From the IMG/VR virus record IMGVR_UViG_3300047510_002037, positions 20,700 to 84,699 of that record: 64,000 nt of DNA; one strand, given 5' to 3'. Below are positions 1 to 64,000 of the stretch, piece by piece (position 1 is the stretch's first letter; each line of letters begins with the position of its first letter). The DNA is from a virus. The notes beneath the pieces were generated by a model. The model was given only the letters and a program-made list of their open reading frames with translations. It was not told where the DNA came from and made no database searches. The position numbers were made by a program, and so were the translations under genes.

Positions 1-19
1 TGAATTTTTGATAATCCAT
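1..19 (-). CDS. Start of a further gene running off the left edge
   Basis: An ATG at 19 opens a reading frame (MDYQKF) that leaves the window. It sits about 20 bases downstream of a late-promoter-like AATAAATA (37-44) and just after the stop of the S74 fibre gene, so it is probably the next gene of the late operon. Only six codons are visible, so nothing can be said about its product. Confidence 0.4.
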
Positions 20-36
20 ATCTCTACTATTTTAAG

Positions 37-44
37 TATTTATT
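37..44 (-). promoter_or_regulatory. Late-promoter-like element AATAAATA
   Basis: Minus-strand AATAAATAC, the same TAAATA core seen before many genes in this window and close to the T4 late promoter TATAAATA. It would drive the gene beginning at 19. Confidence 0.45.
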
Positions 45-2191
45 CAAATATTTAAATCTCTTATTGATTTAATTTGTAGTTTTAAATCATCAATTTGACC
101 TTGCTGTTCTTTAATAGCTTCGATTAATACCGAAACTATATTTTGATATGCTACAGACTTAACTCCATCGTTTTCGTGGACAAGATCTGGAAGAACTTTT
201 TCAACCTCTTGTGCGATTAATCCAATAGAATGTGTCTTATCACTCCTATAATCAAATTCAACTCCACGAAGATTTTGTACTTTTTCTAAAGCACCGTCTA
301 TTGTTTTAATATTTTCTTTTAGAGATTCATCTGAGTTCGCAGTAACTGTTCCTCCACAAACCAAGTTAGTTCCATTGAAAGTTAGGTTTGCTGAACCAAC
401 TGCTTTGTTCAAACTGTTCTTATAAAGAACTTGGTTAGCGTTACCAATAGTATCAATATCTCTACCACCAGGAATATTAATTGTAGCAGTTGTACCAACT
501 AAAGTTACACTACTTACACCAGCTCCTGTAAAATTGAGTACAGTTGCTCCAGATCCAACATAGACCCCTGCTGTAGCAACACCAACCCCTGCCTGCAATC
601 CTGTTAGTCCAGTACCATTTCCACTTATAGTTCCAATGACGGTTAAGTTACCTTGTACTGTGACATTATTAGTCAAACCAACAATTTCTCTACCACCATC
701 TCTAGTAACATCAATTTGATTTGGTGTGCCGTCAACAAATAAAACTGCTGCCCCACCCGCAGAAGTACTTGCTAAACCTACTGCTCCTGATGCAACAGTA
801 AATTCTGGAGTATTAAAAGATGCAATTCCCTTTACAGAAGATGTTGCTAGTGTATGAGTATTACTTGTTATAACTCCACTTACTCGTCCATATCCATCAA
901 CGCTTAATCCACTAATGAATGATCCTGTACCAGATGTCAGATTGCTTCTTGACGTAGCTACTGTGGCTAAATCAATGCTATCAGGATTCATTACGATTCT
1001 GGAAGAACTAGCAGTTACTGCATCGATAACGTTTCCGGTTTTTACTAAACCATCACCTGCAATAATTTCTCCAGGACTACTGAATTGTGTGAATTCGATT
1101 GCAGATACACCGATAGAAACAGTTCCTTTTGTGATAAGAACGAAACCACCACCAGCATTGACTTCACCGCCAATAACGAACGAGAACGCACCAGCAGTAA
1201 TTTCTTCAGGTTCGTCGAAGTCAACTGCTCTTGTATATTCAAACGAAGTACTTACAGTACCAACTCTAGTTACTGTATAGTAACCATTTTCAAAGGTATT
1301 TCCAAATCCAAGAGGTCCACCCTGATCTTTGATTAGAATACGATCCCCAAGAATTGGGAAATAAGTATCGATAGATGTTATACCAACATTAACACCCCAT
1401 AACTTTGCTCCAACACCGCTTGGAGATGCTGACACGTTATTATAGTACGCATTTATTGATACTGTTGATGCAGCAGATACAGCTTTCTGAACTGTTAGAC
1501 CAGCAACAGTAAAATTATCTACATATGATTTTGATGCTAGTTCTTCTGGGGCAATGGGAATAATAGTGTCTAAACTAACATATGATCTTTGAGAATAAAG
1601 ATAACTAGATATCCCAACATCTCCTACGATATCGAGAGTTCTATTCATTGATGATGTTCCAATACCAACTCTCAGTGTAGAGTCATTATAATAAAATGTT
1701 TGAGCTCCACCAAAGTCTCCATTATCATTATATTGAATTTGTCCATCAAAACCTGCTGCAGTTACTTGGTCAACAGTTATAGTAGCAATATTTCCAGATG
1801 CAGCTGCAGTTACTCCAGTACCAACAAAATTAACTGTCTTAATGCTTCCCGCAGCACCTACAATTGTGCCCTCATCTTGAACAGTAATTCCTTGGAAAGA
1901 TAAAATATCCTCAAGAGTTGTCCATTGAACCGAAGATCCGCCAACAGAAGTTAAAAGTTGGTTATTCTCCCCAGAATTCCCTTGGGAGTCATAAAGTTCT
2001 CTCCTAATTCGTATAGTTCTAGTATCAACATCGGCGGTCAAATCAAATCTACTAGTAGTTCCAATTCCAATGCTTCCACCAATGGCTACATTACCAATAA
2101 CATTTAGTACAGTCTTACCTTCACTGTAATTGCTTATACCAATACCTAGGTCTCTCTGCTTTCCTGATAAAAATCTACCGTAGTTACTCAT
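44..2191 (-). CDS. Tail fibre-like protein with C-terminal S74 intramolecular chaperone domain
   Basis: A 715-residue fibre-type protein. The body consists of short beta-repeats with many G-I/V-S/T-T steps, as in marine myovirus fibres. The last 100 residues form a peptidase S74 / intramolecular chaperone domain: SDESLKENIKTI opens it, GLIAQEVEKVLPDLV carries the conserved segment, and a terminal helix with EAIKEQQGQIDDLK follows. In known members this domain trimerises the fibre and cuts itself off before the conserved Ser of the opening SD motif. Here the domain is intact, unlike the split copy at 26111-26460. It is the last fibre gene visible in the cassette and starts 24 bases after the preceding gene. 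Receptor binding is inferred, not shown. Confidence 0.8.
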   Translation of the reverse strand: MSNYGRFLSGKQRDLGIGISNYSEGKTVLNVIGNVAIGGSIGIGTTSRFDLTADVDTRTIRIRRELYDSQGNSGENNQLLTSVGGSSVQWTTLEDILSFQGITVQDEGTIVGAAGSIKTVNFVGTGVTAAASGNIATITVDQVTAAGFDGQIQYNDNGDFGGAQTFYYNDSTLRVGIGTSSMNRTLDIVGDVGISSYLYSQRSYVSLDTIIPIAPEELASKSYVDNFTVAGLTVQKAVSAASTVSINAYYNNVSASPSGVGAKLWGVNVGITSIDTYFPILGDRILIKDQGGPLGFGNTFENGYYTVTRVGTVSTSFEYTRAVDFDEPEEITAGAFSFVIGGEVNAGGGFVLITKGTVSIGVSAIEFTQFSSPGEIIAGDGLVKTGNVIDAVTASSSRIVMNPDSIDLATVATSRSNLTSGTGSFISGLSVDGYGRVSGVITSNTHTLATSSVKGIASFNTPEFTVASGAVGLASTSAGGAAVLFVDGTPNQIDVTRDGGREIVGLTNNVTVQGNLTVIGTISGNGTGLTGLQAGVGVATAGVYVGSGATVLNFTGAGVSSVTLVGTTATINIPGGRDIDTIGNANQVLYKNSLNKAVGSANLTFNGTNLVCGGTVTANSDESLKENIKTIDGALEKVQNLRGVEFDYRSDKTHSIGLIAQEVEKVLPDLVHENDGVKSVAYQNIVSVLIEAIKEQQGQIDDLKLQIKSIRDLNI

Positions 2192-2214
2192 TTTCTTATT
2201 ACCTTAAACTAAAA

Positions 2215-2553
2215 TTAGAAGTTGGATGTTTCAAGAATACTGACTAAGAATTTCAAGTCAGTTCCATTGCTACCAGATATTGAAATTTTATCCCCAGTTT
2301 CTAACACCAATTTACCTGGAAGAAGATTTACTGTATCTCCCGATGGAACAGGAAATGCCGTAACGATAGGAGTTGATGTTGCGCCTCTTTTATAATAAAA
2401 AGTAATCGTATGCGTTGTTGCTCCAGTATTTACGCATTGAGCTAATAAGAATACTGAAGTATATCCTGTTGGTGCAGTATATAGTTCTGTTTCAGATGTT
2501 GGAACTGTTTGTGTTACAGTTCTAAAATTATTAATTGCAATTTGTGCAGCCAT
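2215..2553 (-). CDS. Small virion protein, probable beta-sandwich
   Basis: A 112-residue protein between two large fibre genes, starting four bases after the stop of the 1683-residue gene. The sequence alternates short hydrophobic strands (TSVFLLAQCVN, HTITFYYKRG) with Gly/Thr turns, which suggests a small all-beta structural domain. A conserved small protein of this type accompanies fibre genes in marine myoviruses as far as I recognise it. There are no catalytic motifs. Most likely a fibre accessory or decoration subunit. Confidence 0.6.
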   Translation of the reverse strand: MAAQIAINNFRTVTQTVPTSETELYTAPTGYTSVFLLAQCVNTGATTHTITFYYKRGATSTPIVTAFPVPSGDTVNLLPGKLVLETGDKISISGSNGTDLKFLVSILETSNF

Positions 2554-2557
2554 TTAA

Positions 2558-5500
2558 TTAATCTCCTAGTGCTAGAATGAATGGGGTTACATTATTAAAT
2601 AAACTCTTCAGATATGCTCTACCAGAAACTGTTCCACTCGCTTGGTTAATAACAACGCCATCACCAATTCGGAAGTTTCCTGCTTGATCAGTGCTAGTAT
2701 ATGTAGCCTCTCCACCATCTTCCTTAACAACCTCATTTTCTTGTATAGGAACTCCACCAACAGCAGGTCTTGCTGTAAAGATATTTGTTCCAGCACCAAT
2801 GTATTCAAACGAGATTGTGGTTGCGATTTGTAGACTTTGGCGAGCCAAATAGACTGTATCTCCAATTGATACATTATTATTTAAACCTTGAACTGAAGTT
2901 ATAGTTGTGATTCCCGCATTTGGGAAAGTTGCAGCAGAAATCTTATAGTATAGTGGGTCAATCTTACTAACAACTGCAGAACCTGCGGATCCACCACCAG
3001 ACAATGGGGCAGAAACTGTTATAGAAGGTTCTGTTTCATATTGAGTTCCAGAGTTAATTAAAGTAATGTCTGTGATTCTTCCATCCAAAACTGTTGGAAT
3101 TGCTTGTGCAGTAATTCCGTTAGGTCCGGTTGGAGCATCAATAGTTATATCGACATCGTTAGCGTTTTGGTATCCAGAACCACCATTGGTTACAGTAATT
3201 GAATTTAGTGAATAGTATAGTTTTCCAATATAGAAAACCTCACCATCATATGGTCTGTATGTACCAACACCACTTACAGTCAATTCAATATCACCAATAG
3301 AACCAGCTATAGCAACGTTAGCACTCTTTCTATAAATTGATTTAGAATCAACTCCACTAATACCTCTAGATACTAGACCTTTATTTCCAAAAGAGGCATT
3401 AGAGTTTGTTAGGTCGCATTGTCCACCAGACTGAGTTACAATTGCTTCATTGCAGCAAATAGTAAAGATAGAAACTAACTGTGCATATGCTCCATTTGAA
3501 ATAGAAACTCCAATACCATTTTGATTATATTGAGTATATGAGTCAACACTCATCGATCCCTGTACACCAATATCATCTTCATCTCCTGGTTCTGCTGGGA
3601 ATCCATCAATTTTCATTCCAATACTATCTGGAATAAAGTTTGTGCAGTTTCTAATATATGGCCCTTTGAAAATTTGACCAGTTCCTGGTGAGAACGATGG
3701 ATCGTTCTCAATTTCACTACCAGCTCCGTTATTTCCTGGATAAGTTGTTTTTATTCCAGTTGGATTTTGTGCGGATCTAAAGACTGTTAAACCAGATCCA
3801 ACGATTGTAGTTACAATTCCAATGCATGACCTCATAGCAGAAACTACATTATAACATCCAGCTGGACTTTGGTTAGTTCCAACTAGTGGATCAATTTGAA
3901 TACCAAGATCTTTTACTTGAGTATTGAATGTTTGGAATGGTCTAAACTTAAGGATTGATCCCCCACCATAGTATGTGTGTTGTATTTCAGTTCCACCGAG
4001 AGTAACTTCGAAGGTATTAACCCCAACAATTCTTTCTACTGGGAATATTTGTCCATGTGTATTATCTGGGAAAATAGTGGTTGTGATACCAGAATTTACT
4101 GTACCGCCACCAACATAAGTGTGATCTAATGTTGATATACCGACATTTACAGTAAATCTTCCTGATGTGAATAGTTGTGGATATGAATTTAGATTACCGT
4201 TAGTAACAGAAGTTGTTAATATTGAAATTAGATTATCAATGTTGGATTTAACATTAGCACAAGAATTTGGACTTGTATTAAATCCAGTTAGTGGATCTGC
4301 TGTAATTGTTAGATCCTTAAAGTTTAATTGATTTGTAATTGCTAGTTTTGAATAATCTCTAATAGAATTGAATGCAGTAACTGATGGTGCTTCCTCTCCG
4401 ATTAATCCATTTGTTAATGGATCTCCATTAGCATCAAAATACGCTCTTGTCGCTTCTCTAATATACTTGTTGGTTCCAAATCTAAGATCTTTTATAAGAG
4501 CATCGACAACATATGCAATATCCCTTCTGCACTTACTTTCACCACTTAAGAATAAACCATAATTTATTTTAATAGCATTCAGGGTTAGTAAGTTCCCAGA
4601 ACCAATTGGTTCGGTGATAATAGATGTTAATGTATCTAGAGTTGACTGAACATCTGAACAAGCAATTGAACTTGTATTTGCTACGGAAATATTACCATCA
4701 CCATATACTGATGATCCGATGGAAACTCCAGTATCTTTTATTGTAAGTTGATTGGTTATTGCAGACTTCATCAAATCTCTTGCTGCTTGGAATGCTTCAA
4801 TCGAAGCTGATTCCTCTCCAACCAGTCCATTTGATATTGGAGCACCAGATCCATCAAAATACTGTTTAATAAATTCTATTGAATATCTATTCCCTCCAGT
4901 GAATATATCTGTAGAAACAGCATCTACAAAATATCCAAGATCTCTCTTGCATTTTGTTTCAGTTAAAATAACACCAGAGTTTGCTGGATTAGCAATCATA
5001 GTATCCCAAGCAGAAGTTACTATTTCTGCTTTATTTTGTTGGATGAGTCTATAAGCATCCTTATATCTTGAATATTGTGTTGTCTGATTATCATCTGGAA
5101 AATAGAAATCAGAATGGGCAATCGCAATAGATGCTAAAGATTTATCAATAATTTCCAACCTATTACCAGATATTAAATTAGCAGCATCTGCGTATCTGTG
5201 ATCAATTGCTGTTGAAAGTATTGTAAAATCATATCCAAGATTACCACTTGGATATAATGCAGTGGATGGACCTCCTCCACTATTGCATTCAAATACTAAA
5301 TTCTCTAGTCTAACTTTTTCGCCTGGCTCTGCATAAAAACCTATAGCAGTTGTGGATGCAATACCAACAACTCTAATTGTTGATATACCAGTAATTCTGT
5401 CGTATGTTGCAGTAGAAACTCCAAACGTTGGAGTATATAATCTAGTTACCGTTCCCCCTCCAACATAACTATGGGAAATAGTTGATGGTCCAACATTAAC

Positions 5501-7609
5501 ATTAAAACTCGTTCCAGAAAGAACATCTGATACGGTAAAATCATATCCAAGATTACCGCTTGGATATAATGCGGTGGATGGACCTCCACCAGAATCGCAT
5601 TCATAGACTAGATTTTGAAGTCTTACTCTATTTCCGACTTTAAAGTTATTATTTGCTGAGGTTTCTATAGTGGTAATACCACTTATATTATCATATGTTG
5701 CGCTGATAACATTTATTGGTGTTCCTGGGGAACCTTCTGGACACGTAAATGCAAATCCATCTAATTTTACAGAATCATATTTTTGAAGACCATGATTTGG
5801 GACTGTAACTGTAGATAATCCTGTTTTTTGATCATATATTATGTTTGTTGCTGGTATAGTTAATCCAATGGAAACTCCACCCCATGTAGAATTATTAATA
5901 ACGTTTCTAGCAATATTGAAAGAATAATCCAGTGTTTTTATTGTCTGTTCTCTTTCCAGTGGATTTTTTAGAGTATTGAGTGCAAATTCTCCAGTACTCT
6001 CATCAAAATATGTTTTACCAGCCGCAACACATTTAGAATTACCACCTCTAGTAATATCATAACAAACTGCTTTCCAAATATTTCTAATATCCCTAGAGCA
6101 CTTAAATGTATCTAAGTTTATTCCAGTAACTGTTACTATTCCCGCAGTAGATCCAGTTCCTACAGCTGTTGTAACAATACCAGCAAGATATGAAATACTA
6201 TTAGCAACACCTACACACCAACCAGTTCCTCTAACGAACTTATTCCCAGACTGATCATATTCAACTCTTGTTTGAATACGAGTCGGGTCAAATGCTTGAG
6301 TATAAGTTGATTGATAATTTGTATATTTCTCAACAGTTCCGCCAGTACTGTATGTGTGCGGAATAGATGATATTCCAACGTAGACTTTGAATGTATTTAC
6401 GCCAACATATTCTTCTACTTTAAAGAAGTATCCATACTTACCATCTGGGAAAGTATTAGTTGTAATACCAGAACCACCAGGACACGTAAACTTAACTCCA
6501 TTTAGTTTGATGATATCACCAGTTGTTACTCCATGTCCAACTGCAGTAACTGTTGATAATCCAGTTAGATTATCATAGATAAATCCAGTAATATTTGTTG
6601 TTGATCCAGATGCAACACTACCATATGGCTTATTATTGATTACGTATGTTGCAATACCTACGGCATAATTAATTGTATCAACTGTCGCCGTAGAAATTCC
6701 ATATCCGTTTATATCTACTCCCGTAATATGGAGTAAAGCCCCACCAGATGAAAAATATGAAAGTGCTGCTCCAACAGACTTTTCGTTACCTGTCGCTTTT
6801 AAATCATATGCAATGGATTTGAAAATATCTTTAATATCATCCCTACAATCTTGGTCTGTTGTTGGAACTTCAAATACGGGATTTTTATAATCAGTACTAG
6901 TCAGGAATCCAACAGCCTCACCAGCAATAAAATCTAAGTTTGCTTCTAACAATACAGCAGCATCTTGTGCTACGTGAGTTCCAGCATATCCGCTATATCC
7001 ACTTGTTAAGAATCCAACTGCTTCTCTAGCAATAAAATCTGAATTATATCTAATTAATCTAGCAGCATCAAAATATCTGTCTGGAGATACTCCTTCTAAA
7101 GGTCTAAAAGCAATAACAGCAGCACCTTCTGTAGCTGGAGGTCCAACAAAACTTAAGTCGGTAACGTGAACACCATCATTTACATGAAATAAATCTTTAT
7201 TTGAATTTTGTGGTGTTACTAAACAGTTTCTTAATTCTAATCCCTCTACCGATACATTCTTTTTAAGAAGAATTGGGTTATTTTCAATATATTGTCCAGC
7301 ATAAACTTTAATAGTATCAAATGAATTTGCTATTGCTGCAGCAGCTTTAATAGATGCTTTTGCATCTCGTTCATTTAAACCACTATTAGCATCATTTCCA
7401 TTTTTAGTTACAAATATTGTTTTACCTAATGATCCACCAGCACCAACTGCAATAACTCTGGTAGCAATTCCAACTCCACCAGTGTCTTGCTTCAAGAAGA
7501 CTTGACCATCAAATGCATTAACAGCTAATTCACCAATTAGAAGTTGAGCATTTGTTGGAACTTTGCCTTCTACTGAAGATCTTTTTAACCTAATTATTGG
7601 ATCAGACAT
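2558..7609 (-). CDS. Large fibre/baseplate-associated protein with beta-helix-like start and C-R-D modules
   Basis: 1683 residues. Residues 1-60 (IRLKRSSVEGKVPTNAQL, LGELAVNAFDG-type) are the usual N-terminal attachment segment of phage fibre proteins. Residues 75-170 (IFVTKNGNDANSGLNERDA, IKVYAGQYIENNPI) resemble the start of right-handed beta-helix, pectate-lyase-like domains. The centre has at least four copies of a module with a Cys, then RD, a helix with DA or similar, and GGN/TGN (near residues 255, 510, 893 and 1030), each usually paired with a second Cys helix. Near 1480-1540 are GSGY-type beta repeats shared with neck and baseplate proteins. A hairpin lies in its leader. The two nearly identical stretches near 5220 and 5540 encode a duplicated beta unit. 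Function inferred from context only. Confidence 0.7.
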   Translation of the reverse strand: MSDPIIRLKRSSVEGKVPTNAQLLIGELAVNAFDGQVFLKQDTGGVGIATRVIAVGAGGSLGKTIFVTKNGNDANSGLNERDAKASIKAAAAIANSFDTIKVYAGQYIENNPILLKKNVSVEGLELRNCLVTPQNSNKDLFHVNDGVHVTDLSFVGPPATEGAAVIAFRPLEGVSPDRYFDAARLIRYNSDFIAREAVGFLTSGYSGYAGTHVAQDAAVLLEANLDFIAGEAVGFLTSTDYKNPVFEVPTTDQDCRDDIKDIFKSIAYDLKATGNEKSVGAALSYFSSGGALLHITGVDINGYGISTATVDTINYAVGIATYVINNKPYGSVASGSTTNITGFIYDNLTGLSTVTAVGHGVTTGDIIKLNGVKFTCPGGSGITTNTFPDGKYGYFFKVEEYVGVNTFKVYVGISSIPHTYSTGGTVEKYTNYQSTYTQAFDPTRIQTRVEYDQSGNKFVRGTGWCVGVANSISYLAGIVTTAVGTGSTAGIVTVTGINLDTFKCSRDIRNIWKAVCYDITRGGNSKCVAAGKTYFDESTGEFALNTLKNPLEREQTIKTLDYSFNIARNVINNSTWGGVSIGLTIPATNIIYDQKTGLSTVTVPNHGLQKYDSVKLDGFAFTCPEGSPGTPINVISATYDNISGITTIETSANNNFKVGNRVRLQNLVYECDSGGGPSTALYPSGNLGYDFTVSDVLSGTSFNVNVGPSTISHSYVGGGTVTRLYTPTFGVSTATYDRITGISTIRVVGIASTTAIGFYAEPGEKVRLENLVFECNSGGGPSTALYPSGNLGYDFTILSTAIDHRYADAANLISGNRLEIIDKSLASIAIAHSDFYFPDDNQTTQYSRYKDAYRLIQQNKAEIVTSAWDTMIANPANSGVILTETKCKRDLGYFVDAVSTDIFTGGNRYSIEFIKQYFDGSGAPISNGLVGEESASIEAFQAARDLMKSAITNQLTIKDTGVSIGSSVYGDGNISVANTSSIACSDVQSTLDTLTSIITEPIGSGNLLTLNAIKINYGLFLSGESKCRRDIAYVVDALIKDLRFGTNKYIREATRAYFDANGDPLTNGLIGEEAPSVTAFNSIRDYSKLAITNQLNFKDLTITADPLTGFNTSPNSCANVKSNIDNLISILTTSVTNGNLNSYPQLFTSGRFTVNVGISTLDHTYVGGGTVNSGITTTIFPDNTHGQIFPVERIVGVNTFEVTLGGTEIQHTYYGGGSILKFRPFQTFNTQVKDLGIQIDPLVGTNQSPAGCYNVVSAMRSCIGIVTTIVGSGLTVFRSAQNPTGIKTTYPGNNGAGSEIENDPSFSPGTGQIFKGPYIRNCTNFIPDSIGMKIDGFPAEPGDEDDIGVQGSMSVDSYTQYNQNGIGVSISNGAYAQLVSIFTICCNEAIVTQSGGQCDLTNSNASFGNKGLVSRGISGVDSKSIYRKSANVAIAGSIGDIELTVSGVGTYRPYDGEVFYIGKLYYSLNSITVTNGGSGYQNANDVDITIDAPTGPNGITAQAIPTVLDGRITDITLINSGTQYETEPSITVSAPLSGGGSAGSAVVSKIDPLYYKISAATFPNAGITTITSVQGLNNNVSIGDTVYLARQSLQIATTISFEYIGAGTNIFTARPAVGGVPIQENEVVKEDGGEATYTSTDQAGNFRIGDGVVINQASGTVSGRAYLKSLFNNVTPFILALGD

Positions 7610-7637
7610 TTACTTACATTCTTGGTATATACCGTAA

Positions 7638-7657
7638 ATCTTGATAGAAATCAAGAT
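7638..7657 (-). other. Perfect 8-bp hairpin in the leader of the 1683-residue gene
   Basis: ATCTTGAT, a four-base loop, then ATCAAGAT. It lies between the late-promoter-like element at 7666 and the start codon at 7609. No T-run follows, so it is not a classic terminator; it could stabilise or process the mRNA. Confidence 0.45.
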
Positions 7658-7665
7658 GCTTTATA

Positions 7666-7673
7666 TATTTATC
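7666..7673 (-). promoter_or_regulatory. Late-promoter-like element GATAAATA
   Basis: Minus-strand GATAAATA in the 74-base spacer between two fibre genes, about 57 bases before the start of the 1683-residue gene. Matches the TAAATA core of T4-type late promoters. Confidence 0.5.
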
Positions 7674-7683
7674 AAAAAACTAA

Positions 7684-10617
7684 TTAATATTCTCCGCCAT
7701 CTATAGTAAGATTAACCAAGTTTCTAGTAGATCCAGTACATGAAAGAATTTCGGATGAACCAGCACAATCATTTACAGTAATATTTCCAATATCAATAGA
7801 AGCATACTGAGATACTGTGAGAACATTAGATGACTCAGTTACTGTTGATGCAATTGCTACTTTAGATCTAGAATCATCCCAGAAAATAGCTGCTTTTCTA
7901 GAAGAACCATTATAATAATTCATTAACAAACCAACATCAATATTACTATCACTTGTTGGTTCAATTAAATCATTTGCATTAAGCGGATCTATTGCTAAAC
8001 CAATATTAACTAAGTTATCACGTATTTTTACAATATTAGATCTAATTACCGTATCGGACCCTTTTACTATTAAATCATTATTTACTGTTAAATCAGATCT
8101 AATACCAACAGATCCAGAAACTGGTGTTAGAGTTATTGCCTCAACATTATCAGAAGCTTCTATTCCATTACCTTGGATGTTAACTTTGCCGGCAAAAATA
8201 GTTCTAACAGCATCTTCAAGGGTTATATTAATAGCATTATTGGAAGCTCTTATATTATCACCATTTATTCTAATATCATCTTCAAATTGAACATAATTTG
8301 ATCCTAGTGTAATATTAAGTTGATCGCCAGAATCTAATATTTGATTGCTTTCAATTCTTAATTGTCCAGTAATACTAGTTTTTGTATTGCTAGTCATGGT
8401 AATGTTAACATTACCATCAGATGCTTTTATATCATTACCATTAACTCTAATATCCCCCGCAAATATAGTTTCATTACCACCTTGCATAGTAATATTGGTC
8501 GTTCCGCCACCAGCAAGAATATTTTGACCATCAACTTGGATATTTCCTGCGAATCTTGTATTGTTTGAACTGAATAAAGTAATGTTTACTTGACCATCAC
8601 TTGCTTGTATATCATCACCTAATATTCTTACATCTCCTCCAAATAAAGTTAATGGACTAGCAATAGATGTTACACCTGTGGGACCACCAAGAACAATATC
8701 AAATGCTTGATCAAAAGCATAAACATTAGTTACGTTTTCTCTTGCTAAATTTAGCTCAGAGTTTTTAACATCAATGATTGTACCGTTTAATGATAAATTT
8801 CCAGATAATTCTGTTAATGTATTTCCAGTAATTGTTATATTTTCTAAACCATTAGCACCTTTTATTGCTGCAGTTGTACCATTTCCAACAAGTCTTATAT
8901 TTCCACTAAATTCAGTTTGAGTCGATCTTATTGTTGTATAACCAACAGTGCTTCCCATTGAAACTGAAAGTGCATCACCAAAAGCTCTGATTGAAGTTAC
9001 ATCATTGTTAAAAAGTTGCAAATCTTCAGTATTTGTTATAGCTCCTAAAGAAGAACCATCCATCAATATATCACCATCAACAGCTAAAGTATTCGCTATT
9101 GGGGAATAATATAAACCACTATCTACATGTAAAGTTCTTTCTGGTTGAGAAATTGAGGAGTTTGTGAATGTTAAGTAATAATTAGTTTCCGTGTTAGCCA
9201 CTGATACATCAACTGCTGTGGCTCTAATTGCGGTTGTTGCTGTTCCTTGTATATCATTTATAAATGCCGCTACTCCTGTGGTTAACTGGTTGAAAAAAGT
9301 TGAATTGGAAGTAGCAGCGATACCCAATTCAAATGTTCCTTGAGCACCGGTTACGTCTATTCCATTAGTAAATAGTGCCGTTCCTCCAACTGCTACAGTA
9401 CCCAAAACAGTCAGATTAACATCTACAGATAAAGTATCATATGTTCCATTTGCTGCTCTAACATTTTCCCAACGTAGAGATTCTGATCCCAAATCATATG
9501 TATCAGATGCATTTGGGATCAATCCAGAAACTAAAGTAGCCTGGACATTTAATAAACTTGATGAATCCAATCCCAAAACAATACTATTTGTATATACCTC
9601 AATTTCCGCTGCACTAATACCAACATTATCAAAGATATTTACAGTACCAAAGAAAGTCGAAGCTCCACCAACATTTAATTTTTTAGTTACCGACAGACCA
9701 CCCTCAGTTACAATAGAACCTTCAGTTAAACTATTTGAGTCTTCATCTCCAGTTACTAATAATCTATTTTGAAAGGTTGATATTCCAGCTACATTAATTC
9801 CTTTGTTGAAGTTTACTGATTCAAAAGTTGCTTCATCTGTTGCTATTATTAATGTTGAAGTTGAAGGTAATCTAAGTAAACTGCTAACAAATAATTCAGG
9901 AGTTCTTACCTGACGAACATTCATTAAGGAAGATATACCAACAGTTCCATTAACAACAAATAAACCAGTACTAGTATCTGTAGAAGCAGTAGATACTGAA
10001 TGTGTTGGATTTATTATTAAGTTATTGGAAATAGTAGTAATACCTGTTAATGTATTATTTCCATATAAAATGCTATCAGATAAATTTATAAATCCTCTAT
10101 TTGTTCCTCGTACTGTAGCAGCTATTCCGCTGATACGTGAAGTTGAACCTATCGTAATTTGTCCTGGAAGAAATAATGATCCCTCCTCTGGATTTCCAGA
10201 GTCTGGTTGTAAAATTACAAAATTTCCTAGTCTGGTAGTACCATGAACATATGCACGATCATAAAACTCTGCTGGTCCGCCTATATACGCTTCTGCTTTA
10301 GCTGATATTTTTCCATCTAAAAGTAATCCACCACCTGCTAAACCTACACCACCCCCTTCCGTACCTACAATTTTTCCGGATATTATTACATCAGTTAATC
10401 CAGCAGCAACATGAACCTTTGATCCTGGTAAAGATGTTCCTATTCCAATATTGGGAGAATGGAAGTTATCGTTCCAAAGAGTAGCACCTATTGATATAAC
10501 ACCATCGTATGGATCAATACCTGTAGGAATAGTAATCGCACCATTATCGATCAGTTCAAAGTCATCGATATGCAGATAGGATGCAAATTGAGATAATTCT
10601 CTATTATTCCTAGACAT
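7684..10617 (-). CDS. Long tail fibre-like protein with ~33-residue repeats
   Basis: 977 residues. Residues 1-60 include a short N-terminal domain (SQFASYLHIDDFELIDNG) probably for attachment. From about residue 540 to 850 there are seven or so repeats of about 33 residues on the pattern F-A-G-x-I-x-V-x-G-x-x-I-x-A-S-x-G-x-x-N-I-T, a likely triple beta-helix or beta-prism shaft. The C-terminal 100 residues (DVGLLMNYYNGSSRKAAIFW, then DSRSKVAIA) form a domain I recognise from other marine myovirus structural proteins. No enzymatic motif. It has its own late-promoter-like element upstream. Confidence 0.7.
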   Translation of the reverse strand: MSRNNRELSQFASYLHIDDFELIDNGAITIPTGIDPYDGVISIGATLWNDNFHSPNIGIGTSLPGSKVHVAAGLTDVIISGKIVGTEGGGVGLAGGGLLLDGKISAKAEAYIGGPAEFYDRAYVHGTTRLGNFVILQPDSGNPEEGSLFLPGQITIGSTSRISGIAATVRGTNRGFINLSDSILYGNNTLTGITTISNNLIINPTHSVSTASTDTSTGLFVVNGTVGISSLMNVRQVRTPELFVSSLLRLPSTSTLIIATDEATFESVNFNKGINVAGISTFQNRLLVTGDEDSNSLTEGSIVTEGGLSVTKKLNVGGASTFFGTVNIFDNVGISAAEIEVYTNSIVLGLDSSSLLNVQATLVSGLIPNASDTYDLGSESLRWENVRAANGTYDTLSVDVNLTVLGTVAVGGTALFTNGIDVTGAQGTFELGIAATSNSTFFNQLTTGVAAFINDIQGTATTAIRATAVDVSVANTETNYYLTFTNSSISQPERTLHVDSGLYYSPIANTLAVDGDILMDGSSLGAITNTEDLQLFNNDVTSIRAFGDALSVSMGSTVGYTTIRSTQTEFSGNIRLVGNGTTAAIKGANGLENITITGNTLTELSGNLSLNGTIIDVKNSELNLARENVTNVYAFDQAFDIVLGGPTGVTSIASPLTLFGGDVRILGDDIQASDGQVNITLFSSNNTRFAGNIQVDGQNILAGGGTTNITMQGGNETIFAGDIRVNGNDIKASDGNVNITMTSNTKTSITGQLRIESNQILDSGDQLNITLGSNYVQFEDDIRINGDNIRASNNAINITLEDAVRTIFAGKVNIQGNGIEASDNVEAITLTPVSGSVGIRSDLTVNNDLIVKGSDTVIRSNIVKIRDNLVNIGLAIDPLNANDLIEPTSDSNIDVGLLMNYYNGSSRKAAIFWDDSRSKVAIASTVTESSNVLTVSQYASIDIGNITVNDCAGSSEILSCTGSTRNLVNLTIDGGEY

Positions 10618-10640
10618 TTTGGTAGTATCCCGTTATAAGT

Positions 10641-10648
10641 TATTTATT
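10641..10648 (-). promoter_or_regulatory. Late-promoter-like element AATAAATA
   Basis: Minus-strand TAAATAAATAAC, about 24 bases before the ATG of the 977-residue fibre gene at 10617 and just beyond the stop of the 99-residue gene. Confidence 0.5.
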
Positions 10649-10947
10649 TAAACAGTAACAGTACTTAAAGTTCCGCTATTATCTACAATTAAACGATATT
10701 GAGTTCCGTTTGGTGATGTTAAAACAAGTCCTACGGAAGTGTTAATTCCAACTTTCACATCTGCACTAAAAGTAGAAATTCCAGAAACACCTAGTTGGTT
10801 AGTTGTTACAATTCCAGATATGCTAAGATCGTTATTTATACTTACTTCTATAGCTTCAATATTTAAATTATTTGGGCTTGCTAAAGTTGGAGTACCAGAG
10901 GCACCAATCAAGTCAATTTGTTTTACTCCAAATTTCTTATCAGCCAT
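10648..10947 (-). CDS. Small fibre-associated protein
   Basis: 99 residues. It begins MADKKFGVKQIDLIGASGTP and ends with a short beta segment (YRLIVDNSGTLSTV) that occurs as a closing element in several marine phage fibre proteins. It looks like a fibre reduced to attachment segment plus one repeat (VGINTSVGLVLTSPNG). It lies between the protease gene and the 977-residue fibre, with a CATAAATA late element upstream. May be a stand-alone adaptor or a fibre remnant. Confidence 0.6.
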   Translation of the reverse strand: MADKKFGVKQIDLIGASGTPTLASPNNLNIEAIEVSINNDLSISGIVTTNQLGVSGISTFSADVKVGINTSVGLVLTSPNGTQYRLIVDNSGTLSTVTV

Positions 10948-10961
10948 TTTAGTTTTTTAAT

Positions 10962-10969
10962 TATTTATG
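10962..10969 (-). promoter_or_regulatory. Late-promoter-like element CATAAATA
   Basis: Minus-strand CATAAATAAT overlapping the last codons of the protease gene, about 15 bases before the ATG at 10947. Identical CATAAATAATT also stands before gp8 at 34402. Confidence 0.5.
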
Positions 10970-12854
10970 ATTGAGTGAAAACAACACCAGACATAAAAAC
11001 TCCACTGATGGATGGTGATGTATTATTATCATATGGATTATAAGATATTCTTTTTTCTGCACCTCTCATATTAAAACTACCAGTCCAATATTCTGTTGTG
11101 GTATCATCAGAATAATCATCTCTATATGCAGTAATTACTTTTGATCCATATTTTTTTAACCAATTCTTTACTTCAATTGAAGATGCGGATGGTTTTGTTT
11201 GCAAGTATAATGCTACCAAACCAGAAATTACTGGGGCAGCTGCGCTAGTACCATTAAAATTTGTATCAAAAAATCTATTATCATCTACTCTAGTATAATT
11301 AGTATATCCAGATATACCATTTGTTCCTGCCGTTAAAGTTTCATCTGCTGGAGACCAAACATCAATTCCTGGTCCGTTATTAGAATAACTTGCTTTTAAT
11401 TCTATACCACTAACTATAGTATCATCCATTGCACCGACACAAATTACTGGATGATAATCATTTGTAGAATTAAATCCTATTCCTTGGGGATTCATCCAAT
11501 CCCTATGATTACATGGAACAGTATTTGATGCAAATTCAGCTCTTGGGTCAGTAGTACCGAACCAAGAATCTCTCATATAGTTAAGTCTATCTGGATCATC
11601 TGATCCCATACCCAGTCTTTGATTATTATTACCAGCTGCTGCAACGTATACTACTCCGGATTGCATTAATTCATTACCAGCCTCATCAGTAGAATTTGAT
11701 CTTGATGATGTTGACCAAGATTTAAATGCACCACTAACTTGGTTATTCAATCCATTTTTCATCGCAGTGACCTGATTAACAGTTGATGAATTTCCAGTAA
11801 AAATTCCTGTTGTATTTCTAAATTTAAATGTTACTGATGTACCTGAAGAAAATGCAGCTTGATAACCCCAACTTCCATTTATAACAGTTGGATTTTTTAT
11901 ACCAGTAGTTTGATTAATTGGTTTATATGTGTGAAAGATCTTCATTAAATCATAACTCTGCTCAATTCCCATACCAACGTTATCGGAAATTGCAGGCATA
12001 TTCCAAATATTTGCTTCAAATGCTAACCCAAAATTTTTTCCAGCAGATAATGCAGCACATGCAGTTCCATGTCCACTGATTAAATTATTGGAACCATTCA
12101 AACCTGTCCCCATGGAACTATTTTCAGTATATGATGCTGAAATAGAAAATGTTCCTAATGATGAAAATTGTGGAGATCTATTTCCAGAAGTGCTCCACCA
12201 ACTAAGTGCAGATGCCGTAGTTATTCCAGTTCTACCATCTGATTTTATATAAGTTAAATTATTGGTAATAAAATAATCTGGATCAATATAATATGGACCG
12301 TCTAAAACAACATCTCTAACTCTAGACTTTCCATTTGAATCTAAAAATTCTGGGTGATATTGAAGAACTCCGGAATCATGGATAATAATATCAACATTTT
12401 TGCCTGTTAATGAATAATTAACGTCTCCATATTTTGCAGTTATATCATCGCTAGTCCAAAATTCTATATTTTCCTTCAATCCAATCCTCTTTATTGCCCA
12501 GTTTGTTCTATTAAGTTCTGTCTGTCCAGATCCAACACCACCAGTGGTTAAATCTCTATAGATTTTAGTATCTTTTTTAAATCTAGGAGTCGCTGGTTGT
12601 GGATCGGGATATGCATCTCTATGATCAGTTGGAGATAGTTCAATCCAATCTATATATGGGTGCTTGGATATTGAATCAGCTTCATACTTATGTAAGGAAA
12701 AGGTTCCTCTAGTTGGACTATGATTTTTATCATCTACACATATAATTTCTCTGTTGGGAATATGTTCACACGATGAAATACCACATAATGTGTTATGTAT
12801 CTCATCCCAATATTCTGGTGATTTTACTTTTAACGTGTAGTTTTTTAATGTCAT
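10965..12854 (-). CDS. Subtilisin-like serine protease (peptidase S8), probably virion-associated
   Basis: 629 residues with a full subtilase active site: Asp160 in DIIIHDSG, His262 in GHGTACAAL, the oxyanion Asn409 in VYVAAAGNN, and Ser537 in NGTSAAAPVISG. Residues 1-75 resemble an inhibitor-I9-type prodomain: Y/L-K-V strand, central strand, and a final HPYIDWIELSP like the P-x-V-x-x-I-E end of such domains. No signal peptide or membrane segment is seen, so it is not exported in the usual way. It sits between fibre genes, two bases after the 621-residue fibre, so it is probably built into or carried by the virion and acts on host surface proteins or on fibre maturation. The fold is clear; the role is inference. 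Confidence 0.88.
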   Translation of the reverse strand: MTLKNYTLKVKSPEYWDEIHNTLCGISSCEHIPNREIICVDDKNHSPTRGTFSLHKYEADSISKHPYIDWIELSPTDHRDAYPDPQPATPRFKKDTKIYRDLTTGGVGSGQTELNRTNWAIKRIGLKENIEFWTSDDITAKYGDVNYSLTGKNVDIIIHDSGVLQYHPEFLDSNGKSRVRDVVLDGPYYIDPDYFITNNLTYIKSDGRTGITTASALSWWSTSGNRSPQFSSLGTFSISASYTENSSMGTGLNGSNNLISGHGTACAALSAGKNFGLAFEANIWNMPAISDNVGMGIEQSYDLMKIFHTYKPINQTTGIKNPTVINGSWGYQAAFSSGTSVTFKFRNTTGIFTGNSSTVNQVTAMKNGLNNQVSGAFKSWSTSSRSNSTDEAGNELMQSGVVYVAAAGNNNQRLGMGSDDPDRLNYMRDSWFGTTDPRAEFASNTVPCNHRDWMNPQGIGFNSTNDYHPVICVGAMDDTIVSGIELKASYSNNGPGIDVWSPADETLTAGTNGISGYTNYTRVDDNRFFDTNFNGTSAAAPVISGLVALYLQTKPSASSIEVKNWLKKYGSKVITAYRDDYSDDTTTEYWTGSFNMRGAEKRISYNPYDNNTSPSISGVFMSGVVFTQS

Positions 12855-12855
12855 A

Positions 12856-14721
12856 TTAGAGCATTGTCTGTCTTGTAAATCTATAAGTAGTCAATCCAGA
12901 AACACCAACTTCTGGTGTTAATATTAATCTAAATTGACCACCAGTTACAGTAGAACCTACTGAAACAATCAGAGATGGGTCATACATGATCGCATATTCT
13001 TGAGAATATGCAGAAGAACCATTTTGCATCGCTAATATTTTTTGCGATTGAATGTAAGTTCCGTATCCAACATGAATTGTATATTCTATTGTTTTAAAAT
13101 CACTTGTGGATATTGTGAAAGAATCTATTGTATGTCCAATTCCGGCAGAAGAAATAAATGTTCCAATACCAGTCTTTACACCATAAATGTTTTCTAGTTG
13201 GAATGGAGTAACTGCAGTAGTATTTGATCCTACGTTGAGAGTTGATAAAACTGTTACGCCAGTTCCAGTTATAGACAAAGAGTTGGTAGTATTATCATTT
13301 CCAATAAAAACACTTCTTCCACTATCTGCTTGAATTTGAATATCATCTCCACCAACATTTACTATTTCACTAACATCGGATGAACTGTTCTGTCTGATGA
13401 CCAATCCATTTGGAGTACCACCAGAATATCCAAGCATAATTCTGCTAAGATTATCTAGTTTTACCTCACCGGAAGATAGAATCTCGGTTGCGCCACCAAA
13501 AGTAACTGTACCAGATAATGTAGAAACACCAGAAACATTTAAAGTTTCAAGAGAAGTATTACCTTTAACTGTAAGTTTACTTGTTGGATTTGTGGTTCCC
13601 ATTCCAACATTAGAGAGTGTATGAATTCCCGCTGCTGTTGATGCCCAGTAAGAATCTCCGCCACTACCAGACGCAGTAACTGTAACTATTCCCAATGATA
13701 TTGGAGATACTGTTATGTTGTTTCCAAAATCTATTGTTCCAGCGGTTCCAACCAATACACCAGAATCTCTTATTACAATACCTGATCCGGATCCAACAAC
13801 ACCAATTAATCCAGATCCATCACCAATAAATTTAGTAGCAGTAACTATTCCAGATATTATTACATCAGAACTGGCTGTATTTCCCCTATCCAAAACATCT
13901 TGTAGAGTATCCGTTTCGTTATATGTTGTTAAATAACCTTGCGTAGCATGATTTCCCCAACCATATGCTGTATTCCAGTTTGAAATATTTGTAGTTGTTA
14001 TAGTGCTTGCAGCACCGGTAAAGGCAGTTCCTGCGGTCCCTTCAATATATACGGTAACTCCCGCTCCGCTTCCAACAGCAGTTACCGAAGCACCAACAAA
14101 ATTAATAGATGCTACTCCATTATCATTTCCAACAATTACACCTTCTTCTTGGATAGTAAACCCAAGAACACCATTACCACCAGCAGCTATAGCAGATGGA
14201 TTATATGCAACTAATTCTACAGTATCACCTTCAAAACAAGGTTCTGTTACAGTTACTGATGTTCCATTAGAAGCAGTATATTCTGTAATATCAGATACGC
14301 CGTTTCCTTTTAATTTTACACCATTAATATATACATCTAAAAATCCAACATTGTATGCATATGCAAATGTAGTTTGATCGTTTGTTGCAGTATATGTAAA
14401 TGTAGATCTTAAACTCGTTGGAAAACTAGCCCATTCAACTCCAGATCCAGTAGATCTTAAGTACTGCCCGGGAAGACCAGTTGTATCTCCAATAGAAATA
14501 CCATTACCAGTAAAATCCAATTCATTTGCTGTTAATATTCCACTTACTGTTGCGTTTCTAGTTACAGTTAAGTCAGTACAACCAATACTGCTTAATACAT
14601 GCAGATCATAATCGGGAATACTTGTATTAATTCCTACCTGATCGGTTACTGCATCTGCATATAGAAGCAACTCGTTAACTTCTAAACCATTTTTAACTAC
14701 GAAATTCTTTCCTACAGCCAT
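12856..14721 (-). CDS. Tail fibre-like protein
   Basis: 621 residues. N-terminus MAVGKNFVVKNGLEVN is a typical attachment start in cyanophage fibres. Around residues 115-170 is a domain (FAYAYNVGFLDVYINGVKL) found widely in marine phage fibres, with the LDVYINGVKL signature. Middle and C-terminal parts are short beta-repeats, then a domain with EYAIMYDPSLIVSVGST and a final strand pair. It has the best late promoter of the window (TATAAATA) in its leader and runs directly into the protease gene. Probable distal or side fibre; receptor unknown. Confidence 0.7.
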   Translation of the reverse strand: MAVGKNFVVKNGLEVNELLLYADAVTDQVGINTSIPDYDLHVLSSIGCTDLTVTRNATVSGILTANELDFTGNGISIGDTTGLPGQYLRSTGSGVEWASFPTSLRSTFTYTATNDQTTFAYAYNVGFLDVYINGVKLKGNGVSDITEYTASNGTSVTVTEPCFEGDTVELVAYNPSAIAAGGNGVLGFTIQEEGVIVGNDNGVASINFVGASVTAVGSGAGVTVYIEGTAGTAFTGAASTITTTNISNWNTAYGWGNHATQGYLTTYNETDTLQDVLDRGNTASSDVIISGIVTATKFIGDGSGLIGVVGSGSGIVIRDSGVLVGTAGTIDFGNNITVSPISLGIVTVTASGSGGDSYWASTAAGIHTLSNVGMGTTNPTSKLTVKGNTSLETLNVSGVSTLSGTVTFGGATEILSSGEVKLDNLSRIMLGYSGGTPNGLVIRQNSSSDVSEIVNVGGDDIQIQADSGRSVFIGNDNTTNSLSITGTGVTVLSTLNVGSNTTAVTPFQLENIYGVKTGIGTFISSAGIGHTIDSFTISTSDFKTIEYTIHVGYGTYIQSQKILAMQNGSSAYSQEYAIMYDPSLIVSVGSTVTGGQFRLILTPEVGVSGLTTYRFTRQTML

Positions 14722-14750
14722 GGAGGTTCACTTTCCCCTCTAGTTTTTAC

Positions 14751-14758
14751 TATTTATA
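14751..14758 (-). promoter_or_regulatory. Late promoter TATAAATA
   Basis: Exact match to the T4 late promoter consensus on the minus strand, 30 bases before the ATG of the 621-residue fibre gene. In T4 this box is read by the gp55 sigma factor with the sliding clamp. Confidence 0.65.
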
Positions 14759-14764
14759 CTAAAA

Positions 14765-17206
14765 TTAATAGTATGGGTCCCAATCAGCAAATACACTATA
14801 ACTTCCAACAACATCCCTAATAATTTTTAATGTTACAATATCAAACGCTGGGTTTGACGTAGTAACTCCAACTGGTTGTGCTCCATTTCTCCAGAATTCA
14901 TTAGTTGGGGAACCACCATTAACGGTTATTGAAACATTACCAGTATCCCACCCTAAATTATCACCTTCGATGATTAAGGTTAATGTAGCCATATACGTTC
15001 CAGTAGTCGGAACATTAGTTAATGCTATTTCGCCAATTTGACCACTCGTATCTCCTGCTATTACAGTAGGCAATCCACTTTGAGAAAGATCAATAGTTAA
15101 TGTATTTGTAATAAGATTATATGTTACTCCTGTTGGGAATGCTCCATTATTTGCAACTTCTCCACCTACCTTTTGATAAATTAATCCGCCATGTGATACA
15201 GATCCTGTTAATGTTGAAACACCAGAAACGGTTAATGAATTTAGATTACCTAAAGTTGTTAACGAAGAAACAGTAACTCCAGATCCGAGTGTTGTTGACG
15301 ATAACACTGAAGATGAATTTATTGCAAAATTATTTCCAGTTGTTAAATTAACAGTGCCTGAGAAAGTAGATGCACCAGAAACCAAAGTAGTTGCACTAAT
15401 ATGAGAGATCGTTCCAACACCAGTATATTCTAGACTAGATCCTCTAATATGAGTTACCGTGCTTAATCCCGAGTATGATAAATTAGTTCCATTTAAGCTT
15501 GCTATAGTAGAAATCCCAGTATAACTTAGAGTCGTTCCTCTAATATTAGCAACAGTAGAAATTCCGGAATAATCTAGAGTCGTTCCTCTTGCATGAGTGA
15601 CTGTAGAAAGACCAGTATAATTTAATCTCTCTCCAGAAGAATTGGTGATAATTCCTGTTCTACATAGAACTGATTGATAGTCTAGTATAGTTCCAGTTAC
15701 TGTGGTAATAGTAGAAAATCCAGCACTTAAACCACCAGCTGTAATTCCCCCAGAAACTGATAAAGATCCTAATGTTCCAACGGATGTTAATGATGAATTA
15801 ACGACACTAGAACCAAGAGTAGTTGAACTTAAAACTCCAGTTCCGTTAATTTCATATTGCTTACCAGAAACAAGATTCCAATCCTCGCTTGATGTTAAAG
15901 CACTAGCGGAATTGTTCCAGGTTATAGTCTTACGAACTCCAGTTGAACCAATACCAATACCAGCACCATCAAGAAGTGCATTAGTTGCTACTGTTGTAGC
16001 AATACCAACATTAAAGTCTGCTAGTTCAATAGCAGTTGAATTTATATAAGTTTGCTCACCATCAACATAAAGATCACCTGCAATTCTTACTCGTCCTGTA
16101 GATCCTGTTGATGCTGGATCTATTATTATTTCAGATGGTCCTGTAATTCTATCATATAGAATTCTAATAGAAGTTGCAGCAGATCCAGTATGGAATTCTG
16201 TAGATGTTATAACTCCTACACTTGAAACATTTCTTGTATTTACGTTTGTTGCGTTCAGAGTTGTTGGGTTAAATACAGTAGCAGTTCCGATTGCAATTGT
16301 TGCTGACTGTGTTCCAAAAGAGGTAGAAGTTAGGTTTGTGATAGTTGCTGCTAATCCAACAATACTATCACCATCTAATGTAGTTGCTGCTATGGAAACT
16401 GCATTTACCGTTTGAGCATTTGATGTTGTAGTTATTGCTGTATTTACTGTTAATGTTGTAATATTTGCACTAGTTGTTGTTAATGCAGTTCCAACTATAT
16501 TTGTTGCGCTTATATTTGAAATAGTTGCGTTAGTTGCAGTTAACCCTGTCGAAGTTAATGCCGTTGAAACTACATTACTACTATTCAGATTTGTTAGGGT
16601 AGATATTCCAGAGTAGTTTAAATTAATACCCTGTAGGTATGATACAGTAGATACTCCAGTGGAATTTAATGTGGTTGATCTTAAATTAACTACAGTTCCT
16701 ATTCCAGTATAATATAAATTTGCTCCGTCCAAAAGTAAAGCTGTGCTTATACCAGAATAATAGTATGATAATCCACTTAAATATTGAGCTGTAGATAATC
16801 CAGAATAGTATAGTCTTTGTCCAGATAAAGTTGTTAGTGTTGATAAACCAGATACACTAATATTTTGCAACTCTGCATATTTTGATATTGATAACCCAGT
16901 TCCTGCAAGAGAATCTACAACATTCAGTTGAATTATAGTTCCTATTCCAGTTACATTTAAACTATTAAAATTGTTTGGAGCAATTTCTAAAGCAGATTCA
17001 AAAGTTGCTAATGTTGTTGAATCTAAAGATAATATATTTTTAAGTTGAAATGATGAATCAACAACCGTAGTTGATCCAATACCAACACTGTCTCCTCCAA
17101 GAGATCCAGTTGCTGTGATAACGCCACTAATAACAATACCCCTATCAAATTCGGGAGCACCATTACCGTCTTTGTTTCTTATTAGGTCTACGTATAATGA
17201 TGACAT
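14765..17206 (-). CDS. Tail fibre-like protein with two blocks of 16-residue repeats
   Basis: 813 residues. The N-terminal part (SSLYVDLIRNKDGNGAPEF) looks like an attachment segment. Two separate blocks, about residues 130-210 and 520-600, are made of 16-residue units on the pattern L-x-Y-S/T-G-I/L-S-T-V/A-x-x-L/I-x-G-T-x, which predicts a regular beta-solenoid shaft. The C-terminal 130 residues (LIYQKVGGEVANNGAFPTG and a strand-rich end) differ from the repeats and may be the tip. It starts 34 bases after the tail-chaperone gene with a late-promoter-like AATAAATA upstream. Confidence 0.7.
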   Translation of the reverse strand: MSSLYVDLIRNKDGNGAPEFDRGIVISGVITATGSLGGDSVGIGSTTVVDSSFQLKNILSLDSTTLATFESALEIAPNNFNSLNVTGIGTIIQLNVVDSLAGTGLSISKYAELQNISVSGLSTLTTLSGQRLYYSGLSTAQYLSGLSYYYSGISTALLLDGANLYYTGIGTVVNLRSTTLNSTGVSTVSYLQGINLNYSGISTLTNLNSSNVVSTALTSTGLTATNATISNISATNIVGTALTTTSANITTLTVNTAITTTSNAQTVNAVSIAATTLDGDSIVGLAATITNLTSTSFGTQSATIAIGTATVFNPTTLNATNVNTRNVSSVGVITSTEFHTGSAATSIRILYDRITGPSEIIIDPASTGSTGRVRIAGDLYVDGEQTYINSTAIELADFNVGIATTVATNALLDGAGIGIGSTGVRKTITWNNSASALTSSEDWNLVSGKQYEINGTGVLSSTTLGSSVVNSSLTSVGTLGSLSVSGGITAGGLSAGFSTITTVTGTILDYQSVLCRTGIITNSSGERLNYTGLSTVTHARGTTLDYSGISTVANIRGTTLSYTGISTIASLNGTNLSYSGLSTVTHIRGSSLEYTGVGTISHISATTLVSGASTFSGTVNLTTGNNFAINSSSVLSSTTLGSGVTVSSLTTLGNLNSLTVSGVSTLTGSVSHGGLIYQKVGGEVANNGAFPTGVTYNLITNTLTIDLSQSGLPTVIAGDTSGQIGEIALTNVPTTGTYMATLTLIIEGDNLGWDTGNVSITVNGGSPTNEFWRNGAQPVGVTTSNPAFDIVTLKIIRDVVGSYSVFADWDPYY
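15405..15640 (-). repeat. Block of about five 48-base coding repeats (second block)
   Basis: Encodes units such as LDYSGISTVANIRGTT, LSYTGISTIASLNGTN and LSYSGLSTVTHIRGSS, each 16 residues. The DNA copies have diverged at third positions, so the expansion is not recent. Confidence 0.65.
16580..16815 (-). repeat. Block of about five 48-base coding repeats (first block)
   Basis: Encodes LYYSGLSTAQYLSGLS, YYYSGISTALLLDGAN, LYYTGIGTVVNLRSTT and relatives. Same 16-residue pattern as the block near 15405-15640 in the same gene. Confidence 0.6.
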
Positions 17207-17234
17207 TACTTAAACGGATATTTTAACTATATCT

Positions 17235-17242
17235 TATTTATT
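17235..17242 (-). promoter_or_regulatory. Late-promoter-like element AATAAATA
   Basis: Minus-strand AATAAATAAG about 29 bases before the ATG at 17206, overlapping the stop of the preceding gene. Confidence 0.5.
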
Positions 17243-17714
17243 AAATTGTTGGAGCTTCTGGCCATAGAATATTCCATGGAAATCCTTTTTGCGTGGTTAT
17301 GTTCCTCAATTGATCTCTATAGACTCTCCATTCTTTGATAAATTCTTTTGAATTTATCTCTTCCGATTCTGGTAATTGGGTCCAATCACACATATACAAT
17401 TTCATATTCCTTTCATTTCTAACTTCTGCTGCTTTTTCAGCAGTAACAGCTTTTTTTTCACTTTCAGTCATAGAAATAAACTTCCATGTTTGTCTATAAA
17501 TTCCATCATTGCCCTTTACCGGGGAATCTTCAACTACTTTTGTAAATTTCTTTGGATGAGGTTGTGCGGTAAATTCATATACGCCAAATCCAAAAGGTTC
17601 TACCACTTCCGGACTAAGAACTTCCGGAAATGATGTATTTCTAAATAACATCCGAAAATTTTTTTCATCAACTGGATGTCCAAATGGTACGCCATTGTCT
17701 AGTTGTATTAGCAT
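17241..17714 (-). CDS. Phage tail assembly chaperone-like protein
   Basis: 157 residues. The C-terminal 60 residues have the pattern R-N-x-x-L-x-x-x-D-W-T-Q-L-P, then W-x-x-Y-R-x-x-L-R-N-I-T and a final FPWNILWPEAP, which is the signature of the phage tail assembly chaperone family (Phage_tail_APC type). The N-terminal half (VPFGHPVDEKNFRMLF, then VYEFTAQPHP) is a variable domain often fused to it. In other phages such proteins sit beside fibre genes and help fibre folding or attachment; here it lies between the glycine-rich adhesin and the 813-residue fibre, which fits. Confidence 0.75.
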   Translation of the reverse strand: MLIQLDNGVPFGHPVDEKNFRMLFRNTSFPEVLSPEVVEPFGFGVYEFTAQPHPKKFTKVVEDSPVKGNDGIYRQTWKFISMTESEKKAVTAEKAAEVRNERNMKLYMCDWTQLPESEEINSKEFIKEWRVYRDQLRNITTQKGFPWNILWPEAPTI

Positions 17715-17747
17715 TCTAAGAATTCTCCGTACAGTGATAATTCATGT

Positions 17748-18653
17748 TTATTGAGTATTTATTGAAGGAAATGCTCTGGAATTTCCAGGCCAAATTATTC
17801 TAACTGCTCCTCTTCCACCAGCACCTCCAGATAAGAATAGAGTTGGTACTCCAACACCAAATCTGATAAATCCAGATCTTCCTCCACCACCATAAAGTCC
17901 ACCATCTAAGTCTCCATTTTGACCACTACTTCCACCTCCAGATGGAGTAGCATTTCCTATTTGACTTGAAGATGATGCTCCTGTTCCACCAAATCCATCT
18001 GATCCTTGACCATATAGACCAACACCTCCACCTGAAGAAGATCTAGCTGGTTGAGATGCGGTTGAAAAATATAGTGTCTGCCAGGAACCTCCACCACCTC
18101 CGCCAGCACCGCCTAGTCCAGGAGAACCATTAGATCCAATAGATGAAGAACCTCCTGATCCTCCATTTCCACCATCTCCGGTATATCCACCTGCACCTCC
18201 GCCACCAGATCCTTGCTGTCCTGCCGATCCACCGTTTCCTCCACCATTTCCATTTGCATAATTACCTCCTGTTCCATCTGATAATCCTCCATATGCTATT
18301 ACTGTTTCTTCATCATAAGTAAAACTGGAATATCCGCCATTACTCCCTAAAATTGGTGAAGCACTAGATCCAGAAGATTGACCACCTGCCCCGACTTCTA
18401 CAATGTAAGAAGAACCTGGATTTACTTGTATATTATTTTTATATACTAAACCGCCACCGCCACCGCCAACAACTGCACTCGAAAATACTGTTGGAGATGC
18501 TCCTCCACCAACAGCAACTACACTAACACTCCTTACTTTTGGTGGTGCAATCCAAGTATATACTCCTGGAGTATCGTATATTTGCTCGTCATCTGCAGGA
18601 GAAGCTGAGATTATTGCTGTTGAAAACAGCATCATTTGAGATATAAAATGCAT
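17748..18653 (-). CDS. Glycine-rich adhesin-like protein
   Basis: 301 residues. After a 25-residue N-terminus comes a strand pair (YDTPGVYTWIAPPKVRSVSV) followed by VVAVGGG and long runs of Gly with Ser/Ala/Pro, matching the glycine-rich domain that follows a T-x-V-P-x-G type start in phage proteins. Such Gly-rich motifs form polyglycine-II helices in the receptor-binding adhesin Gp38 of T-even phages. This protein is of similar size and lies among fibre genes, so it is a candidate tip adhesin. The first 17 residues are hydrophobic (MMLFSTAIISAS) but there is no positive N-region, so export is unlikely. Confidence 0.65.
   Translation of the reverse strand: MHFISQMMLFSTAIISASPADDEQIYDTPGVYTWIAPPKVRSVSVVAVGGGASPTVFSSAVVGGGGGGLVYKNNIQVNPGSSYIVEVGAGGQSSGSSASPILGSNGGYSSFTYDEETVIAYGGLSDGTGGNYANGNGGGNGGSAGQQGSGGGGAGGYTGDGGNGGSGGSSSIGSNGSPGLGGAGGGGGGSWQTLYFSTASQPARSSSGGGVGLYGQGSDGFGGTGASSSSQIGNATPSGGGSSGQNGDLDGGLYGGGGRSGFIRFGVGVPTLFLSGGAGGRGAVRIIWPGNSRAFPSINTQ
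17756..17763 (-). promoter_or_regulatory. Late-promoter-like element AATAAATA
   Basis: Minus-strand AATAAATACTC about 42 bases before the ATG at 17714; it overlaps the last codons of the glycine-rich gene. Confidence 0.45.
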
Positions 18654-18657
18654 TTTA

Positions 18658-18987
18658 TTATACTGATACTGTATCGTAAACTAAAATAGAACCTTCAACG
18701 ACTTTCATTAATTTATCTGTTGAATTTGTTTCGATAATAATATCAAAATAATTTCTTCCATTATCTAAATCTGATGTGATTGAACTCGCCATTGAAATGA
18801 GAACACTATTATCATCTTCATTAATATAGGTATCGAAAGTCTTGTAATTTTCTGAAGCTGGATGCTTCCTAATCTTAGCAAGTGCTGTTTGACTTGAAGA
18901 ATCTAAAGTTGTGACAGCGATAGATACTTTCTTTTCAAAATCGGTTCCTTTATATATTGTTATTGATGTTACTGAAGGAACGCTCAT
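18658..18987 (-). CDS. Small virion protein, beta-rich
   Basis: 109 residues: SVTSITIYKGTDFEKKVSI opens with the strand pattern seen in small Ig-like or BppU-N-like phage domains, followed by alternating strands and acidic turns (TYINEDDNSVLISM). No catalytic motif. It lies four bases before the glycine-rich adhesin gene and after gp16, with a late-promoter-like element upstream. Likely a baseplate or fibre connector; I do not recognise a named family with certainty. Confidence 0.55.
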   Translation of the reverse strand: MSVPSVTSITIYKGTDFEKKVSIAVTTLDSSSQTALAKIRKHPASENYKTFDTYINEDDNSVLISMASSITSDLDNGRNYFDIIIETNSTDKLMKVVEGSILVYDTVSV

Positions 18988-19011
18988 TTTAGTAAAAATA
19001 TCTTATCTAAC

Positions 19012-19443
19012 TTATTTATTATCCAGTTTAGTAGACTTTAAAAGTTTGGATAACTCTGAAGTGGATCCAACAAATAAAGCATTAGTAACATTTGTTGGAT
19101 TTTTGGATTTTGAATCCTCTTCTACTTCTTTGAGTTTTTTTTGCAGTTCCATTAATTTATCTGTTGCATCTGCAACATTTTTAATCAATTGACCTGCTAC
19201 TTCATATGCCCTAGGCATTTCGCTTTCTTGAGCTAGTTCTAATATCCCATTGATAGCTTCCTGACCTTTTTCTATTAACGAATATAAATTTCCCCTAGTA
19301 TATTCATAATCTTTTTTAATATCATCATTGGTACTTTTTGGTTTAGTATCTATGGACATATCTTTTATTTCTTCTATTTTTTTAGATACTATCTCTCCAG
19401 TCACATCAAAAGCAGCATCTAAATCATCGAAATTTTGTTTCAT
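19012..19443 (-). CDS. gp16: Small terminase subunit gp16
   Basis: 143 residues from the ATG at 19443, which follows the gp15 stop as TAAGATG; an upstream in-frame extension to 19482 would lie inside gene 15 and is rejected. The order of features matches T4 gp16: acidic N-terminus, DYEYTRGNLYSLIEKGQEAI, a helix with AQESEMPRAYEVAGQLIKNV, a coiled segment KLMELQKKLKEVEE, and the conserved end NALFVGSTSELSKLL. Gp16 recognises or prepares concatemeric DNA and stimulates the large terminase gp17. T4 gp16 has 164 residues. Gp17, its usual partner, is not downstream in the window. Confidence 0.88.
   Translation of the reverse strand: MKQNFDDLDAAFDVTGEIVSKKIEEIKDMSIDTKPKSTNDDIKKDYEYTRGNLYSLIEKGQEAINGILELAQESEMPRAYEVAGQLIKNVADATDKLMELQKKLKEVEEDSKSKNPTNVTNALFVGSTSELSKLLKSTKLDNK
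19013..19020 (-). promoter_or_regulatory. Late-promoter-like element AATAAATA
   Basis: Minus-strand AATAAATAAG about 26 bases before the ATG at 18987, overlapping the stop codon of gene 16. It would let the fibre cassette be transcribed apart from the neck genes. Confidence 0.5.
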
Positions 19444-19444
19444 C

Positions 19445-20449
19445 TTACACAAAGTCTCCATCAAAACCAAAATTATCTCCAAATTCTATTAAATCATTGT
19501 CTTCATCAGTAATTAGTTTTACTCCAGAACCAGATACATGCTCTGATGGAGATGTCCCATAAACACCTCTAGTAACTTTCAGTAAATTTGAATCTTTTGA
19601 TGTTACTTTTAAAGTTTCTTCACCTATAGTTATGTAAGACCCTTCTGTTATCAAGCTAGAATCAGAAACTTCTATGCGTGTATCACTTACAGTTACGTCT
19701 TTTGCTGTTGTAGTAGTATCATTTTCTGAATAACTTTTTGTTGCTGTTGGAGTAACAACATAAGAAACTTCTCTTCTCCTCTGAAGAGTCTCTGCTCCAG
19801 ATACAAGTCCGATAGAAACTTTTTTGATAATATCCTGAGAGGCAGAAGTAGATGTAGGTCCAAAGATGTAAGTTTTTGCTGTAAATGATAGAGTATAAAT
19901 CAACGCTCTTCTTTTAGTAAAATCTCCTTCATATTCATCACTCATTGAAATATTATCTAGAATAACTGGTATATCTCTAGTTTCTCCTATCTGATCCACT
20001 AAATCGACGGTCACACTGTATTGTGGTTGAAAATATGGTAATATTTGCTCAATAATTTGAAGCATATCATCATTTATTTTTGTGTAAATTGAAAGTTCAA
20101 ATGTAACATTATATGGAACAGGCATGTATAATTTTCTTATATCCTTACCATCAGACTTACTCTGAGCTAAGAATGATTGTGCAGTAGTAACTTTTCTTCC
20201 AGGATCATAAGATATACCAGTCATTTCAAAAGACATTCTGGGTAAAGTCAATTGAACTGGTTTATTTAAATCTGGAGACTGCTCCAATCTAGCAAGAAAT
20301 TTTTGCATAGGTCCATAAGCCAAAGGAACTTTGGTTATAGACTTTGTATTATTAGATTCATCTACTTTTGCTATTTTAATCTCATTAAATAATGATCCAA
20401 AAGCAATTATAGTCTTCCTTAGTATCTCGTTATAAAAATATTCAAACAT
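19445..20449 (-). CDS. gp15: Tail sheath stabiliser and completion protein gp15
   Basis: 334 residues. MFEYFYNEILRKTIIAFGSL, NVTFELSIYTKINDDMLQII, EQILPYFQPQYSVTVDL and RRALIYTLSFTAKTY line up with T4 gp15 (MFGYFYN, ELSIFTRYEDDMFQIVEQIL). Gp15 forms the hexameric ring that caps the tail and joins it to the neck. T4 gp15 has 272 residues; the extra C-terminal part, about residues 265-320, is a small module (ITIGEETLKVTS, then VTRGVYGTSPSEH) that also occurs in the gp7-like and 836-residue proteins of this window. The stop overlaps the gp16 start region closely, as expected for co-translated neck genes. Confidence 0.92.
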   Translation of the reverse strand: MFEYFYNEILRKTIIAFGSLFNEIKIAKVDESNNTKSITKVPLAYGPMQKFLARLEQSPDLNKPVQLTLPRMSFEMTGISYDPGRKVTTAQSFLAQSKSDGKDIRKLYMPVPYNVTFELSIYTKINDDMLQIIEQILPYFQPQYSVTVDLVDQIGETRDIPVILDNISMSDEYEGDFTKRRALIYTLSFTAKTYIFGPTSTSASQDIIKKVSIGLVSGAETLQRRREVSYVVTPTATKSYSENDTTTTAKDVTVSDTRIEVSDSSLITEGSYITIGEETLKVTSKDSNLLKVTRGVYGTSPSEHVSGSGVKLITDEDNDLIEFGDNFGFDGDFV

Positions 20450-20488
20450 ATTTTTAAATTTTATTTTAATATCTACTATTTAACACTT

Positions 20489-21883
20489 TTATGGATTTCC
20501 AAATGGATTTCTTTCAGAAAAGTCGATAATAGCATCACCTTCTATCTCTATATTTTTGTTATCTGCAAAAGGATCTGAAAAATCTAGTAAATCATATTTT
20601 GTTTGTGGTCTTATCATGTAAGATGCTGATGATGCAGAACCGACAATAACATCATTATTTAAAAATTCTCCAGTAAGTTGATACACTTTTAATGTATTTG
20701 TTAAAGAGTCCCAAGACTTTACTTTAGCAGTTGTGCCGCTAACTGACCCAGTTATAATTTCATTAAGTTTGTAGTTGCCAGATCCAGTCATATATGGATT
20801 TGATATTGTAATAGTTGGTGCGACAGTATATCCAATACCAGCATCAGTTATTAGAAGTTCAGTTATTGTTCCTGCAGTACTAACCACAGCTCTACCAACC
20901 GCTGTTCCAAATCCAGCTGGTGGTGCGCTAAAGGTCACTATCGGATCAACTACATATCCAGATCCAGCATTAGTTATAGTGATAATACCAACTATTCCGT
21001 CTGCAATTTCTGCGATACCTGATGCGCCACTTCCTTCTCCACCAGTAAAAGAAACTAATGGTGCTTTACTGTATCCATAACCAGTTTTAGTAAGTTCTAC
21101 TCCTTGAACTCTTAATAAGCTGGAGTCGGTCTCGCAAAAATCTGTAATACCACTTATCATAGTGGCTATTCCAGCAGATGTTCCTCCAAAAGATGGAGAT
21201 TTTGAGAAATTTACTATAGGTGCTGAAGTATAACCAGTTCCTCTGTTAGTTATAATAACTTTTCTAACACCGCCATTAACTATATTGGCGATAGCAGTTG
21301 CAGTTGATCCTGCACCAGACATAACATAAGTTCTAGTGTATCCCTCATTTACTACGTTATCATCAATCTCATCAACTCCAGTATCTAAAATTTCATTTCC
21401 ATATCTAAACAATTCGCATCTTAACTCATATACGTAATTTTTTTGTAGTTGGTAGAATGGTTTTTCGTGCTCTACAAATTTTATTTCAAATAACCTATCG
21501 CCCAATGGAAAATAAACCAAATCACCTTCTTTTGGTCTATTTGAAAGTTTTATATTTTCTTTATTCTCGATTAAAGGTTTTATATAGCTTTCATATCTTT
21601 CTTTTGATATAATTAAATTTAGATCATCTCTTGCTTCGACTCCAAATTTACTCATTAATACTCCAGCACCTTCATAACCTTCGTAAGTCTGCACATATGC
21701 TTCTATTGGATATGCATCAACAAACTCGGATTCTATTACCTCTCTTATTACAGTTTTTTCAGTAACATACATTCTTGGAATATAATAAACATCAACACCA
21801 TACATCCTCAAATGCTCATTTATCAAATCTTGCAATAGATTTTGTTCTGATTTTGAACCTTGAAGGAAAAATGGATTTAACAT
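20489..21883 (-). CDS. gp14: Neck protein gp14 with inserted beta repeats
   Basis: 464 residues, much longer than T4 gp14 (256). Residues 1-190 (MLNPFFLQGSKSEQNLLQDL, YGVDVYYIPRMYV) and the last 40 (DFSDPFADNKNIEIEGDAII, then DFSERNPFG) are the conserved gp14 parts. Between them, about residues 210-365, are four beta repeats on the pattern I-T-N-x-G-x-G-Y-x-x-x-P-x-V/I-x-F/I-S. The same repeat occurs in gp8, gp7-like, 836- and 1683-residue proteins. Gp14 with gp13 completes the neck so that tails can join filled heads. The gene starts four bases after gp13. Confidence 0.9.
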   Translation of the reverse strand: MLNPFFLQGSKSEQNLLQDLINEHLRMYGVDVYYIPRMYVTEKTVIREVIESEFVDAYPIEAYVQTYEGYEGAGVLMSKFGVEARDDLNLIISKERYESYIKPLIENKENIKLSNRPKEGDLVYFPLGDRLFEIKFVEHEKPFYQLQKNYVYELRCELFRYGNEILDTGVDEIDDNVVNEGYTRTYVMSGAGSTATAIANIVNGGVRKVIITNRGTGYTSAPIVNFSKSPSFGGTSAGIATMISGITDFCETDSSLLRVQGVELTKTGYGYSKAPLVSFTGGEGSGASGIAEIADGIVGIITITNAGSGYVVDPIVTFSAPPAGFGTAVGRAVVSTAGTITELLITDAGIGYTVAPTITISNPYMTGSGNYKLNEIITGSVSGTTAKVKSWDSLTNTLKVYQLTGEFLNNDVIVGSASSASYMIRPQTKYDLLDFSDPFADNKNIEIEGDAIIDFSERNPFGNP

Positions 21884-21887
21884 TTGA

Positions 21888-22706
21888 TTATCCTATCATA
21901 TCGAATGGTGGAAGTTCATAATCAGAAGACATTTTTTCCATTAGAGAATCTATTTCTCTTTGAGCATCATCGTATATTTGTCTCCCATTTAACTCTACTC
22001 CCCCAGGAAGTTTTACTCCCTGGAATTTGATTAGATTCTGTCCCCATTGACGTTTTATGAGTGAAGTTAAATATAATTTTAAAAATCTATCATTCCATAT
22101 TCTTGAAGAATTTGCCGGATCAGATACAACATAACAATCTATAACTAAGTATTTTCCTGGAGTTACTGAAGCCCAATCGATGTCCATATACAATTTTCCA
22201 AGTCTTTTATTAAATCTTATTTGCTTTTGCGTTGTTAATAGAAAGTCAATATCTTCTAAGTATGTTTTAGTCATTGCATAGGTTAGCAATTCAACTGCTC
22301 CCCAATAGTAAATATCATTTAAAAATAATTGATATTTTAAACTGAACATTCCACTAGAAACTGTATTCGATCCCTCAAAGTGAAATATTTTATTAATTCC
22401 TATTACTGATTCTGGTATAGGTAGAAAATTGGAATTTTCTTCATAATCATAATTGATAGAGTTTTGAGTAACAGTTGTAGTTGTTATTCCAGAAGTACCT
22501 CTTGCCCTATCAATATCTTGTTGGGTTATTTCATATTTTAAAAAGGTTTGTGTTACACCATCAAAGTGTCTATCCTGGAAATATTGAATAGCATCATCAA
22601 CAAGATCATCTATTTGCTCATCTGCAACGTTTATTTCCAGTACAGGAGCACCAAGTTTTCTCAAACAATAATCTATTAGTTCTTGTCTAGTTGATGGTTT
22701 TGCCAT
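21888..22706 (-). CDS. gp13: Neck protein gp13
   Basis: 272 residues. STRQELIDYCLRKLGAPVLE, INVADEQIDDLVDDAIQYF, RHFDGVTQTFLKYEIT and the PGKYLVIDCYVV segment are the recognisable core of T4-type gp13, which sits at the portal exit and with gp14 forms the head-completion neck. Length compares with about 309 residues in T4. The ATG overlaps the stop of the 56-residue gene as TAATG, so translation is probably coupled. Confidence 0.92.
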   Translation of the reverse strand: MAKPSTRQELIDYCLRKLGAPVLEINVADEQIDDLVDDAIQYFQDRHFDGVTQTFLKYEITQQDIDRARGTSGITTTTVTQNSINYDYEENSNFLPIPESVIGINKIFHFEGSNTVSSGMFSLKYQLFLNDIYYWGAVELLTYAMTKTYLEDIDFLLTTQKQIRFNKRLGKLYMDIDWASVTPGKYLVIDCYVVSDPANSSRIWNDRFLKLYLTSLIKRQWGQNLIKFQGVKLPGGVELNGRQIYDDAQREIDSLMEKMSSDYELPPFDMIG

Positions 22707-22876
22707 TATAGGTCTGAAATAACTTCTTGTTGTTTAAAGTATAATTTAATATAACACTTTGCAATATTTCTCAAAGTTTCAATATCATCTATACTATCTA
22801 TATCTCTAGAAAGTTTTTCGTATTCAAATGATTTAGAAAGTTTATCTAGATCAATTTTGCTTGGATCGAATTTCAT
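22706..22876 (-). CDS. 56-residue helical protein upstream of gp13
   Basis: A complete small ORF beginning MKFDPSKIDLDKLSKSFEYE and ending KLYFKQQEVISDL. Its stop overlaps the ATG of gp13 (TAATG) and its start overlaps the end of the 79-residue gene by 26 bases, so it lies properly in the operon. Predicted to be almost wholly helical and charged. I have the impression that a similar short gene occurs at this place in other cyanomyoviruses, but I do not know a function. Confidence 0.7.
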   Translation of the reverse strand: MKFDPSKIDLDKLSKSFEYEKLSRDIDSIDDIETLRNIAKCYIKLYFKQQEVISDL

Positions 22877-23090
22877 TTAATAATCCTCTTAGTGTATCTT
22901 TCAATTCAATTATTTCTCTTTTTAAGAAGTCAACTTCACTTTGCAAATTATTCATTATAAATGTTTCATTTTCTTTTTGTCTTTTTAGTGTAATATAATT
23001 GTTATATTCAACAGAATTTGTATTTAATATTGCATTTGATGATGTATCTCTTATAAGAGATACATGACCCTCTACTTTAGCTATTTCCAT
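22851..23090 (-). CDS. 79-residue coiled-coil protein
   Basis: MEIAKVEGHVSLIRDTSSNA followed by NTNSVEYNNYITLKRQKENE and a C-terminal heptad-like helix with LQSEVDFLKREIIELKDTLR. The N-terminal strand plus long coiled coil suggests a small trimeric or dimeric virion protein or assembly factor. It starts five bases after the 836-residue structural gene stops. Confidence 0.65.
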   Translation of the reverse strand: MEIAKVEGHVSLIRDTSSNAILNTNSVEYNNYITLKRQKENETFIMNNLQSEVDFLKREIIELKDTLRGLLNEIRSKQN

Positions 23091-23095
23091 AGTAA

Positions 23096-25606
23096 TTATG
23101 CAAGTGCAATAACTCTAAGATCTCTTATTCTTATTGGGTATGTTTGATTTCTGGATGATCCAGTTAATTTTATACCAAAAGATCTAAATGATGGTAAATT
23201 ATTAATAGTAAATTCATAATCTCTAAATGCAAGTTCATTACTTAGGAATCCAAACACATCAGTTTTTGGAACCAAAGTATCAGAATTTCCATTACTCAAT
23301 GAATCATTGATAACACTACCATTTTGTGCAATATTTGAGTATCCTGGGAATGGATAATAGATAAACTGCTCTCCAGCATTATTTGATATTCCGTAGAAAG
23401 CTCTTAGATCGCTATCTATGTTCACATATGCAGAAACAATAATTTTAATTGAGGTAGCTGGGGATTCTAGAGTTATTGGTTTTGTAGCATAAACAAATGA
23501 ATGTGGATCATCTTTTAGTGATGCAGTTCTTTCATCTGTTGCATAATTTTCAATAGGTCTATTAATTCTATTAGTAGTCAAAATAGCTGAAACTCTATCG
23601 AGGTCAATTACTGGAGAAACAAAATTACTAGTCGATGATAAATTTAAGGACATATTTAATGATTTATTTCCCTCAATACCATCCTCTGGAAGTCTATCAA
23701 GTTCGTTTATTCTAGAAGCTACAATTCTAGGTGACTTTAGATAATTTGTATCAGTCAATGAAATTTGATCAAATCCTTGATCAACAAAGGAAATTTCAGA
23801 TCCACCAACACTTCTACCAGAATATGTTCTAAGTGCTGCACTGATTGACGTTCCATTCAAAGTCATGGTTTGAACCAACGGCCTAATAATTTCAAAATTG
23901 ATATTTTGAGTTGCTTTTATGAAAGGACCGCCACAAGACTTTGTTTGTTTAAAATGTAATTCTGGTAATGTAAGTGGAGAATTATTTCTATCAAGTCCAG
24001 ATGTATTTGTATCAATTCTTACATGATAGTAATCCAAGTCAATAGGATTGGTAACAGTAGCATCTTGCAAAGTATGAACTTTGTTAATTCTTCGAAGTGA
24101 TATTCCATTCAATTCGTACTTATAGACAACAGAACCAGCTGGATATTGATATGCTGGTGTTCCATCAATACCTCTTATGATGCCTGTTAATGTATTTCCC
24201 GAAACACCTTCATATGATAAGATTTCATCACCTATTTTAATATATCCTGGATTTGTTGAACTGACTCCAATATTTTCGAATGATGAAAATATACTAAATC
24301 CTGTATCTGGATCTGTTGCAATTCCTGTTAAAGGTATATTTTGTACTGTATCACTAGCATATCCGTTAACAAGTCTGGCGAAGGGTAAATCTGAAGTTAC
24401 ATCGGATATTCTCACCAAATTTTCTGGAGCGTGCATTCCATGATTTGGATGATTTACTTTTATATGAAGTCCATCGGATTCAATATCAATATCAGATACT
24501 CTAACGTCAGATCCGGAGTTATAATTTATAGTAGTAGTAATACCTGAGTTATTTACATACTGTAAGGTATTTCCTGCACCAACTCTAAATGTTCCTTGTA
24601 CCTGATCCACTATTAACTGATTAATTCCTGATATATTAGATACGGATAATCTCAGATTTCTTCCTAAGATAGTGCTTCCCAAAGCATTTACTGTTACTAC
24701 ATCTCCAACAGTATATCCAGACCCACCATTAACAATAGTCGCTCCAACAGCAACACCTTCTTGAATAGTTATGTTTGCGGTTGCATTTTTTCCATTCCCA
24801 GTTTCTGTTACTAATGGAACATCAAAGTACGTTAATCCGCCCAAAGATGGTGTATACCCAATACCCGAATTAACAATAGTTAAATTTCCAGAAGATGCAC
24901 CAGCTGATCCAACTAAATTTGCTGTTGCATCGGAATCTTGCTGTAATATTGTATTTCCAACCTTGATATCAGGATCAGTTACAATCCTATTTAAATTTAA
25001 TCTTAATTTCTTGGAAGTAGTCTCTAAAGAATTTTTTGATAATTGCGCTATTTGATTATTCCCAAGCGCCAACTCTGGATTATAAAAATTAACATTACCA
25101 TCATTTGTGGTAAAATTAGCTCTGTATAAATTAAACTTTAAATCTTCATATTGATTTGCCGTCCAAGTCTGACCATTTTGTGATAAAAATAGAGAACCAG
25201 AACTTGGTTGAGTACTTATTATGACCTGTTTAGATTCTTGTTGATTGATAAAGGTAACATCTGGTTCTCCAATATGTGATATCCAAACAGTATATTCGCT
25301 AGAATTTGAAGTTAAAACCAAAGCATGAAACTTATCTCCCTCAAGATATACTGGAGATGGAAAATTAACTCTTGTTGGTGCGGACGCATCTGGAGATGGA
25401 AGACATTTAGTTGGTTCTAAAACAACTTCGCTGAATGGGTAAATTTCTGGGGTTGGAAATCCAAGCTTCATAGGACGAAGTTGAACCGTAACGGGAACTT
25501 GTTTATCTATAGAATAAAAGAATATATCTACAGATGTTACGAAAATACCTGCCGGGTTTTCAACATAAAATGATTGCGCTAATGGATCTTGTATTTTTGT
25601 TGCCAT
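23096..25606 (-). CDS. Large virion structural protein (baseplate/tail)
   Basis: 836 residues. The N-terminus has the signature D-P-L-A-Q-S-F-Y-V then GIFVTSVDIFFYSIDKQVPV and R-P-M-x-x-G-x-P-T-x-x-I-x-P-F-S, which I recognise from the C-terminal part of large tail proteins in T4-like cyanophages, where it often follows a DUF4815-type start. Here it is a separate gene from the DUF4815 protein at 26352-32813. Residues 240-310 hold GSGY-type repeats and about 455-500 the IGDE / RGIDGT module. The C-terminal end (YPIRIRDLRVIALA) is strand-rich. Role: probable baseplate wedge periphery; it has its own late element upstream. Confidence 0.75.
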   Translation of the reverse strand: MATKIQDPLAQSFYVENPAGIFVTSVDIFFYSIDKQVPVTVQLRPMKLGFPTPEIYPFSEVVLEPTKCLPSPDASAPTRVNFPSPVYLEGDKFHALVLTSNSSEYTVWISHIGEPDVTFINQQESKQVIISTQPSSGSLFLSQNGQTWTANQYEDLKFNLYRANFTTNDGNVNFYNPELALGNNQIAQLSKNSLETTSKKLRLNLNRIVTDPDIKVGNTILQQDSDATANLVGSAGASSGNLTIVNSGIGYTPSLGGLTYFDVPLVTETGNGKNATANITIQEGVAVGATIVNGGSGYTVGDVVTVNALGSTILGRNLRLSVSNISGINQLIVDQVQGTFRVGAGNTLQYVNNSGITTTINYNSGSDVRVSDIDIESDGLHIKVNHPNHGMHAPENLVRISDVTSDLPFARLVNGYASDTVQNIPLTGIATDPDTGFSIFSSFENIGVSSTNPGYIKIGDEILSYEGVSGNTLTGIIRGIDGTPAYQYPAGSVVYKYELNGISLRRINKVHTLQDATVTNPIDLDYYHVRIDTNTSGLDRNNSPLTLPELHFKQTKSCGGPFIKATQNINFEIIRPLVQTMTLNGTSISAALRTYSGRSVGGSEISFVDQGFDQISLTDTNYLKSPRIVASRINELDRLPEDGIEGNKSLNMSLNLSSTSNFVSPVIDLDRVSAILTTNRINRPIENYATDERTASLKDDPHSFVYATKPITLESPATSIKIIVSAYVNIDSDLRAFYGISNNAGEQFIYYPFPGYSNIAQNGSVINDSLSNGNSDTLVPKTDVFGFLSNELAFRDYEFTINNLPSFRSFGIKLTGSSRNQTYPIRIRDLRVIALA

Positions 25607-25650
25607 TTCTAGTAATTACCCTTTCTCAAGAAAACTAAATCTTATCTTAT

Positions 25651-25658
25651 TATTTATT
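25651..25658 (-). promoter_or_regulatory. Late-promoter-like element AATAAATA
   Basis: Minus-strand AAATAAATAATAAG about 45 bases before the ATG at 25606, in the 74-base gap after the SET gene. Confidence 0.5.
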
Positions 25659-25680
25659 TTTCAATTCTTTTATTGTTTAT

Positions 25681-26091
25681 TTATCGGAGATTCTCAAAGT
25701 GGGATACATTTTCCTCCCCATAGTTTAAGGTTAGCTCATTATCAATATTAATATCATGAATAGCATAATGCCTCATAACCTCATTTACCTTATCAATTTC
25801 ATATTCAACATTTGGATTAAAGCTGTGATTGTACATTCCACAAAATCCCATACCGATAACATGATAATCGTCGTCAAATTTATAACTGTAATCTAAACAT
25901 ATTTGAGTGTTGGTAATTTCATCCATAGGAACTTTAAAGTATGGAAATTCTTCTATAATTTCATACTTTTTTATCGGTTCTCTAGCAAAAACTCCCCACC
26001 TATGAATTTCAGATCTTTTAATTATTAATTTATTAGCAAATAAAAGATTGTCTAAGTACAAAGATCTTGAAGATTCTAAACCCGTTCTCAT
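25681..26091 (-). CDS. SET-domain protein (possible protein lysine methyltransferase)
   Basis: 136 residues forming a nearly minimal SET domain. Visible elements: IHRWGVFAREPIKKYEII at 29-46 (G-x-F-A step that binds the cofactor), NHSFNPN at 88-94 (N-H-S-x-x-P-N, the pseudoknot motif contacting S-adenosylmethionine), RHYAIHDINIDNELTLNYGE at 107-126 (D-I-x-x-x-E-E-L-T-x-x-Y-G). No post-SET cysteines. It lies inside the late structural block between the S74 fragment and the 836-residue protein, so it may methylate a virion or host protein late in infection. Family assignment is firm; substrate unknown. Confidence 0.82.
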   Translation of the reverse strand: MRTGLESSRSLYLDNLLFANKLIIKRSEIHRWGVFAREPIKKYEIIEEFPYFKVPMDEITNTQICLDYSYKFDDDYHVIGMGFCGMYNHSFNPNVEYEIDKVNEVMRHYAIHDINIDNELTLNYGEENVSHFENLR

Positions 26092-26110
26092 ATAAACAAC
26101 CTCACTACTC

Positions 26111-26368
26111 TCATTTTTTAGTTTTCAAGTAATCCACTTCTTGTTTCAATTCTTTTATAGCTTCAATCATAACAGGAATTAACTGTTTATAATCAACCGC
26201 CAAATAACCATTTTCTTGTTCTTCAACCATCTCAGGAAATTCTTTTTGAACTTCCTGAGCGATCACACCATATGCGTTTCCAGTTACTCCTGTTATATCT
26301 TTCATTTTATCGTTCCATTCATAATATTTCCCATTTAATTTTGCAATTTTATCAAGATAAAACCCCAT
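26111..26368 (-). CDS. Detached C-terminal part of an S74 chaperone domain
   Basis: 85 residues: LDKIAKLNGKYYEWNDKM, then AYGVIAQEVQKEFPEMVEEQ, VDYKQLIPVMIEAIKELKQE and a closing helix. This is the main part of a peptidase S74 intramolecular chaperone domain lacking its opening SD-x-x-L-K-x-N-I-x-P segment. That opening is found in frame at the end of the preceding gene (SDINLKSNIQPIDNAL). The ORFs overlap by 17 bases in different frames. If translated separately, the fragment could still associate with the preceding protein in trans; otherwise this is a broken gene end. The start MGFYLDK is the first ATG after the junction. Confidence 0.7.
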   Translation of the reverse strand: MGFYLDKIAKLNGKYYEWNDKMKDITGVTGNAYGVIAQEVQKEFPEMVEEQENGYLAVDYKQLIPVMIEAIKELKQEVDYLKTKK

Positions 26369-29300
26369 TATTTAAATTAATACTAAACAATCTATTTAGT
26401 GCATTGTCGATGGGTTGAATGTTACTCTTGAGGTTGATATCACTCATACCCATTCCACCAGAAGGTGCGGGCGATGGACGTGGTGATGGACGTGGTGATG
26501 GACGTGGCGCTGGCGCAGGCGCTGGACGTGGTGATGGACGTGGCGCTGGCGCAGGCGCTGGACGTGGTGATGGACGTGGCGCTGGTGCTGGTTGTGGTCT
26601 TGGTGATGGACGTGGTGCTGGTGGTGGGGATGGTCTTGGTGATGGTCTTGGTTCTGGTCTTGGTTGAGGTCTTGGTTGGACAACTGGGAATCCTCTTTGT
26701 TCAAACTTAACTTCACCTCTATCAGTAACTCTCTTAGCAGCTTTTGGTGTTTGTGTAATTACAAGAGAATTTTCCTTTTTACCTGAAATTTTTCCATCGT
26801 CATTAACGTCAAATTTATCAAATTTAGGTGTTCCTGGTTTTAAAGTCTTGAGAACCTTTCCACCTGGAACTGATGAATCTTTAATTCTAAGATTACCATT
26901 TTTATCTTGAACTGTTACAACATTTGAAGTTTTCTTATCTCCACCAGTTGGTTTTGCTGGTTTGCCCCTTCCAGGAGCATTTTTTGGTGGAATTGGAACT
27001 CCTGCATCTTTGTATGCCTCTCTTGCTGCCGCTGCACCTTCTCTCTTTTTAATTTGTCTAAAATTATATTCTCTCGTTTTACCATTCTTGGTTGTAAATG
27101 GAACATAAGTAACTGCAGTAACTCCTCCTCTACTTCTTGTAACGTTCTTAACTTTAAATGTCTTTGGAGTTTCTTGTACAGGAGTTTTGTTGTGAGAGAG
27201 TAAACCTTCACAAATATAAGTGTGTGCATCATCAACTGTAATCTTAACTACATCACCATCATCAACTTGTTCAATTTCTAATAGTTTTTGTTCAGAAACT
27301 ACATCTCCAATTTGCATGTTTTTGCATTCTTTCCACAATCCATCAACATAGAATTTGTGAGAATCTGAGCAAATAATTTCACTAGTTTCAAACTTCAACT
27401 TAAATTTGGTAACATTATTCACTATTTCAACATAAGTAACCTGATAATCACCATATTCAAAAGTATTTTCATGGTAAGTTTTTACAAAATCACCAATTTG
27501 AAGTTCTCCTGCCTTCTTCTGTGTGCCGTCAGCAAGTAGAATTAGGCAATTTGGATCTGGACATGGCGGTGGTGGATCTCTCTTTGGATCATTAGGACTC
27601 ACTGGAGTTGCGGTTGACCCGCGAGGTGTCGGATCCGATGGTGATGGTTCTCTAGTTGGATAAACTGCAGGTGGTGGTGCAGGTTCTGGATCATTAATAA
27701 TAGTATTAATAATTTCATCAATTTCATCAGGATCAACTTCACCACCATCATAAGGAGCTGGTATAAAAATTGGAACGACTTGAGGAGGTGGTGGTTTTAT
27801 GTTTCCAACAACTGTACTTGCTACAACCTCTGGTGGTCCAACAGAAACATCAGTTCTAGTATCAACAATTGTTGCGGTTTCAGTCTGTACATTTCTAACA
27901 GACAAAACACTTTCTTGAACTACTTTTACTGTTCCTTCAGCATAGAATTTTTCTTCTGCACCAGTTACTGGAACTCCAATAACAGTAACATTTTTCTCTT
28001 GACTAGTTATTCTAAAAAGTTTTGTTCCAGTTTCGAAAGTTGGATTAGATGGTACGTTTGGATTTGGAATAAAGAATGAACCAATAAGAGTACCGTTTCT
28101 ATCAGTAACCATTCTAATTCTAGAAACAGTAGCTACCGCTTTACTAGTTTCTCCTACTAAAGTCATTCCAACAGTAACATATCCATAATAATCACCTTGA
28201 GTTTTATTTGATAAACTGAATGTATCTACGTTTAATATTGTTGAAGATGAAGAATATGTATCAGGAACCAGTGTAGATGTATTATATGGATTTGTTATAA
28301 AAATATCTTCCGGGACATTATATGGACCATATTTGTGTGCAGCTGCTGCAACTCTAAATCTAATAAATTTATCTTCAAGCGGAGTAATACCATTTCCACT
28401 TTGAATTGGTGATGTGTTTAATGTCTTAACATTTTCTCCAACTTGGAACACTCCACTAACCATTTGAATTTCTAATAACTTTGGTACAATGTAACGATTA
28501 ACATCTACCTTATCAAAAAATGCATATACTTCAGTAAGTGGTTTTAATCTCTTAGCAGTAAATTCTATATTTCTTGATCTCATTGCTGGGATAAGATCTG
28601 AACTTACAGTCACTTCTCCTACTTTGATACTTTCAAAGCTCTCTCTTTCTTTATATGCAACTCCAGTTTTTGTTGAAGTTCCGGTCTTTTGTGTTACTGC
28701 TAAATCTTCTCTGATTAAATCATAACCATTAACTACTGTTCTTGAACCAGCTGGAATTTTTGTGGATCCAGTCCATACAGTCTCCCATGCTCCCCAAGTC
28801 ACGGGACCAAATCCAGTTTGTTGATTGAATTGTGACGCTGTTAGCTGAGACTGAGTTTTTGTATATTTTCCTTGAACATCAATTACTCTAGGAGTTAATT
28901 TAACTTGATCTGCCCAAACATCAGAAGATGGAACTAATTGTATACTTCCCGCATAATACGCATTTCTAAATGATGTTACTGGAGCAACTCTACTTGCATA
29001 TCCTTGAGTTATATAAGCAACTTCTTCATACTGCAAAGTTACTAATTGTCCAGTTCTCTTAACACCTCTACCAATTAGATTTTGATCAAAACGTAAATCT
29101 GAAGTTTGTGCTGGAGAAGTGCTAATTCCTAGTGTATTTTCAGTACCAAGAACTAAATCTATCTGGGTAGTGAATGGTGCTGGTCTTAACTCTCCAAGTT
29201 TTGTATCTATACTATTTTTTACATCAGTCACTTTTAATTGTGGTTCAGCTGATGAAAAGTCATCAACAAAGAAACCAGACTTAAAGCGATTTAATCCATT

Positions 29301-32300
29301 TGCATCTCCAATAAACAAATTAGCAGTATCGCTTTCTAATAGTGAAAGTGATGTATAAAACTCTAAGTTTTTTATTCTATTCTCTAAGTCACGGATATCT
29401 TTCATTTGATATCTCTTATATTCAGCTAAATTAATATTAGCTTGAGATACGTCGCAGAGATATGCTGGTAATGATATTGTAGCAATTTCCAGTGATTCTG
29501 GTTTTCCTAAAGGAATTCTTGGATTTTCGGATGCTTCACCCTGAACTAAATGAAATTGTCCGGTTCTATCTAAAAATATTCTATCTATTCTTGGAAGATA
29601 ATATGAATAATTTAGAACAATAGATTCATCAGATGTAGCTATCGGATTTGTTGCTGAATTGTTATAATCAGCATCAATCCTTCTTCCAAAAAATTCAAAT
29701 GAAGAGAATGCGTTTTCCTGTACTATGTACTCATTAACTCTTGGCCTGATATCGATTATATCAGAATGTCGGATACCATTAGTTGATGGTATATCACAAT
29801 AATCATAATCAGAATAAGAATTTACTGTTGTAATATCACCATCATCAGATGTATTATAAGTTGCGTGCTCAAAATATATTTTTAATTTTCTAGTTGGCTC
29901 TTTTGCATTTGGTTTTCTAACTAATCTCGAATAATCATATAGTGTTGATCTATAACCCGAATCTAAAGTAAAATCGGAAGTTATATCATTATCAGAACCT
30001 GTTAGTGTTACAATTGTTCCCTGAACATTGCTATTCTTAAAGGTTACTCTTTCCCCTTCAGTAAAGGATATTGTATTTAAATATATAAATCCTATTCTGG
30101 AATCTGATATCCTTTCAGCATATATTGCTAAAGCACCACTTGTGCTTCCTAAAAATTCTTCTCCAATAAGAAGATCGGTTGTTTTTGCTGTATTTCCACT
30201 AAGGTTTGTTATAACCATTTTACGAATATCTGGTTCAGCAGTATCATCCGATTGATACACACCGTATATTTTTGTAACATCTGGCCAATTTAATGATATT
30301 TCCTCATCCTGAACTCTAGATCCATATGGGAAATTACCAAACTGAAGTCCATCATTACTTGTAGTTGTTCCTATACCAGAATAGGAATACTTTGATTTAT
30401 CTATTATAATAGATTTTATTTTATTTTTTATTTTTTTCTTAGATTTTACCTTTGTTTTCGTTAATGTTGCTAATAAGGTTCCCGTAACATTCGTACCTAA
30501 TCCAACAATTGTTACTTCCCTATTTCCATCAGAAAATGCAAACTTATCTGAACTAAGTGGTTCTATAGTTCCATCATCTCTTGTTAAAACATATCTTTCT
30601 TCATCAAAAGGAAGAAAAATTCCATTACTTCCAGCTGAAATTGTATTAGTTTGATTATTTGTTATAGAAACGTCAAAAGATTTCTTTACAGTCAGAGAAC
30701 CATCGAGAACATCTACATTTGAAACGAATCTCTTTGGTAATGTTGTGTATAAAGTGCTATCGAGAGAATTTTGCAGAGAAGATTTTAGTACTCTAAAATC
30801 TGATGGTGTTATTTGTGATGCGGGTAGAATTCCATTGCATAGTCCAGTAACAGTTTGAACCGAACTAATTGTTATTGTATTTGTAGAAACACTTACTACT
30901 TTAGAGTATGTTATATCCTGATAGGATGGATTTGAATAGGCAACAATATTTCCTTCAAAAACATTATTAGTAAATGAATAATTAGAAGATCTTACTGTGG
31001 ATATACCTCCACTAGATGGAGTAATCGTTACTTGCCCAACATTTAGTGCAGGAGACTGCAATACATCAGCTGTAAATGGATATCCATTATCATTTAGTGC
31101 ATATATGGATTTTACATCAGATACAGAATACTGTTTTGTCGAAGTTGTTACTCTAGTATCCTCTATACCATCATATATCAATTTTTCTCCAATAGAAAAT
31201 TTACCCCTTACATTGTAAGCAGTGATAATACCTGAATTTGTTACTGAATATCTTAGGAAAGCGGTTGCCCCACTTGCTTTTCCTTTGATATGAGTTGGTA
31301 CTTGTAAAGATAATGGCTCATTAATTGTAATATCAACATATGGATGGATGTCATATAATGATACATCCCATTGATTTAAGTCTGGGAATGCCGCATTGTA
31401 ACTTCCGGATTCTAATGCATAATCATATATTCTACATATACCAATTTCTTTACCTGGAGCAGTTGACTGAGATGCTCCCACTCTTTCATCTCTAAGAGAT
31501 AAGAAGAACGATGTTGATAAACCTAATGTTGGACTACCATATACTCTATTTACAGTAAATGTTGGCCCAGTGTAATTAATTACACCTTGATTGTTTAATG
31601 TTCTAATGGTTCTTGGTTTTTCAAAATCTAATAAAACCGGAGAAATTACATCAACTTCATATCCCTTTATATAAGCTTTTAACGGAGATATTTTGTATAT
31701 TCCCTTATTATCTGATGGTTTGAAACCCATATCAGTGGATTCTGTTTCAAAATATAAACCATCATTACCTTTTCTATTATTTAAGGAATGTCTCACAAAT
31801 AATGAAGGTGCTTTTACATAAAAATCACCTGATTGGTCATAGGTTCTTCTGGCTAGTTCATCTGCAATTTTGGTATATTCTGTATCTCTATTCTGAGTTA
31901 TTAGCACTCCATTCCTAACTTCCATTATTTGGACAAATTTTTCCAAATTGGTGGAATTAAGTGGTAATTTTATTAGTTCTGCCGTTATTGAAAATCTATC
32001 TGCTCCAGGTGCAGAAAAATTTGTAAATCCTTGGGCGTTGTCTACTAGGTTATCGTCATCATTATATGTTACAATTTCTTCACTTATTTCAAAACCAATT
32101 TTATATGATGGTTGATTTGTATATTGATCTAGAAGTAAGAATTCACTATCTACACTAACAAAATGCCCTCTAAGATAATATACGCCATCTTCAATTTTAA
32201 CACCAGATCCAATTCCATTTGGATTTCCTTCAACAGTTAGAGCAACTCTAGATCCAGGTTGAAATACTATTGGATTTTCCAAATCAGGATCAATTCCATC

Positions 32301-32813
32301 ATCCTCATTTTCTGCTGTTGAATCATCAGTAGTGTCTGATGTATCAACTAGTTCTTCCACAATAATTGCTTCATTTGGAGCAAAACCAGTGAAAGATGAT
32401 GATCTGCTATCAGAACTTAAAAATGATATGTATAGTGTATTAATATTCCTAGTTGAATCATCTTCGGGAAGTATTCCCATTACAACTGCTCTTATTCCAC
32501 TCTTAGCTCCTCGTATTGTTTTATTCAATAAAGAATACATGTAGGAATCAATGGGAGTTCCAAGATAACTTGCCTGAAGTAATACGCAAGGTAAATCTTG
32601 AATATAAGTCGCTCCGCCACCAGTAACTAATGACCCTTCCTTGAAGAAATGATTTCCAAACTCTTCAATCTGACTTTGCAGCATAGACTGCAAAGTAGTT
32701 AATTCTCTAGCTTGAACTGGATATCCAGGTTTGAATAAAACTTTATGATAATTATTGTCTCTTTTGAAATCGTCAAAATATGGAGAGATATTTAAGTCTA
32801 GTTCTTGTGGCAT
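26352..32813 (-). CDS. Giant DUF4815-type tail protein with Hint (intein-like) domain, EF-hand and partial S74 end
   Basis: 2153 residues. Residues 1-60 (ISPYFDDFKRDNNYHKVLF, KPGYPVQARELTTLQSML) are a DUF4815-type N-terminus of phage tail proteins. Residues about 180-1660 form long beta-rich segments of a baseplate/tail protein. A Pro-rich linker (about 1690-1755) leads into a Hint domain at 1756-1875: it starts with Cys1756 in NCLILLADGT, has SDSHKFYV, and ends ICEGLLSHN before Lys1876. After it come a basic linker, an EF-hand loop at 2002-2014 (DVNDDGKISGKKE), a Pro/Arg repeat region (about 2051-2116) and the first 17 residues of an S74 domain (SDINLKSNIQPIDNAL) before the stop. The Hint domain lacks an endonuclease and the usual Cys/Ser/Thr after its end. 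Translation starts 12 bases after gp8. Confidence 0.82.
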   Translation of the reverse strand: MPQELDLNISPYFDDFKRDNNYHKVLFKPGYPVQARELTTLQSMLQSQIEEFGNHFFKEGSLVTGGGATYIQDLPCVLLQASYLGTPIDSYMYSLLNKTIRGAKSGIRAVVMGILPEDDSTRNINTLYISFLSSDSRSSSFTGFAPNEAIIVEELVDTSDTTDDSTAENEDDGIDPDLENPIVFQPGSRVALTVEGNPNGIGSGVKIEDGVYYLRGHFVSVDSEFLLLDQYTNQPSYKIGFEISEEIVTYNDDDNLVDNAQGFTNFSAPGADRFSITAELIKLPLNSTNLEKFVQIMEVRNGVLITQNRDTEYTKIADELARRTYDQSGDFYVKAPSLFVRHSLNNRKGNDGLYFETESTDMGFKPSDNKGIYKISPLKAYIKGYEVDVISPVLLDFEKPRTIRTLNNQGVINYTGPTFTVNRVYGSPTLGLSTSFFLSLRDERVGASQSTAPGKEIGICRIYDYALESGSYNAAFPDLNQWDVSLYDIHPYVDITINEPLSLQVPTHIKGKASGATAFLRYSVTNSGIITAYNVRGKFSIGEKLIYDGIEDTRVTTSTKQYSVSDVKSIYALNDNGYPFTADVLQSPALNVGQVTITPSSGGISTVRSSNYSFTNNVFEGNIVAYSNPSYQDITYSKVVSVSTNTITISSVQTVTGLCNGILPASQITPSDFRVLKSSLQNSLDSTLYTTLPKRFVSNVDVLDGSLTVKKSFDVSITNNQTNTISAGSNGIFLPFDEERYVLTRDDGTIEPLSSDKFAFSDGNREVTIVGLGTNVTGTLLATLTKTKVKSKKKIKNKIKSIIIDKSKYSYSGIGTTTSNDGLQFGNFPYGSRVQDEEISLNWPDVTKIYGVYQSDDTAEPDIRKMVITNLSGNTAKTTDLLIGEEFLGSTSGALAIYAERISDSRIGFIYLNTISFTEGERVTFKNSNVQGTIVTLTGSDNDITSDFTLDSGYRSTLYDYSRLVRKPNAKEPTRKLKIYFEHATYNTSDDGDITTVNSYSDYDYCDIPSTNGIRHSDIIDIRPRVNEYIVQENAFSSFEFFGRRIDADYNNSATNPIATSDESIVLNYSYYLPRIDRIFLDRTGQFHLVQGEASENPRIPLGKPESLEIATISLPAYLCDVSQANINLAEYKRYQMKDIRDLENRIKNLEFYTSLSLLESDTANLFIGDANGLNRFKSGFFVDDFSSAEPQLKVTDVKNSIDTKLGELRPAPFTTQIDLVLGTENTLGISTSPAQTSDLRFDQNLIGRGVKRTGQLVTLQYEEVAYITQGYASRVAPVTSFRNAYYAGSIQLVPSSDVWADQVKLTPRVIDVQGKYTKTQSQLTASQFNQQTGFGPVTWGAWETVWTGSTKIPAGSRTVVNGYDLIREDLAVTQKTGTSTKTGVAYKERESFESIKVGEVTVSSDLIPAMRSRNIEFTAKRLKPLTEVYAFFDKVDVNRYIVPKLLEIQMVSGVFQVGENVKTLNTSPIQSGNGITPLEDKFIRFRVAAAAHKYGPYNVPEDIFITNPYNTSTLVPDTYSSSSTILNVDTFSLSNKTQGDYYGYVTVGMTLVGETSKAVATVSRIRMVTDRNGTLIGSFFIPNPNVPSNPTFETGTKLFRITSQEKNVTVIGVPVTGAEEKFYAEGTVKVVQESVLSVRNVQTETATIVDTRTDVSVGPPEVVASTVVGNIKPPPPQVVPIFIPAPYDGGEVDPDEIDEIINTIINDPEPAPPPAVYPTREPSPSDPTPRGSTATPVSPNDPKRDPPPPCPDPNCLILLADGTQKKAGELQIGDFVKTYHENTFEYGDYQVTYVEIVNNVTKFKLKFETSEIICSDSHKFYVDGLWKECKNMQIGDVVSEQKLLEIEQVDDGDVVKITVDDAHTYICEGLLSHNKTPVQETPKTFKVKNVTRSRGGVTAVTYVPFTTKNGKTREYNFRQIKKREGAAAAREAYKDAGVPIPPKNAPGRGKPAKPTGGDKKTSNVVTVQDKNGNLRIKDSSVPGGKVLKTLKPGTPKFDKFDVNDDGKISGKKENSLVITQTPKAAKRVTDRGEVKFEQRGFPVVQPRPQPRPEPRPSPRPSPPPAPRPSPRPQPAPAPRPSPRPAPAPAPRPSPRPAPAPAPRPSPRPSPRPSPAPSGGMGMSDINLKSNIQPIDNALNRLFSINLNNGVLS
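26460..26660 (-). repeat. Pro/Arg-coding minisatellite (36-base unit)
   Basis: On the plus strand the unit ggacgtggtgatggacgtgg plus ggcgctggcgcaggcgct recurs with a 36-base period, broken into 12-base subunits at both ends. It encodes P-R-P-S-P-R-P-A-P-A-P-A repeats. The near-identical copies suggest recent expansion or slippage. Confidence 0.8.
27189..27548 (-). other. Hint / bacterial intein-like (BIL) domain within the 2153-residue protein
   Basis: 120 codons, residues 1756-1875. Block A: CLILLADGTQKKAGELQIGD. Block B equivalent: SDSHKFYV in place of T-x-x-H. Block F/G: AHTYICEGLLSHN, followed by Lys. Length is that of an endonuclease-free Hint domain. The end HN followed by a non-nucleophile is the pattern of type A BIL domains. 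Confidence 0.8.
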
Positions 32814-32824
32814 GGTGTTTTAAC

Positions 32825-34381
32825 TTAGAATTGCAAAATAACCTTAATGTCTTCTTTTTGGCTTTTTGATCTTGTGATCGAAGGTCTGTTATCTACATAA
32901 ATTATTTCACCTGAGTATTTCTTAACTTCTGGTTGAGAAATTCCCTCTTCAAAAAACTGGCCAAGGTTGTATGTCTTATTATTTATCGTGGTAGTTATCC
33001 CAGTAAAATCAACATCTATTGATAGATTACTTGATCCACCCTTAACAATTATCTCTCCCCCATCATCAGGAACGTCAGTAAATCTATTTAAGTTATATCC
33101 ATAAGTAGGGATTTTTTGACTACCATCACTATTAAATCCAACTAAGGATTTATCCTGCCAGTATTTTAAAACTCCAGTTGCATCATCATAAGAAACAACC
33201 CTACCAACAGCAGTACTTCCGACACCAATAGTCTGTGTTACAAAAGAATCTGGAGAAAAAGTAGTAAAGCTATATGCAATTCCTGTTAATTTTAATGCAT
33301 ATAGAGCACTGACCTTATCAAGATTTAATAAAGTTTCAGAAGAACCAGATACTAATGGATTTCTAACGATTCCAACACGAGAAATTTGATTTCCTACTAT
33401 AAAATCTGGATTTTCAGTATCATTTTCAATCCTAGTATACATTAGAACATTGGTTGCTCCCAATTCTCTATAGATGTCGTAACCATGTCCTCCAGTTGGT
33501 GGTATAATAACATCAAACTCTGGTGTAGTAATTCCTGGTGGAAATGTAGTTGCAGTTAAATCAACTCTTCCATGTGTATATCCATATCCACCATCAGAGA
33601 TAAAAATATCTTCAACTTTTGCATCATTGTTTACTATAATTGTTGCTTTAGCACCAAATCCATCACCTTTTACTGGAATATTTGTATAAGTAATACCTCC
33701 TGTTCCAAGTCCAACACCTCTATTTTTAATTGTAATTATTTTTAATTGTCCACTAGATTGTGCGTTCTGTCTTATTGGATCATTAACAATATCAGTTTCC
33801 CAATTTTTTGGAACTGGTATGAAATTAACAGAATCGAATTTTACAATATCTGATGGTTTAATAGTATAAAGATATTTCCAAATATACCCATCTCCACTAT
33901 CCCCAGCAGACTTTGGTTCCAAATCAGTAAATAATGGTTCATCTAGAGATGGTTTTCCTTCAGGTGTTTCTGGAGTTGTACCATTTTGCAAGCAAATATA
34001 AACTCTATAATCACTATTCATCACATAAAAATTGGATGAATACAAATTTGTTGCGTTTGATGGTTTTGCTAAGTTATTCCTACTGATATCATGCCTATAC
34101 ATGTCGTAAGTAGTACCAGAATTCCAAGTTATTTTCCTTATAACCTGTCTGATATCATCAGCATTTATCTTTTTCAAGGCAATCATAGTATCCCATATAT
34201 CAGACTCCTGTTCAAAAGAGTCTCTAGGGGATGGTGGATTTGAGTCCCAACTGGAGGAATAATCAGTTGGATTAGCTAATCCCAAAAAAGCATAAAATTT
34301 ATTATTTTCTGAGTCCTCGGCAAGGGACACGAAATTTTTTGCATTTAATATTCTAATTTGATCAGTTATTATTGCAGCCAT
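32825..34381 (-). CDS. gp8: Baseplate wedge protein gp8
   Basis: 518 residues against 334 in T4. Conserved parts: N-terminal SDIWDTMIALKKINADDIRQ, the core GDGYIWKYLYTIKPSDIVKF with IPVP after it, and the C-terminal end KKYSGEIIYVDNRPSITRSK, then EDIKVILQF, which line up with T4 gp8 (GDGYVWEYLFEI, HSGEMIYMENRPPI). Gp8 is a dimer in the wedge that binds gp7 and gp10. The extra length is mainly about residues 210-300, where GYGY-type beta repeats shared with gp14 are inserted. Late element CATAAATA stands before its ATG. Confidence 0.92.
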   Translation of the reverse strand: MAAIITDQIRILNAKNFVSLAEDSENNKFYAFLGLANPTDYSSSWDSNPPSPRDSFEQESDIWDTMIALKKINADDIRQVIRKITWNSGTTYDMYRHDISRNNLAKPSNATNLYSSNFYVMNSDYRVYICLQNGTTPETPEGKPSLDEPLFTDLEPKSAGDSGDGYIWKYLYTIKPSDIVKFDSVNFIPVPKNWETDIVNDPIRQNAQSSGQLKIITIKNRGVGLGTGGITYTNIPVKGDGFGAKATIIVNNDAKVEDIFISDGGYGYTHGRVDLTATTFPPGITTPEFDVIIPPTGGHGYDIYRELGATNVLMYTRIENDTENPDFIVGNQISRVGIVRNPLVSGSSETLLNLDKVSALYALKLTGIAYSFTTFSPDSFVTQTIGVGSTAVGRVVSYDDATGVLKYWQDKSLVGFNSDGSQKIPTYGYNLNRFTDVPDDGGEIIVKGGSSNLSIDVDFTGITTTINNKTYNLGQFFEEGISQPEVKKYSGEIIYVDNRPSITRSKSQKEDIKVILQF

Positions 34382-34401
34382 TTCTAGTAATTTTTGTTAA
34401 T

Positions 34402-34409
34402 TATTTATG
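34402..34409 (-). promoter_or_regulatory. Late-promoter-like element CATAAATA
   Basis: Minus-strand CATAAATAATT about 21 bases before the gp8 ATG at 34381, overlapping the last codons of the gp7-like gene (34405). Very close to the T4 consensus. Confidence 0.55.
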
Positions 34410-37400
34410 ATAGGTAATTTATAGATTTTAGAGCATTAGTTCTTCTTACTATTGGGGAAGTTGAAATTCCCAATAATCCATTGTCTTTATATATTGAATA
34501 TTCTTCTGGATTTGGTCTAATTAAATTAGATACCTTACCCCAAGTATATTCTCCAAAAAATTCTCTTGATAAGAACTCATTAATTACTAATCCATTTAGA
34601 TCTTCTATAGGAGCAATAACTTTTATCCTATCAACAACTATTAAAGTTCCTTCTTCGGTAACAGTTACGGAAGAACCACTTCCTATAGCAAATGATGCAT
34701 ATCTAGCAGTATCGGAAATTATCTCAGAAACATTTACTTGATATGGTTCAAGATCAATACCAGCAACTTGATATACATTATCAATGAATTGATTTCCTGT
34801 AACCAATGCATTCCCACTAATATCTAAGGAAGTAACTCCAAAACCAATATTAGTTGAGTTGATTACAAAATAATCACCAATTTGAATAGTACTTTGATCA
34901 TATATCTCACCAACAACACTAGCATCTCTAAGTGGAGAATTTTCATCAATGAATAATTCAAATACCAGTGCAGTTGATCCCACCCCTATAGATGTTGTAC
35001 CAATTCCACTAATAAATCCAAAATCTCCAGAATATTCTACTTGATATGCAACTTCACTCTTAGATAGTGGTGGTGATATTAAAACTAATGGTGGATTATT
35101 ATCATCATATCCACTACCACCATCATTAATTGATATAAAATCGACCTTACCATCAACAATTACAGCTGTTGCCGAAGCGGTATTTATACCACTCTTTGGA
35201 GAATGTATTGATACTGTTGGTATGGTTGTATATCCAAATCCTTTATCTTGTATATTAATACTAGTAACTATTCCAGAAGTAACTGATGCTAAAGCATATG
35301 CAGATTTAGTATCATCTTGTGTTACTATATCTACAACATTAGTATATGTTTCTGGCGCATTTTCTTTTTTATCGTCAAAGAAAGTTTTTAAACTTTCTAC
35401 ATAAACAAAAGTGCTACCAATACTTATATCAGAAATAATATTTGTAAATGGATTTATTTGAGCTTCATATAAGTCTCTTGATTTGGGAATAATTTGACCA
35501 TCTACGATAAGATCATTCTTTTGTCTACACCAGTTAACTGGTCTCTCTAAGAATGGATTCTGAATTATACCCTCTCCACCATATGGGAATGTCTCCACAG
35601 AATCTGTAGCTGTAATATCTTTAACAGACCGTTCGGATTGATTTTCTTCAATGAAATCACTATGCAATCTTAATCTATCCCCAGGTTTTACTGTTTCTAG
35701 AATATCTACATCCCTAACATCAATCGACCCCGTTCCTCTATAGAACAGTATCTTCGCAGTGTTTCCTGGTTTTGGTGGTTCTGGGAAACGTATAATACTT
35801 CCTCCCTTAAATATGTAACCAATTCCAGGAACTTGTAATATATCATTGATGAATACCAATAGAGTTGACTGAACATCAATCAGAGAACCAGTTTTTGATT
35901 TAATAGACTTTTGTATTCCATTGATTTTTATTGGGAATCTTGTTCTAAATCCATTAAATAGAGGACTTATATCATCCAAAACTGCAATATCACCTATTGT
36001 CCATCCAGTAAATTCGTCAGTATCTGTATCTGCTACAGTTACTTCAAAATTTTCAAAATTCTGTGTTGTTGGTAATGATAAAGTTGGATTTGAGTATGGA
36101 GACTGTATCGTTGGTGCATATGCTGTTCCAAGTCCAATAATTGTAGTTATTATACCAACATAATTTCCTATGGTATACCAAACATCCGAGCAACAATTTT
36201 CGTCATATAATGAAGGACTGCATGATTCATCAAAATCAATGGATAAATCTTTAATCTGAGAAATAGATGATATACCAGATTGATATGATACTGGAACCGT
36301 TACGTTGTTTATGATATATTGTGATATATTGGTAATATAATTATAACCTGCTATTGTTTCAGTCTTTTCACCATCAATATATGATGTACCACCAGCTCCG
36401 ATGTAGTATGCAAATCCAGCTTGAACGCTATAATAGTTACCACCAAAGGCTAAGTCATTTGAAATTGCATCTACAACATAACCAATATCTCTCTTACAAA
36501 TACTTTCATCATAATCAGTGCTGGTCAAAATTCCTGGATAGGTATTTGTGATGAATCCTACCACTTCATTCTTAATAAATTCTTTGTTTACTGATAGTAG
36601 ATTTGCACCATCAAGTAATCTACCTCTATACTCTCTTGGTATACCAGTAGTTCCACCAACAGCAACTGTTAATATATTATTGATTTCATATCCAAAACCT
36701 GGATCTATTATTTCAAAATCAATAACACTAGAACCTTGTCCTACAACAACATTAACTCTAGCATTTTGACCCGTTGTTTTTCCAATTGAAGTTGTGGAAT
36801 ATTCTAAATCAATATTTGAGTATGATAATGGGTCATCAAAGACGACTTCTGGTGGATTTGATGATGTGTATCCAGATCCTGGATTTGTAATTGCTACACT
36901 TACAATTCTTCCATAACTTATTGACGCAATACCAATCTTATTATAACCATCAGAATAGTTAGTTGAAGTTCTTACTCCAACATTTACAGTTTGTATTCCA
37001 GAACGATAACCAGATCCAACATTGGTGATATAAATTGATTGAATAGTTCCCGAAGCAGATACAACAGCAGTACCAGCAGCTGCTACAAGAGTTTGATATC
37101 CAAATCCACCTACAGATCCAACTGCAGTAATTTTTCCGGATACTGGTAGTCCTGTTACTGAGATGTCCAAACCATCAGAATAAGAATTACCATCAAAATA
37201 AATTGTAGTTGAATCATTTTCTTCACCAAGATAATAGTTTCCAGTAACACTAACCACACCGGTGCGTATAGGTGATTGGAATATATCTTTAACAGTAATC
37301 AGTGCATTACTTTGTTCTATTCCAGTTATATTTTCACCATCTACAGTCAATGTAAACGCTGTTGTTATTCCATTAAATTGATCTTGTATTCCATCAAAAA

Positions 37401-40400
37401 CATAATTTCTTGAATATGGTTCTTCTGTCCCATCAACTATTCCAGATCTCATAAATGTTCTTCCGCTAAAAGTGGAATTTGTTGTAATTCCTGTCCAATC
37501 TCTAGAGTCTGGTCTATTTTCAGGAGATCCTAATGGATACTTACCATAAGGAGCCGATGCAAAGTTAATTACATTATCTACAATATTATAGTTTCCGACA
37601 ACTTTTATTATTAAATCACCGGCAGAATGATTTTGTAATGATGTTCCAAGCCATGGTCTATTAACGTATATTTGAGTGGAAGTTGTTCCATATCCAACTA
37701 TAGCAACTCTCATTAACTCATCATTTATTTTTATGAAATCGCCAGATTTGAAAAATTCTACGTTATTTGATACGTTAATAATATCATCTGTAGTAAGAAT
37801 ATTGTACGCAAGGGTTGTTGTTGTTGCAGTAGATACAATTGGAGATTGTATCATATTGTCAATAGAGATTAATGCCTTTGCATTTTGCTTTTCGGCAGTA
37901 ATATAATGCTCAGAACCAAAACCAACAGAAGTTATTGTTAAAACTTCCGGTACTAACTTTAATGCATTTTGAGCAGAGGATGCAAATTTAACATTAAGAT
38001 CAGTTTCTTTTACAATATAAAGATCTTCTGGTAATTTATCAGTCAATCCAATACCAGAAATAGTAGTAGTTGCTATTCCTATGGGCTCATTAAAGATCTC
38101 ATATGAATATTTTACTTTTTCTCCAGTAACAAAGAAATGTTGTGGAAGTTGTACTAAATTATTTGCAACGTCAATTATGTCTGAAGATTCTCCATTAAAT
38201 TTCTTTTGGAATATTGGATTCCCTTTGTGGAATAACTCAAAAGATTTTCTAATTGCACTCTCAGTTCCTTCATATTCGCCATATCCAGTAGATACTCGTG
38301 CATTATTCAAATCTATCTCATTATTCAAGTTAAATGTATCAACTATTCCTATAGTGTTTACATATACCCTAACCTCACAGTCTATTTCAGAATCTGCAGT
38401 GAAATAAATTTCTGTTGTAGATCCATTTAGAAAAGAAGTAATAATACCAATTTCACCATTAGTGGTTAATACTCCAAATTCAGAGTTATATGCTGAATTA
38501 TCATCAGATGCAACTACACATTCTGAAATTTGATATCTTTCATTAGTTAAGTCTTCAATACTTACAATTAAATATGCTCCATTATAATCATAGAATCCAG
38601 CATCAAACTCCGCAATCTTAGTTGGTGAAGTGCTAGAAGTTGTAGATATACCAACATATTCGGAATTTAACTGAGAGGTGTTTAATGTTATTGATCCCTC
38701 TTCAATAAATCCTGATGCAGAGCTTGCTATAGACACTTGTAACGTGTTTACATCAGCATCTAACAATATATTTGGTATCAAATCGACTACTAAGTTTCCT
38801 GAACTTATATAAGCATTATATGTCCCAATACCCGAAACAGATTCTTCTGAGAATGATTCGGTTGTAATTTGACCATAATCTATAATCTCAACATTAGTTC
38901 CATCATGAATAACAGTAATTTCGTCGAATTCAAATATATTTGACGAATCTTCAATCTGAACTAGAATTTTAGTTGCTCTGTAATCTAGAGGTATTGATGC
39001 TATTGTTGTGGTTATACCTGCATTTAATGGAGTAAAAGTACTATTAACCTTAACAATATTACCAATCGAGGTGTTTCCTACTCCAGAAATGTAATCTTTA
39101 ACGTCATAACTTACAAAACTAAGATCATAATTATTAACTCTAAACTTGACTGGATAGAAAAGTAATCTAGCTTCATCGCCAAAAATATCAAAATCGAAAG
39201 ATCCTAATATTGGACCAGTTTCAACTCTACCATATTGGTTTATGTATGTTTGACCTCCATCATGAATAAAAGTAACAAGGTATACTTGTCTTTCTGAAGT
39301 AAATCTTTTATCCCTAGCGAAAATTAAGAACTTTCTTGATCTTATCTGTTCTAGTTTAAATGTTGTTACAACACTGTATGGATTTGGTCTTGGTCTATCA
39401 TTAAAATATTCACTAACATCATCAATTACTAATACTCTATTTCCAATAGATTCCTCATAATCCTGAAGATCTCTACTATTAAATATCATTCCATTAGATA
39501 TTAATTTTGCTCCGATTGTTTCTGTTTCATCAATAGCAATATCGAAATCATATACACAATCTAAATCTACTACTTCTGATATGAAAGCAATTGATAAGAA
39601 ATCGCCACTGTCTTGAGATGTTGATATTCCTGAGAAAGATAAATCAGAGGTTTCAATTACTAAATCACTAAACTTTTTAAATCCAGATAGATGGTTTAAT
39701 GAATTAACAGTAGTGTCCCAATTTTGGAGTGGAATTCTTGATTTAATTGAATATGAGAAATTCTGATAATAATCTCCATCTTGAATTTTTTGGAAAGAAT
39801 TATTTAAAAATCCAGTTTCATCTTTCCATCCAGAGACTACAACAGAGGTTGCATCAACATTATATACCAGTTCATTGGTTGCTATCTCAGTAATTTCTGC
39901 AACTGATCCACTCTTTGATCCTACAACACGTTCTCCTAGTAAATATGAATCTATAGTAGTAACTTTCAATAATTCATTAATTTTATCCCATCTAGAAACT
40001 CTTCCTACAACCTTACTCGTCAAACCAGTTATCTCTTCACCTTCAATAAAATCATTCTGCTTTATTGTTGCTGTAAAAATTGGAAAATGCTTTTCTAAAA
40101 CAACTATTCCACTGGAAGTTACCAAATCATATTGGCCTAAAATTTCATCACTAGAAACATAGTCTTGCATACTATAAGTTATAGTTGCATTTGAACCTCC
40201 AATATTTGGATCAATACTCAGGATCTTGAATAAATTATAGTTAAATTCTGATGAATTAAATCCTCTACCCAAACTTCCTAAAGTACTTGTTTTACATCCT
40301 TCTATCAGGATGTTATCATTTACTTGGAATGGAAAATCATTTAAAGAGCTAAAACTAGTCCTAAAAGTAACCGTTACAATTTTAGTACTAAAGTTAAAAA

Positions 40401-43400
40401 CTATATTTTTGATAGAAAAACCATTAGAGTTATTAATAGGAATGAATTTTGGAGTATTATTTGATAAGCTATTTGTATTTTTGATGATAGTTACGCCAGA
40501 TTCTGTATTAGATAATATTAAATCAGTGAAAACTTCATTTGTTGCAGAATCTTTTACTATCAAATCCGGAGGAACAACATATCCTTTTCCATTTACAGAT
40601 AATTTTATTTGATCAAATGAATACTTTTGATTCAGAACTAATATATCTGGCAGTTTCGCTGTGGGTCTTAATGTTAGGTCTGATGGATAGTCAAATCCAA
40701 TATCTTGTATTTTAAATCTATTATCCTTTCCTATACTATCACTTTTTGGTTTTATTTTCGCATCTTTTCCTGTTGAAGAGAAAACTTTAGCGAGTCCAAC
40801 CAATCTTTGATAATTGTCTCCACCAGATTCCGTTACTATTTCTTGAATTTTTCCAGTAGTTGTTCTTGAACTGGTCACATAAGAAATAGATGCTGTTGTT
40901 TTATCATAGAAACTCTTTTCTGGAGTTATACCCATCTCCATAGAAAAGAATGTTGCTCCTGCAGAAACAACATTTGACCTTTGCGAATATCCACTAAGAG
41001 AAAAAACTAAACTATTTTTGAAATCAACATTTAAATTATCTGAGAATATTTGTCTCTTTGTGAGTGGTATATTTGTATTTTTTAATGGTACTAGATTGTA
41101 GTATATGGTATATGGTGTTTTATCTGTTACAACTAACTCAGCATATGCGTTCTCGCTGATCCCAATAGATCCATTATATGTTATCTGAAAATTTGTTTCT
41201 CCATCAGAAAGGTATTCATGTTTAAATTGATCGTCTTTATATAATTTAAATTCAAATGCAGAAAATCTTGATACTCCATCAATATACGACAAAGATGGGT
41301 CGTTTAAAAGAAATCTAACTTTCGAATTTCTTACTATTTCTATTGATGGATTTATTTTAAATAATTTACCTGAAGAAGTAGCAGAAGTTATGTTTATTAC
41401 GTTAATATCATCTTTATCTACAATTATTGAATTGTAATATGAATTTGCAAGTTGAATTGTGTCTTTAGTAATGTATATAACATAATATATCTCATCATTA
41501 ACTAATCCACCAAGAGCATTGTTATCATCAGAAACATATATTACCTTATCTCCAGCAGCAAATCCATGGTTTTGTATACTAATAGTATTTTTATCTAAAT
41601 TTATATCCGAGACATTGAATGATTTTGGATTTACCACCAATCTTCTATGTTTATCATTATATCTAATATCAATTTCTGTTGTTTCTACTGAAGTTAAACT
41701 TAATGATACAGAATCTCCAATAGTTAATCCATTATCCTCATCAGTATATGCTGTAAGTATATTATGATAAAGCTCGCTATTAATTATATTTTTATAAGTA
41801 GTTTTAAAGCTATGCTTATATCCAGTACCAACACCAACGTAAAATAATGTATCGGCACCAATATCAGTTGTTAGTCCAACAAATGAAGAATCAGTTGATA
41901 TTCCCAATTTAACAGTAGATAATCCAATAATGTTATTATCAATTTTCGCAACGAAAAGTGCTCCATCAATTTCATTTGATGCATATTGTAAAGATGTAGT
42001 TATTCCATTAATATAAACGTTTATATCAGATCCATCATATGAGTTGTATATAACTTTATCACCAGTCTCTAAACCATGTTCTGGAATATAAATTGTTTTG
42101 GAAGATATAGTGATCTGTGTTAGTCCAATGCCAGGATTGACTAATGTTGCAGTATATCCAATTCCGGATATTGTACCCAAACCAACTGAATCCTGAGGGA
42201 CAAAATATATCTCTCTATTTAAACTTACATTATTAAGAGTGCTTCTTATTTGTGAATTTTTAACATAAAATTTTCTAGGAATTTCAATGAGTTTGCTATT
42301 AGCAGAATGAGCTGTACCAACAGTTTGATCATATTCTCTTTCAACCAATATTCTCAAATCTCTAGACTGGCGATTATCCAATCTTAATACTCTAATCTTT
42401 TCGGAATTGATTTGAAATATATCATTCTCACATAGATACGGAAATCTCAATTTTCCCGATACATTGAAATATGTTACTATTCCAGTAACTGAAGACGGTC
42501 CAACATTTGAATTTAATGTTATTTCTCTTGCATCTATTGTTAAAGATTCAAATGTATTAACAATTGCTTCGGATTGAGTCGAAAATCCAACCAATCTTAC
42601 CTTATCTCTATTTTGTAACCCATGTGGAGTTGTGCAGAATCCAATTAGTCCATTAACTTCTGGTGATTGAGATACTTCAACATTACTAAAGTATTTTAGG
42701 GTATTTTGTACGCGATTAACATTCTTACCAACTAATTCAGAAACTACAGCTGAAGCTCCAACTCCACCAGTAAACGTATTATCGAAGAGTACCTGATCTC
42801 CCACTCTATAGTCGGTTCCGGGAGATAATATATCTACACCATCAATTCTTCCTTTGCTAGAAGCTTCAATTATAGAATAATTTTTTTCTAATTTAGTTGG
42901 ATCTAATAAGTATTCATAACCACTTTCTTGCTTATTTAAATTATAAGGAGTTATATTTCTACGCCACTTTGTAGCATTAATTCCATATTCATCCTGATTT
43001 GCTGTCCTTTCTGAATTAAAAGATATGTACTTGCTGAAATATGAATCTCCAATAATATATGGAAAAGCTGGTAGCTTACTCAATGCAAATGGACCTTCTT
43101 TTTGTAAGGTTGCTTCTAATGTTAAAAAGTATGCATAGGTTCCATTTGGAAATTCTGGAGTTATGCAAAATCTTCCATTTTTTTCATCTAAATCTCCTCT
43201 CCCAGTATATGAAAAATCCTCGATAAAAAATCCAAGAGGATAATTTGGTCTACTTCCAGTATCAATTTTTTCATAACCAGAAACCATTTGTCTAATTCTT
43301 CCTCCAAATGGAGTATCATATCCATATGGACCATATATTGGATTACCATCATAAGCCCATCCTAAAATTGGTGAGTGAAATGGAGTTCTAGTATCATTTT

Positions 43401-46400
43401 GTAGGTCAGTTTGATATTTTAATACTCCTTCTTCGAATTTTTCCCCATAAACCATATTTCTAAGTTTTCTTGGGGCATAAATGTGAACATATTGCAGTCC
43501 ATATCTTTCATTCTTTGAACGCGAAACAAATAAATCATCATTTGTTATTTTTTCTTTTAATAATAAGCTCTCAACTAAATTAATATTCCATGGTTTAATC
43601 TTAAATTCAAATTGAGCACCCTGCGCTGGAGAACTTATCGTTATAGCAGTAGAGTTGCTGTACCCAAATCCTGAATTAATTACTATTACTCTTTTTAATT
43701 TTCCATCGGATATGATTGGAGTAAGAATAGCTCCAGATCCCTTTGCTAATGGAAAGAAAGTAGGATCAAGTATTTTTAAATCTGGAGTTGAATAATAGTT
43801 TTTACCCTCACTTAGTACAATTACGTCTATTATTTTTCCATCATATATTACTGGTTTCAATAAAGCACCTTCACCAGTTAGTATTTCATATGAAGGTTGT
43901 TTATTGAAATTTATAATTTCCTCAGATCCATAAGAACTTCCAGATGAAGTAATATGAGCACCTTTTAGATTGCCTCTAAAGACTGGATTTAATTTACACT
44001 TACATTCATCTTCAAAAATAGAACTTACACCCAAAACACCATCAATATTAATAACCAATGGGGGATACTTAAACTTGTGGGTTCCTGTAGGGGATGATGA
44101 AATTCTTACATACTCACTTCTAAGAAATAATTCTTTTGGATTATTAGAGTTCTCTACTTTTTCGGATAATCTAAAATTATCTTCATCTACAACTGATACG
44201 TAATAATTTTTAGTAGTAGATAATCCAGAAATTGGAGATTGTGTATATTCATATACTATTTCATCTCCACTTCTAAATCTATGATTTAGTGAAGTGATTG
44301 TATATTCTGAAGTATTGATTCCAGATGATGGTACTTCAATTTCATTATTATTAAGTGTTGATCCCCTATCGTAAATTTTTATAGAATTTACGATAGATTT
44401 ATAATTTGTAGATGTTATTCTATGATTGCCTGTGGATAATGAGGTTATGTTTATTGGATTTATTTTTGAGAAAGCTTCAGATTCTGTTAAATGCAACGAA
44501 ACTTTTGTTTTTGAAATTACGGAAATATAATAAAGTGATCCAGACACTAATCCACCTATTTCAGGTTGCCCGTCTGAATAGTATCCAACTAATTCTCCTT
44601 CTCTAAATTTATGAGACTTTCTAAAGTCAATTGTATCTTCTGCTAAATTGATAGCAGAAGATGCTGAGAATATTTCAGAGTGCTCTATATTGAGCATTTC
44701 TGGGAAAACAATGGGTGGTGTTTTCATATTTCCACCAGAAATCGTTATTTTTGGTGTAATAATATAATCAAATCCGGTTTCTAATATATCAATTCTTTCT
44801 AAAAATCCTTCTACTATTGGATAGCAAGAAAAACCAGATCCAATGGGATCTGATACTTTTACTACTGGTGGATTTAATACATCATAATTACTTCCTTCGG
44901 CAATAGAAGTTACCTCTTCTATTGGACCATAGTATATTTTATCCTGTGTTTTATAAGTTTGAATTTCTGTTCCATTTTTAAATATACCAATTCTATCATT
45001 TGGAAAAATATTTTCTACAGTTTCTGCTTTTCTTGGTATAGATATTTTTCTAATTAATTTTTGAGGCTCAACCTGAATAGGGAGAAGAGTGTGATCAACA
45101 TTAGATAATGGTGTAATTTTTGCATAATCCACCACACCTTCTAATTTTACATAGATTTTCTTGTCTAGATTAGATCTACTTCTAGATAATTTAAAGGTAT
45201 TATTATCTACTTTATAGACAAAATATGTATTCTTTATTAAGTTGATATCATTATTGTCTGAAAAGGAATTATAAACTACAGATTCTCCAGTGAGAAATCC
45301 ATGTTTTGGTGCAAATATCAATTCACTATTAAAGTTTCCCCTTAAAACAACTGTTCTTAAATTATTTGAAAGATCCTCATTAAAATAATTTGGTAGCGAA
45401 TGTGAGGTTACATAAGTGTTTTTTGAATAGTCTTGATATGTATTTTGAACATTAGCATTATAATCCGTTCCCTTAAACTTTGTTAGTTTCTTTCTAACAT
45501 AATATGCGTCTATGATCGGTCTATCATTTACTATTCTCAATGATTTTCCTGGTATTGAACCAACACTAACTTCAAATTCTTTATCAATAATCTCTCTACT
45601 ACCGTCAAAATTTATAATTTGAAAATTTAGTTCTACCAAATCACCTGTGTTTATATTACAATCATCAAATGTTATTATATTATATTTTAAATTTCCTTCA
45701 TCTATCGTTTGAAAAACTCTATTCGATATTGGAACATTAAAAATCCAAGAATTCGCCCTAACATCGTTAGATTCAATTCCTAAAGTTTTTATTGAAACAT
45801 AATCATTTGGTTCTGCGTATGGAGTATCAGTCAAAACATCAAGACTGGATAAAACTCCATTAACCTTCATTCTTACTTGATTGCCTTCATCATCATAAGA
45901 ATAAACATATTGATTTGCTGATACCCAAGTTTTTGCTTCTATGCTTCTATCAACTCCGGTACATCCTAAAAATTGATTCGTAGTTTTTGATGTATAATCA
46001 ACAATAAGCCACTCATTTTCCAGATCAATTCCCTCAAATTTAAATAGTAGTTGACCAGAATTTGCAAATGGGAGTGTAGAATCTACATCTAATACTGTTG
46101 CGCCAACAGAAACAGAGTTAATTAGTTGTGTTTGTGGGTGGATACTAAAAGATCCAAAAACAGATCCAGTTACACCAATATCTCTTGAATATCCATAATC
46201 AAGAGACAATCTATAATAATTTGTATTATTTCTTTTAAATTCTTCGATATTTGTTACAGTTCCATAAGCTTTTGGAACTTCGCCATCTTGATCTTGATAT
46301 AGAGTTCTATTTAAAGAATCCCATGGATTACCATCTATTTCATCAACAACTAAGTCTAATGTTACTCTAAAATCAGATGCGGACGGTTTAAATAAAAATT

Positions 46401-47067
46401 CTTTTGGACGAATAACATTAATGTCTTCACCGAAAAGAGCTTTAAATAAAATTTTAAAAGAATCATCAGTTCCTTTAGAACTATAAAAATCTTTAGATTG
46501 TTTTATAAACAATGCTTGATTTAATTCAGAATATAACTCAGTATCTTCAAGACCTGGAAGAAAGTGAGATTTAGCTTTTAATAAAAATTCTTGTAAAAGA
46601 AGGTTATATAAATTTATTACATCGGATCCAGATTCATGAAAAGATATAAAAGTTTTTTCGAATATTAAAGAATCTTTTTTAGATGGGTCTATATATGAAA
46701 TATTTCCACTAAATCCTCTAGTGCATTCTTCAAATGTGGTCTCTGTCTTTGTTTTATAATAGATAATTTCATCATCAATTCTTATTAATCCATTATCTTG
46801 AGGAAATCCTGCAGTAGATTCTACTGCGATAGTGAAATCGAATAAATCTAATTCTTCAGTTAATACTGTAGATTCTTTAGAATTTACTAAATTATCTAAT
46901 TTTTTATATGCATCTATATTCTGAAGTATATCCGCAGGATTTCCGGGTGATTCTAAGTAGTTGTAATATTCTTTTAAAAATTCTATTAGTAAAGGACTTT
47001 CATCTCTAACAAAAGATGGAACCTGTGATTGGACAAGTGAACTGAGTTTTACTGTATTTTTCTTCAT
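34405..47067 (-). CDS. gp7: Giant baseplate wedge protein, gp7-like
   Basis: 4220 residues (T4 gp7: 1032). The N-terminal ~245 residues match the C-terminal core of T4 gp7: SFVRDESPLLIEFLKEYYNY, then FIKQSKDFYSSKGTDDSFKI, LFKALFGEDINVIRPKE (T4: SRSYDFYSTKGIEASYKFLF). The rest is an enormous expansion of beta repeats. Recognisable insertions: an IGDE/RG module at about 75-125 (IRIDDEIIYYKT, CTRGFSGN) and again near 3125 (KINDELMRVAIVG, NRPWLGT), a YHYH-type domain at about 1225-1345 (GWAYDGNPIYGPYGYDTPF), GSGY-type repeats along the chain, and a C-R-D module near 3520 (SICKRDIGYVVDAISNDLAF). It starts eight bases after gp6 ends and precedes gp8, exactly the gp6-gp7-gp8 order of T4. No frameshift or internal stop. 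Confidence 0.85.
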   Translation of the reverse strand: MKKNTVKLSSLVQSQVPSFVRDESPLLIEFLKEYYNYLESPGNPADILQNIDAYKKLDNLVNSKESTVLTEELDLFDFTIAVESTAGFPQDNGLIRIDDEIIYYKTKTETTFEECTRGFSGNISYIDPSKKDSLIFEKTFISFHESGSDVINLYNLLLQEFLLKAKSHFLPGLEDTELYSELNQALFIKQSKDFYSSKGTDDSFKILFKALFGEDINVIRPKEFLFKPSASDFRVTLDLVVDEIDGNPWDSLNRTLYQDQDGEVPKAYGTVTNIEEFKRNNTNYYRLSLDYGYSRDIGVTGSVFGSFSIHPQTQLINSVSVGATVLDVDSTLPFANSGQLLFKFEGIDLENEWLIVDYTSKTTNQFLGCTGVDRSIEAKTWVSANQYVYSYDDEGNQVRMKVNGVLSSLDVLTDTPYAEPNDYVSIKTLGIESNDVRANSWIFNVPISNRVFQTIDEGNLKYNIITFDDCNINTGDLVELNFQIINFDGSREIIDKEFEVSVGSIPGKSLRIVNDRPIIDAYYVRKKLTKFKGTDYNANVQNTYQDYSKNTYVTSHSLPNYFNEDLSNNLRTVVLRGNFNSELIFAPKHGFLTGESVVYNSFSDNNDINLIKNTYFVYKVDNNTFKLSRSRSNLDKKIYVKLEGVVDYAKITPLSNVDHTLLPIQVEPQKLIRKISIPRKAETVENIFPNDRIGIFKNGTEIQTYKTQDKIYYGPIEEVTSIAEGSNYDVLNPPVVKVSDPIGSGFSCYPIVEGFLERIDILETGFDYIITPKITISGGNMKTPPIVFPEMLNIEHSEIFSASSAINLAEDTIDFRKSHKFREGELVGYYSDGQPEIGGLVSGSLYYISVISKTKVSLHLTESEAFSKINPINITSLSTGNHRITSTNYKSIVNSIKIYDRGSTLNNNEIEVPSSGINTSEYTITSLNHRFRSGDEIVYEYTQSPISGLSTTKNYYVSVVDEDNFRLSEKVENSNNPKELFLRSEYVRISSSPTGTHKFKYPPLVINIDGVLGVSSIFEDECKCKLNPVFRGNLKGAHITSSGSSYGSEEIINFNKQPSYEILTGEGALLKPVIYDGKIIDVIVLSEGKNYYSTPDLKILDPTFFPLAKGSGAILTPIISDGKLKRVIVINSGFGYSNSTAITISSPAQGAQFEFKIKPWNINLVESLLLKEKITNDDLFVSRSKNERYGLQYVHIYAPRKLRNMVYGEKFEEGVLKYQTDLQNDTRTPFHSPILGWAYDGNPIYGPYGYDTPFGGRIRQMVSGYEKIDTGSRPNYPLGFFIEDFSYTGRGDLDEKNGRFCITPEFPNGTYAYFLTLEATLQKEGPFALSKLPAFPYIIGDSYFSKYISFNSERTANQDEYGINATKWRRNITPYNLNKQESGYEYLLDPTKLEKNYSIIEASSKGRIDGVDILSPGTDYRVGDQVLFDNTFTGGVGASAVVSELVGKNVNRVQNTLKYFSNVEVSQSPEVNGLIGFCTTPHGLQNRDKVRLVGFSTQSEAIVNTFESLTIDAREITLNSNVGPSSVTGIVTYFNVSGKLRFPYLCENDIFQINSEKIRVLRLDNRQSRDLRILVEREYDQTVGTAHSANSKLIEIPRKFYVKNSQIRSTLNNVSLNREIYFVPQDSVGLGTISGIGYTATLVNPGIGLTQITISSKTIYIPEHGLETGDKVIYNSYDGSDINVYINGITTSLQYASNEIDGALFVAKIDNNIIGLSTVKLGISTDSSFVGLTTDIGADTLFYVGVGTGYKHSFKTTYKNIINSELYHNILTAYTDEDNGLTIGDSVSLSLTSVETTEIDIRYNDKHRRLVVNPKSFNVSDINLDKNTISIQNHGFAAGDKVIYVSDDNNALGGLVNDEIYYVIYITKDTIQLANSYYNSIIVDKDDINVINITSATSSGKLFKINPSIEIVRNSKVRFLLNDPSLSYIDGVSRFSAFEFKLYKDDQFKHEYLSDGETNFQITYNGSIGISENAYAELVVTDKTPYTIYYNLVPLKNTNIPLTKRQIFSDNLNVDFKNSLVFSLSGYSQRSNVVSAGATFFSMEMGITPEKSFYDKTTASISYVTSSRTTTGKIQEIVTESGGDNYQRLVGLAKVFSSTGKDAKIKPKSDSIGKDNRFKIQDIGFDYPSDLTLRPTAKLPDILVLNQKYSFDQIKLSVNGKGYVVPPDLIVKDSATNEVFTDLILSNTESGVTIIKNTNSLSNNTPKFIPINNSNGFSIKNIVFNFSTKIVTVTFRTSFSSLNDFPFQVNDNILIEGCKTSTLGSLGRGFNSSEFNYNLFKILSIDPNIGGSNATITYSMQDYVSSDEILGQYDLVTSSGIVVLEKHFPIFTATIKQNDFIEGEEITGLTSKVVGRVSRWDKINELLKVTTIDSYLLGERVVGSKSGSVAEITEIATNELVYNVDATSVVVSGWKDETGFLNNSFQKIQDGDYYQNFSYSIKSRIPLQNWDTTVNSLNHLSGFKKFSDLVIETSDLSFSGISTSQDSGDFLSIAFISEVVDLDCVYDFDIAIDETETIGAKLISNGMIFNSRDLQDYEESIGNRVLVIDDVSEYFNDRPRPNPYSVVTTFKLEQIRSRKFLIFARDKRFTSERQVYLVTFIHDGGQTYINQYGRVETGPILGSFDFDIFGDEARLLFYPVKFRVNNYDLSFVSYDVKDYISGVGNTSIGNIVKVNSTFTPLNAGITTTIASIPLDYRATKILVQIEDSSNIFEFDEITVIHDGTNVEIIDYGQITTESFSEESVSGIGTYNAYISSGNLVVDLIPNILLDADVNTLQVSIASSASGFIEEGSITLNTSQLNSEYVGISTTSSTSPTKIAEFDAGFYDYNGAYLIVSIEDLTNERYQISECVVASDDNSAYNSEFGVLTTNGEIGIITSFLNGSTTEIYFTADSEIDCEVRVYVNTIGIVDTFNLNNEIDLNNARVSTGYGEYEGTESAIRKSFELFHKGNPIFQKKFNGESSDIIDVANNLVQLPQHFFVTGEKVKYSYEIFNEPIGIATTTISGIGLTDKLPEDLYIVKETDLNVKFASSAQNALKLVPEVLTITSVGFGSEHYITAEKQNAKALISIDNMIQSPIVSTATTTTLAYNILTTDDIINVSNNVEFFKSGDFIKINDELMRVAIVGYGTTSTQIYVNRPWLGTSLQNHSAGDLIIKVVGNYNIVDNVINFASAPYGKYPLGSPENRPDSRDWTGITTNSTFSGRTFMRSGIVDGTEEPYSRNYVFDGIQDQFNGITTAFTLTVDGENITGIEQSNALITVKDIFQSPIRTGVVSVTGNYYLGEENDSTTIYFDGNSYSDGLDISVTGLPVSGKITAVGSVGGFGYQTLVAAAGTAVVSASGTIQSIYITNVGSGYRSGIQTVNVGVRTSTNYSDGYNKIGIASISYGRIVSVAITNPGSGYTSSNPPEVVFDDPLSYSNIDLEYSTTSIGKTTGQNARVNVVVGQGSSVIDFEIIDPGFGYEINNILTVAVGGTTGIPREYRGRLLDGANLLSVNKEFIKNEVVGFITNTYPGILTSTDYDESICKRDIGYVVDAISNDLAFGGNYYSVQAGFAYYIGAGGTSYIDGEKTETIAGYNYITNISQYIINNVTVPVSYQSGISSISQIKDLSIDFDESCSPSLYDENCCSDVWYTIGNYVGIITTIIGLGTAYAPTIQSPYSNPTLSLPTTQNFENFEVTVADTDTDEFTGWTIGDIAVLDDISPLFNGFRTRFPIKINGIQKSIKSKTGSLIDVQSTLLVFINDILQVPGIGYIFKGGSIIRFPEPPKPGNTAKILFYRGTGSIDVRDVDILETVKPGDRLRLHSDFIEENQSERSVKDITATDSVETFPYGGEGIIQNPFLERPVNWCRQKNDLIVDGQIIPKSRDLYEAQINPFTNIISDISIGSTFVYVESLKTFFDDKKENAPETYTNVVDIVTQDDTKSAYALASVTSGIVTSINIQDKGFGYTTIPTVSIHSPKSGINTASATAVIVDGKVDFISINDGGSGYDDNNPPLVLISPPLSKSEVAYQVEYSGDFGFISGIGTTSIGVGSTALVFELFIDENSPLRDASVVGEIYDQSTIQIGDYFVINSTNIGFGVTSLDISGNALVTGNQFIDNVYQVAGIDLEPYQVNVSEIISDTARYASFAIGSGSSVTVTEEGTLIVVDRIKVIAPIEDLNGLVINEFLSREFFGEYTWGKVSNLIRPNPEEYSIYKDNGLLGISTSPIVRRTNALKSINYLS

Positions 47068-47074
47068 TTTACTA

Positions 47075-48988
47075 CTATCTTGTTAAGAATCCTTGCGAAT
47101 AACTTGAAGTTCTAATATATGTAGTTCCCGATGGATCGGATCCTGAGGATATACTATCGGAAATCATTATTACTTGGCTGTTTGAAACATCCAACTTTAG
47201 GTATAAATCTTGCAATCCAATAACATCATTAGACTCTGGTAGAGCTGATATTTGAATTATTGGTTGTGAATTTTCTGTTTTTTCTGCGGACTTAATAATC
47301 ACTGGGAATAAATTTATCTCACCCCTATCATAATCAATTGTTCCAGCTTTACTTTTAACAACCTGAGCAGTTCTTGTTCCATATAGTTGGAAGAAAACTA
47401 CATCTCCAGTAACACCATCATCAGAAGGAATATCTCCGAGATAAACAGTTCCATCAATTCCATCAACTTTAAATCCAGAAGATCTAATATTATATCCATA
47501 TTCTTCATTACGTATTATTTGGAAAGAATTTCCAAAGCAAATTTCATATTGAGCAAGTTTGTTGATTTCGGGAACAAAATCTCTTCTAATCTCAACTAAC
47601 GTGATATTAGATGTAATTGATGGGTGACTATCATCTATTATTTTCTGAACTTTACTATACTTAAATCTTGAAACGGTTCCAGACAGTTCAGAAGATGATG
47701 AATATTTATTGAGAGCTTCTATCACTGCAGTTTGTGCAGAGTTTGCTGATAATACTTTATTCTTATTGTAGTATACATTACTTATTATCTCAACATACAA
47801 GAACTTCATATCAATTATTTCATTTTGTATTCCAGACATAGAATATCCCTTAAGGATAGTCTTTAAATTTCTTTTGACTTGTTCTGGTACAAATTGTCCA
47901 AATTTTGGTTTTAATGCAATAAAAACTTTTCCATATTCTGGTGGATCTAGATCTTCTCCACCATAAACTTTGACTGCTTCAGTTTCTGGATAAATGAAAG
48001 GCATTAAAGCTTCATAATCAGATGCTGTAACTGCTCTATTTTGAGCCGCATATACCTTTGTTGCATACTTTTTAATTGATGAAACAGATTCTATCTCTTC
48101 ACCACTTTCGGAAGATATTAGAGTTTCAATTGGTGATATTCCAGAAGTTATAATTTTATCTTCATTATCAAACAATCTTCCACTAAAAGTAAAGTTTTTT
48201 ATACCATTAGCATCAGATCCATTAGTAACAATATATGATACTTCGATATAATTTCCCGTATTCAATTTTTTTCCAAAAACGCCATCACCAAATATTAACT
48301 CATATTTTTGATCCTCTACTTCTTGAACAAAGAAAATATTTGCTTCTGATTGTGCATCGAATAAATTATTGATTAATCTAAACCTATCTGCGCTAGAACT
48401 TAAATTATTAGGTCTAACTAAAACATTCAAGGTTGAAGTATCTACATTAACATTATCAATAACAAATCTTGGGTCTGGAGCAAATGGATCTACAGTAAAA
48501 TAACTTGTTAATAGTATTCCCTCATAAATCGTAATATCTCTAAAAACAGCTAAACCCTCTACAACTGGAACAGTTATATCATCTGGAACAGAGAATGTAT
48601 ATGATGCTTTTCCCAAATTTGATGCAGAGATACAAACCATCCCCTTTTTAAGGGTTAATGTTACTGGTTTCTTAATTTGATCTTCAAATGATACGACAAA
48701 TGATATCTTTGCTCTTGCTGCAACTCTAGACCTTGGGACATATCCAATATTTCTAGCAAGAGAAACAACATTTTCTCTTAATGTAGCACTATCAATAAAA
48801 ACTTCATTGCTAACCATATTAGCATTGAATGAAGTTATGTATGTATTATAAGCCAAAGTATCGATAATTACTGATAAATTAGATCCTTCAAAATCATAAT
48901 CTGTGAAATTTGAATTTGATCTAAGATAATCAACAATCGATTGTTTTATCTCTTGGAAATCTAAATTTGAAAAATTTACTAAGGACAT
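47075..48988 (-). CDS. gp6: Baseplate wedge protein gp6
   Basis: 637 residues, close to T4 gp6 (660). N-terminus SNLDFQEIKQSIVDYLRSNS, FTDYDFEGSNLSVIIDTLAY, NTYITSFNANMVSNEVFIDS and ENVVSLARNIGYVPRSRVAA are hallmark gp6 sequence; a baseplate J-like core follows (KKYATKVYAAQNRAVTASDY). Gp6 dimers form the inner ring joining wedges together and to gp25. It begins eleven bases after gp25 and precedes the gp7-like gene. Confidence 0.95.
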   Translation of the reverse strand: MSLVNFSNLDFQEIKQSIVDYLRSNSNFTDYDFEGSNLSVIIDTLAYNTYITSFNANMVSNEVFIDSATLRENVVSLARNIGYVPRSRVAARAKISFVVSFEDQIKKPVTLTLKKGMVCISASNLGKASYTFSVPDDITVPVVEGLAVFRDITIYEGILLTSYFTVDPFAPDPRFVIDNVNVDTSTLNVLVRPNNLSSSADRFRLINNLFDAQSEANIFFVQEVEDQKYELIFGDGVFGKKLNTGNYIEVSYIVTNGSDANGIKNFTFSGRLFDNEDKIITSGISPIETLISSESGEEIESVSSIKKYATKVYAAQNRAVTASDYEALMPFIYPETEAVKVYGGEDLDPPEYGKVFIALKPKFGQFVPEQVKRNLKTILKGYSMSGIQNEIIDMKFLYVEIISNVYYNKNKVLSANSAQTAVIEALNKYSSSSELSGTVSRFKYSKVQKIIDDSHPSITSNITLVEIRRDFVPEINKLAQYEICFGNSFQIIRNEEYGYNIRSSGFKVDGIDGTVYLGDIPSDDGVTGDVVFFQLYGTRTAQVVKSKAGTIDYDRGEINLFPVIIKSAEKTENSQPIIQISALPESNDVIGLQDLYLKLDVSNSQVIMISDSISSGSDPSGTTYIRTSSYSQGFLTR

Positions 48989-48999
48989 TTATCTATCCG

Positions 49000-49398
49000 T
49001 TACCTAGTTGGCTGTAATACAAATGATAGTTGCTGTGGGAGTATATCAATACCTACTATTTTGTAAGTAATGTCCACATTTAGAGTATTGTCGTCTGGTG
49101 TATCCAAATCTATAGAAATAATTTCAACTCTTGGTTCATAAGCTTCTATTACAAAACGAATTTCATCTGCAAATATCGGAAGAGTTGCCTCATCAAGATT
49201 TTCAAATAGCAATTTAGATACATTCGATCCCAAATTTGGGTTAAAAAACCTTTCTCCTTTAGATGTCAGTACTAAATTACGAACTGCTCTAGCAATAGCA
49301 CTACCATCTTTAAGAGCAACCAAATCATTTGATATTGGATTTGATTGAAAGGACATACTTATGTCCTTAAATCCGGTTAGTTTTTTCTCGAAGGGCAT
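49000..49398 (-). CDS. gp25: Baseplate wedge protein gp25
   Basis: 132 residues, same length as T4 gp25. FKDISMSFQSNPISNDLVAL, ARAVRNLVLTSKGERFFNPN and LGSNVSKLLFENLDEATLPI are typical of the gp25/lysozyme-like W family, with the E-R-F/P-x-x-G-S core. Gp25 triggers sheath polymerisation at the baseplate together with gp53 and gp6. A late element lies upstream. Gp53 was not recognised nearby. Confidence 0.93.
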   Translation of the reverse strand: MPFEKKLTGFKDISMSFQSNPISNDLVALKDGSAIARAVRNLVLTSKGERFFNPNLGSNVSKLLFENLDEATLPIFADEIRFVIEAYEPRVEIISIDLDTPDDNTLNVDITYKIVGIDILPQQLSFVLQPTR

Positions 49399-49420
49399 CT
49401 AAATTGCTATAATTTAATAT

Positions 49421-49428
49421 TATTTATT
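49421..49428 (-). promoter_or_regulatory. Late-promoter-like element AATAAATA
   Basis: Minus-strand AGTAAATAAATAAT about 23 bases before the gp25 ATG, in the gap after the 52-residue gene. It starts the main baseplate transcription unit. Confidence 0.55.
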
Positions 49429-49437
49429 TACTATATT

Positions 49438-49596
49438 TTATTTTTTTATCTCATATAATGGTTCAGTACCATAATCCCAATCATCATAATCTTCATCGTT
49501 TCTAATTTTCTCATGTAGTTCATTTTGAATAACAAAATTATGCTTTTTGGGGGTCAAATCATCATTATTAATCTCTCTGAGCATCTTTTGTTCCAT
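49438..49596 (-). CDS. 52-residue acidic protein with strong ribosome binding site
   Basis: MEQKMLREINNDDLTPKKHN opens and DYDDWDYGTEPLYEIKK closes a short acidic protein. AGGAGA lies seven bases before the ATG, one of the best ribosome binding sites in the window, which decides this start. The gene overlaps the end of the 234-residue gene by 29 bases. No known function. Confidence 0.7.
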   Translation of the reverse strand: MEQKMLREINNDDLTPKKHNFVIQNELHEKIRNDEDYDDWDYGTEPLYEIKK

Positions 49597-50272
49597 AGAT
49601 TTCTCCTGATTTGAACAAATCAGAACTTTTTACGGGGTTGCTATCCCGAATTTCTTTAATTTCGTAGATAAAATCGTCAGAAGTCTCTATTTTTCTACGG
49701 TTTTCTACAGAATATTCGGTTAAATCTATTTCATACCCTGGATTTTTTGTGATTCTATTTCTAATCCATGCATCATCATACCATAAAATTTTATTATTTG
49801 GATATGCGTAATAATTTCCGTTATCCATTTTAAAAAAATGAGCACATTTATGCTCTGGAGTTTCGCTAAAATTGGTATTTAATGTGGATTTTGATTCCCA
49901 AGACCAATCAAGAGTGAACATATATGTCCCTTCATTCTTTTTTCCTTTATAATTGATTAATTCGGCTCTCAGTCCAGACAATCTAGATCGTACTTGGACA
50001 TCAATATAAGGAGAAAAGCAATCCCACCACATACAGTCTAACAAATCAGGAGCTGGCGCATCTGGTTTCCAGCAAAATGCATGAATAGGTCTCCTTGTCC
50101 AATTAACACCATTTTCCAAAAATGCTTCAAATAAAGGAACACGTTTTTCTATTGATGCTACAGAATGCACATCACATAATGTTACTTCTCCATGACCTTT
50201 TTTATGATTATATAAGAACTCATTGCGAATATAACAAGTAAAAGTTGGAAGGTTATGATTTAAATATGCCAT
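49568..50272 (-). CDS. Conserved cyanophage protein of unknown function, 234 residues
   Basis: Begins MAYLNHNLPTFTCYIRNEFL, contains RRPIHAFCWKPDAPAPDLLD, CMWWDCFSPYIDVQVRSRL and HFFKMDNGNYYAYPNNKILW. Rich in Trp, Tyr, Cys and His, which suggests a compact soluble domain. I associate a protein of this kind with the region between gp25 and the glycosyltransferase in cyanomyoviruses, but know no activity. Its leader (50273-50340) contains CCGGAGATGACCGG, a short hairpin, and no clear promoter. Confidence 0.65.
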   Translation of the reverse strand: MAYLNHNLPTFTCYIRNEFLYNHKKGHGEVTLCDVHSVASIEKRVPLFEAFLENGVNWTRRPIHAFCWKPDAPAPDLLDCMWWDCFSPYIDVQVRSRLSGLRAELINYKGKKNEGTYMFTLDWSWESKSTLNTNFSETPEHKCAHFFKMDNGNYYAYPNNKILWYDDAWIRNRITKNPGYEIDLTEYSVENRRKIETSDDFIYEIKEIRDSNPVKSSDLFKSGEIYGTKDAQRD

Positions 50273-50340
50273 ATATTTTATTGTACATTGAGATCAAACG
50301 GCTTCCGGTCATCTCCGGTGATACCATACTACTACTTATA

Positions 50341-50367
50341 ATAAAAAAGAGGCATCGAAATGCCTCT
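50341..50367 (-). terminator. Rho-independent terminator
   Basis: On the minus strand an 8-bp stem AGAGGCAT/ATGCCTCT with a four-base loop is followed directly by TTTTTTAT. It lies five bases after the stop of the 46-residue gene and ends the small unit 51429-50373. Confidence 0.9.
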
Positions 50368-50372
50368 GAGAA

Positions 50373-50513
50373 TTAATTACCTTGTCCGCGATATTTCTTT
50401 TTCCTACCATTACGAGAAGTTGCTGAAAGTAATGTACGCGCTGAACGTCCTTGACGAGTCTTTTTAGGGGGTCCGGGTTGAAAAGTTACTTTATTAGATC
50501 CACCTTTAGCCAT
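50373..50513 (-). CDS. 46-residue basic protein conserved in cyanophages
   Basis: MAKGGSNKVTFQPGPPKKTR then SARTLLSATSRNGRKKKYRG: a strongly basic, probably unstructured peptide. GGAGG stands seven bases before the ATG, and the ATG overlaps the stop of the preceding gene (TAATG). I recognise this short protein as a recurrent one in marine T4-like cyanophages; its charge suggests nucleic acid or ribosome binding, which is inference. A terminator follows. Confidence 0.8.
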   Translation of the reverse strand: MAKGGSNKVTFQPGPPKKTRQGRSARTLLSATSRNGRKKKYRGQGN

Positions 50514-50662
50514 TAGATTTCCTCCAGTTTAATTTCATTAGGGTTAATATTATTCTCAGGATCCTCAAAGTAATTAAAAGCAATATCTTCAAGGATCTCT
50601 GCACAGTCTTCATGAGAGAGATTCTCATAGAGAACCTCTCCTTGATAAAGAATGTTAAACAT
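50513..50662 (-). CDS. 49-residue acidic protein
   Basis: MFNILYQGEVLYENLSHEDC, then EILEDIAFNYFEDPENNINP. Its ATG overlaps the stop of the glycosyltransferase-like gene (TGATG) and its stop overlaps the next start (TAATG), so all three are probably translationally coupled. Pattern resembles small phage proteins with a strand pair followed by one helix. No known function. Confidence 0.7.
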   Translation of the reverse strand: MFNILYQGEVLYENLSHEDCAEILEDIAFNYFEDPENNINPNEIKLEEI

Positions 50663-51429
50663 CAGATTACGCGAATCTTCTCGTGACCGACACGAATGCG
50701 TGGATCACACCAGATCTCAAATCCTGCTTCTTTTGCATCGAGACAGAATGAGACATCTTCTCCACACATATCTTGTACTGCACCAGATTCAAAGACTTGC
50801 ATCTTAGGTGCAAACCAAGGATATTCGAGATTCTCAAATACTCCTTTCTTAATTAGAACCCAACCAAAACCTGTATAGTCTACAGTGAAAGGCTTGCGAC
50901 GCTTCGACATGCTATCACCAGTCTCGTGATTCATGACTCCACCATTATTGCGGAAGTCTTCCTCTTCAAGCCAGTGAGCAACTGATGTAGTACGACCATC
51001 TTCAGTCATATACCAACCTGCTGCTACTTCACGCTCTTCACCGTCTGCGGGAAGCGCGAGATCGCAGAGTTGCCAGAACTTCTCAGTGTTGAATACGATA
51101 TCGCTATCAATCCAAAGTTGATAATCATAAGGAAGTTTACCATCCCAAGGTACTTGCTTTGGACCGCGCAATACGTTCGCACCAAGACACTTACAACGTG
51201 CGAAGTTTACCATCGATGAGTAATCTTGTGAAATCTGAATACTCATTCCATTTTGTACAAGATCAAAACAAAGTTGTACAAATGATTTTAGAAATTGAAA
51301 CGAGCATCCTCGACCAGGAAGGCAAAACACAATTGTCTTCCCTCGCATACGCTCTTTAATTGCTTCATAGTCCCATTCTAGCTCTGCTTTCTTGGGAGTT
51401 GCTGCTTTAACAGTGAATCCTTTTGCCAT
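50662..51429 (-). CDS. Glycosyltransferase-like protein (GT-A fold)
   Basis: 255 residues. KTIVFCLPGRGCSFQFLKSF opens a Rossmann-like domain; YQLWIDSDIVFN holds a D-x-D motif (Asp108, Asp110) as in metal-dependent GT-A glycosyltransferases; later FGWVLIKKGVFE and GEDVSFCLDAKEAGFEIWCD match the acceptor-side motif (E-D-x-x-F) of family-2-like enzymes. The first 30 residues are an extra basic segment. No membrane segment. It may glycosylate virion proteins or host envelope components; substrate unknown. It heads a three-gene coupled unit; the ACTAAATA element at 51465 may drive it. Confidence 0.75.
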   Translation of the reverse strand: MAKGFTVKAATPKKAELEWDYEAIKERMRGKTIVFCLPGRGCSFQFLKSFVQLCFDLVQNGMSIQISQDYSSMVNFARCKCLGANVLRGPKQVPWDGKLPYDYQLWIDSDIVFNTEKFWQLCDLALPADGEEREVAAGWYMTEDGRTTSVAHWLEEEDFRNNGGVMNHETGDSMSKRRKPFTVDYTGFGWVLIKKGVFENLEYPWFAPKMQVFESGAVQDMCGEDVSFCLDAKEAGFEIWCDPRIRVGHEKIRVI

Positions 51430-51464
51430 AAATTCAAAAATTCTTCAGTTCAATTCTACAGTGA

Positions 51465-51472
51465 TATTTAGT
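51465..51472 (-). promoter_or_regulatory. Late-promoter-like element ACTAAATA
   Basis: Minus-strand GACTAAATATC about 36 bases before the ATG at 51429. Weaker than the other late elements (C instead of A or T before TAAATA). Confidence 0.35.
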
Positions 51473-51477
51473 CTAAG

Positions 51478-51666
51478 TCAATAAGATGCTTCTGCGATTA
51501 CTGACTTATTGACTTGCAGTTCTTCGTATTGCAAGTCGTCATTACTTACTTCTGTGTATATCTCAACTAACCTATTCAAAGTCTCCCATACTTGCTTGAA
51601 TTCCGACTCATCTAAAGAATGATAGATGCACTTCTCCTTTGCGTATATGTGATAAACCTTATCCAT
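51478..51666 (-). CDS. 62-residue helical protein
   Basis: MDKVYHIYAKEKCIYHSLDE then EFKQVWETLNRLVEIYTEVS: one strand pair followed by a helix, then an acidic tail. It overlaps the 67-residue gene by eight bases. I recognise the MDKVYHIYAK-x-x-C-I-Y-H start as recurrent in cyanophages. No known function. Confidence 0.65.
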   Translation of the reverse strand: MDKVYHIYAKEKCIYHSLDESEFKQVWETLNRLVEIYTEVSNDDLQYEELQVNKSVIAEASY

Positions 51667-51862
51667 GATTTTTTCTCCGCGAAATTTTTTTATCTTCGGT
51701 ATATTTCACCACAGAATTATATATCAGAATTCTCAGAGTTTCAATTAAACATATCGAAATATAATAAAGTTCGTCCATGGGACCAATCGTAGTACCATAG
51801 AGATCCTCGTATATAAACCTTATGGGGTTAAATTTTTCTGGAAAAATTTTTTTAATCAGCAT
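51659..51862 (-). CDS. 67-residue protein
   Basis: MLIKKIFPEKFNPIRFIYED then a hydrophobic stretch LYYISICLIETLRILIYNSV that could be amphipathic or a membrane helix, and a basic tail KKISRRKNHG. Overlaps the next gene by eight bases. Unknown; the leader 51863-52000 holds a possible -10 box. Confidence 0.5.
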   Translation of the reverse strand: MLIKKIFPEKFNPIRFIYEDLYGTTIGPMDELYYISICLIETLRILIYNSVVKYTEDKKISRRKNHG

Positions 51863-51957
51863 GATAACTCTCTCGCGTTTTTGGTTCGTTGTAGGTTAGG
51901 GTAGTTTGCGTTTTTTAATAAGGGGGGCGCTACACGGCCCGCCGACATAACGATACC

Positions 51958-51963
51958 ATTATA
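51958..51963 (-). promoter_or_regulatory. Possible -10 box TATAAT
   Basis: Minus-strand GTATTATATAATGG in the 145-base gap before the 67-residue gene. No convincing -35 sequence was seen, so the call is weak. Confidence 0.3.
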
Positions 51964-52000
51964 TAATACACTGTCCTATGCCCTACTGCTGCACGAACGA

Positions 52001-52030
52001 ATAAAAAAGAGGGGCTATTCGTGCCCCTCT
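52001..52030 (-). terminator. Rho-independent terminator
   Basis: Minus strand: AGAGGGGC, seven-base loop, GCCCCTCT, then TTTTTTAT. It lies 18 bases after the stop of the 50-residue gene and closes the GC-rich accessory block. Confidence 0.88.
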
Positions 52031-52048
52031 ACTTTACCATAAAAACTA

Positions 52049-52201
52049 TCAGAAGTCGATCCACTCGCTTGTGGGTTGAGTGAAGGAAGATTGAGGAGTT
52101 GCATCATCAGCACCCCCATTATCAATGCTGTCCAGAATCGAAAGAATTTCATTACCAGTGTTACCTTGACGGAGCATACCGAGGATAGTTTCGCGGGTCA
52201 T
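52049..52201 (-). CDS. 50-residue conserved small protein
   Basis: MTRETILGMLRQGNTGNEIL then SILDSIDNGGADDA and a Ser/Thr-rich end TSEWIDF. A short helical pair followed by a disordered acidic tail. The start R-E-T-x-L-x-M-L-x-Q-G-x-T-G-x-E-I-L-S-I-L-D is a pattern I recall from cyanobacteria and their phages, without a function. It has its own TATAAA promoter (52238-52264) and terminator, so it is a single-gene unit. Confidence 0.7.
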   Translation of the reverse strand: MTRETILGMLRQGNTGNEILSILDSIDNGGADDATPQSSFTQPTSEWIDF

Positions 52202-52237
52202 GAGAAAGTTAAATCAAAGGGGTAAGTTGGTGGAGTC

Positions 52238-52264
52238 TTTATAGGGCGCTGCCGTTCCCATTGA
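52238..52264 (-). promoter_or_regulatory. Promoter-like element, GGGAACG/GCGCCC-TATAAA type
   Basis: Minus strand: TCAATG, 15-base spacer beginning GGAACG and ending GCGCCC, then TATAAAGAC. The same arrangement recurs at 53769-53796. Confidence 0.55.
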
Positions 52265-52266
52265 TA

Positions 52267-52485
52267 TCAGAAACCGATCAAATAATCTGCTGCCTCTGCT
52301 GCTTTCTTACGATTAGCATAGACTGCAACCTCTCCATCAAAGGTAAGATAGCGATACTTCCAACCAAGAGTTTTGTTTTTGAGAATTACTTTGTGAGAGT
52401 AGAGTGCAATACCAAATCCAGGTTTTTGACGAGTGATGATGTAAGGAGCAGGAACGGAATTGTCGGGGGTGCTAACGGTCAGCAT
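52267..52485 (-). CDS. 72-residue basic protein
   Basis: YIITRQKPGFGIALYSHKVI then GWKYRYLTFDGEVAVYANRK and KAAEAADYLIGF. A strand-rich basic core followed by a short helix; the end K-K-A-A-E-x-A resembles small domains that bind nucleic acid, but no family is certain. Lies between two promoter-bearing spacers; GC content above that of the structural genes. Confidence 0.55.
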   Translation of the reverse strand: MLTVSTPDNSVPAPYIITRQKPGFGIALYSHKVILKNKTLGWKYRYLTFDGEVAVYANRKKAAEAADYLIGF

Positions 52486-52516
52486 GATGAGTGAGTGTTA
52501 AGTGGGAGGTAAAAGT

Positions 52517-52840
52517 TCAGTTCAGACGCATACCAGAGAAGAAAGGAATCGTGGTGCCGTCAGACATACGGAAGAACCAATCGTAGTTCTTTTGGTATAC
52601 ACTTTCACCACCGATTCCATGAGCGTGAAGAATAGCATTCAGGCGGGATTTGGTGGTGGTGGTTTGATGTCCGCCGTCAAAGATTTGCATCCAGGTATCA
52701 CCAATGATTGCGATGATGTGACCATAGAGTTTCACGACAGAGGTGTCATTTAAAGAGCAATAGACAACCTCAGTATTATCTTTTTTCCAATCCTTGCAAG
52801 CAGCGATAGCGGCGTTCATCTGCTGTTCGATCTTACGCAT
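52517..52840 (-). CDS. 107-residue hypothetical protein
   Basis: The ATG at 52840 (MRKIEQQMNAAIAACKDWKK) is preferred; an in-frame GTG at 52879 would add 13 residues. The body (VVYCSLNDTSVVKLYGHIIA, MQIFDGGHQTTTTKSRLNAI, NYDWFFRMSDGTTIPF) looks like a small alpha/beta fold. No family recognised. Transcription likely comes from the CATACT box at 52923. A GC-rich hairpin lies in its leader. Confidence 0.6.
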   Translation of the reverse strand: MRKIEQQMNAAIAACKDWKKDNTEVVYCSLNDTSVVKLYGHIIAIIGDTWMQIFDGGHQTTTTKSRLNAILHAHGIGGESVYQKNYDWFFRMSDGTTIPFFSGMRLN

Positions 52841-52889
52841 GGTTTGAGAAGCGATTGATTGGGGTTGGGCGGTCCTCACCTCCGCCCTT

Positions 52890-52912
52890 GGGGGGTTCTC
52901 CTTCCTCCCCCC
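52890..52912 (-). promoter_or_regulatory. Leader hairpin with Shine-Dalgarno-like loop
   Basis: Minus strand: GGGGGG, loop AGGAAGGAGAA, CCCCCC. The purine-rich loop looks like a ribosome binding site, and the hairpin sits in the leader of the 107-residue gene. Could regulate translation; purely inferential. Confidence 0.35.
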
Positions 52913-52922
52913 TGATGAACAT

Positions 52923-52964
52923 AGTATGCCTCAGATCAGGGGGCAGTGGGGGGATCAGTGGACA
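52923..52964 (-). promoter_or_regulatory. Promoter module: TGTCCAC box, C-rich spacer, CATACT
   Basis: TGTCCACT at 52957-52964, then 28 bases rich in C, then CATACT at 52923-52928. One of five similar modules in 52.9-56.9 kb. Confidence 0.5.
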
Positions 52965-52966
52965 GT

Positions 52967-53722
52967 TCAGTAAGTGTACACCTGAGCATTGACTTCCTGC
53001 AGGAGTTTTGCTACCTTATCCTGCTGCAGTTTGAATACAATTTGAGAGTTACGGTTAGCCTCACTCAGTCCCAGAAATGCCTTGACTCCATTGTTACTGG
53101 TGACGCGAATTCGCAGACCACAATCATACTCCTTCACACCATCAGTAAAGAGTAGACGACGGGAACCTTTTGCCTTACCTTTGAGGAAAGGAGTGTAACC
53201 CAGTTGAATATAACGAACTGCGGGATGATTGTCTGCCTGGTAGACATACAAATTACGGTTCACAGTATCATTCAATGCGAGCATCATTTGACTATTCGCA
53301 TCAATCATTTGTGTCTGAATAAAAGAAACCAACTGTTCGGCAGTGAAAGAGTCAAGAACTCCGCTGCAAACGTTATTAAAATCCTGGCGAACTTGCTTTA
53401 CAAAAGAAACAGCAGAGCGTTGGGATTGTGGGAGTTTACGATACTCTTTAATTTGGTCAAGAAAGGGGGCAAAGGTATCACCAACAACGTCAGAAACCTT
53501 GCTAGTGTTAATCCAATCAAACGAACCATTCTTAACACCTTTCTTGTGTTTGATGGTCCACTTGATGTTACGATCGGGATCAAATGCATCTGCTTTGTTC
53601 TTTGTTCCGCCGAGCAAAACAATAGAGAGAGATGCAAGATCAAAGTAAACCAAAAGCTTCGAAGTATCGCCTTCGTTCTTGATGCCTTCGTAGTGGACTT
53701 TTCCAGTGATGTCGAAAGTCAT
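52967..53722 (-). CDS. 251-residue hypothetical protein
   Basis: Start chosen at the ATG 53722 (MTFDITGKVHYEGIKNEGDT); the longer GTG start adds seven residues. Contains LLVYFDLASLSIVLLGGTKN, DPDRNIKWTIKHKKGVKNGS, a helical middle and RVTSNNGVKAFLGLSEANRN. Mixed alpha/beta, basic. I do not recognise the family and see no nuclease or kinase motif. Driven by the TATAAA promoter at 53769-53796. Confidence 0.6.
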   Translation of the reverse strand: MTFDITGKVHYEGIKNEGDTSKLLVYFDLASLSIVLLGGTKNKADAFDPDRNIKWTIKHKKGVKNGSFDWINTSKVSDVVGDTFAPFLDQIKEYRKLPQSQRSAVSFVKQVRQDFNNVCSGVLDSFTAEQLVSFIQTQMIDANSQMMLALNDTVNRNLYVYQADNHPAVRYIQLGYTPFLKGKAKGSRRLLFTDGVKEYDCGLRIRVTSNNGVKAFLGLSEANRNSQIVFKLQQDKVAKLLQEVNAQVYTY

Positions 53723-53768
53723 TTTTTTAGTGTGGTGTTCCACAAATAGGGTTTAAATGTGTTCCGTC

Positions 53769-53796
53769 TTTATAGGGCGCGGAACGTTCCCATCAA
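53769..53796 (-). promoter_or_regulatory. Sigma70-like promoter TTGATG-16-TATAAA
   Basis: TTGATG at 53791-53796, 16-base spacer with the palindrome GGAACGTTCC, then TATAAA at 53769-53774. Sequence GCGCCCTATAAAGAC is shared with 52238-52264. Confidence 0.6.
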
Positions 53797-53979
53797 TTAA
53801 GCAGCAATCAGAGATTCGATGTTCACCTCCCGCGTATTCAGCAGAGAGTAATCATAACCCTGATTCTCCTGCAGATCTACTTGATAGGCAGTCGCAGCAG
53901 AGAAGCAATCAAACAGGCGGAGGGAATCGAAGGACTCGCCCTCATAATCCCAACCACCGATCACAGCGTAGACTTTCAT
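53797..53979 (-). CDS. 60-residue protein
   Basis: MKVYAVIGGWDYEGESFDSL then FDCFSAATAYQVDLQENQGY and REVNIESLIAA. The pattern (strand, G-G-x-D-Y-E-G, aromatic, helix with A-A) occurs in many short phage and bacterial proteins of unknown role that may bind nucleotides or act as adaptors. A leader of the TCAGTTCAAAC type and a TATACT box lie upstream. Confidence 0.65.
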   Translation of the reverse strand: MKVYAVIGGWDYEGESFDSLRLFDCFSAATAYQVDLQENQGYDYSLLNTREVNIESLIAA

Positions 53980-54006
53980 CTGAGGCGTTTCGTTTGAACT
54001 GAAGTC

Positions 54007-54049
54007 AGTATAGAGGGCAGGAGGGGGGTCTGTGGGCAGTTGGTGGACA
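54007..54049 (-). promoter_or_regulatory. Promoter module: TGTCCACC box, C-rich spacer, TATACT, shared leader
   Basis: TGTCCACC at 54042-54049, 29-base C-rich spacer, TATACT at 54007-54012, then GACTTCAGTTCAAAC before the ATG at 53979. Confidence 0.55.
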
Positions 54050-54054
54050 GTTGC

Positions 54055-54246
54055 TCAACCGTCTGACTCGGCAGGTTCGCCTAACAGTTCGGGATAGTAT
54101 TCGTTACACTCACTGAGCAATTCTTCATCAGAATACTTAGCATAACCTTCATCAAGATAATCATAACAAAGCTGGGTCATCGTCTTGAGATCCATGTCAT
54201 CCAACATTTGCTGAATGAGAGCATCTTGGAGTTCAGAACGGTTCAT
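54055..54246 (-). CDS. 63-residue acidic helical protein
   Basis: MNRSELQDALIQQMLDDMDL, KTMTQLCYDYLDEGYAKYSD, EELLSECNEYYPELLGEP. Strongly acidic and helical, similar in style to small DNA-mimic or host-takeover proteins, without a family match. Ends six bases before the TGTCCACC box at 54049. Confidence 0.6.
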   Translation of the reverse strand: MNRSELQDALIQQMLDDMDLKTMTQLCYDYLDEGYAKYSDEELLSECNEYYPELLGEPAESDG

Positions 54247-54251
54247 GAGTT

Positions 54252-54365
54252 TCAGTTTCCGTTGATAATGTTCCAGAATTGTTTAGAGTTCATTCCAGGA
54301 ATGTGGGGGAAGTTCTTTTCATAATACCCCGTCACATGCCTGACCCATGCTTTAATTGGGTTCAT
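54252..54365 (-). CDS. 37-residue protein
   Basis: MNPIKAWVRHVTGYYEKNFP then HIPGMNSKQFWNIINGN. It overlaps the end of the 46-residue gene by 14 bases and ends five bases before the 63-residue gene. Short, basic and aromatic; real only if small ORFs here are translated, which the tight spacing supports. Confidence 0.45.
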   Translation of the reverse strand: MNPIKAWVRHVTGYYEKNFPHIPGMNSKQFWNIINGN

Positions 54366-54492
54366 TTGGAACCTCTTGAATGACTTCAGTAACAGTGATG
54401 ATTTGTTTGTCTTCGTTGATGTAATCGGTCTGAATCAGGTTAGGTGCAACCTGCATCATTCCGACAATGTAAGCAGCAGCAATTTCAATCAT
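54352..54492 (-). CDS. 46-residue protein
   Basis: MIEIAAAYIVGMMQVAPNLI then QTDYINEDKQIITVTEVIQE. A short hydrophobic N-terminal helix followed by a strand pair and acidic tail. Begins three bases after the stop of the 42-residue gene. Function unknown. Confidence 0.5.
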   Translation of the reverse strand: MIEIAAAYIVGMMQVAPNLIQTDYINEDKQIITVTEVIQEVPNEPN

Positions 54493-54495
54493 GAT

Positions 54496-54624
54496 TCAAT
54501 AATCGTAATCAGCGTTCAGATACTCATTCAGGTTGAATGATTTTTCATCTTTGAGTTCAGGAATGTCCAGGTCAAAGATTTCACCAGGCATGTCCTGGAT
54601 TTCGGACCAGAGTTCATCAAACAT
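54496..54624 (-). CDS. 42-residue acidic protein with strong ribosome binding site
   Basis: MFDELWSEIQDMPGEIFDLD then IPELKDEKSFNLNEYLNADY. AAGGAGAT stands seven bases before the ATG, which supports translation despite the small size. Very acidic. Function unknown. Confidence 0.6.
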   Translation of the reverse strand: MFDELWSEIQDMPGEIFDLDIPELKDEKSFNLNEYLNADYDY

Positions 54625-54645
54625 GATCAAATCTCCTTGAAAGAA

Positions 54646-54831
54646 TCAGTTACCGAAGAAAGAATCAAACTCATCTGCAACACGTTCGATCAGATAATCG
54701 GTTGCATCAAGATCAAAAACATTGCAGACAAAATCTACACAATCATTCAGATCTGTGTGATTGTTGCACATAAACTCACGAAGGGCAGGTGCAATCTCCA
54801 GATCGAACATGTGGACTTCGGAGGCAGTGGG
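54646..54831 (-). CDS. 61-residue acidic protein
   Basis: Start chosen at the ATG 54831 (MPTASEVHMFDLEIAP) because a TATAAT box at 54857-54862 lies inside the longer frame and would place upstream starts before the transcript. Followed by LREFMCNNHTDLNDCVDFVC and ATDYLIERVADEFDSFFGN: helical, acidic, with three Cys. Function unknown. Confidence 0.55.
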   Translation of the reverse strand, partial: PTASEVHMFDLEIAPALREFMCNNHTDLNDCVDFVCNVFDLDATDYLIERVADEFDSFFGN

Positions 54832-54856
54832 CATCGCGGTTGTTTGAACTGAAGTC

Positions 54857-54899
54857 ATTATAGGCACAAGGGGCGGCGGTTCGCTGGTCAGAGTGGACA
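54857..54899 (-). promoter_or_regulatory. Promoter module: TGTCCACT box, C-rich spacer, TATAAT, shared leader
   Basis: TGTCCACT at 54892-54899, 29 bases, TATAAT at 54857-54862, then GACTTCAGTTCAAAC. Best -10 match of the set. Confidence 0.6.
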
Positions 54900-54904
54900 C
54901 CCTG

Positions 54905-54918
54905 CAGACCGTCACACG
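54905..54918 (-). repeat. Intergenic repeat copy 1 (CAGACCGTCACACG)
   Basis: Plus-strand CAGACCGTCACACG, preceded by GGACAC and four bases. The identical 14-base word with the same GGACAC-N4 prefix occurs at 56579-56592. Confidence 0.6.
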
Positions 54919-54945
54919 AGCGGCTGCCCTGGGTATACCTAACCC

Positions 54946-55842
54946 TTATGCTGCTGTTTGAAACCTACCGCTGTTGAAGTTGTGATAACTGAAGACCTCA
55001 CGATTCACGAGTTTGAACATACCAAACTCATTGGTCATTACATAACCCTCAGCATCAATACGATTGCCGTTCACATAAGCAGCAGGACCATCATTGCGGC
55101 ACAGGAACAAACAATCATCTTTGATAGACTTCACCAATGCCCACAAACGAATCAGGTTAGGATCACAATCAAAGTCCTCTGCAGCAACCTGTTCACCAGC
55201 ACGAATGCAGGCGTTGATTTGCTGTTTGATCTTTGCTGCTTCCTTATCAGTTACGAACTGTGCAGTGGTAGACATTTGACGAGCAAACTCTACAACTTCC
55301 TTTACATCAGCAAACGATTCTTGACGATAAAGAATGTATGCTTCAGGTTTCACAAACTTAACGGTTTCAGTATCATTCCAGACCGCACGATCAGGCATTG
55401 CTACTGCTTCACGCAGATCATTCTCTGCAAAGTAGCACGTATGAGGTGCAATGATGATCTCTTGAGTTACTACTTCACCAAACTTGTAAGTAATCGTGTT
55501 GGGGCAATACTCATCATTACCGCCAAAACCGATAAAATCACCTTGGTAGACAGTATTGGTGCGAGGAAGATAATCGAAGCAAGAATGCAGAATAACCGCA
55601 ACCTCACCCTGATAGAACGCATCAATTTCTTCATGAGAGTGAGCAATGCGAATCTTTTTCTTGTTAAAGACTGCTTTAGTTCCTACAAAGAACTCACCGT
55701 TTGCGGGGTCGATTCCCCATACAATTGCGGGAGCACCATCAATCTTAACGCTGAGAGTCCCAGCGTTAACGAACCAATCAAGAACAGTAAGGTCGCCCGT
55801 GAGGATAACATCTTCGGGGTGTTCGAGGTGTTTGTTTTGCAT
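54946..55842 (-). CDS. Nucleotidyltransferase-superfamily protein (RNA/DNA ligase-like)
   Basis: 298 residues from the ATG at 55842 (MQNKHLEHPEDVILTGDLTV); a longer frame to 55908 would begin upstream of the likely transcript. Motifs in order: SVKIDGAPAIVWG (K33-x-D-G36, the covalent-nucleotide motif I of ligases), GEFFVGTKAVFNKKK, VYQGDFIGFG as motif III equivalent, a helical insert, AEGYVMT (motif IV-like E-G) and MFKLVNREVF (motif V-like Lys). This order is typical of ATP-dependent ligases and capping-type nucleotidyltransferases. It may be the cyanophage protein labelled DUF6267, from memory. It might repair tRNA or nicked nucleic acid; substrate unknown. The CATACT box seven bases upstream implies a nearly leaderless mRNA. 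Confidence 0.68.
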   Translation of the reverse strand: MQNKHLEHPEDVILTGDLTVLDWFVNAGTLSVKIDGAPAIVWGIDPANGEFFVGTKAVFNKKKIRIAHSHEEIDAFYQGEVAVILHSCFDYLPRTNTVYQGDFIGFGGNDEYCPNTITYKFGEVVTQEIIIAPHTCYFAENDLREAVAMPDRAVWNDTETVKFVKPEAYILYRQESFADVKEVVEFARQMSTTAQFVTDKEAAKIKQQINACIRAGEQVAAEDFDCDPNLIRLWALVKSIKDDCLFLCRNDGPAAYVNGNRIDAEGYVMTNEFGMFKLVNREVFSYHNFNSGRFQTAA

Positions 55843-55848
55843 GAGAGT

Positions 55849-55890
55849 AGTATGGCGCATCTGGGGGCGCTTTGGGGGATTTGGTGGACA
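55849..55890 (-). promoter_or_regulatory. Promoter module: TGTCCACC box, C-rich spacer, CATACT
   Basis: TGTCCACC at 55883-55890, 28 bases, CATACT at 55849-55854. The start codon of the ligase-like gene is only six bases beyond. Confidence 0.55.
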
Positions 55891-56032
55891 GTACGGGAAC
55901 TGGCTCACGAACCCTCTGGCTGCCGCCCAGGATGCCCTAGAATAGGGTCACAAGCGAATGAGGGGAGATGTATCCCTGCAGACGACAATTATCGACACTG
56001 AAGCAGCCTTAAAATATTATAAAACAAAATAT

Positions 56033-56058
56033 AAAAAAAGGGAGGCATTGTGCCTCCC
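56033..56058 (-). terminator. Rho-independent terminator
   Basis: Minus strand: GGGAGGCA, three-base loop, TGCCTCCC, then TTTTTTT. It lies eight bases after the stop of the ArdA-like gene. Confidence 0.92.
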
Positions 56059-56066
56059 GATTTGAT

Positions 56067-56504
56067 TCAGTGATCACGAAAGATGTGCATCGAACGATAA
56101 GAAGTTCCATCGTTACATGCGGTGAAATCATAACGCAACGAAGTCTCCCAAGTTGCTTCCCAATCCACTACAATTCCAGAAGGGAGATCATAACCCATCT
56201 CATCATAGAAAGACTCAGTAAACTCTGCCTCATCATTGAAGCATCCCTGATAACGCTCATCACAATCTTCGATGTCACTCATGCAACCCATTTCACCAAT
56301 GAGAGCATCAACTGCCTCATAACCGATTGCTTCACCACAACGAACATATTCTTCATAGTATGCAACGAAGTCGTCCTCATTGTAGGTATCAATGAACTCC
56401 AGCATGTCATCCAGAGCATAGCTCTCATCGATCAATTCATCGATCTTCTCAACAGTTTCGGTGTTGAGGGTTTCTTTGTAGTTAGCGGTGAGAGTGATCG
56501 ACAT
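56067..56504 (-). CDS. ardA: ArdA-like antirestriction protein
   Basis: 145 residues from the ATG at 56504 (MSITLTANYKETLNTETVEK). Features of the ArdA family: acidic throughout, LEFIDTYNEDDFVAYYEEYV, then DCDERYQGCFNDEAEFTESF (the Y-x-G-x-F/Y-x-x-x-x-x-F core), MGYDLPSGIVVDWEATWETS (P, then D-W/Y-E-A) and the final segment ending HIFRDH. Length fits (about 165 in plasmid ArdA). ArdA mimics bent DNA and blocks type I restriction enzymes. A promoter with the shared TCAGTTCAAAC leader lies upstream and a terminator downstream, so it is a single-gene unit, probably early. The N-terminal 35 residues are less typical. Confidence 0.75.
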   Translation of the reverse strand: MSITLTANYKETLNTETVEKIDELIDESYALDDMLEFIDTYNEDDFVAYYEEYVRCGEAIGYEAVDALIGEMGCMSDIEDCDERYQGCFNDEAEFTESFYDEMGYDLPSGIVVDWEATWETSLRYDFTACNDGTSYRSMHIFRDH

Positions 56505-56530
56505 CTGTTGAATTTGTTTGAACTGAAGGT

Positions 56531-56573
56531 ACAATACACGGGATGGGGGACCTTTGCAATCCCCCTTGGGACA
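56531..56573 (-). promoter_or_regulatory. Degenerate promoter module: TGTCCCA box, TATTGT, shared leader
   Basis: TGTCCCA at 56567-56573, then TATTGT at 56531-56536 and CTTCAGTTCAAAC before the ArdA-like start. Weaker copy of the module at 54857-54899. Confidence 0.45.
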
Positions 56574-56578
56574 CTTCT

Positions 56579-56592
56579 CAGACCGTCACACG
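56579..56592 (-). repeat. Intergenic repeat copy 2 (CAGACCGTCACACG)
   Basis: Identical to the 14-base word at 54905-54918, again preceded by GGACAC and four bases; here it extends into a short palindrome GACCGTCACACGGTC. Confidence 0.6.
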
Positions 56593-56601
56593 GTCAGCTG
56601 C

Positions 56602-56631
56602 GATTCTCAATAAGAAAGTTTATTGAGAATC
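56602..56631 (-). other. 12-bp perfect hairpin at the end of the 67-residue gene
   Basis: GATTCTCAATAA, six-base loop, TTATTGAGAATC. It overlaps the stop codon at 56630. No T-run follows. A related GATTCTCAAT hairpin lies at 57673-57701. Confidence 0.65.
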
Positions 56632-56833
56632 AAACTTCTGCAAGTTTACGAAGGTTATTCATGATATCGTAGATCTCCATTTGATCCATATCTACATGAT
56701 CAAGATCTACAGGAGCGAACTCATGAAAGTTAACACTACCGTCAGAATATACGGGAGCATAATACAACTCATCTCCATCATCTTGGGAGAGAGAGTATAC
56801 ACAACCGTGCTCGGGGTAAGTGATGAAAATCAT
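56630..56833 (-). CDS. 67-residue protein
   Basis: Start at the ATG 56833 (MIFITYPEHGCVYSLSQDDG), because the -10 box GATACT at 56853 lies in the upstream extension. Followed by ELYYAPVYSDGSVNFHEFAP and VDMDQMEIYDIMNNLRKLAE. A four-strand-like start and a C-terminal helix; acidic. Similar small proteins (D-D-G-D-x-L-Y-Y-A-P-x-x-x-D-G-S) occur in phages; function unknown. Confidence 0.6.
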   Translation of the reverse strand: MIFITYPEHGCVYSLSQDDGDELYYAPVYSDGSVNFHEFAPVDLDHVDMDQMEIYDIMNNLRKLAEV

Positions 56834-56852
56834 GCGAATTCCTGACGACTTG

Positions 56853-56897
56853 AGTATCATTGCACCAATCTGCCCCCACTGGGGGGATTAGTGGACA
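56853..56897 (-). promoter_or_regulatory. Promoter module: TGTCCACT box, C/G-rich spacer, GATACT
   Basis: TGTCCACT at 56890-56897, 31 bases including CCCCCCAGTGGGGG, then GATACT at 56853-56858. Spacer slightly longer than in the other copies. Confidence 0.5.
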
Positions 56898-56928
56898 GTT
56901 CACGAAGCGGCACAAGATGTCTTGACTT

Positions 56929-57093
56929 TCACCAGATATCGTTTAGATCTTCTACATAAACCTCAACCTTTTCGTCACCTTCAAGATTAAATAGCTTCTC
57001 GTAATTAATATCACGAGCATTAAAGTCATTGTATACATCAAACTCTAGAGTAACGCGAACACGCTGCTTTTGACCGTGAAGATAAGAAACCAT
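56929..57093 (-). CDS. 54-residue protein
   Basis: MVSYLHGQKQRVRVTLEFDV then YNDFNARDINYEKLFNLEGD and EKVEVYVEDLNDIW. Strand-helix-strand pattern. It is the first gene behind the consensus promoter at 57117-57145, with a leader of about 20 bases, so it should be transcribed strongly and early. Function unknown. Confidence 0.65.
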   Translation of the reverse strand: MVSYLHGQKQRVRVTLEFDVYNDFNARDINYEKLFNLEGDEKVEVYVEDLNDIW

Positions 57094-57116
57094 TGCCCTT
57101 TTGAGTAACTGTGAAC

Positions 57117-57145
57117 AGTATAATACAATTCCAGTGTCCAGTCAA
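57117..57145 (-). promoter_or_regulatory. Sigma70 promoter TTGACT-17-TATACT
   Basis: TTGACT at 57140-57145, a 17-base spacer and TATACT at 57117-57122. It diverges from the plus-strand promoter at 57593-57621 across the repeat array. Confidence 0.75.
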
Positions 57146-57592
57146 GGGACACATAATACACTGGCACATGTCTCGATAAATGTATATATGTTATATGATG
57201 TACAATATAGAGTGTATATGTGAATGTACACACACATCTAGATGGTGTGGGAAGGGGTGAGTGGGGTGAAGCACGATTCTCGCACTATACGCGAATCTAG
57301 TTGCATACCCACACATTCTTGCACTCTCGCACATGAATCTAGTTGTGTTATATGATGATATGATGAATCTCGAAGAGCTAGTTGAGACTTATGATGATCT
57401 AGTTCTATTATATGATGATGCGCGAATCTAGTTGTATTATGTGAATCTAGTTGTGTATATGATGATCTCGAAGCATGATGCGAATCTAGTTGTGTGTTGC
57501 GGAATCTAGTTCGCCTTATAAGTATACAGGATCTCGAAGGTCTCGTCAAGTTTTTATGTGCGCGACCCCTGATAGGATTTTTGCCCGCCCGC
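57146..57592. other. Non-coding interval between divergent promoters
   Basis: About 450 bases without a credible gene. The left part (57170-57235) is AT-rich with TATATG/ATGTAC words; the middle holds the AATCTAGTTG array with ATATGATGAT and ATCTCGAAG words between; the right part (57540-57592) is unique. Frames crossing it (for example 57238-57636 minus) only spell the repeat. Confidence 0.7.
57294..57512. repeat. Array of eight AATCTAGTTG-like repeats
   Basis: Copies start at 57294, 57336, 57375 (GAGCTAGTTG), 57396 (GATCTAGTTC), 57425, 57444, 57483 and 57503 (AATCTAGTTC), all in one orientation. Starts are 19 to 42 bases apart. Two further words alternate with them: TTATATGATGAT and ATCTCGAAG. 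Each copy contains CTAG. Confidence 0.85.
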
Positions 57593-57621
57593 TTGACTTT
57601 TTTGAGGTCTTGTGATACAAT
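57593..57621 (+). promoter_or_regulatory. Sigma70 promoter TTGACT-17-TACAAT
   Basis: TTGACT at 57593-57598, 17-base spacer, TACAAT at 57616-57621. It points to the only plus-strand gene, leaving a leader of about 135 bases. Confidence 0.75.
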
Positions 57622-57672
57622 GCACGCTAAGATCACAAGGTCTCAGCACATTTATAAGTACAATTCTATCTT

Positions 57673-57701
57673 ATTCTCAATAATAATTGATATTGAGAAT
57701 C
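57673..57701 (+). other. Leader hairpin GATTCTCAAT type
   Basis: ATTCTCAAT, a ten-base loop and ATTGAGAAT in the leader of the oxygenase-like gene. The same stem sequence forms the hairpin at 56602-56631. Confidence 0.5.
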
Positions 57702-57762
57702 AAATACAACACACAACTATATTTTTTAATACATTTTTTTTAATTAAAAATAGGTTAATTAA

Positions 57763-58512
57763 ATGCAAACATTAGATAAACTCTTTAAAGAAACGTTTGT
57801 TATCAGTAAGGATATAAAGACAACAGAAGTAGATTATGTTTATAAATTCAGCAATGTATTTCAAGATCCAGAGAGTGTATTGAACTTTAAGAATAAACTT
57901 TCACTCTGGGAATCAGAAGAGGGATCTAAACCAGGAGTGAATAGTTTAATGCTACCTCACTGGACTACACAATACATTTGTGATCAATTCATTCCTGATA
58001 GTATTGATTACATTAAGGGTGAGACTGTATACTTTAATAATACTCGATTTAATTACTTCTACTATAACAATAAGAATATTCACTCAGAACCAAAAACATT
58101 AAGTTCTAATAACTGTTTATTGCCTCATTGTGATCCTACATTTGCATTCAGGAATTGGATTCTATTGGTGAACTTATCGGAAGATCCAATCACAACATGT
58201 TTCTGGAGTTACATGTATCAGAAGCGCATCAATCATCAAAAAGAGCTTAATGAATTTGAAGATTATACATCATACAATAACATTAATGAAGATAATATTG
58301 ATGAGAAATTAAGTCATGGTTTATTGAGAAAACAGTTCCCATTAACATATGGATTTAATGAGGCAATTATCTATGATGGTAATAGATTACATCAACCAAT
58401 CATTACAAAGAACTTTACAAGAGAGAATCCAAGACTTGTATTAAGAGTTCAGATTAGAGGAAGTGATCTTACACCTGATGATGTTTGTGATGGTGATGAG
58501 GGTTTTGAATAA
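57763..58512 (+). CDS. Probable 2-oxoglutarate/Fe(II)-dependent oxygenase
   Basis: 249 residues, the only gene on the plus strand. The iron site of this superfamily is visible as H122-C-D124 in LLPHCDPTFAF and a distal H210 in YDGNRLHQP, with an Arg in ENPRLVLRVQIRG (R224 or R228) placed to bind 2-oxoglutarate. The strand YGFNEAIIYDGN before the distal His is typical. Codon use is AT-rich, unlike the GC-rich block beside it. It has its own consensus promoter and a long leader with a hairpin. Cyanophages carry many such enzymes; substrate unknown. Its last 64 bases overlap a convergent minus-strand gene. Confidence 0.68.
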   Translation: MQTLDKLFKETFVISKDIKTTEVDYVYKFSNVFQDPESVLNFKNKLSLWESEEGSKPGVNSLMLPHWTTQYICDQFIPDSIDYIKGETVYFNNTRFNYFYYNNKNIHSEPKTLSSNNCLLPHCDPTFAFRNWILLVNLSEDPITTCFWSYMYQKRINHQKELNEFEDYTSYNNINEDNIDEKLSHGLLRKQFPLTYGFNEAIIYDGNRLHQPIITKNFTRENPRLVLRVQIRGSDLTPDDVCDGDEGFE

Positions 58513-58691
58513 TCAATATCATTCCAATGTCGAATTACACCTGCAACAATAAAAGCATTAGTGATCAAATAGGATAGAAAGATAATGGTCCGAATGATTG
58601 CGACTTTATCGGACTCACGATCACACTTGGATGCTTTTTCTCCTAATGCCTTTGCCCACCAACGCCAGGCATTTTTTTGTTTTTTACTCAT
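58449..58691 (-). CDS. 80-residue protein with one membrane segment
   Basis: Start at the ATG 58691 (MSKKQKNAWRWWAKALGEKA), which has GGAGG four bases upstream and overlaps the stop of the 281-residue gene (ATGA). Basic, Trp-rich N-terminal helix, then a hydrophobic segment AIIRTIIFLSYLITNAFIVA and a Ser/Pro-rich tail. Positive-inside topology puts the N-terminus in the cytoplasm. The 3' end overlaps the plus-strand oxygenase gene by 64 bases. Unknown; perhaps an inner-membrane effector. Confidence 0.65.
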   Translation of the reverse strand: MSKKQKNAWRWWAKALGEKASKCDRESDKVAIIRTIIFLSYLITNAFIVAGVIRHWNDIDYSKPSSPSQTSSGVRSLPLI

Positions 58692-59533
58692 TTCCTCCTT
58701 CCATGAATAGGACATTCGACATCAATCCATTTCTTATCATCAGGCATATCTTCATTATCAAGTACAGGACAAATACATCCTGCTGCTACTGCTTCAGGTG
58801 ATCCAGGAATATATCCATTCCAGGCTTTCATAGGATCATTGGTTGTAACCTTCATCATACCTTGATCCCACATATCTTTATTTGAATTGTCCTCATCAAT
58901 AATTGTATTCTCACTAGGGAAATTACTATTGCGATCTTTTGCTAGAAAACTGGAATCAAGTTCTGCACGTTTGTTATAATATTCTGCTTCCCGTAGATTA
59001 TACTCTTGACACTTTTTCTTCTCTTCTTCAGATGCGGCACGATCACACATCGCATTCAATTCTTCATCAGAATACTTAAGTGCTTCCATATCACTATGTC
59101 CCCATGGAGGCATAATATCATTGGAATTGGATTTTTTTACAGTATGATACAATGCCCAATACCTTTTCTCCCATGACTTTTCATGTTTCTCAACCCATTC
59201 AACATCTTGCTTGATTTTATCCTGAATAATATCAGGTAGATCTTCAGACATAATCAGATCATATTCTTCTGCTACCTCTCGCATCACTTTCTCATCATAA
59301 CCTTCATTAAAGGCAAGAGAACATCCTGCTTGCATTACATTCTTTTGACTAAAACCAATAGCCATCAAAAACTTCTTAAACATCGAAGCATATTGATGAT
59401 AACTCAGTTCAAGACTAGGAGATTCAATCGTGATCCTCTCATCATCAATAAGTTCAGGGAATGATGAATGATTATAATATGGTGGAATAGCCTTGCTAAA
59501 GTATTCAAACTTCACATACCCTTCAGTAGCCAT
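58688..59533 (-). CDS. 281-residue protein with C-terminal Cys motif
   Basis: MATEGYVKFEYFSKAIPPYY, a helical middle (DIIQDKIKQDVEWVEKHEKS), a charged segment, and a C-terminal module KAWNGYIPGSPEAVAAGCIC, PVLDNEDMPDDKKW, then VECPIHGRR. The closing pattern P-G-S-P-E-A-V-A-x-G-C-x-C-P-V-x-D-N ... C-P-x-H-G recurs as a short independent unit in many phages and could bind a metal. Overlaps the 135-residue gene by eleven bases. Function unknown; possibly a fusion of an unrelated domain to that unit. Confidence 0.6.
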   Translation of the reverse strand: MATEGYVKFEYFSKAIPPYYNHSSFPELIDDERITIESPSLELSYHQYASMFKKFLMAIGFSQKNVMQAGCSLAFNEGYDEKVMREVAEEYDLIMSEDLPDIIQDKIKQDVEWVEKHEKSWEKRYWALYHTVKKSNSNDIMPPWGHSDMEALKYSDEELNAMCDRAASEEEKKKCQEYNLREAEYYNKRAELDSSFLAKDRNSNFPSENTIIDEDNSNKDMWDQGMMKVTTNDPMKAWNGYIPGSPEAVAAGCICPVLDNEDMPDDKKWIDVECPIHGRRK

Positions 59534-59930
59534 AAGTCCCCTTGGTTGTTATCTGATAAGATTGTAGCACACCATTCACAAAATGAATACGACATGTCGG
59601 CCAGTTCTCCCACTGTCCATTCCAACTTGACGGATACACCTCCACATAATCTGTAATAGGGAATGCTTGCACCTTTCCATGCTTTCCTGTTGGAATCCAC
59701 TCATAATTCAAGAATTTAATCTCTGGATCATATCTTGGATCATCCTCTTCAATAGTCTCAAATGTATGAGTTTCACGATAAGTAGTGGTCCACAATTTAC
59801 CAGCTGGATCAAGCCAATAGTGACTCATCGTTCCACCAATACCTTTCTCCATATCTTTAGTCTGACATTCTACTTCTGTAAAGTCAGATCCAAGATCATA
59901 AGACGATCTGAAATAGTCAAACATTCCCAT
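59523..59930 (-). CDS. Conserved phage protein of unknown function, 135 residues
   Basis: MGMFDYFRSSYDLGSDFTEV, then ECQTKDMEKGIGGTMSHYWL with DPAGKLW, and CRIHFVNGVLQSYQITTKGT. I recognise the start (M-G-M-F-D-x-F, Q-T-K-D, G-G-T-M-S-x-Y) from many tailed phages, where its role is unknown. Strand-rich. Ends by overlapping the 281-residue gene. Confidence 0.7.
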   Translation of the reverse strand: MGMFDYFRSSYDLGSDFTEVECQTKDMEKGIGGTMSHYWLDPAGKLWTTTYRETHTFETIEEDDPRYDPEIKFLNYEWIPTGKHGKVQAFPITDYVEVYPSSWNGQWENWPTCRIHFVNGVLQSYQITTKGTYGY

Positions 59931-59949
59931 TACATGTTACCTCTTTTTC

Positions 59950-60327
59950 TTATCTATATTCATAGAGAAATCCATCATTTGTAGTATAATGAATTTTTGA
60001 AATTCCTGCTTCATTTAATGCTAATTGACAAATCGGGCATGGTTTAGACATTCGAATCTTACCTTGTGGATTTACTCTCGCAACAATGATTGTATCAACT
60101 TCTTCCTTACATTTCACCAGTGCAGCAATCTCTGCATGAAGGTAGATCTTTTCCTTAAGACCTACTCTCTCTGCAAACTTTGCTTGAATTGGATGAGACT
60201 TTGTTTCAAGATTGGTAGCAGCAGTAACAACCTTATTCTTATTCAAAAGAATCGCACCAACTTGTTTCTTGGATGGTGAAGTCTTAGCTGTTTCAATTGC
60301 AAAGTCGTAAATGTTTTCAGGAATCAT
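59950..60327 (-). CDS. Cytidine/deoxycytidylate deaminase-like protein
   Basis: 125 residues. The zinc site of the family is present: H64-A-E66 in YLHAEIAAL and C97-P-I-C100 in SKPCPICQLAL. VGAILLNKNKVVTAATNL precedes as the usual first strands. It could be a dCMP deaminase that feeds dTMP synthesis, as in T4 (gene cd), but is shorter than T4 Cd (193 residues) and lacks its allosteric zinc insertion, so nucleoside or tRNA/nucleic acid substrates are possible. Its stop overlaps the 75-residue... the neighbouring start as ATGA. Confidence 0.8.
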   Translation of the reverse strand: MIPENIYDFAIETAKTSPSKKQVGAILLNKNKVVTAATNLETKSHPIQAKFAERVGLKEKIYLHAEIAALVKCKEEVDTIIVARVNPQGKIRMSKPCPICQLALNEAGISKIHYTTNDGFLYEYR

Positions 60328-60551
60328 TTTTTAAGTTCACGTATTTCGCTTTGTGCCCAAAGCATCTCATCTTGCAGTCTTTGTATACGTTCATCAAATG
60401 ATTTAATCCATTCAATGATCATATAACTTTCACCAGTCTCTTCATTTTTGACTGTGTAATAATAATCATTTCTATCTTCCTCTTCATATGGGTATAACCA
60501 CATTTCAAGATTAGATACCATCCTCCACAAAAAAATTCTAAGATGTCTCAT
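60324..60551 (-). CDS. 75-residue protein
   Basis: MRHLRIFLWRMVSNLEMWLY, then YTVKNEETGESYMIIEWIKS and a C-terminal coiled helix ERIQRLQDEMLWAQSEIREL. Starts directly after the stop of the 60-residue gene and overlaps the deaminase start by four bases, so coupled. Unknown function; the coiled coil suggests oligomerisation. Confidence 0.55.
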   Translation of the reverse strand: MRHLRIFLWRMVSNLEMWLYPYEEEDRNDYYYTVKNEETGESYMIIEWIKSFDERIQRLQDEMLWAQSEIRELKK

Positions 60552-60734
60552 TTAACAAATTCCACTTCGTTTAGGTTTATCAGTGTCGAACTGATAGAAT
60601 TTAACATCTTTCATATCTAAGCACATACGAACAGTTTCATGTTCACGATACTCTCTTGGTGTTCCTTTGTACATTGATCTACGCTGATATGCACAACACC
60701 AGATATTATAGAAGATTTTAGATTTCTCCGTCAA
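60552..60734 (-). CDS. 60-residue basic protein
   Basis: MTEKSKIFYNIWCCAYQRRS, MYKGTPREYREHETVRMCLD and FYQFDTDKPKRSGIC. Basic, with four scattered Cys. Overlaps the 55-residue gene by 17 bases. No family recognised. Confidence 0.5.
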   Translation of the reverse strand: MTEKSKIFYNIWCCAYQRRSMYKGTPREYREHETVRMCLDMKDVKFYQFDTDKPKRSGIC

Positions 60735-60885
60735 GATTTACTTTCTCCAAATGTTCAATATGTTCCATAATGACCTTGATGAAGTCATCTTTTGTAAAGG
60801 TGTTGAGAATACTTTCCTTAGGATCATTCTCATCCCAGGTGATAGTGAAAGATCCGTCTTGTTCTTCATGTACATTAATCGTCAT
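60718..60885 (-). CDS. 55-residue acidic protein
   Basis: MTINVHEEQDGSFTITWDEN, DPKESILNTFTKDDFIKVIM, EHIEHLEKVNLDGEI. A strand pair (F-T-I-T-W-D-E-N-D-P) then a helix, a pattern found in several tiny cyanophage proteins. Overlaps both neighbours (eleven bases at its start, 17 at its end), as expected in this operon. Confidence 0.65.
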   Translation of the reverse strand: MTINVHEEQDGSFTITWDENDPKESILNTFTKDDFIKVIMEHIEHLEKVNLDGEI

Positions 60886-61228
60886 AATCATCATCCCAAG
60901 GTGCTTTGCGATTCATGATTTGTTTAAACCTTTCTACTATAGCAGGATCTGGTGGTTCTTGCAAGCGTTCTACAAGAGCATCAAAGTCTTTTTTTGGTAA
61001 TACAATACGCTCAGGTTTTGCACCTTTACCCCAGAATTGTTCAAATGCCCATTGATAATTCATATCAATGTATCCACCATTCAATGAAGTCCAGAATGAA
61101 TTCCAGAGATAATAATCATCAAATCGGAATCCTTCATGACTCATTAACCGATACCACCACCAGAATGGTGTATAACGTAGAAATCGATTTGAAATGATCC
61201 ACTTATTTAAAAACACTGGAAAGTCCAT
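60875..61228 (-). CDS. Protein with TacA/DUF1778-like C-terminal tail
   Basis: 117 residues from the ATG at 61228, which overlaps the preceding stop (TAATG) and has GGAGG eight bases upstream. Residues 1-70 are unusually aromatic (RYTPFWWWYRL, DDYYLWNSFWTSL) without a known fold. Residues 72-111 (ERIVLPKKDFDALVERLQEP, P, then VERFKQIMNRKAPWD) closely follow the pattern of the C-terminal tail of TacA/DUF1778 antitoxins: E-R-I-x-L-x-x-x-D-F-x-x-L-x-x-x-L-x-x-P-P and a final A-P-W. In TacA this tail neutralises the GNAT toxin TacT; the DNA-binding ribbon-helix-helix half is missing here. No toxin is nearby, so a role as toxin neutraliser is inference. Confidence 0.65.
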   Translation of the reverse strand: MDFPVFLNKWIISNRFLRYTPFWWWYRLMSHEGFRFDDYYLWNSFWTSLNGGYIDMNYQWAFEQFWGKGAKPERIVLPKKDFDALVERLQEPPDPAIVERFKQIMNRKAPWDDDYDD

Positions 61229-61458
61229 TATGTCCACCTCCCTAACCTTAGCTTGCGTTCAGGTGAAATCCATGGATTATAAGGATCATCATAAGGATAG
61301 ATGTATTCGCAACACCATCCCCATGATAATGCCTCCCAGAAGTCATCATATCCAAAATGATTCATCGTAACACGACAATCAATGATATATTCAATATGAC
61401 GAAAACCTTCAATGAACCATTCCCATTTGGTCATCTGCCAATATTCTTTCCAGGTCAT
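61228..61458 (-). CDS. 76-residue aromatic protein
   Basis: Start at the ATG 61458 (MTWKEYWQMTKWEWFIEGFR). Very rich in Trp and Tyr (DDFWEALSWGWCCEYIYPYD), ending NPWISPERKLRLGRWT. Its style resembles the N-terminal half of the following 117-residue protein (D-D-x-W-x-x-x-x-W, I-x-P), so the two may be related. Unknown function. Confidence 0.55.
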   Translation of the reverse strand: MTWKEYWQMTKWEWFIEGFRHIEYIIDCRVTMNHFGYDDFWEALSWGWCCEYIYPYDDPYNPWISPERKLRLGRWT

Positions 61459-61462
61459 AGTA

Positions 61463-61645
61463 TTATCCACAGTTGGGCATCCATAGTGTAGAGAGTTTGT
61501 TTTTCTTTGCAGTGATATTGAAATGATCAACCTGACCATTCTTATGATAGATTCCACACCAGAGGAACCCATCATCCATCATCTCAAAGTGTACCATATC
61601 AATGTCCTTGACGACAATTTCATCAGGATTCTTTTCCTCGTTCAT
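61463..61645 (-). CDS. 60-residue protein
   Basis: Start at the ATG 61645 (MNEEKNPDEIVVKDIDMVHF), which overlaps the stop of the 72-residue gene (ATGA). Followed by EMMDDGFLWCGIYHKNGQVD and HFNITAKKNKLSTLW. Small beta domain likely. Function unknown. Confidence 0.6.
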   Translation of the reverse strand: MNEEKNPDEIVVKDIDMVHFEMMDDGFLWCGIYHKNGQVDHFNITAKKNKLSTLWMPNCG

Positions 61646-61860
61646 TTTGCCTCCCAGAACTTTCCTTCTGGACCACAAGAGTAATCAAGTGATTCCCAAC
61701 ATTTAGCACGGAGCATATCACAGAACCTGCTCTCATTACCAGTCACAAGGTTACTTGAAGTATTTGGTGATGTGCAAGTATCGTGTCGGTGTCCAAATCC
61801 AAATAGATGACCCATCCAATCCTTACGATAATACTTACAATCCTTACAAAGTTTGGTCAT
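61642..61860 (-). CDS. 72-residue Cys-rich protein
   Basis: MTKLCKDCKYYRKDWMGHLF has the C-x-x-C-K-Y/F start of a recurrent small phage/bacterial zinc-ribbon type; further Cys follow in DTCTSPN, SRFCDMLRAKCWE and YSCGPEGKFWEA. The C-K-D-C-K-Y-Y and G-P-E-G-K-F-W-E ends are typical of that group (function unknown). Stop-start overlaps on both sides (TAATG, ATGA). Confidence 0.7.
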   Translation of the reverse strand: MTKLCKDCKYYRKDWMGHLFGFGHRHDTCTSPNTSSNLVTGNESRFCDMLRAKCWESLDYSCGPEGKFWEAK

Positions 61861-62444
61861 TATGCTACACCATCAGCACTATCTTTGAATTCTTGTACTC
61901 TTGCTAGAAACTCATTACTCTGTTGATACAATCGTGCAATCAAATCTTTGATATCATCAATCGCAATCACGTTATACTCAACATTCATATTTTCACACAT
62001 AAGAGCATGAACCATACATTCTAGTGTGATTGCCTGCATATGTTCTGGTGTGATTGGTGTGCCGTGAGGCATCCCAGAACATTCTTCATTATAGAAGTGA
62101 TTATATCGTCGCAGCACAGTATCACTTCGTTCTTTGCGTTCCCATTCATCTTTTTCAATCTCTGCAAGTTTCAGCATAGCATCACCGTGCTTCTCATAGA
62201 GTTCATCAAGGGCAGCAAGTGCTTTGTTTTCTGCCTCTCTTTTTTCAGCAATTTCCAACATTTCTTCGTGCGTAAGATTTTCAAGAACAAGGTCTTTTGC
62301 AGCATCTTCCATTTTGTGCATATCCTGTTTGTAGATAAGTTCTCTCAACCTCTGTTTTCCATATTCAGTGAGTTCGTGTTTTTTGTTGCGGAGTTCTTCT
62401 ACTTCTTCTTGAGTGAGATTAACCCAAGGCATATCTTCATTCAT
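61860..62444 (-). CDS. 194-residue helical protein
   Basis: MNEDMPWVNLTQEEVEELRN, then long charged helices (DAAKDLVLENLTHEEMLEIA, LDELYEKHGDAMLKLAEIEK) and a C-terminal helical domain (EHMQAITLECMVHALMCENM, IKDLIARLYQQSNEFLARVQ). No enzymatic motif; probably a coiled, oligomeric protein. Overlaps both neighbours. Confidence 0.55.
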   Translation of the reverse strand: MNEDMPWVNLTQEEVEELRNKKHELTEYGKQRLRELIYKQDMHKMEDAAKDLVLENLTHEEMLEIAEKREAENKALAALDELYEKHGDAMLKLAEIEKDEWERKERSDTVLRRYNHFYNEECSGMPHGTPITPEHMQAITLECMVHALMCENMNVEYNVIAIDDIKDLIARLYQQSNEFLARVQEFKDSADGVA

Positions 62445-62610
62445 CTTTATACTGTTGTGCGTTAAGTGTTCTCCACATTACAATCTGTTCAAAACATTCT
62501 CCAAGAGAACGACAGACAAAACTATCTTCATCAATTCCATCAGGACCATCCCAGATTGTAGCAGTGTATCCTTTAGTTGGATGTGGAGTATGAGTAATTT
62601 CAATTTTCAT
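62437..62610 (-). CDS. 57-residue protein
   Basis: Start at the ATG 62610 (MKIEITHTPHPTKGYTATIW), overlapping the previous stop as ATGA. Then DGPDGIDEDSFVCRSLGECF and EQIVMWRTLNAQQY. The strand pair with G-Y-x-A-x-I-W-D and the helix with L-G-E-C-F-E-x-I resemble small HicB-like partial folds, but it is too short for HicB. Function unknown. Confidence 0.6.
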   Translation of the reverse strand: MKIEITHTPHPTKGYTATIWDGPDGIDEDSFVCRSLGECFEQIVMWRTLNAQQYKDE

Positions 62611-62789
62611 TGTTCCCAAGCATAAGATTTTAGAAATTCATTATCTCTTTGAAGTGTTTCAATTTTATCATACAAATCATCAATGATTTCAATCAAAGCA
62701 TCATAATCAATTGTTTCAGTTGTTCTACCATCCTCCATATCCTCATAGTAGGAATACTGAAGTTGTTGTTTTAGGTTTCGTTCAGTCAT
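62607..62789 (-). CDS. 60-residue acidic protein
   Basis: Start at the ATG 62789 (MTERNLKQQLQYSYYEDMED). A helix IDDLYDKIETLQRDNEFLKS forms a short coiled coil. ATGA overlaps at both ends. Function unknown. Confidence 0.55.
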   Translation of the reverse strand: MTERNLKQQLQYSYYEDMEDGRTTETIDYDALIEIIDDLYDKIETLQRDNEFLKSYAWEQ

Positions 62790-63001
62790 CGTAGTTTCTC
62801 CCGCATAAGTTTCAGGCACTCATTCCATTTGTAAGAGTTAGTGTCGTGTTCTTTCGGCAACCACTTCTCCACCGCATCTACGATCTCATCGCAACTATCA
62901 GGAAAATACCCAAGTCCACTCAGTTCTTCCCAGAGAGTTGGTGGTTTGTTCTCCTCACAATATTGTTTAAAAATTTCATTATAATTTGGTTCTTCAGTCA
63001 T
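62786..63001 (-). CDS. 71-residue protein
   Basis: MTEEPNYNEIFKQYCEENKP, LWEELSGLGYFPDSCDEIVD, then EKWLPKEHDTNSYKWNECLK. ATGA overlaps with both neighbours. The end (W-L-P-K-E-x-x-x-x-S-x-x-W-N-E-C-L) occurs in small phage proteins that I cannot name. Helical. Confidence 0.6.
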   Translation of the reverse strand: MTEEPNYNEIFKQYCEENKPPTLWEELSGLGYFPDSCDEIVDAVEKWLPKEHDTNSYKWNECLKLMREKLR

Positions 63002-63267
63002 CGGTCTTCATTATAAAATACAAATCCTGTTGCTGTTTTTTCGCAGTAATAATAATACTCTTGGAATACACCATTCATAAAGTCTTCAAGTGTTTCCAGT
63101 TCATCACTACCAGTTGAATGATAACAGTCTAACACAAAATCCTGATATTCACCAACAAAACCACAGAAACGGTCAGGAAACTTTGAAATACTTTTGTCTG
63201 GGAAGAGTTCATAGTAAGTATCTAATACTTCCTGTCCGTATTCTTCTAGGATGTCTTCAAGGGTCAT
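62998..63267 (-). CDS. 89-residue acidic protein
   Basis: MTLEDILEEYGQEVLDTYYE, LFPDKSISKFPDRFCGFVGE, then LETLEDFMNGVFQEYYYYCE. Acidic and aromatic; the middle Y-Q-D-F-V-x-D-x-x-x-S-T and acidic face recall ArdA-type antirestriction folds only loosely (F-x-G-x-V-G-E-Y-x-D-F). Overlaps both neighbours by ATGA. Confidence 0.55.
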   Translation of the reverse strand: MTLEDILEEYGQEVLDTYYELFPDKSISKFPDRFCGFVGEYQDFVLDCYHSTGSDELETLEDFMNGVFQEYYYYCEKTATGFVFYNEDR

Positions 63268-63632
63268 TCTTTATCATCCTCCCAGTCAAGATTTACATTA
63301 TCCCAGTCACTATAATCAACTTCTACATCACCCAGAAGTTCTTGTGCATACCGTAGAGTTCCTCTATCAAAATAACCATCACGGAAATCATCAGTTTGCC
63401 CACGTTGTTTATACCAAGTCAGGATACCAAATCCAACATCAGAACAACTTACAACTTTCACATAATTGTTATCACACCAAGTTTCTTCTCCATTCATCTC
63501 ACGGAGAGCATTTAGAGTAGCACAATTCCAGTTGTGTTCAAGGAAGTTTCCATTCTCATCAAATCCACATTTAGCGTCATCACCAGACCAGTCTTTAACT
63601 CTGGTAGAACAACGAGGGCACTTGTAAGTCAT
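63264..63632 (-). CDS. 122-residue protein with N-terminal zinc-ribbon-like motif
   Basis: Start at the ATG 63632 (MTYKCPRCSTRVKDWSGDDA), giving C-P-R-C near the N-terminus; a second set of Cys/His (CGFDENG, HNWNCATL) may complete a metal site. Then VKVVSCSDVGFGILTWYKQR and an acidic tail. ATGA overlap with both neighbours. Function unknown. Confidence 0.6.
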   Translation of the reverse strand: MTYKCPRCSTRVKDWSGDDAKCGFDENGNFLEHNWNCATLNALREMNGEETWCDNNYVKVVSCSDVGFGILTWYKQRGQTDDFRDGYFDRGTLRYAQELLGDVEVDYSDWDNVNLDWEDDKE

Positions 63633-63814
63633 AGAATGTAAGGTTGCTGTGGGTCTTCTTTCCAAACTTCCTTGTAAATAATCCAAGGCTCTTCTGTATG
63701 TGTCATCTGGGCAGTCCAGTGTCGTCCATTCTCATCAACAGCATCCAGATAATGAATGCGTGTCTTTGGGTCAATCACTCGTGTGACGTGTGTGAATTTT
63801 ACTCGTTCAATCAT
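63629..63814 (-). CDS. 61-residue protein
   Basis: Start at the ATG 63814 (MIERVKFTHVTRVIDPKTRI), one base after the stop of the next gene upstream (TGAAATG). HYLDAVDENGRHWTAQMTHT, EEPWIIYKEVWKEDPQQPYI: a small beta barrel-like pattern. Function unknown. Confidence 0.6.
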   Translation of the reverse strand: MIERVKFTHVTRVIDPKTRIHYLDAVDENGRHWTAQMTHTEEPWIIYKEVWKEDPQQPYIL

Positions 63815-63815
63815 T

Positions 63816-63989
63816 TCAGTTCTGATGTTGTTTGAGGTGAAGTTGGATACATTCCATAACATCATCAAGTGTGGAAGCACTACCATCATAGTAGTAATCC
63901 ATATTCATTACATCTGTGACTTTGAGTTTGTAATAAAAATCTCCATCAGATGAATACTGATGAATGATGATGTCAGTTTCGTAGTGCAT
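63816..63989 (-). CDS. 57-residue protein at the right edge
   Basis: MHYETDIIIHQYSSDGDFYY, KLKVTDVMNMDYYYDGSAST, DDVMECIQLHLKQHQN. Complete in the window from the ATG at 63989. Strand-strand-helix pattern. Upstream sequence beyond 64000 is not visible, so an earlier in-frame start cannot be excluded. Confidence 0.55.
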   Translation of the reverse strand: MHYETDIIIHQYSSDGDFYYKLKVTDVMNMDYYYDGSASTLDDVMECIQLHLKQHQN

Positions 63990-64000
63990 CGGTTTGTTTC

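Follow-up and report, generated by a model that had tools for sequence, protein, structure and literature searches.

A dense array of short repeats in a T4-like cyanophage was found at a single locus that is conserved in its relatives. The array is very probably bound by a protein. On balance we favour reading it as a combined operator and iteron-like array, placed at a putative replication origin that also controls early genes; that the locus is an origin is, taken by itself, judged moderately probable. The window analysed here (64,000 nucleotides) covers bases 20700-84699 of an 84,699-base IMG/VR virus record. The phage was assigned to the T4-like cyanophages (cyanomyoviruses) from its gene content, which includes huge minus-strand tail/baseplate-type proteins and cyanophage-only families. 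Relatives of its gene at 54946-55908 were found in 465 phage records, cyanophages nearly throughout.

The preliminary description of this DNA had reported eight AATCTAGTTG-like words in a single orientation at 57294-57512, and all eight were recovered (five exact, one with one mismatch and two with two). The words said to be mixed in with them were also present (three TATATGATGAT and three [AG]ATCTCGAAG), except that the third [AG]ATCTCGAAG (57530-57539) lies just beyond the array. Moreover, ATCTCGAAG is not a separate word: on the minus strand it reads TCGAGAT (CTTCGAGAT), a variant of the same site. The density of CTAG had rightly been called striking (8 in 219 bp versus ~0.5 expected, Poisson ~1e-7 for one window). 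CTAG had been introduced there as usually rare in phage and bacterial DNA; here its count is near expectation (158 in 64 kb versus 174 expected), so the signal is the cluster and not the tetranucleotide. The exact word AATCTAGTT occurs eight times in the 84.7-kb contig, six of them within the array. The minus (coding) strand gives the natural reading, ACTAGATTC / TCGAGATTC, with the half-site WCKAGAT(TC). The best 400-bp window for WCKAGAT on the contig is the array itself (12 versus 0.26 expected), the next best holding 2. Neighbouring array sites are 9-42 bp apart, and the spacings between sites in the window run 27, 20, 19, 20, 19, 29, 21, 9, 30, 42 and 59. Helical phasing of the sites was suggestive for the window lineage and not general across the lineages compared. 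The array is not an accident of assembly, since a near-identical copy is present in IMG/VR contig 3300047564_003157. Just past the array, a C-rich stretch, TGCTTCACCCCACTCACCCCTTCCCACACCATCTAGATGTGT (57235-57290, minus strand), is strongly conserved at loci L011, L012 and L073.

The features of the locus are collected in the table. The array had been placed between divergent promoters; both of these stand to its right, and the promoters that flank it (57549-57521 and 57145-57117) are both on the minus strand, the first being the one that would transcribe it. The spacer of this first promoter carries CTTCGAGAT at offset 7, as in relatives, and the position of the opposing promoter is conserved in many of them. 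The strand switch consists of one plus-strand gene only (57763-58512), with minus-strand genes again from 58688. A 132-codon GTG frame over the array (57238-57636, minus strand) was discarded as a peptide because its start would be upstream of the promoter. The 54-aa protein was modelled with AlphaFold (pLDDT 80, pTM 0.51), and a search of the PDB gave no match. Two other motifs were seen between genes. The inverted repeat TTCTCAATAA...TTATTGAGAA recurs in the window (56610-56640 and 57664-57709) and in many relatives. The motif TGTGNCAGTT-n-AACTGGCACA, possibly another operator or a terminator, lies near cyanophage gene starts (56887-56912 in the window; L027, L097, L102, L250 and others).

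Table. Features of the array locus, in coordinates of the window.
Feature	Position	Strand	Remarks
Half-site array WCKAGAT(TC)	57294..57512	-	ACTAGATTC x6, variants ACTAGATC and ACTAGCTC, TCGAGAT copies
Sigma70-type early promoter TTGACG-17-TATACT	57521..57549	-	TTGACG 57549, TATACT 57521; reads into array
Spacer site of this promoter	57530..57539	-	Plus strand GATCTCGAAG
Opposing sigma70-type promoter TTGACT-17-TACAAT	57593..57621	+	TTGACT 57593, TACAAT 57621; points toward AT-rich block
Hyphenated palindrome CTTGTGAT...ATCACAAG	57603..57645	.	Includes conserved core GTGATCTTAGCGTGC (minus strand)
TACTTATAAATG, T4-type late promoter-like (TATAAATA)	57649..57660	-	From sequence only; recurs there in relatives
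Inverted repeat TATTCTCAATA/TATTGAGAATC	57664..57709	.	From sequence
AT-rich block, candidate unwinding element	57715..57765	.	Minus strand AATTAAAAAAAATGTATTAAAAAATATAG; nearly as in S-PM2 and L266
Second sense promoter TTGACT-17-TATACT	57117..57145	-	Before small 54-aa gene
54-aa gene, PHROG 12516 (no assigned function)	56929..57093	-	First gene past array; place conserved in relatives
249-aa gene	57763..58512	+	Beyond AT-rich block; sole plus-strand gene nearby; weak match to PHROG 1644

Relatives were gathered with the protein of 54946-55908 (417 loci found, 80 kept). Absence of the array from relatives with the same gene order had been named beforehand as the outcome that would speak against it. 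It was found at the same place, which argues in its favour, and clusters of CTAG and CTCGWCGAG stood upstream in most of the 80 loci. Twelve IMG/VR stretches, of which three belong to contigs of 100-154 kb, carry direct-repeat arrays of ACTAGATTC like that of the window. The half-sites of relatives (CKAGAT) also form a 13-bp palindrome, ATCTCGWCGAGAT. P-SSM2 has four perfect ATCTMGWCKAGAT palindromes at 66029-66170 and zero elsewhere in 252 kb. In S-T4 a single palindrome cluster is present, seen twice because the record apparently repeats its ends, and S-SRM01 has three mini-clusters nearby. Clustering of half-sites at a single locus was confirmed on assembled genomes, the counts per 400 bp being 12 for the window contig, 16 for P-SSM2 and G001, and 10 for S-T4 and S-SKS1 (~0.2 expected). 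The locus lies at 66.0 kb in P-SSM2, 19.2-19.6 kb in S-PM2, 52.55-52.80 kb in Syn9, ~151 kb in S-SKS1 and 80.1-80.7 kb in DSL-LC03. At the homologous place, S-PM2 (L248, AJ630128.1 19465-19620) carries dense repeats of its own, AAATCTCA / AAGATTT, which may be the array in diverged form. In the same record (17492-19333), tRNA features overlap protein genes and DnaA boxes, and their coordinates look displaced.

Fourteen loci were aligned. Read in the sense direction, the order was AT-rich block, opposing promoter, one or two sense sigma70 promoters, array and PHROG 12516 gene, with a TATAAATA-like site after the AT-rich block in many of them. A conserved element, GTGATCTTAGCGWGC...TATCACAA...TTGTCAA, holds the opposing sigma70 promoter, which is aimed into the AT-rich block. 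Many phages have an acidic ORF of 46-67 aa between the array region and the PHROG 12516 gene. This conserved, Tyr-rich ORF (MYDDYDLDYTY...LAYRHYA) is barely annotated and lies directly under the early promoter; it was seen at L102 15560-15680 (P-SSM2), L027 and ~23 other loci, and its composition recalls DNA-mimic proteins. A core profile trained on the 14 loci matched 12 of 13 long genomes or contigs, once each except in S-T4 and S-SM2, as well as ~60 IMG/VR contigs; P-SSM4, with zero matches, was the one miss among the 13. The training loci were not taken as independent support, since the profile was built from them. Most of the IMG/VR matches lie outside the training set, and S-SCSM2R, Sf-FS3, AG-345-F15, Sf-CH8, P-TIM68 and DSL-LC03 are, besides other loci, independent of it. 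Across 45 non-redundant loci, 434 half-sites were counted versus 41 in shuffles (maximum 63), and 33 of the loci had at least six. The consensus opposing promoter was found at 19 of the 45 (8.1 in shuffles). The core of the locus is also present in Bellamy and SynMITS, where no array and no DnaA boxes accompany it.

DnaA boxes cluster at the same locus; they were seen first in relatives that lack the array, and gave the earliest hint of an origin. The cyanobacterial box is TTTTCCACA (PMC4674748). Among the first 13 sequences, close pairs or triples of TTWTCCACA were found at this locus only, in Syn9 (52565/52589), S-SM1 (48835/48866), S-SM2 (58064/58085), S-SKS1 (151414/35/56) and S-PM2 (19231/44/56). 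Of 11 further genomes, P-TIM68 and DSL-LC03 alone have close pairs, at the locus in DSL-LC03 and ~0.2 kb from the profile match in P-TIM68. All seven genomes having a pair within 200 bp have it at this locus, and the cluster is also present in several IMG/VR relatives. The most instructive case is DSL-LC03, in which boxes by the AT-rich block are followed by AATCTAGTTC/AATCTAGTTG words and these by a run of five boxes at intervals of 12-18 bp; this five-box array occupies the position of the CKAGAT array in other phages, and AATCTAGTTG/C words adjoin it. The 45 non-redundant loci hold 32 strict boxes versus 0.58 in shuffles (maximum 4). Boxes and array occur together in S-SKS1, L264 and five further IMG/VR loci, so the two are not strictly exclusive. 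No DnaA boxes were found at the window's own locus.

An AT-rich candidate unwinding element stands beside the site array in the window (57715-57765), and a homologous block is present in relatives. In S-SRM01 and G001 no other 60 bp of the genome has a GC content as low as this block, and in S-SM2 it ranks second lowest among distinct sites. As in iteron-type origins, the repeat array of the window is unique in the genome. As at oriF and oriG, a promoter reads into the AT-rich element (plus-strand promoter 57593-57621, block from 57715), and in S-SM2, S-SRM01 and others the opposing promoter leads into the block with no gene there. The cumulative GC skew did not show a minimum of the origin type, and P-SSM2 shows a maximum at the locus. 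The anatomy suggests an origin because the AT-rich element adjoins clustered initiator boxes and a promoter is aimed into it. The earlier suggestion of origin iterons has thus gained some support from the single conserved locus, the AT-rich block, the promoters and the DnaA boxes of relatives. Confidence in protein binding and in an origin was kept at the levels given at the outset because of the unsupportive GC skew, the missing binder, Bellamy and SynMITS, and a possible transcriptional role of the DnaA boxes.

In the mechanism that we propose, the half-site CKAGAT would be the target of a sequence-specific DNA-binding protein. Early in infection, host RNA polymerase would start transcription from the minus-strand promoter, and a transcript from the opposing promoter would run into the AT-rich block. 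The array would next be filled by a protein of the phage or of the host, which would also occupy the promoter spacer, so that early transcription would be damped or switched. The filled array would form a nucleoprotein complex; in the AT-rich block next to it the duplex could open and replication start, primed either by the opposing transcript in an R-loop, in the manner of T4 oriF, or by a loaded helicase. Where a relative has DnaA boxes, DnaA, the initiator of the host, may take over or share the job of the array protein. We tentatively extend this to the group: cyanomyoviruses might replicate from a single oriC-like locus, some of them recruiting host DnaA by true cyanobacterial DnaA boxes, while others (among them the window phage and P-SSM2) might have replaced or supplemented the boxes with phage-specific CKAGAT iterons, whose binder would sit in the early promoter as well and so couple early shut-off to the start of replication.

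A pure operator array, in which a phage regulator binds the spacer and the neighbouring sites and shuts off or activates the early promoter with no role in replication, is possible but rather unlikely. Sites do recur at the same position of the core promoter, as expected of an operator: of 46 promoter-like sense sites in the arrays, 16 have CKAGA in the spacer, and in 11 of these it stands at offset 6-7 (~1.7 expected), the minus promoter of the window being among them. Besides this fixed offset between -35 and -10, the array always adjoins early-type promoters and small genes, and DnaA can regulate transcription too (PMC4674748). The earlier suggestion of operator sites has likewise gained support from the fixed offset in sense sigma70 spacers; no site was found in the plus-strand promoter, so that control of both promoters, as had been envisaged, is conjectural. 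A pure operator leaves unexplained the AT-rich block and the gene-less opposing promoter (S-SM2, S-SRM01 and others), and does not account for the seven genomes with DnaA-box clusters all having them here. The number of sites beyond the promoter is also unusual for a simple operator.

The fixed spacer offset and a codon bias in an overlapping gene together indicate that the array sites are recognized as double-stranded DNA. The bias was measured in 26 small ORFs overlapping the array, which are related and hence not 26 independent cases. Leu was encoded by CTC/CTA in 104 of 133 codons (15-21% background in the same genomes) and by TTA/TTG in 4 of 133 (40-55% background), so that the DNA word is conserved more closely than the amino acid requires, a constraint at the nucleic-acid level. 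An element acting in the transcript, as a protein sponge, processing sites or leader control, is improbable. The minus promoter would indeed transcribe the array, and in the window lineage all sites point one way; however, their orientation relative to transcription varies between lineages, the fold of the array transcript was nothing notable (z 0.42), and an Rfam search of the array gave no match above threshold. The 13-bp palindromes and the fixed place within an untranscribed promoter spacer also speak against it. A role in recombination, packaging or segregation, with the array as a pac- or parS-like site, is still less probable: the single locus per genome would suit it, but nothing in the analysis spoke for it, and promoter placement and DnaA boxes would go unexplained. 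T4-type packaging is headful. An origin of the words as a by-product of coding, namely of Leu-Asp codons in a small acidic gene, is hardly credible, although the ORF MYDDYDLDYTY..LAYRHYA overlaps the array in most relatives: this is already contradicted because the window has the array without that ORF (as do L011-L013, L087 and L266), Sf-CH8 has a similar ORF and no array, and the Leu codon choice is far from background.

The protein that would bind the array was sought by a co-occurrence screen and follow-up, and none was identified. Many cyanophages encode an AbrB-like protein of 53-59 aa at a distance of 3-6 kb downstream from the locus (L097, S-SRM01 93311-93481; P-SSM2 69246-69404; S-T4 171212-171388; many IMG/VR loci); in S-SRM01 it is annotated as DNA-binding. 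Diverged copies lie ~1 kb downstream in Syn9 and S-SM1. This candidate of the screen was rejected. The prediction that AG-345-F15 has an array was borne out, but a second one failed, since Sf-CH8 encodes the protein and shows no CKAGAT array. Conversely, the protein is missing from the window contig and from G002, both of which have arrays. A profile search of solved structures gave no confirmation of its AbrB fold.

Early and middle control in cyanomyoviruses, which are without MotA and AsiA, has been called unresolved (PMC2984593). The literature searched on cyanophage DnaA boxes and on T4-like phages with host DnaA, which covered few subscription papers, did not describe the locus, and no mapped replication origin in cyanomyoviruses was found in it. 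The locus bears on how the ocean's most abundant T4-type viruses start replication and switch off early genes, and for both questions a precise position is given in the cultured phages P-SSM2, S-PM2, Syn9, S-SKS1 and DSL-LC03. It also suggests that some cyanomyoviruses use host DnaA, unlike anything known for T4.

We know of no use of DnaA by T4 itself, whose late replication is recombination-driven. The locus resembles bacterial oriC and the origins of iteron plasmids and lambda-type phages in that clustered initiator boxes, TTTTCCACA in relatives, lie by an AT-rich element. It differs from them in that no adjacent initiator gene was recognized, sites also lie in promoter spacers and there is no skew minimum. 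In the lambda ori, sites can lie within coding sequence, as they do at this locus in relatives. At oriE of T4, an iteron cluster of direct repeats stands with an early-mode promoter, the role of the iterons being undefined (PMC3016281). The likeness is a direct-repeat cluster and an early promoter in a T4-type phage, and the cyanophage locus also lies in a small-gene region upstream of gp25/gp6. The T4 iterons, however, are 12-nt and even, whereas the half-site here is 6-7 bp with irregular spacing, palindromes occurring; DnaA boxes are not described at oriE. At oriF and oriG, a promoter is followed by an AT-rich unwinding element and its transcript can form an R-loop primer (PMC3016281). The opposing promoter here likewise points into an AT-rich block, but oriF and oriG have no repeat array, and cyanomyoviruses are without MotA (PMC2984593). 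For Syn9, a single theta origin was predicted, according to the account in the citing paper (Weigele 2007, cited in PMC2984593); the present locus is likened to it by number alone, one origin per cyanomyovirus genome having already been proposed.
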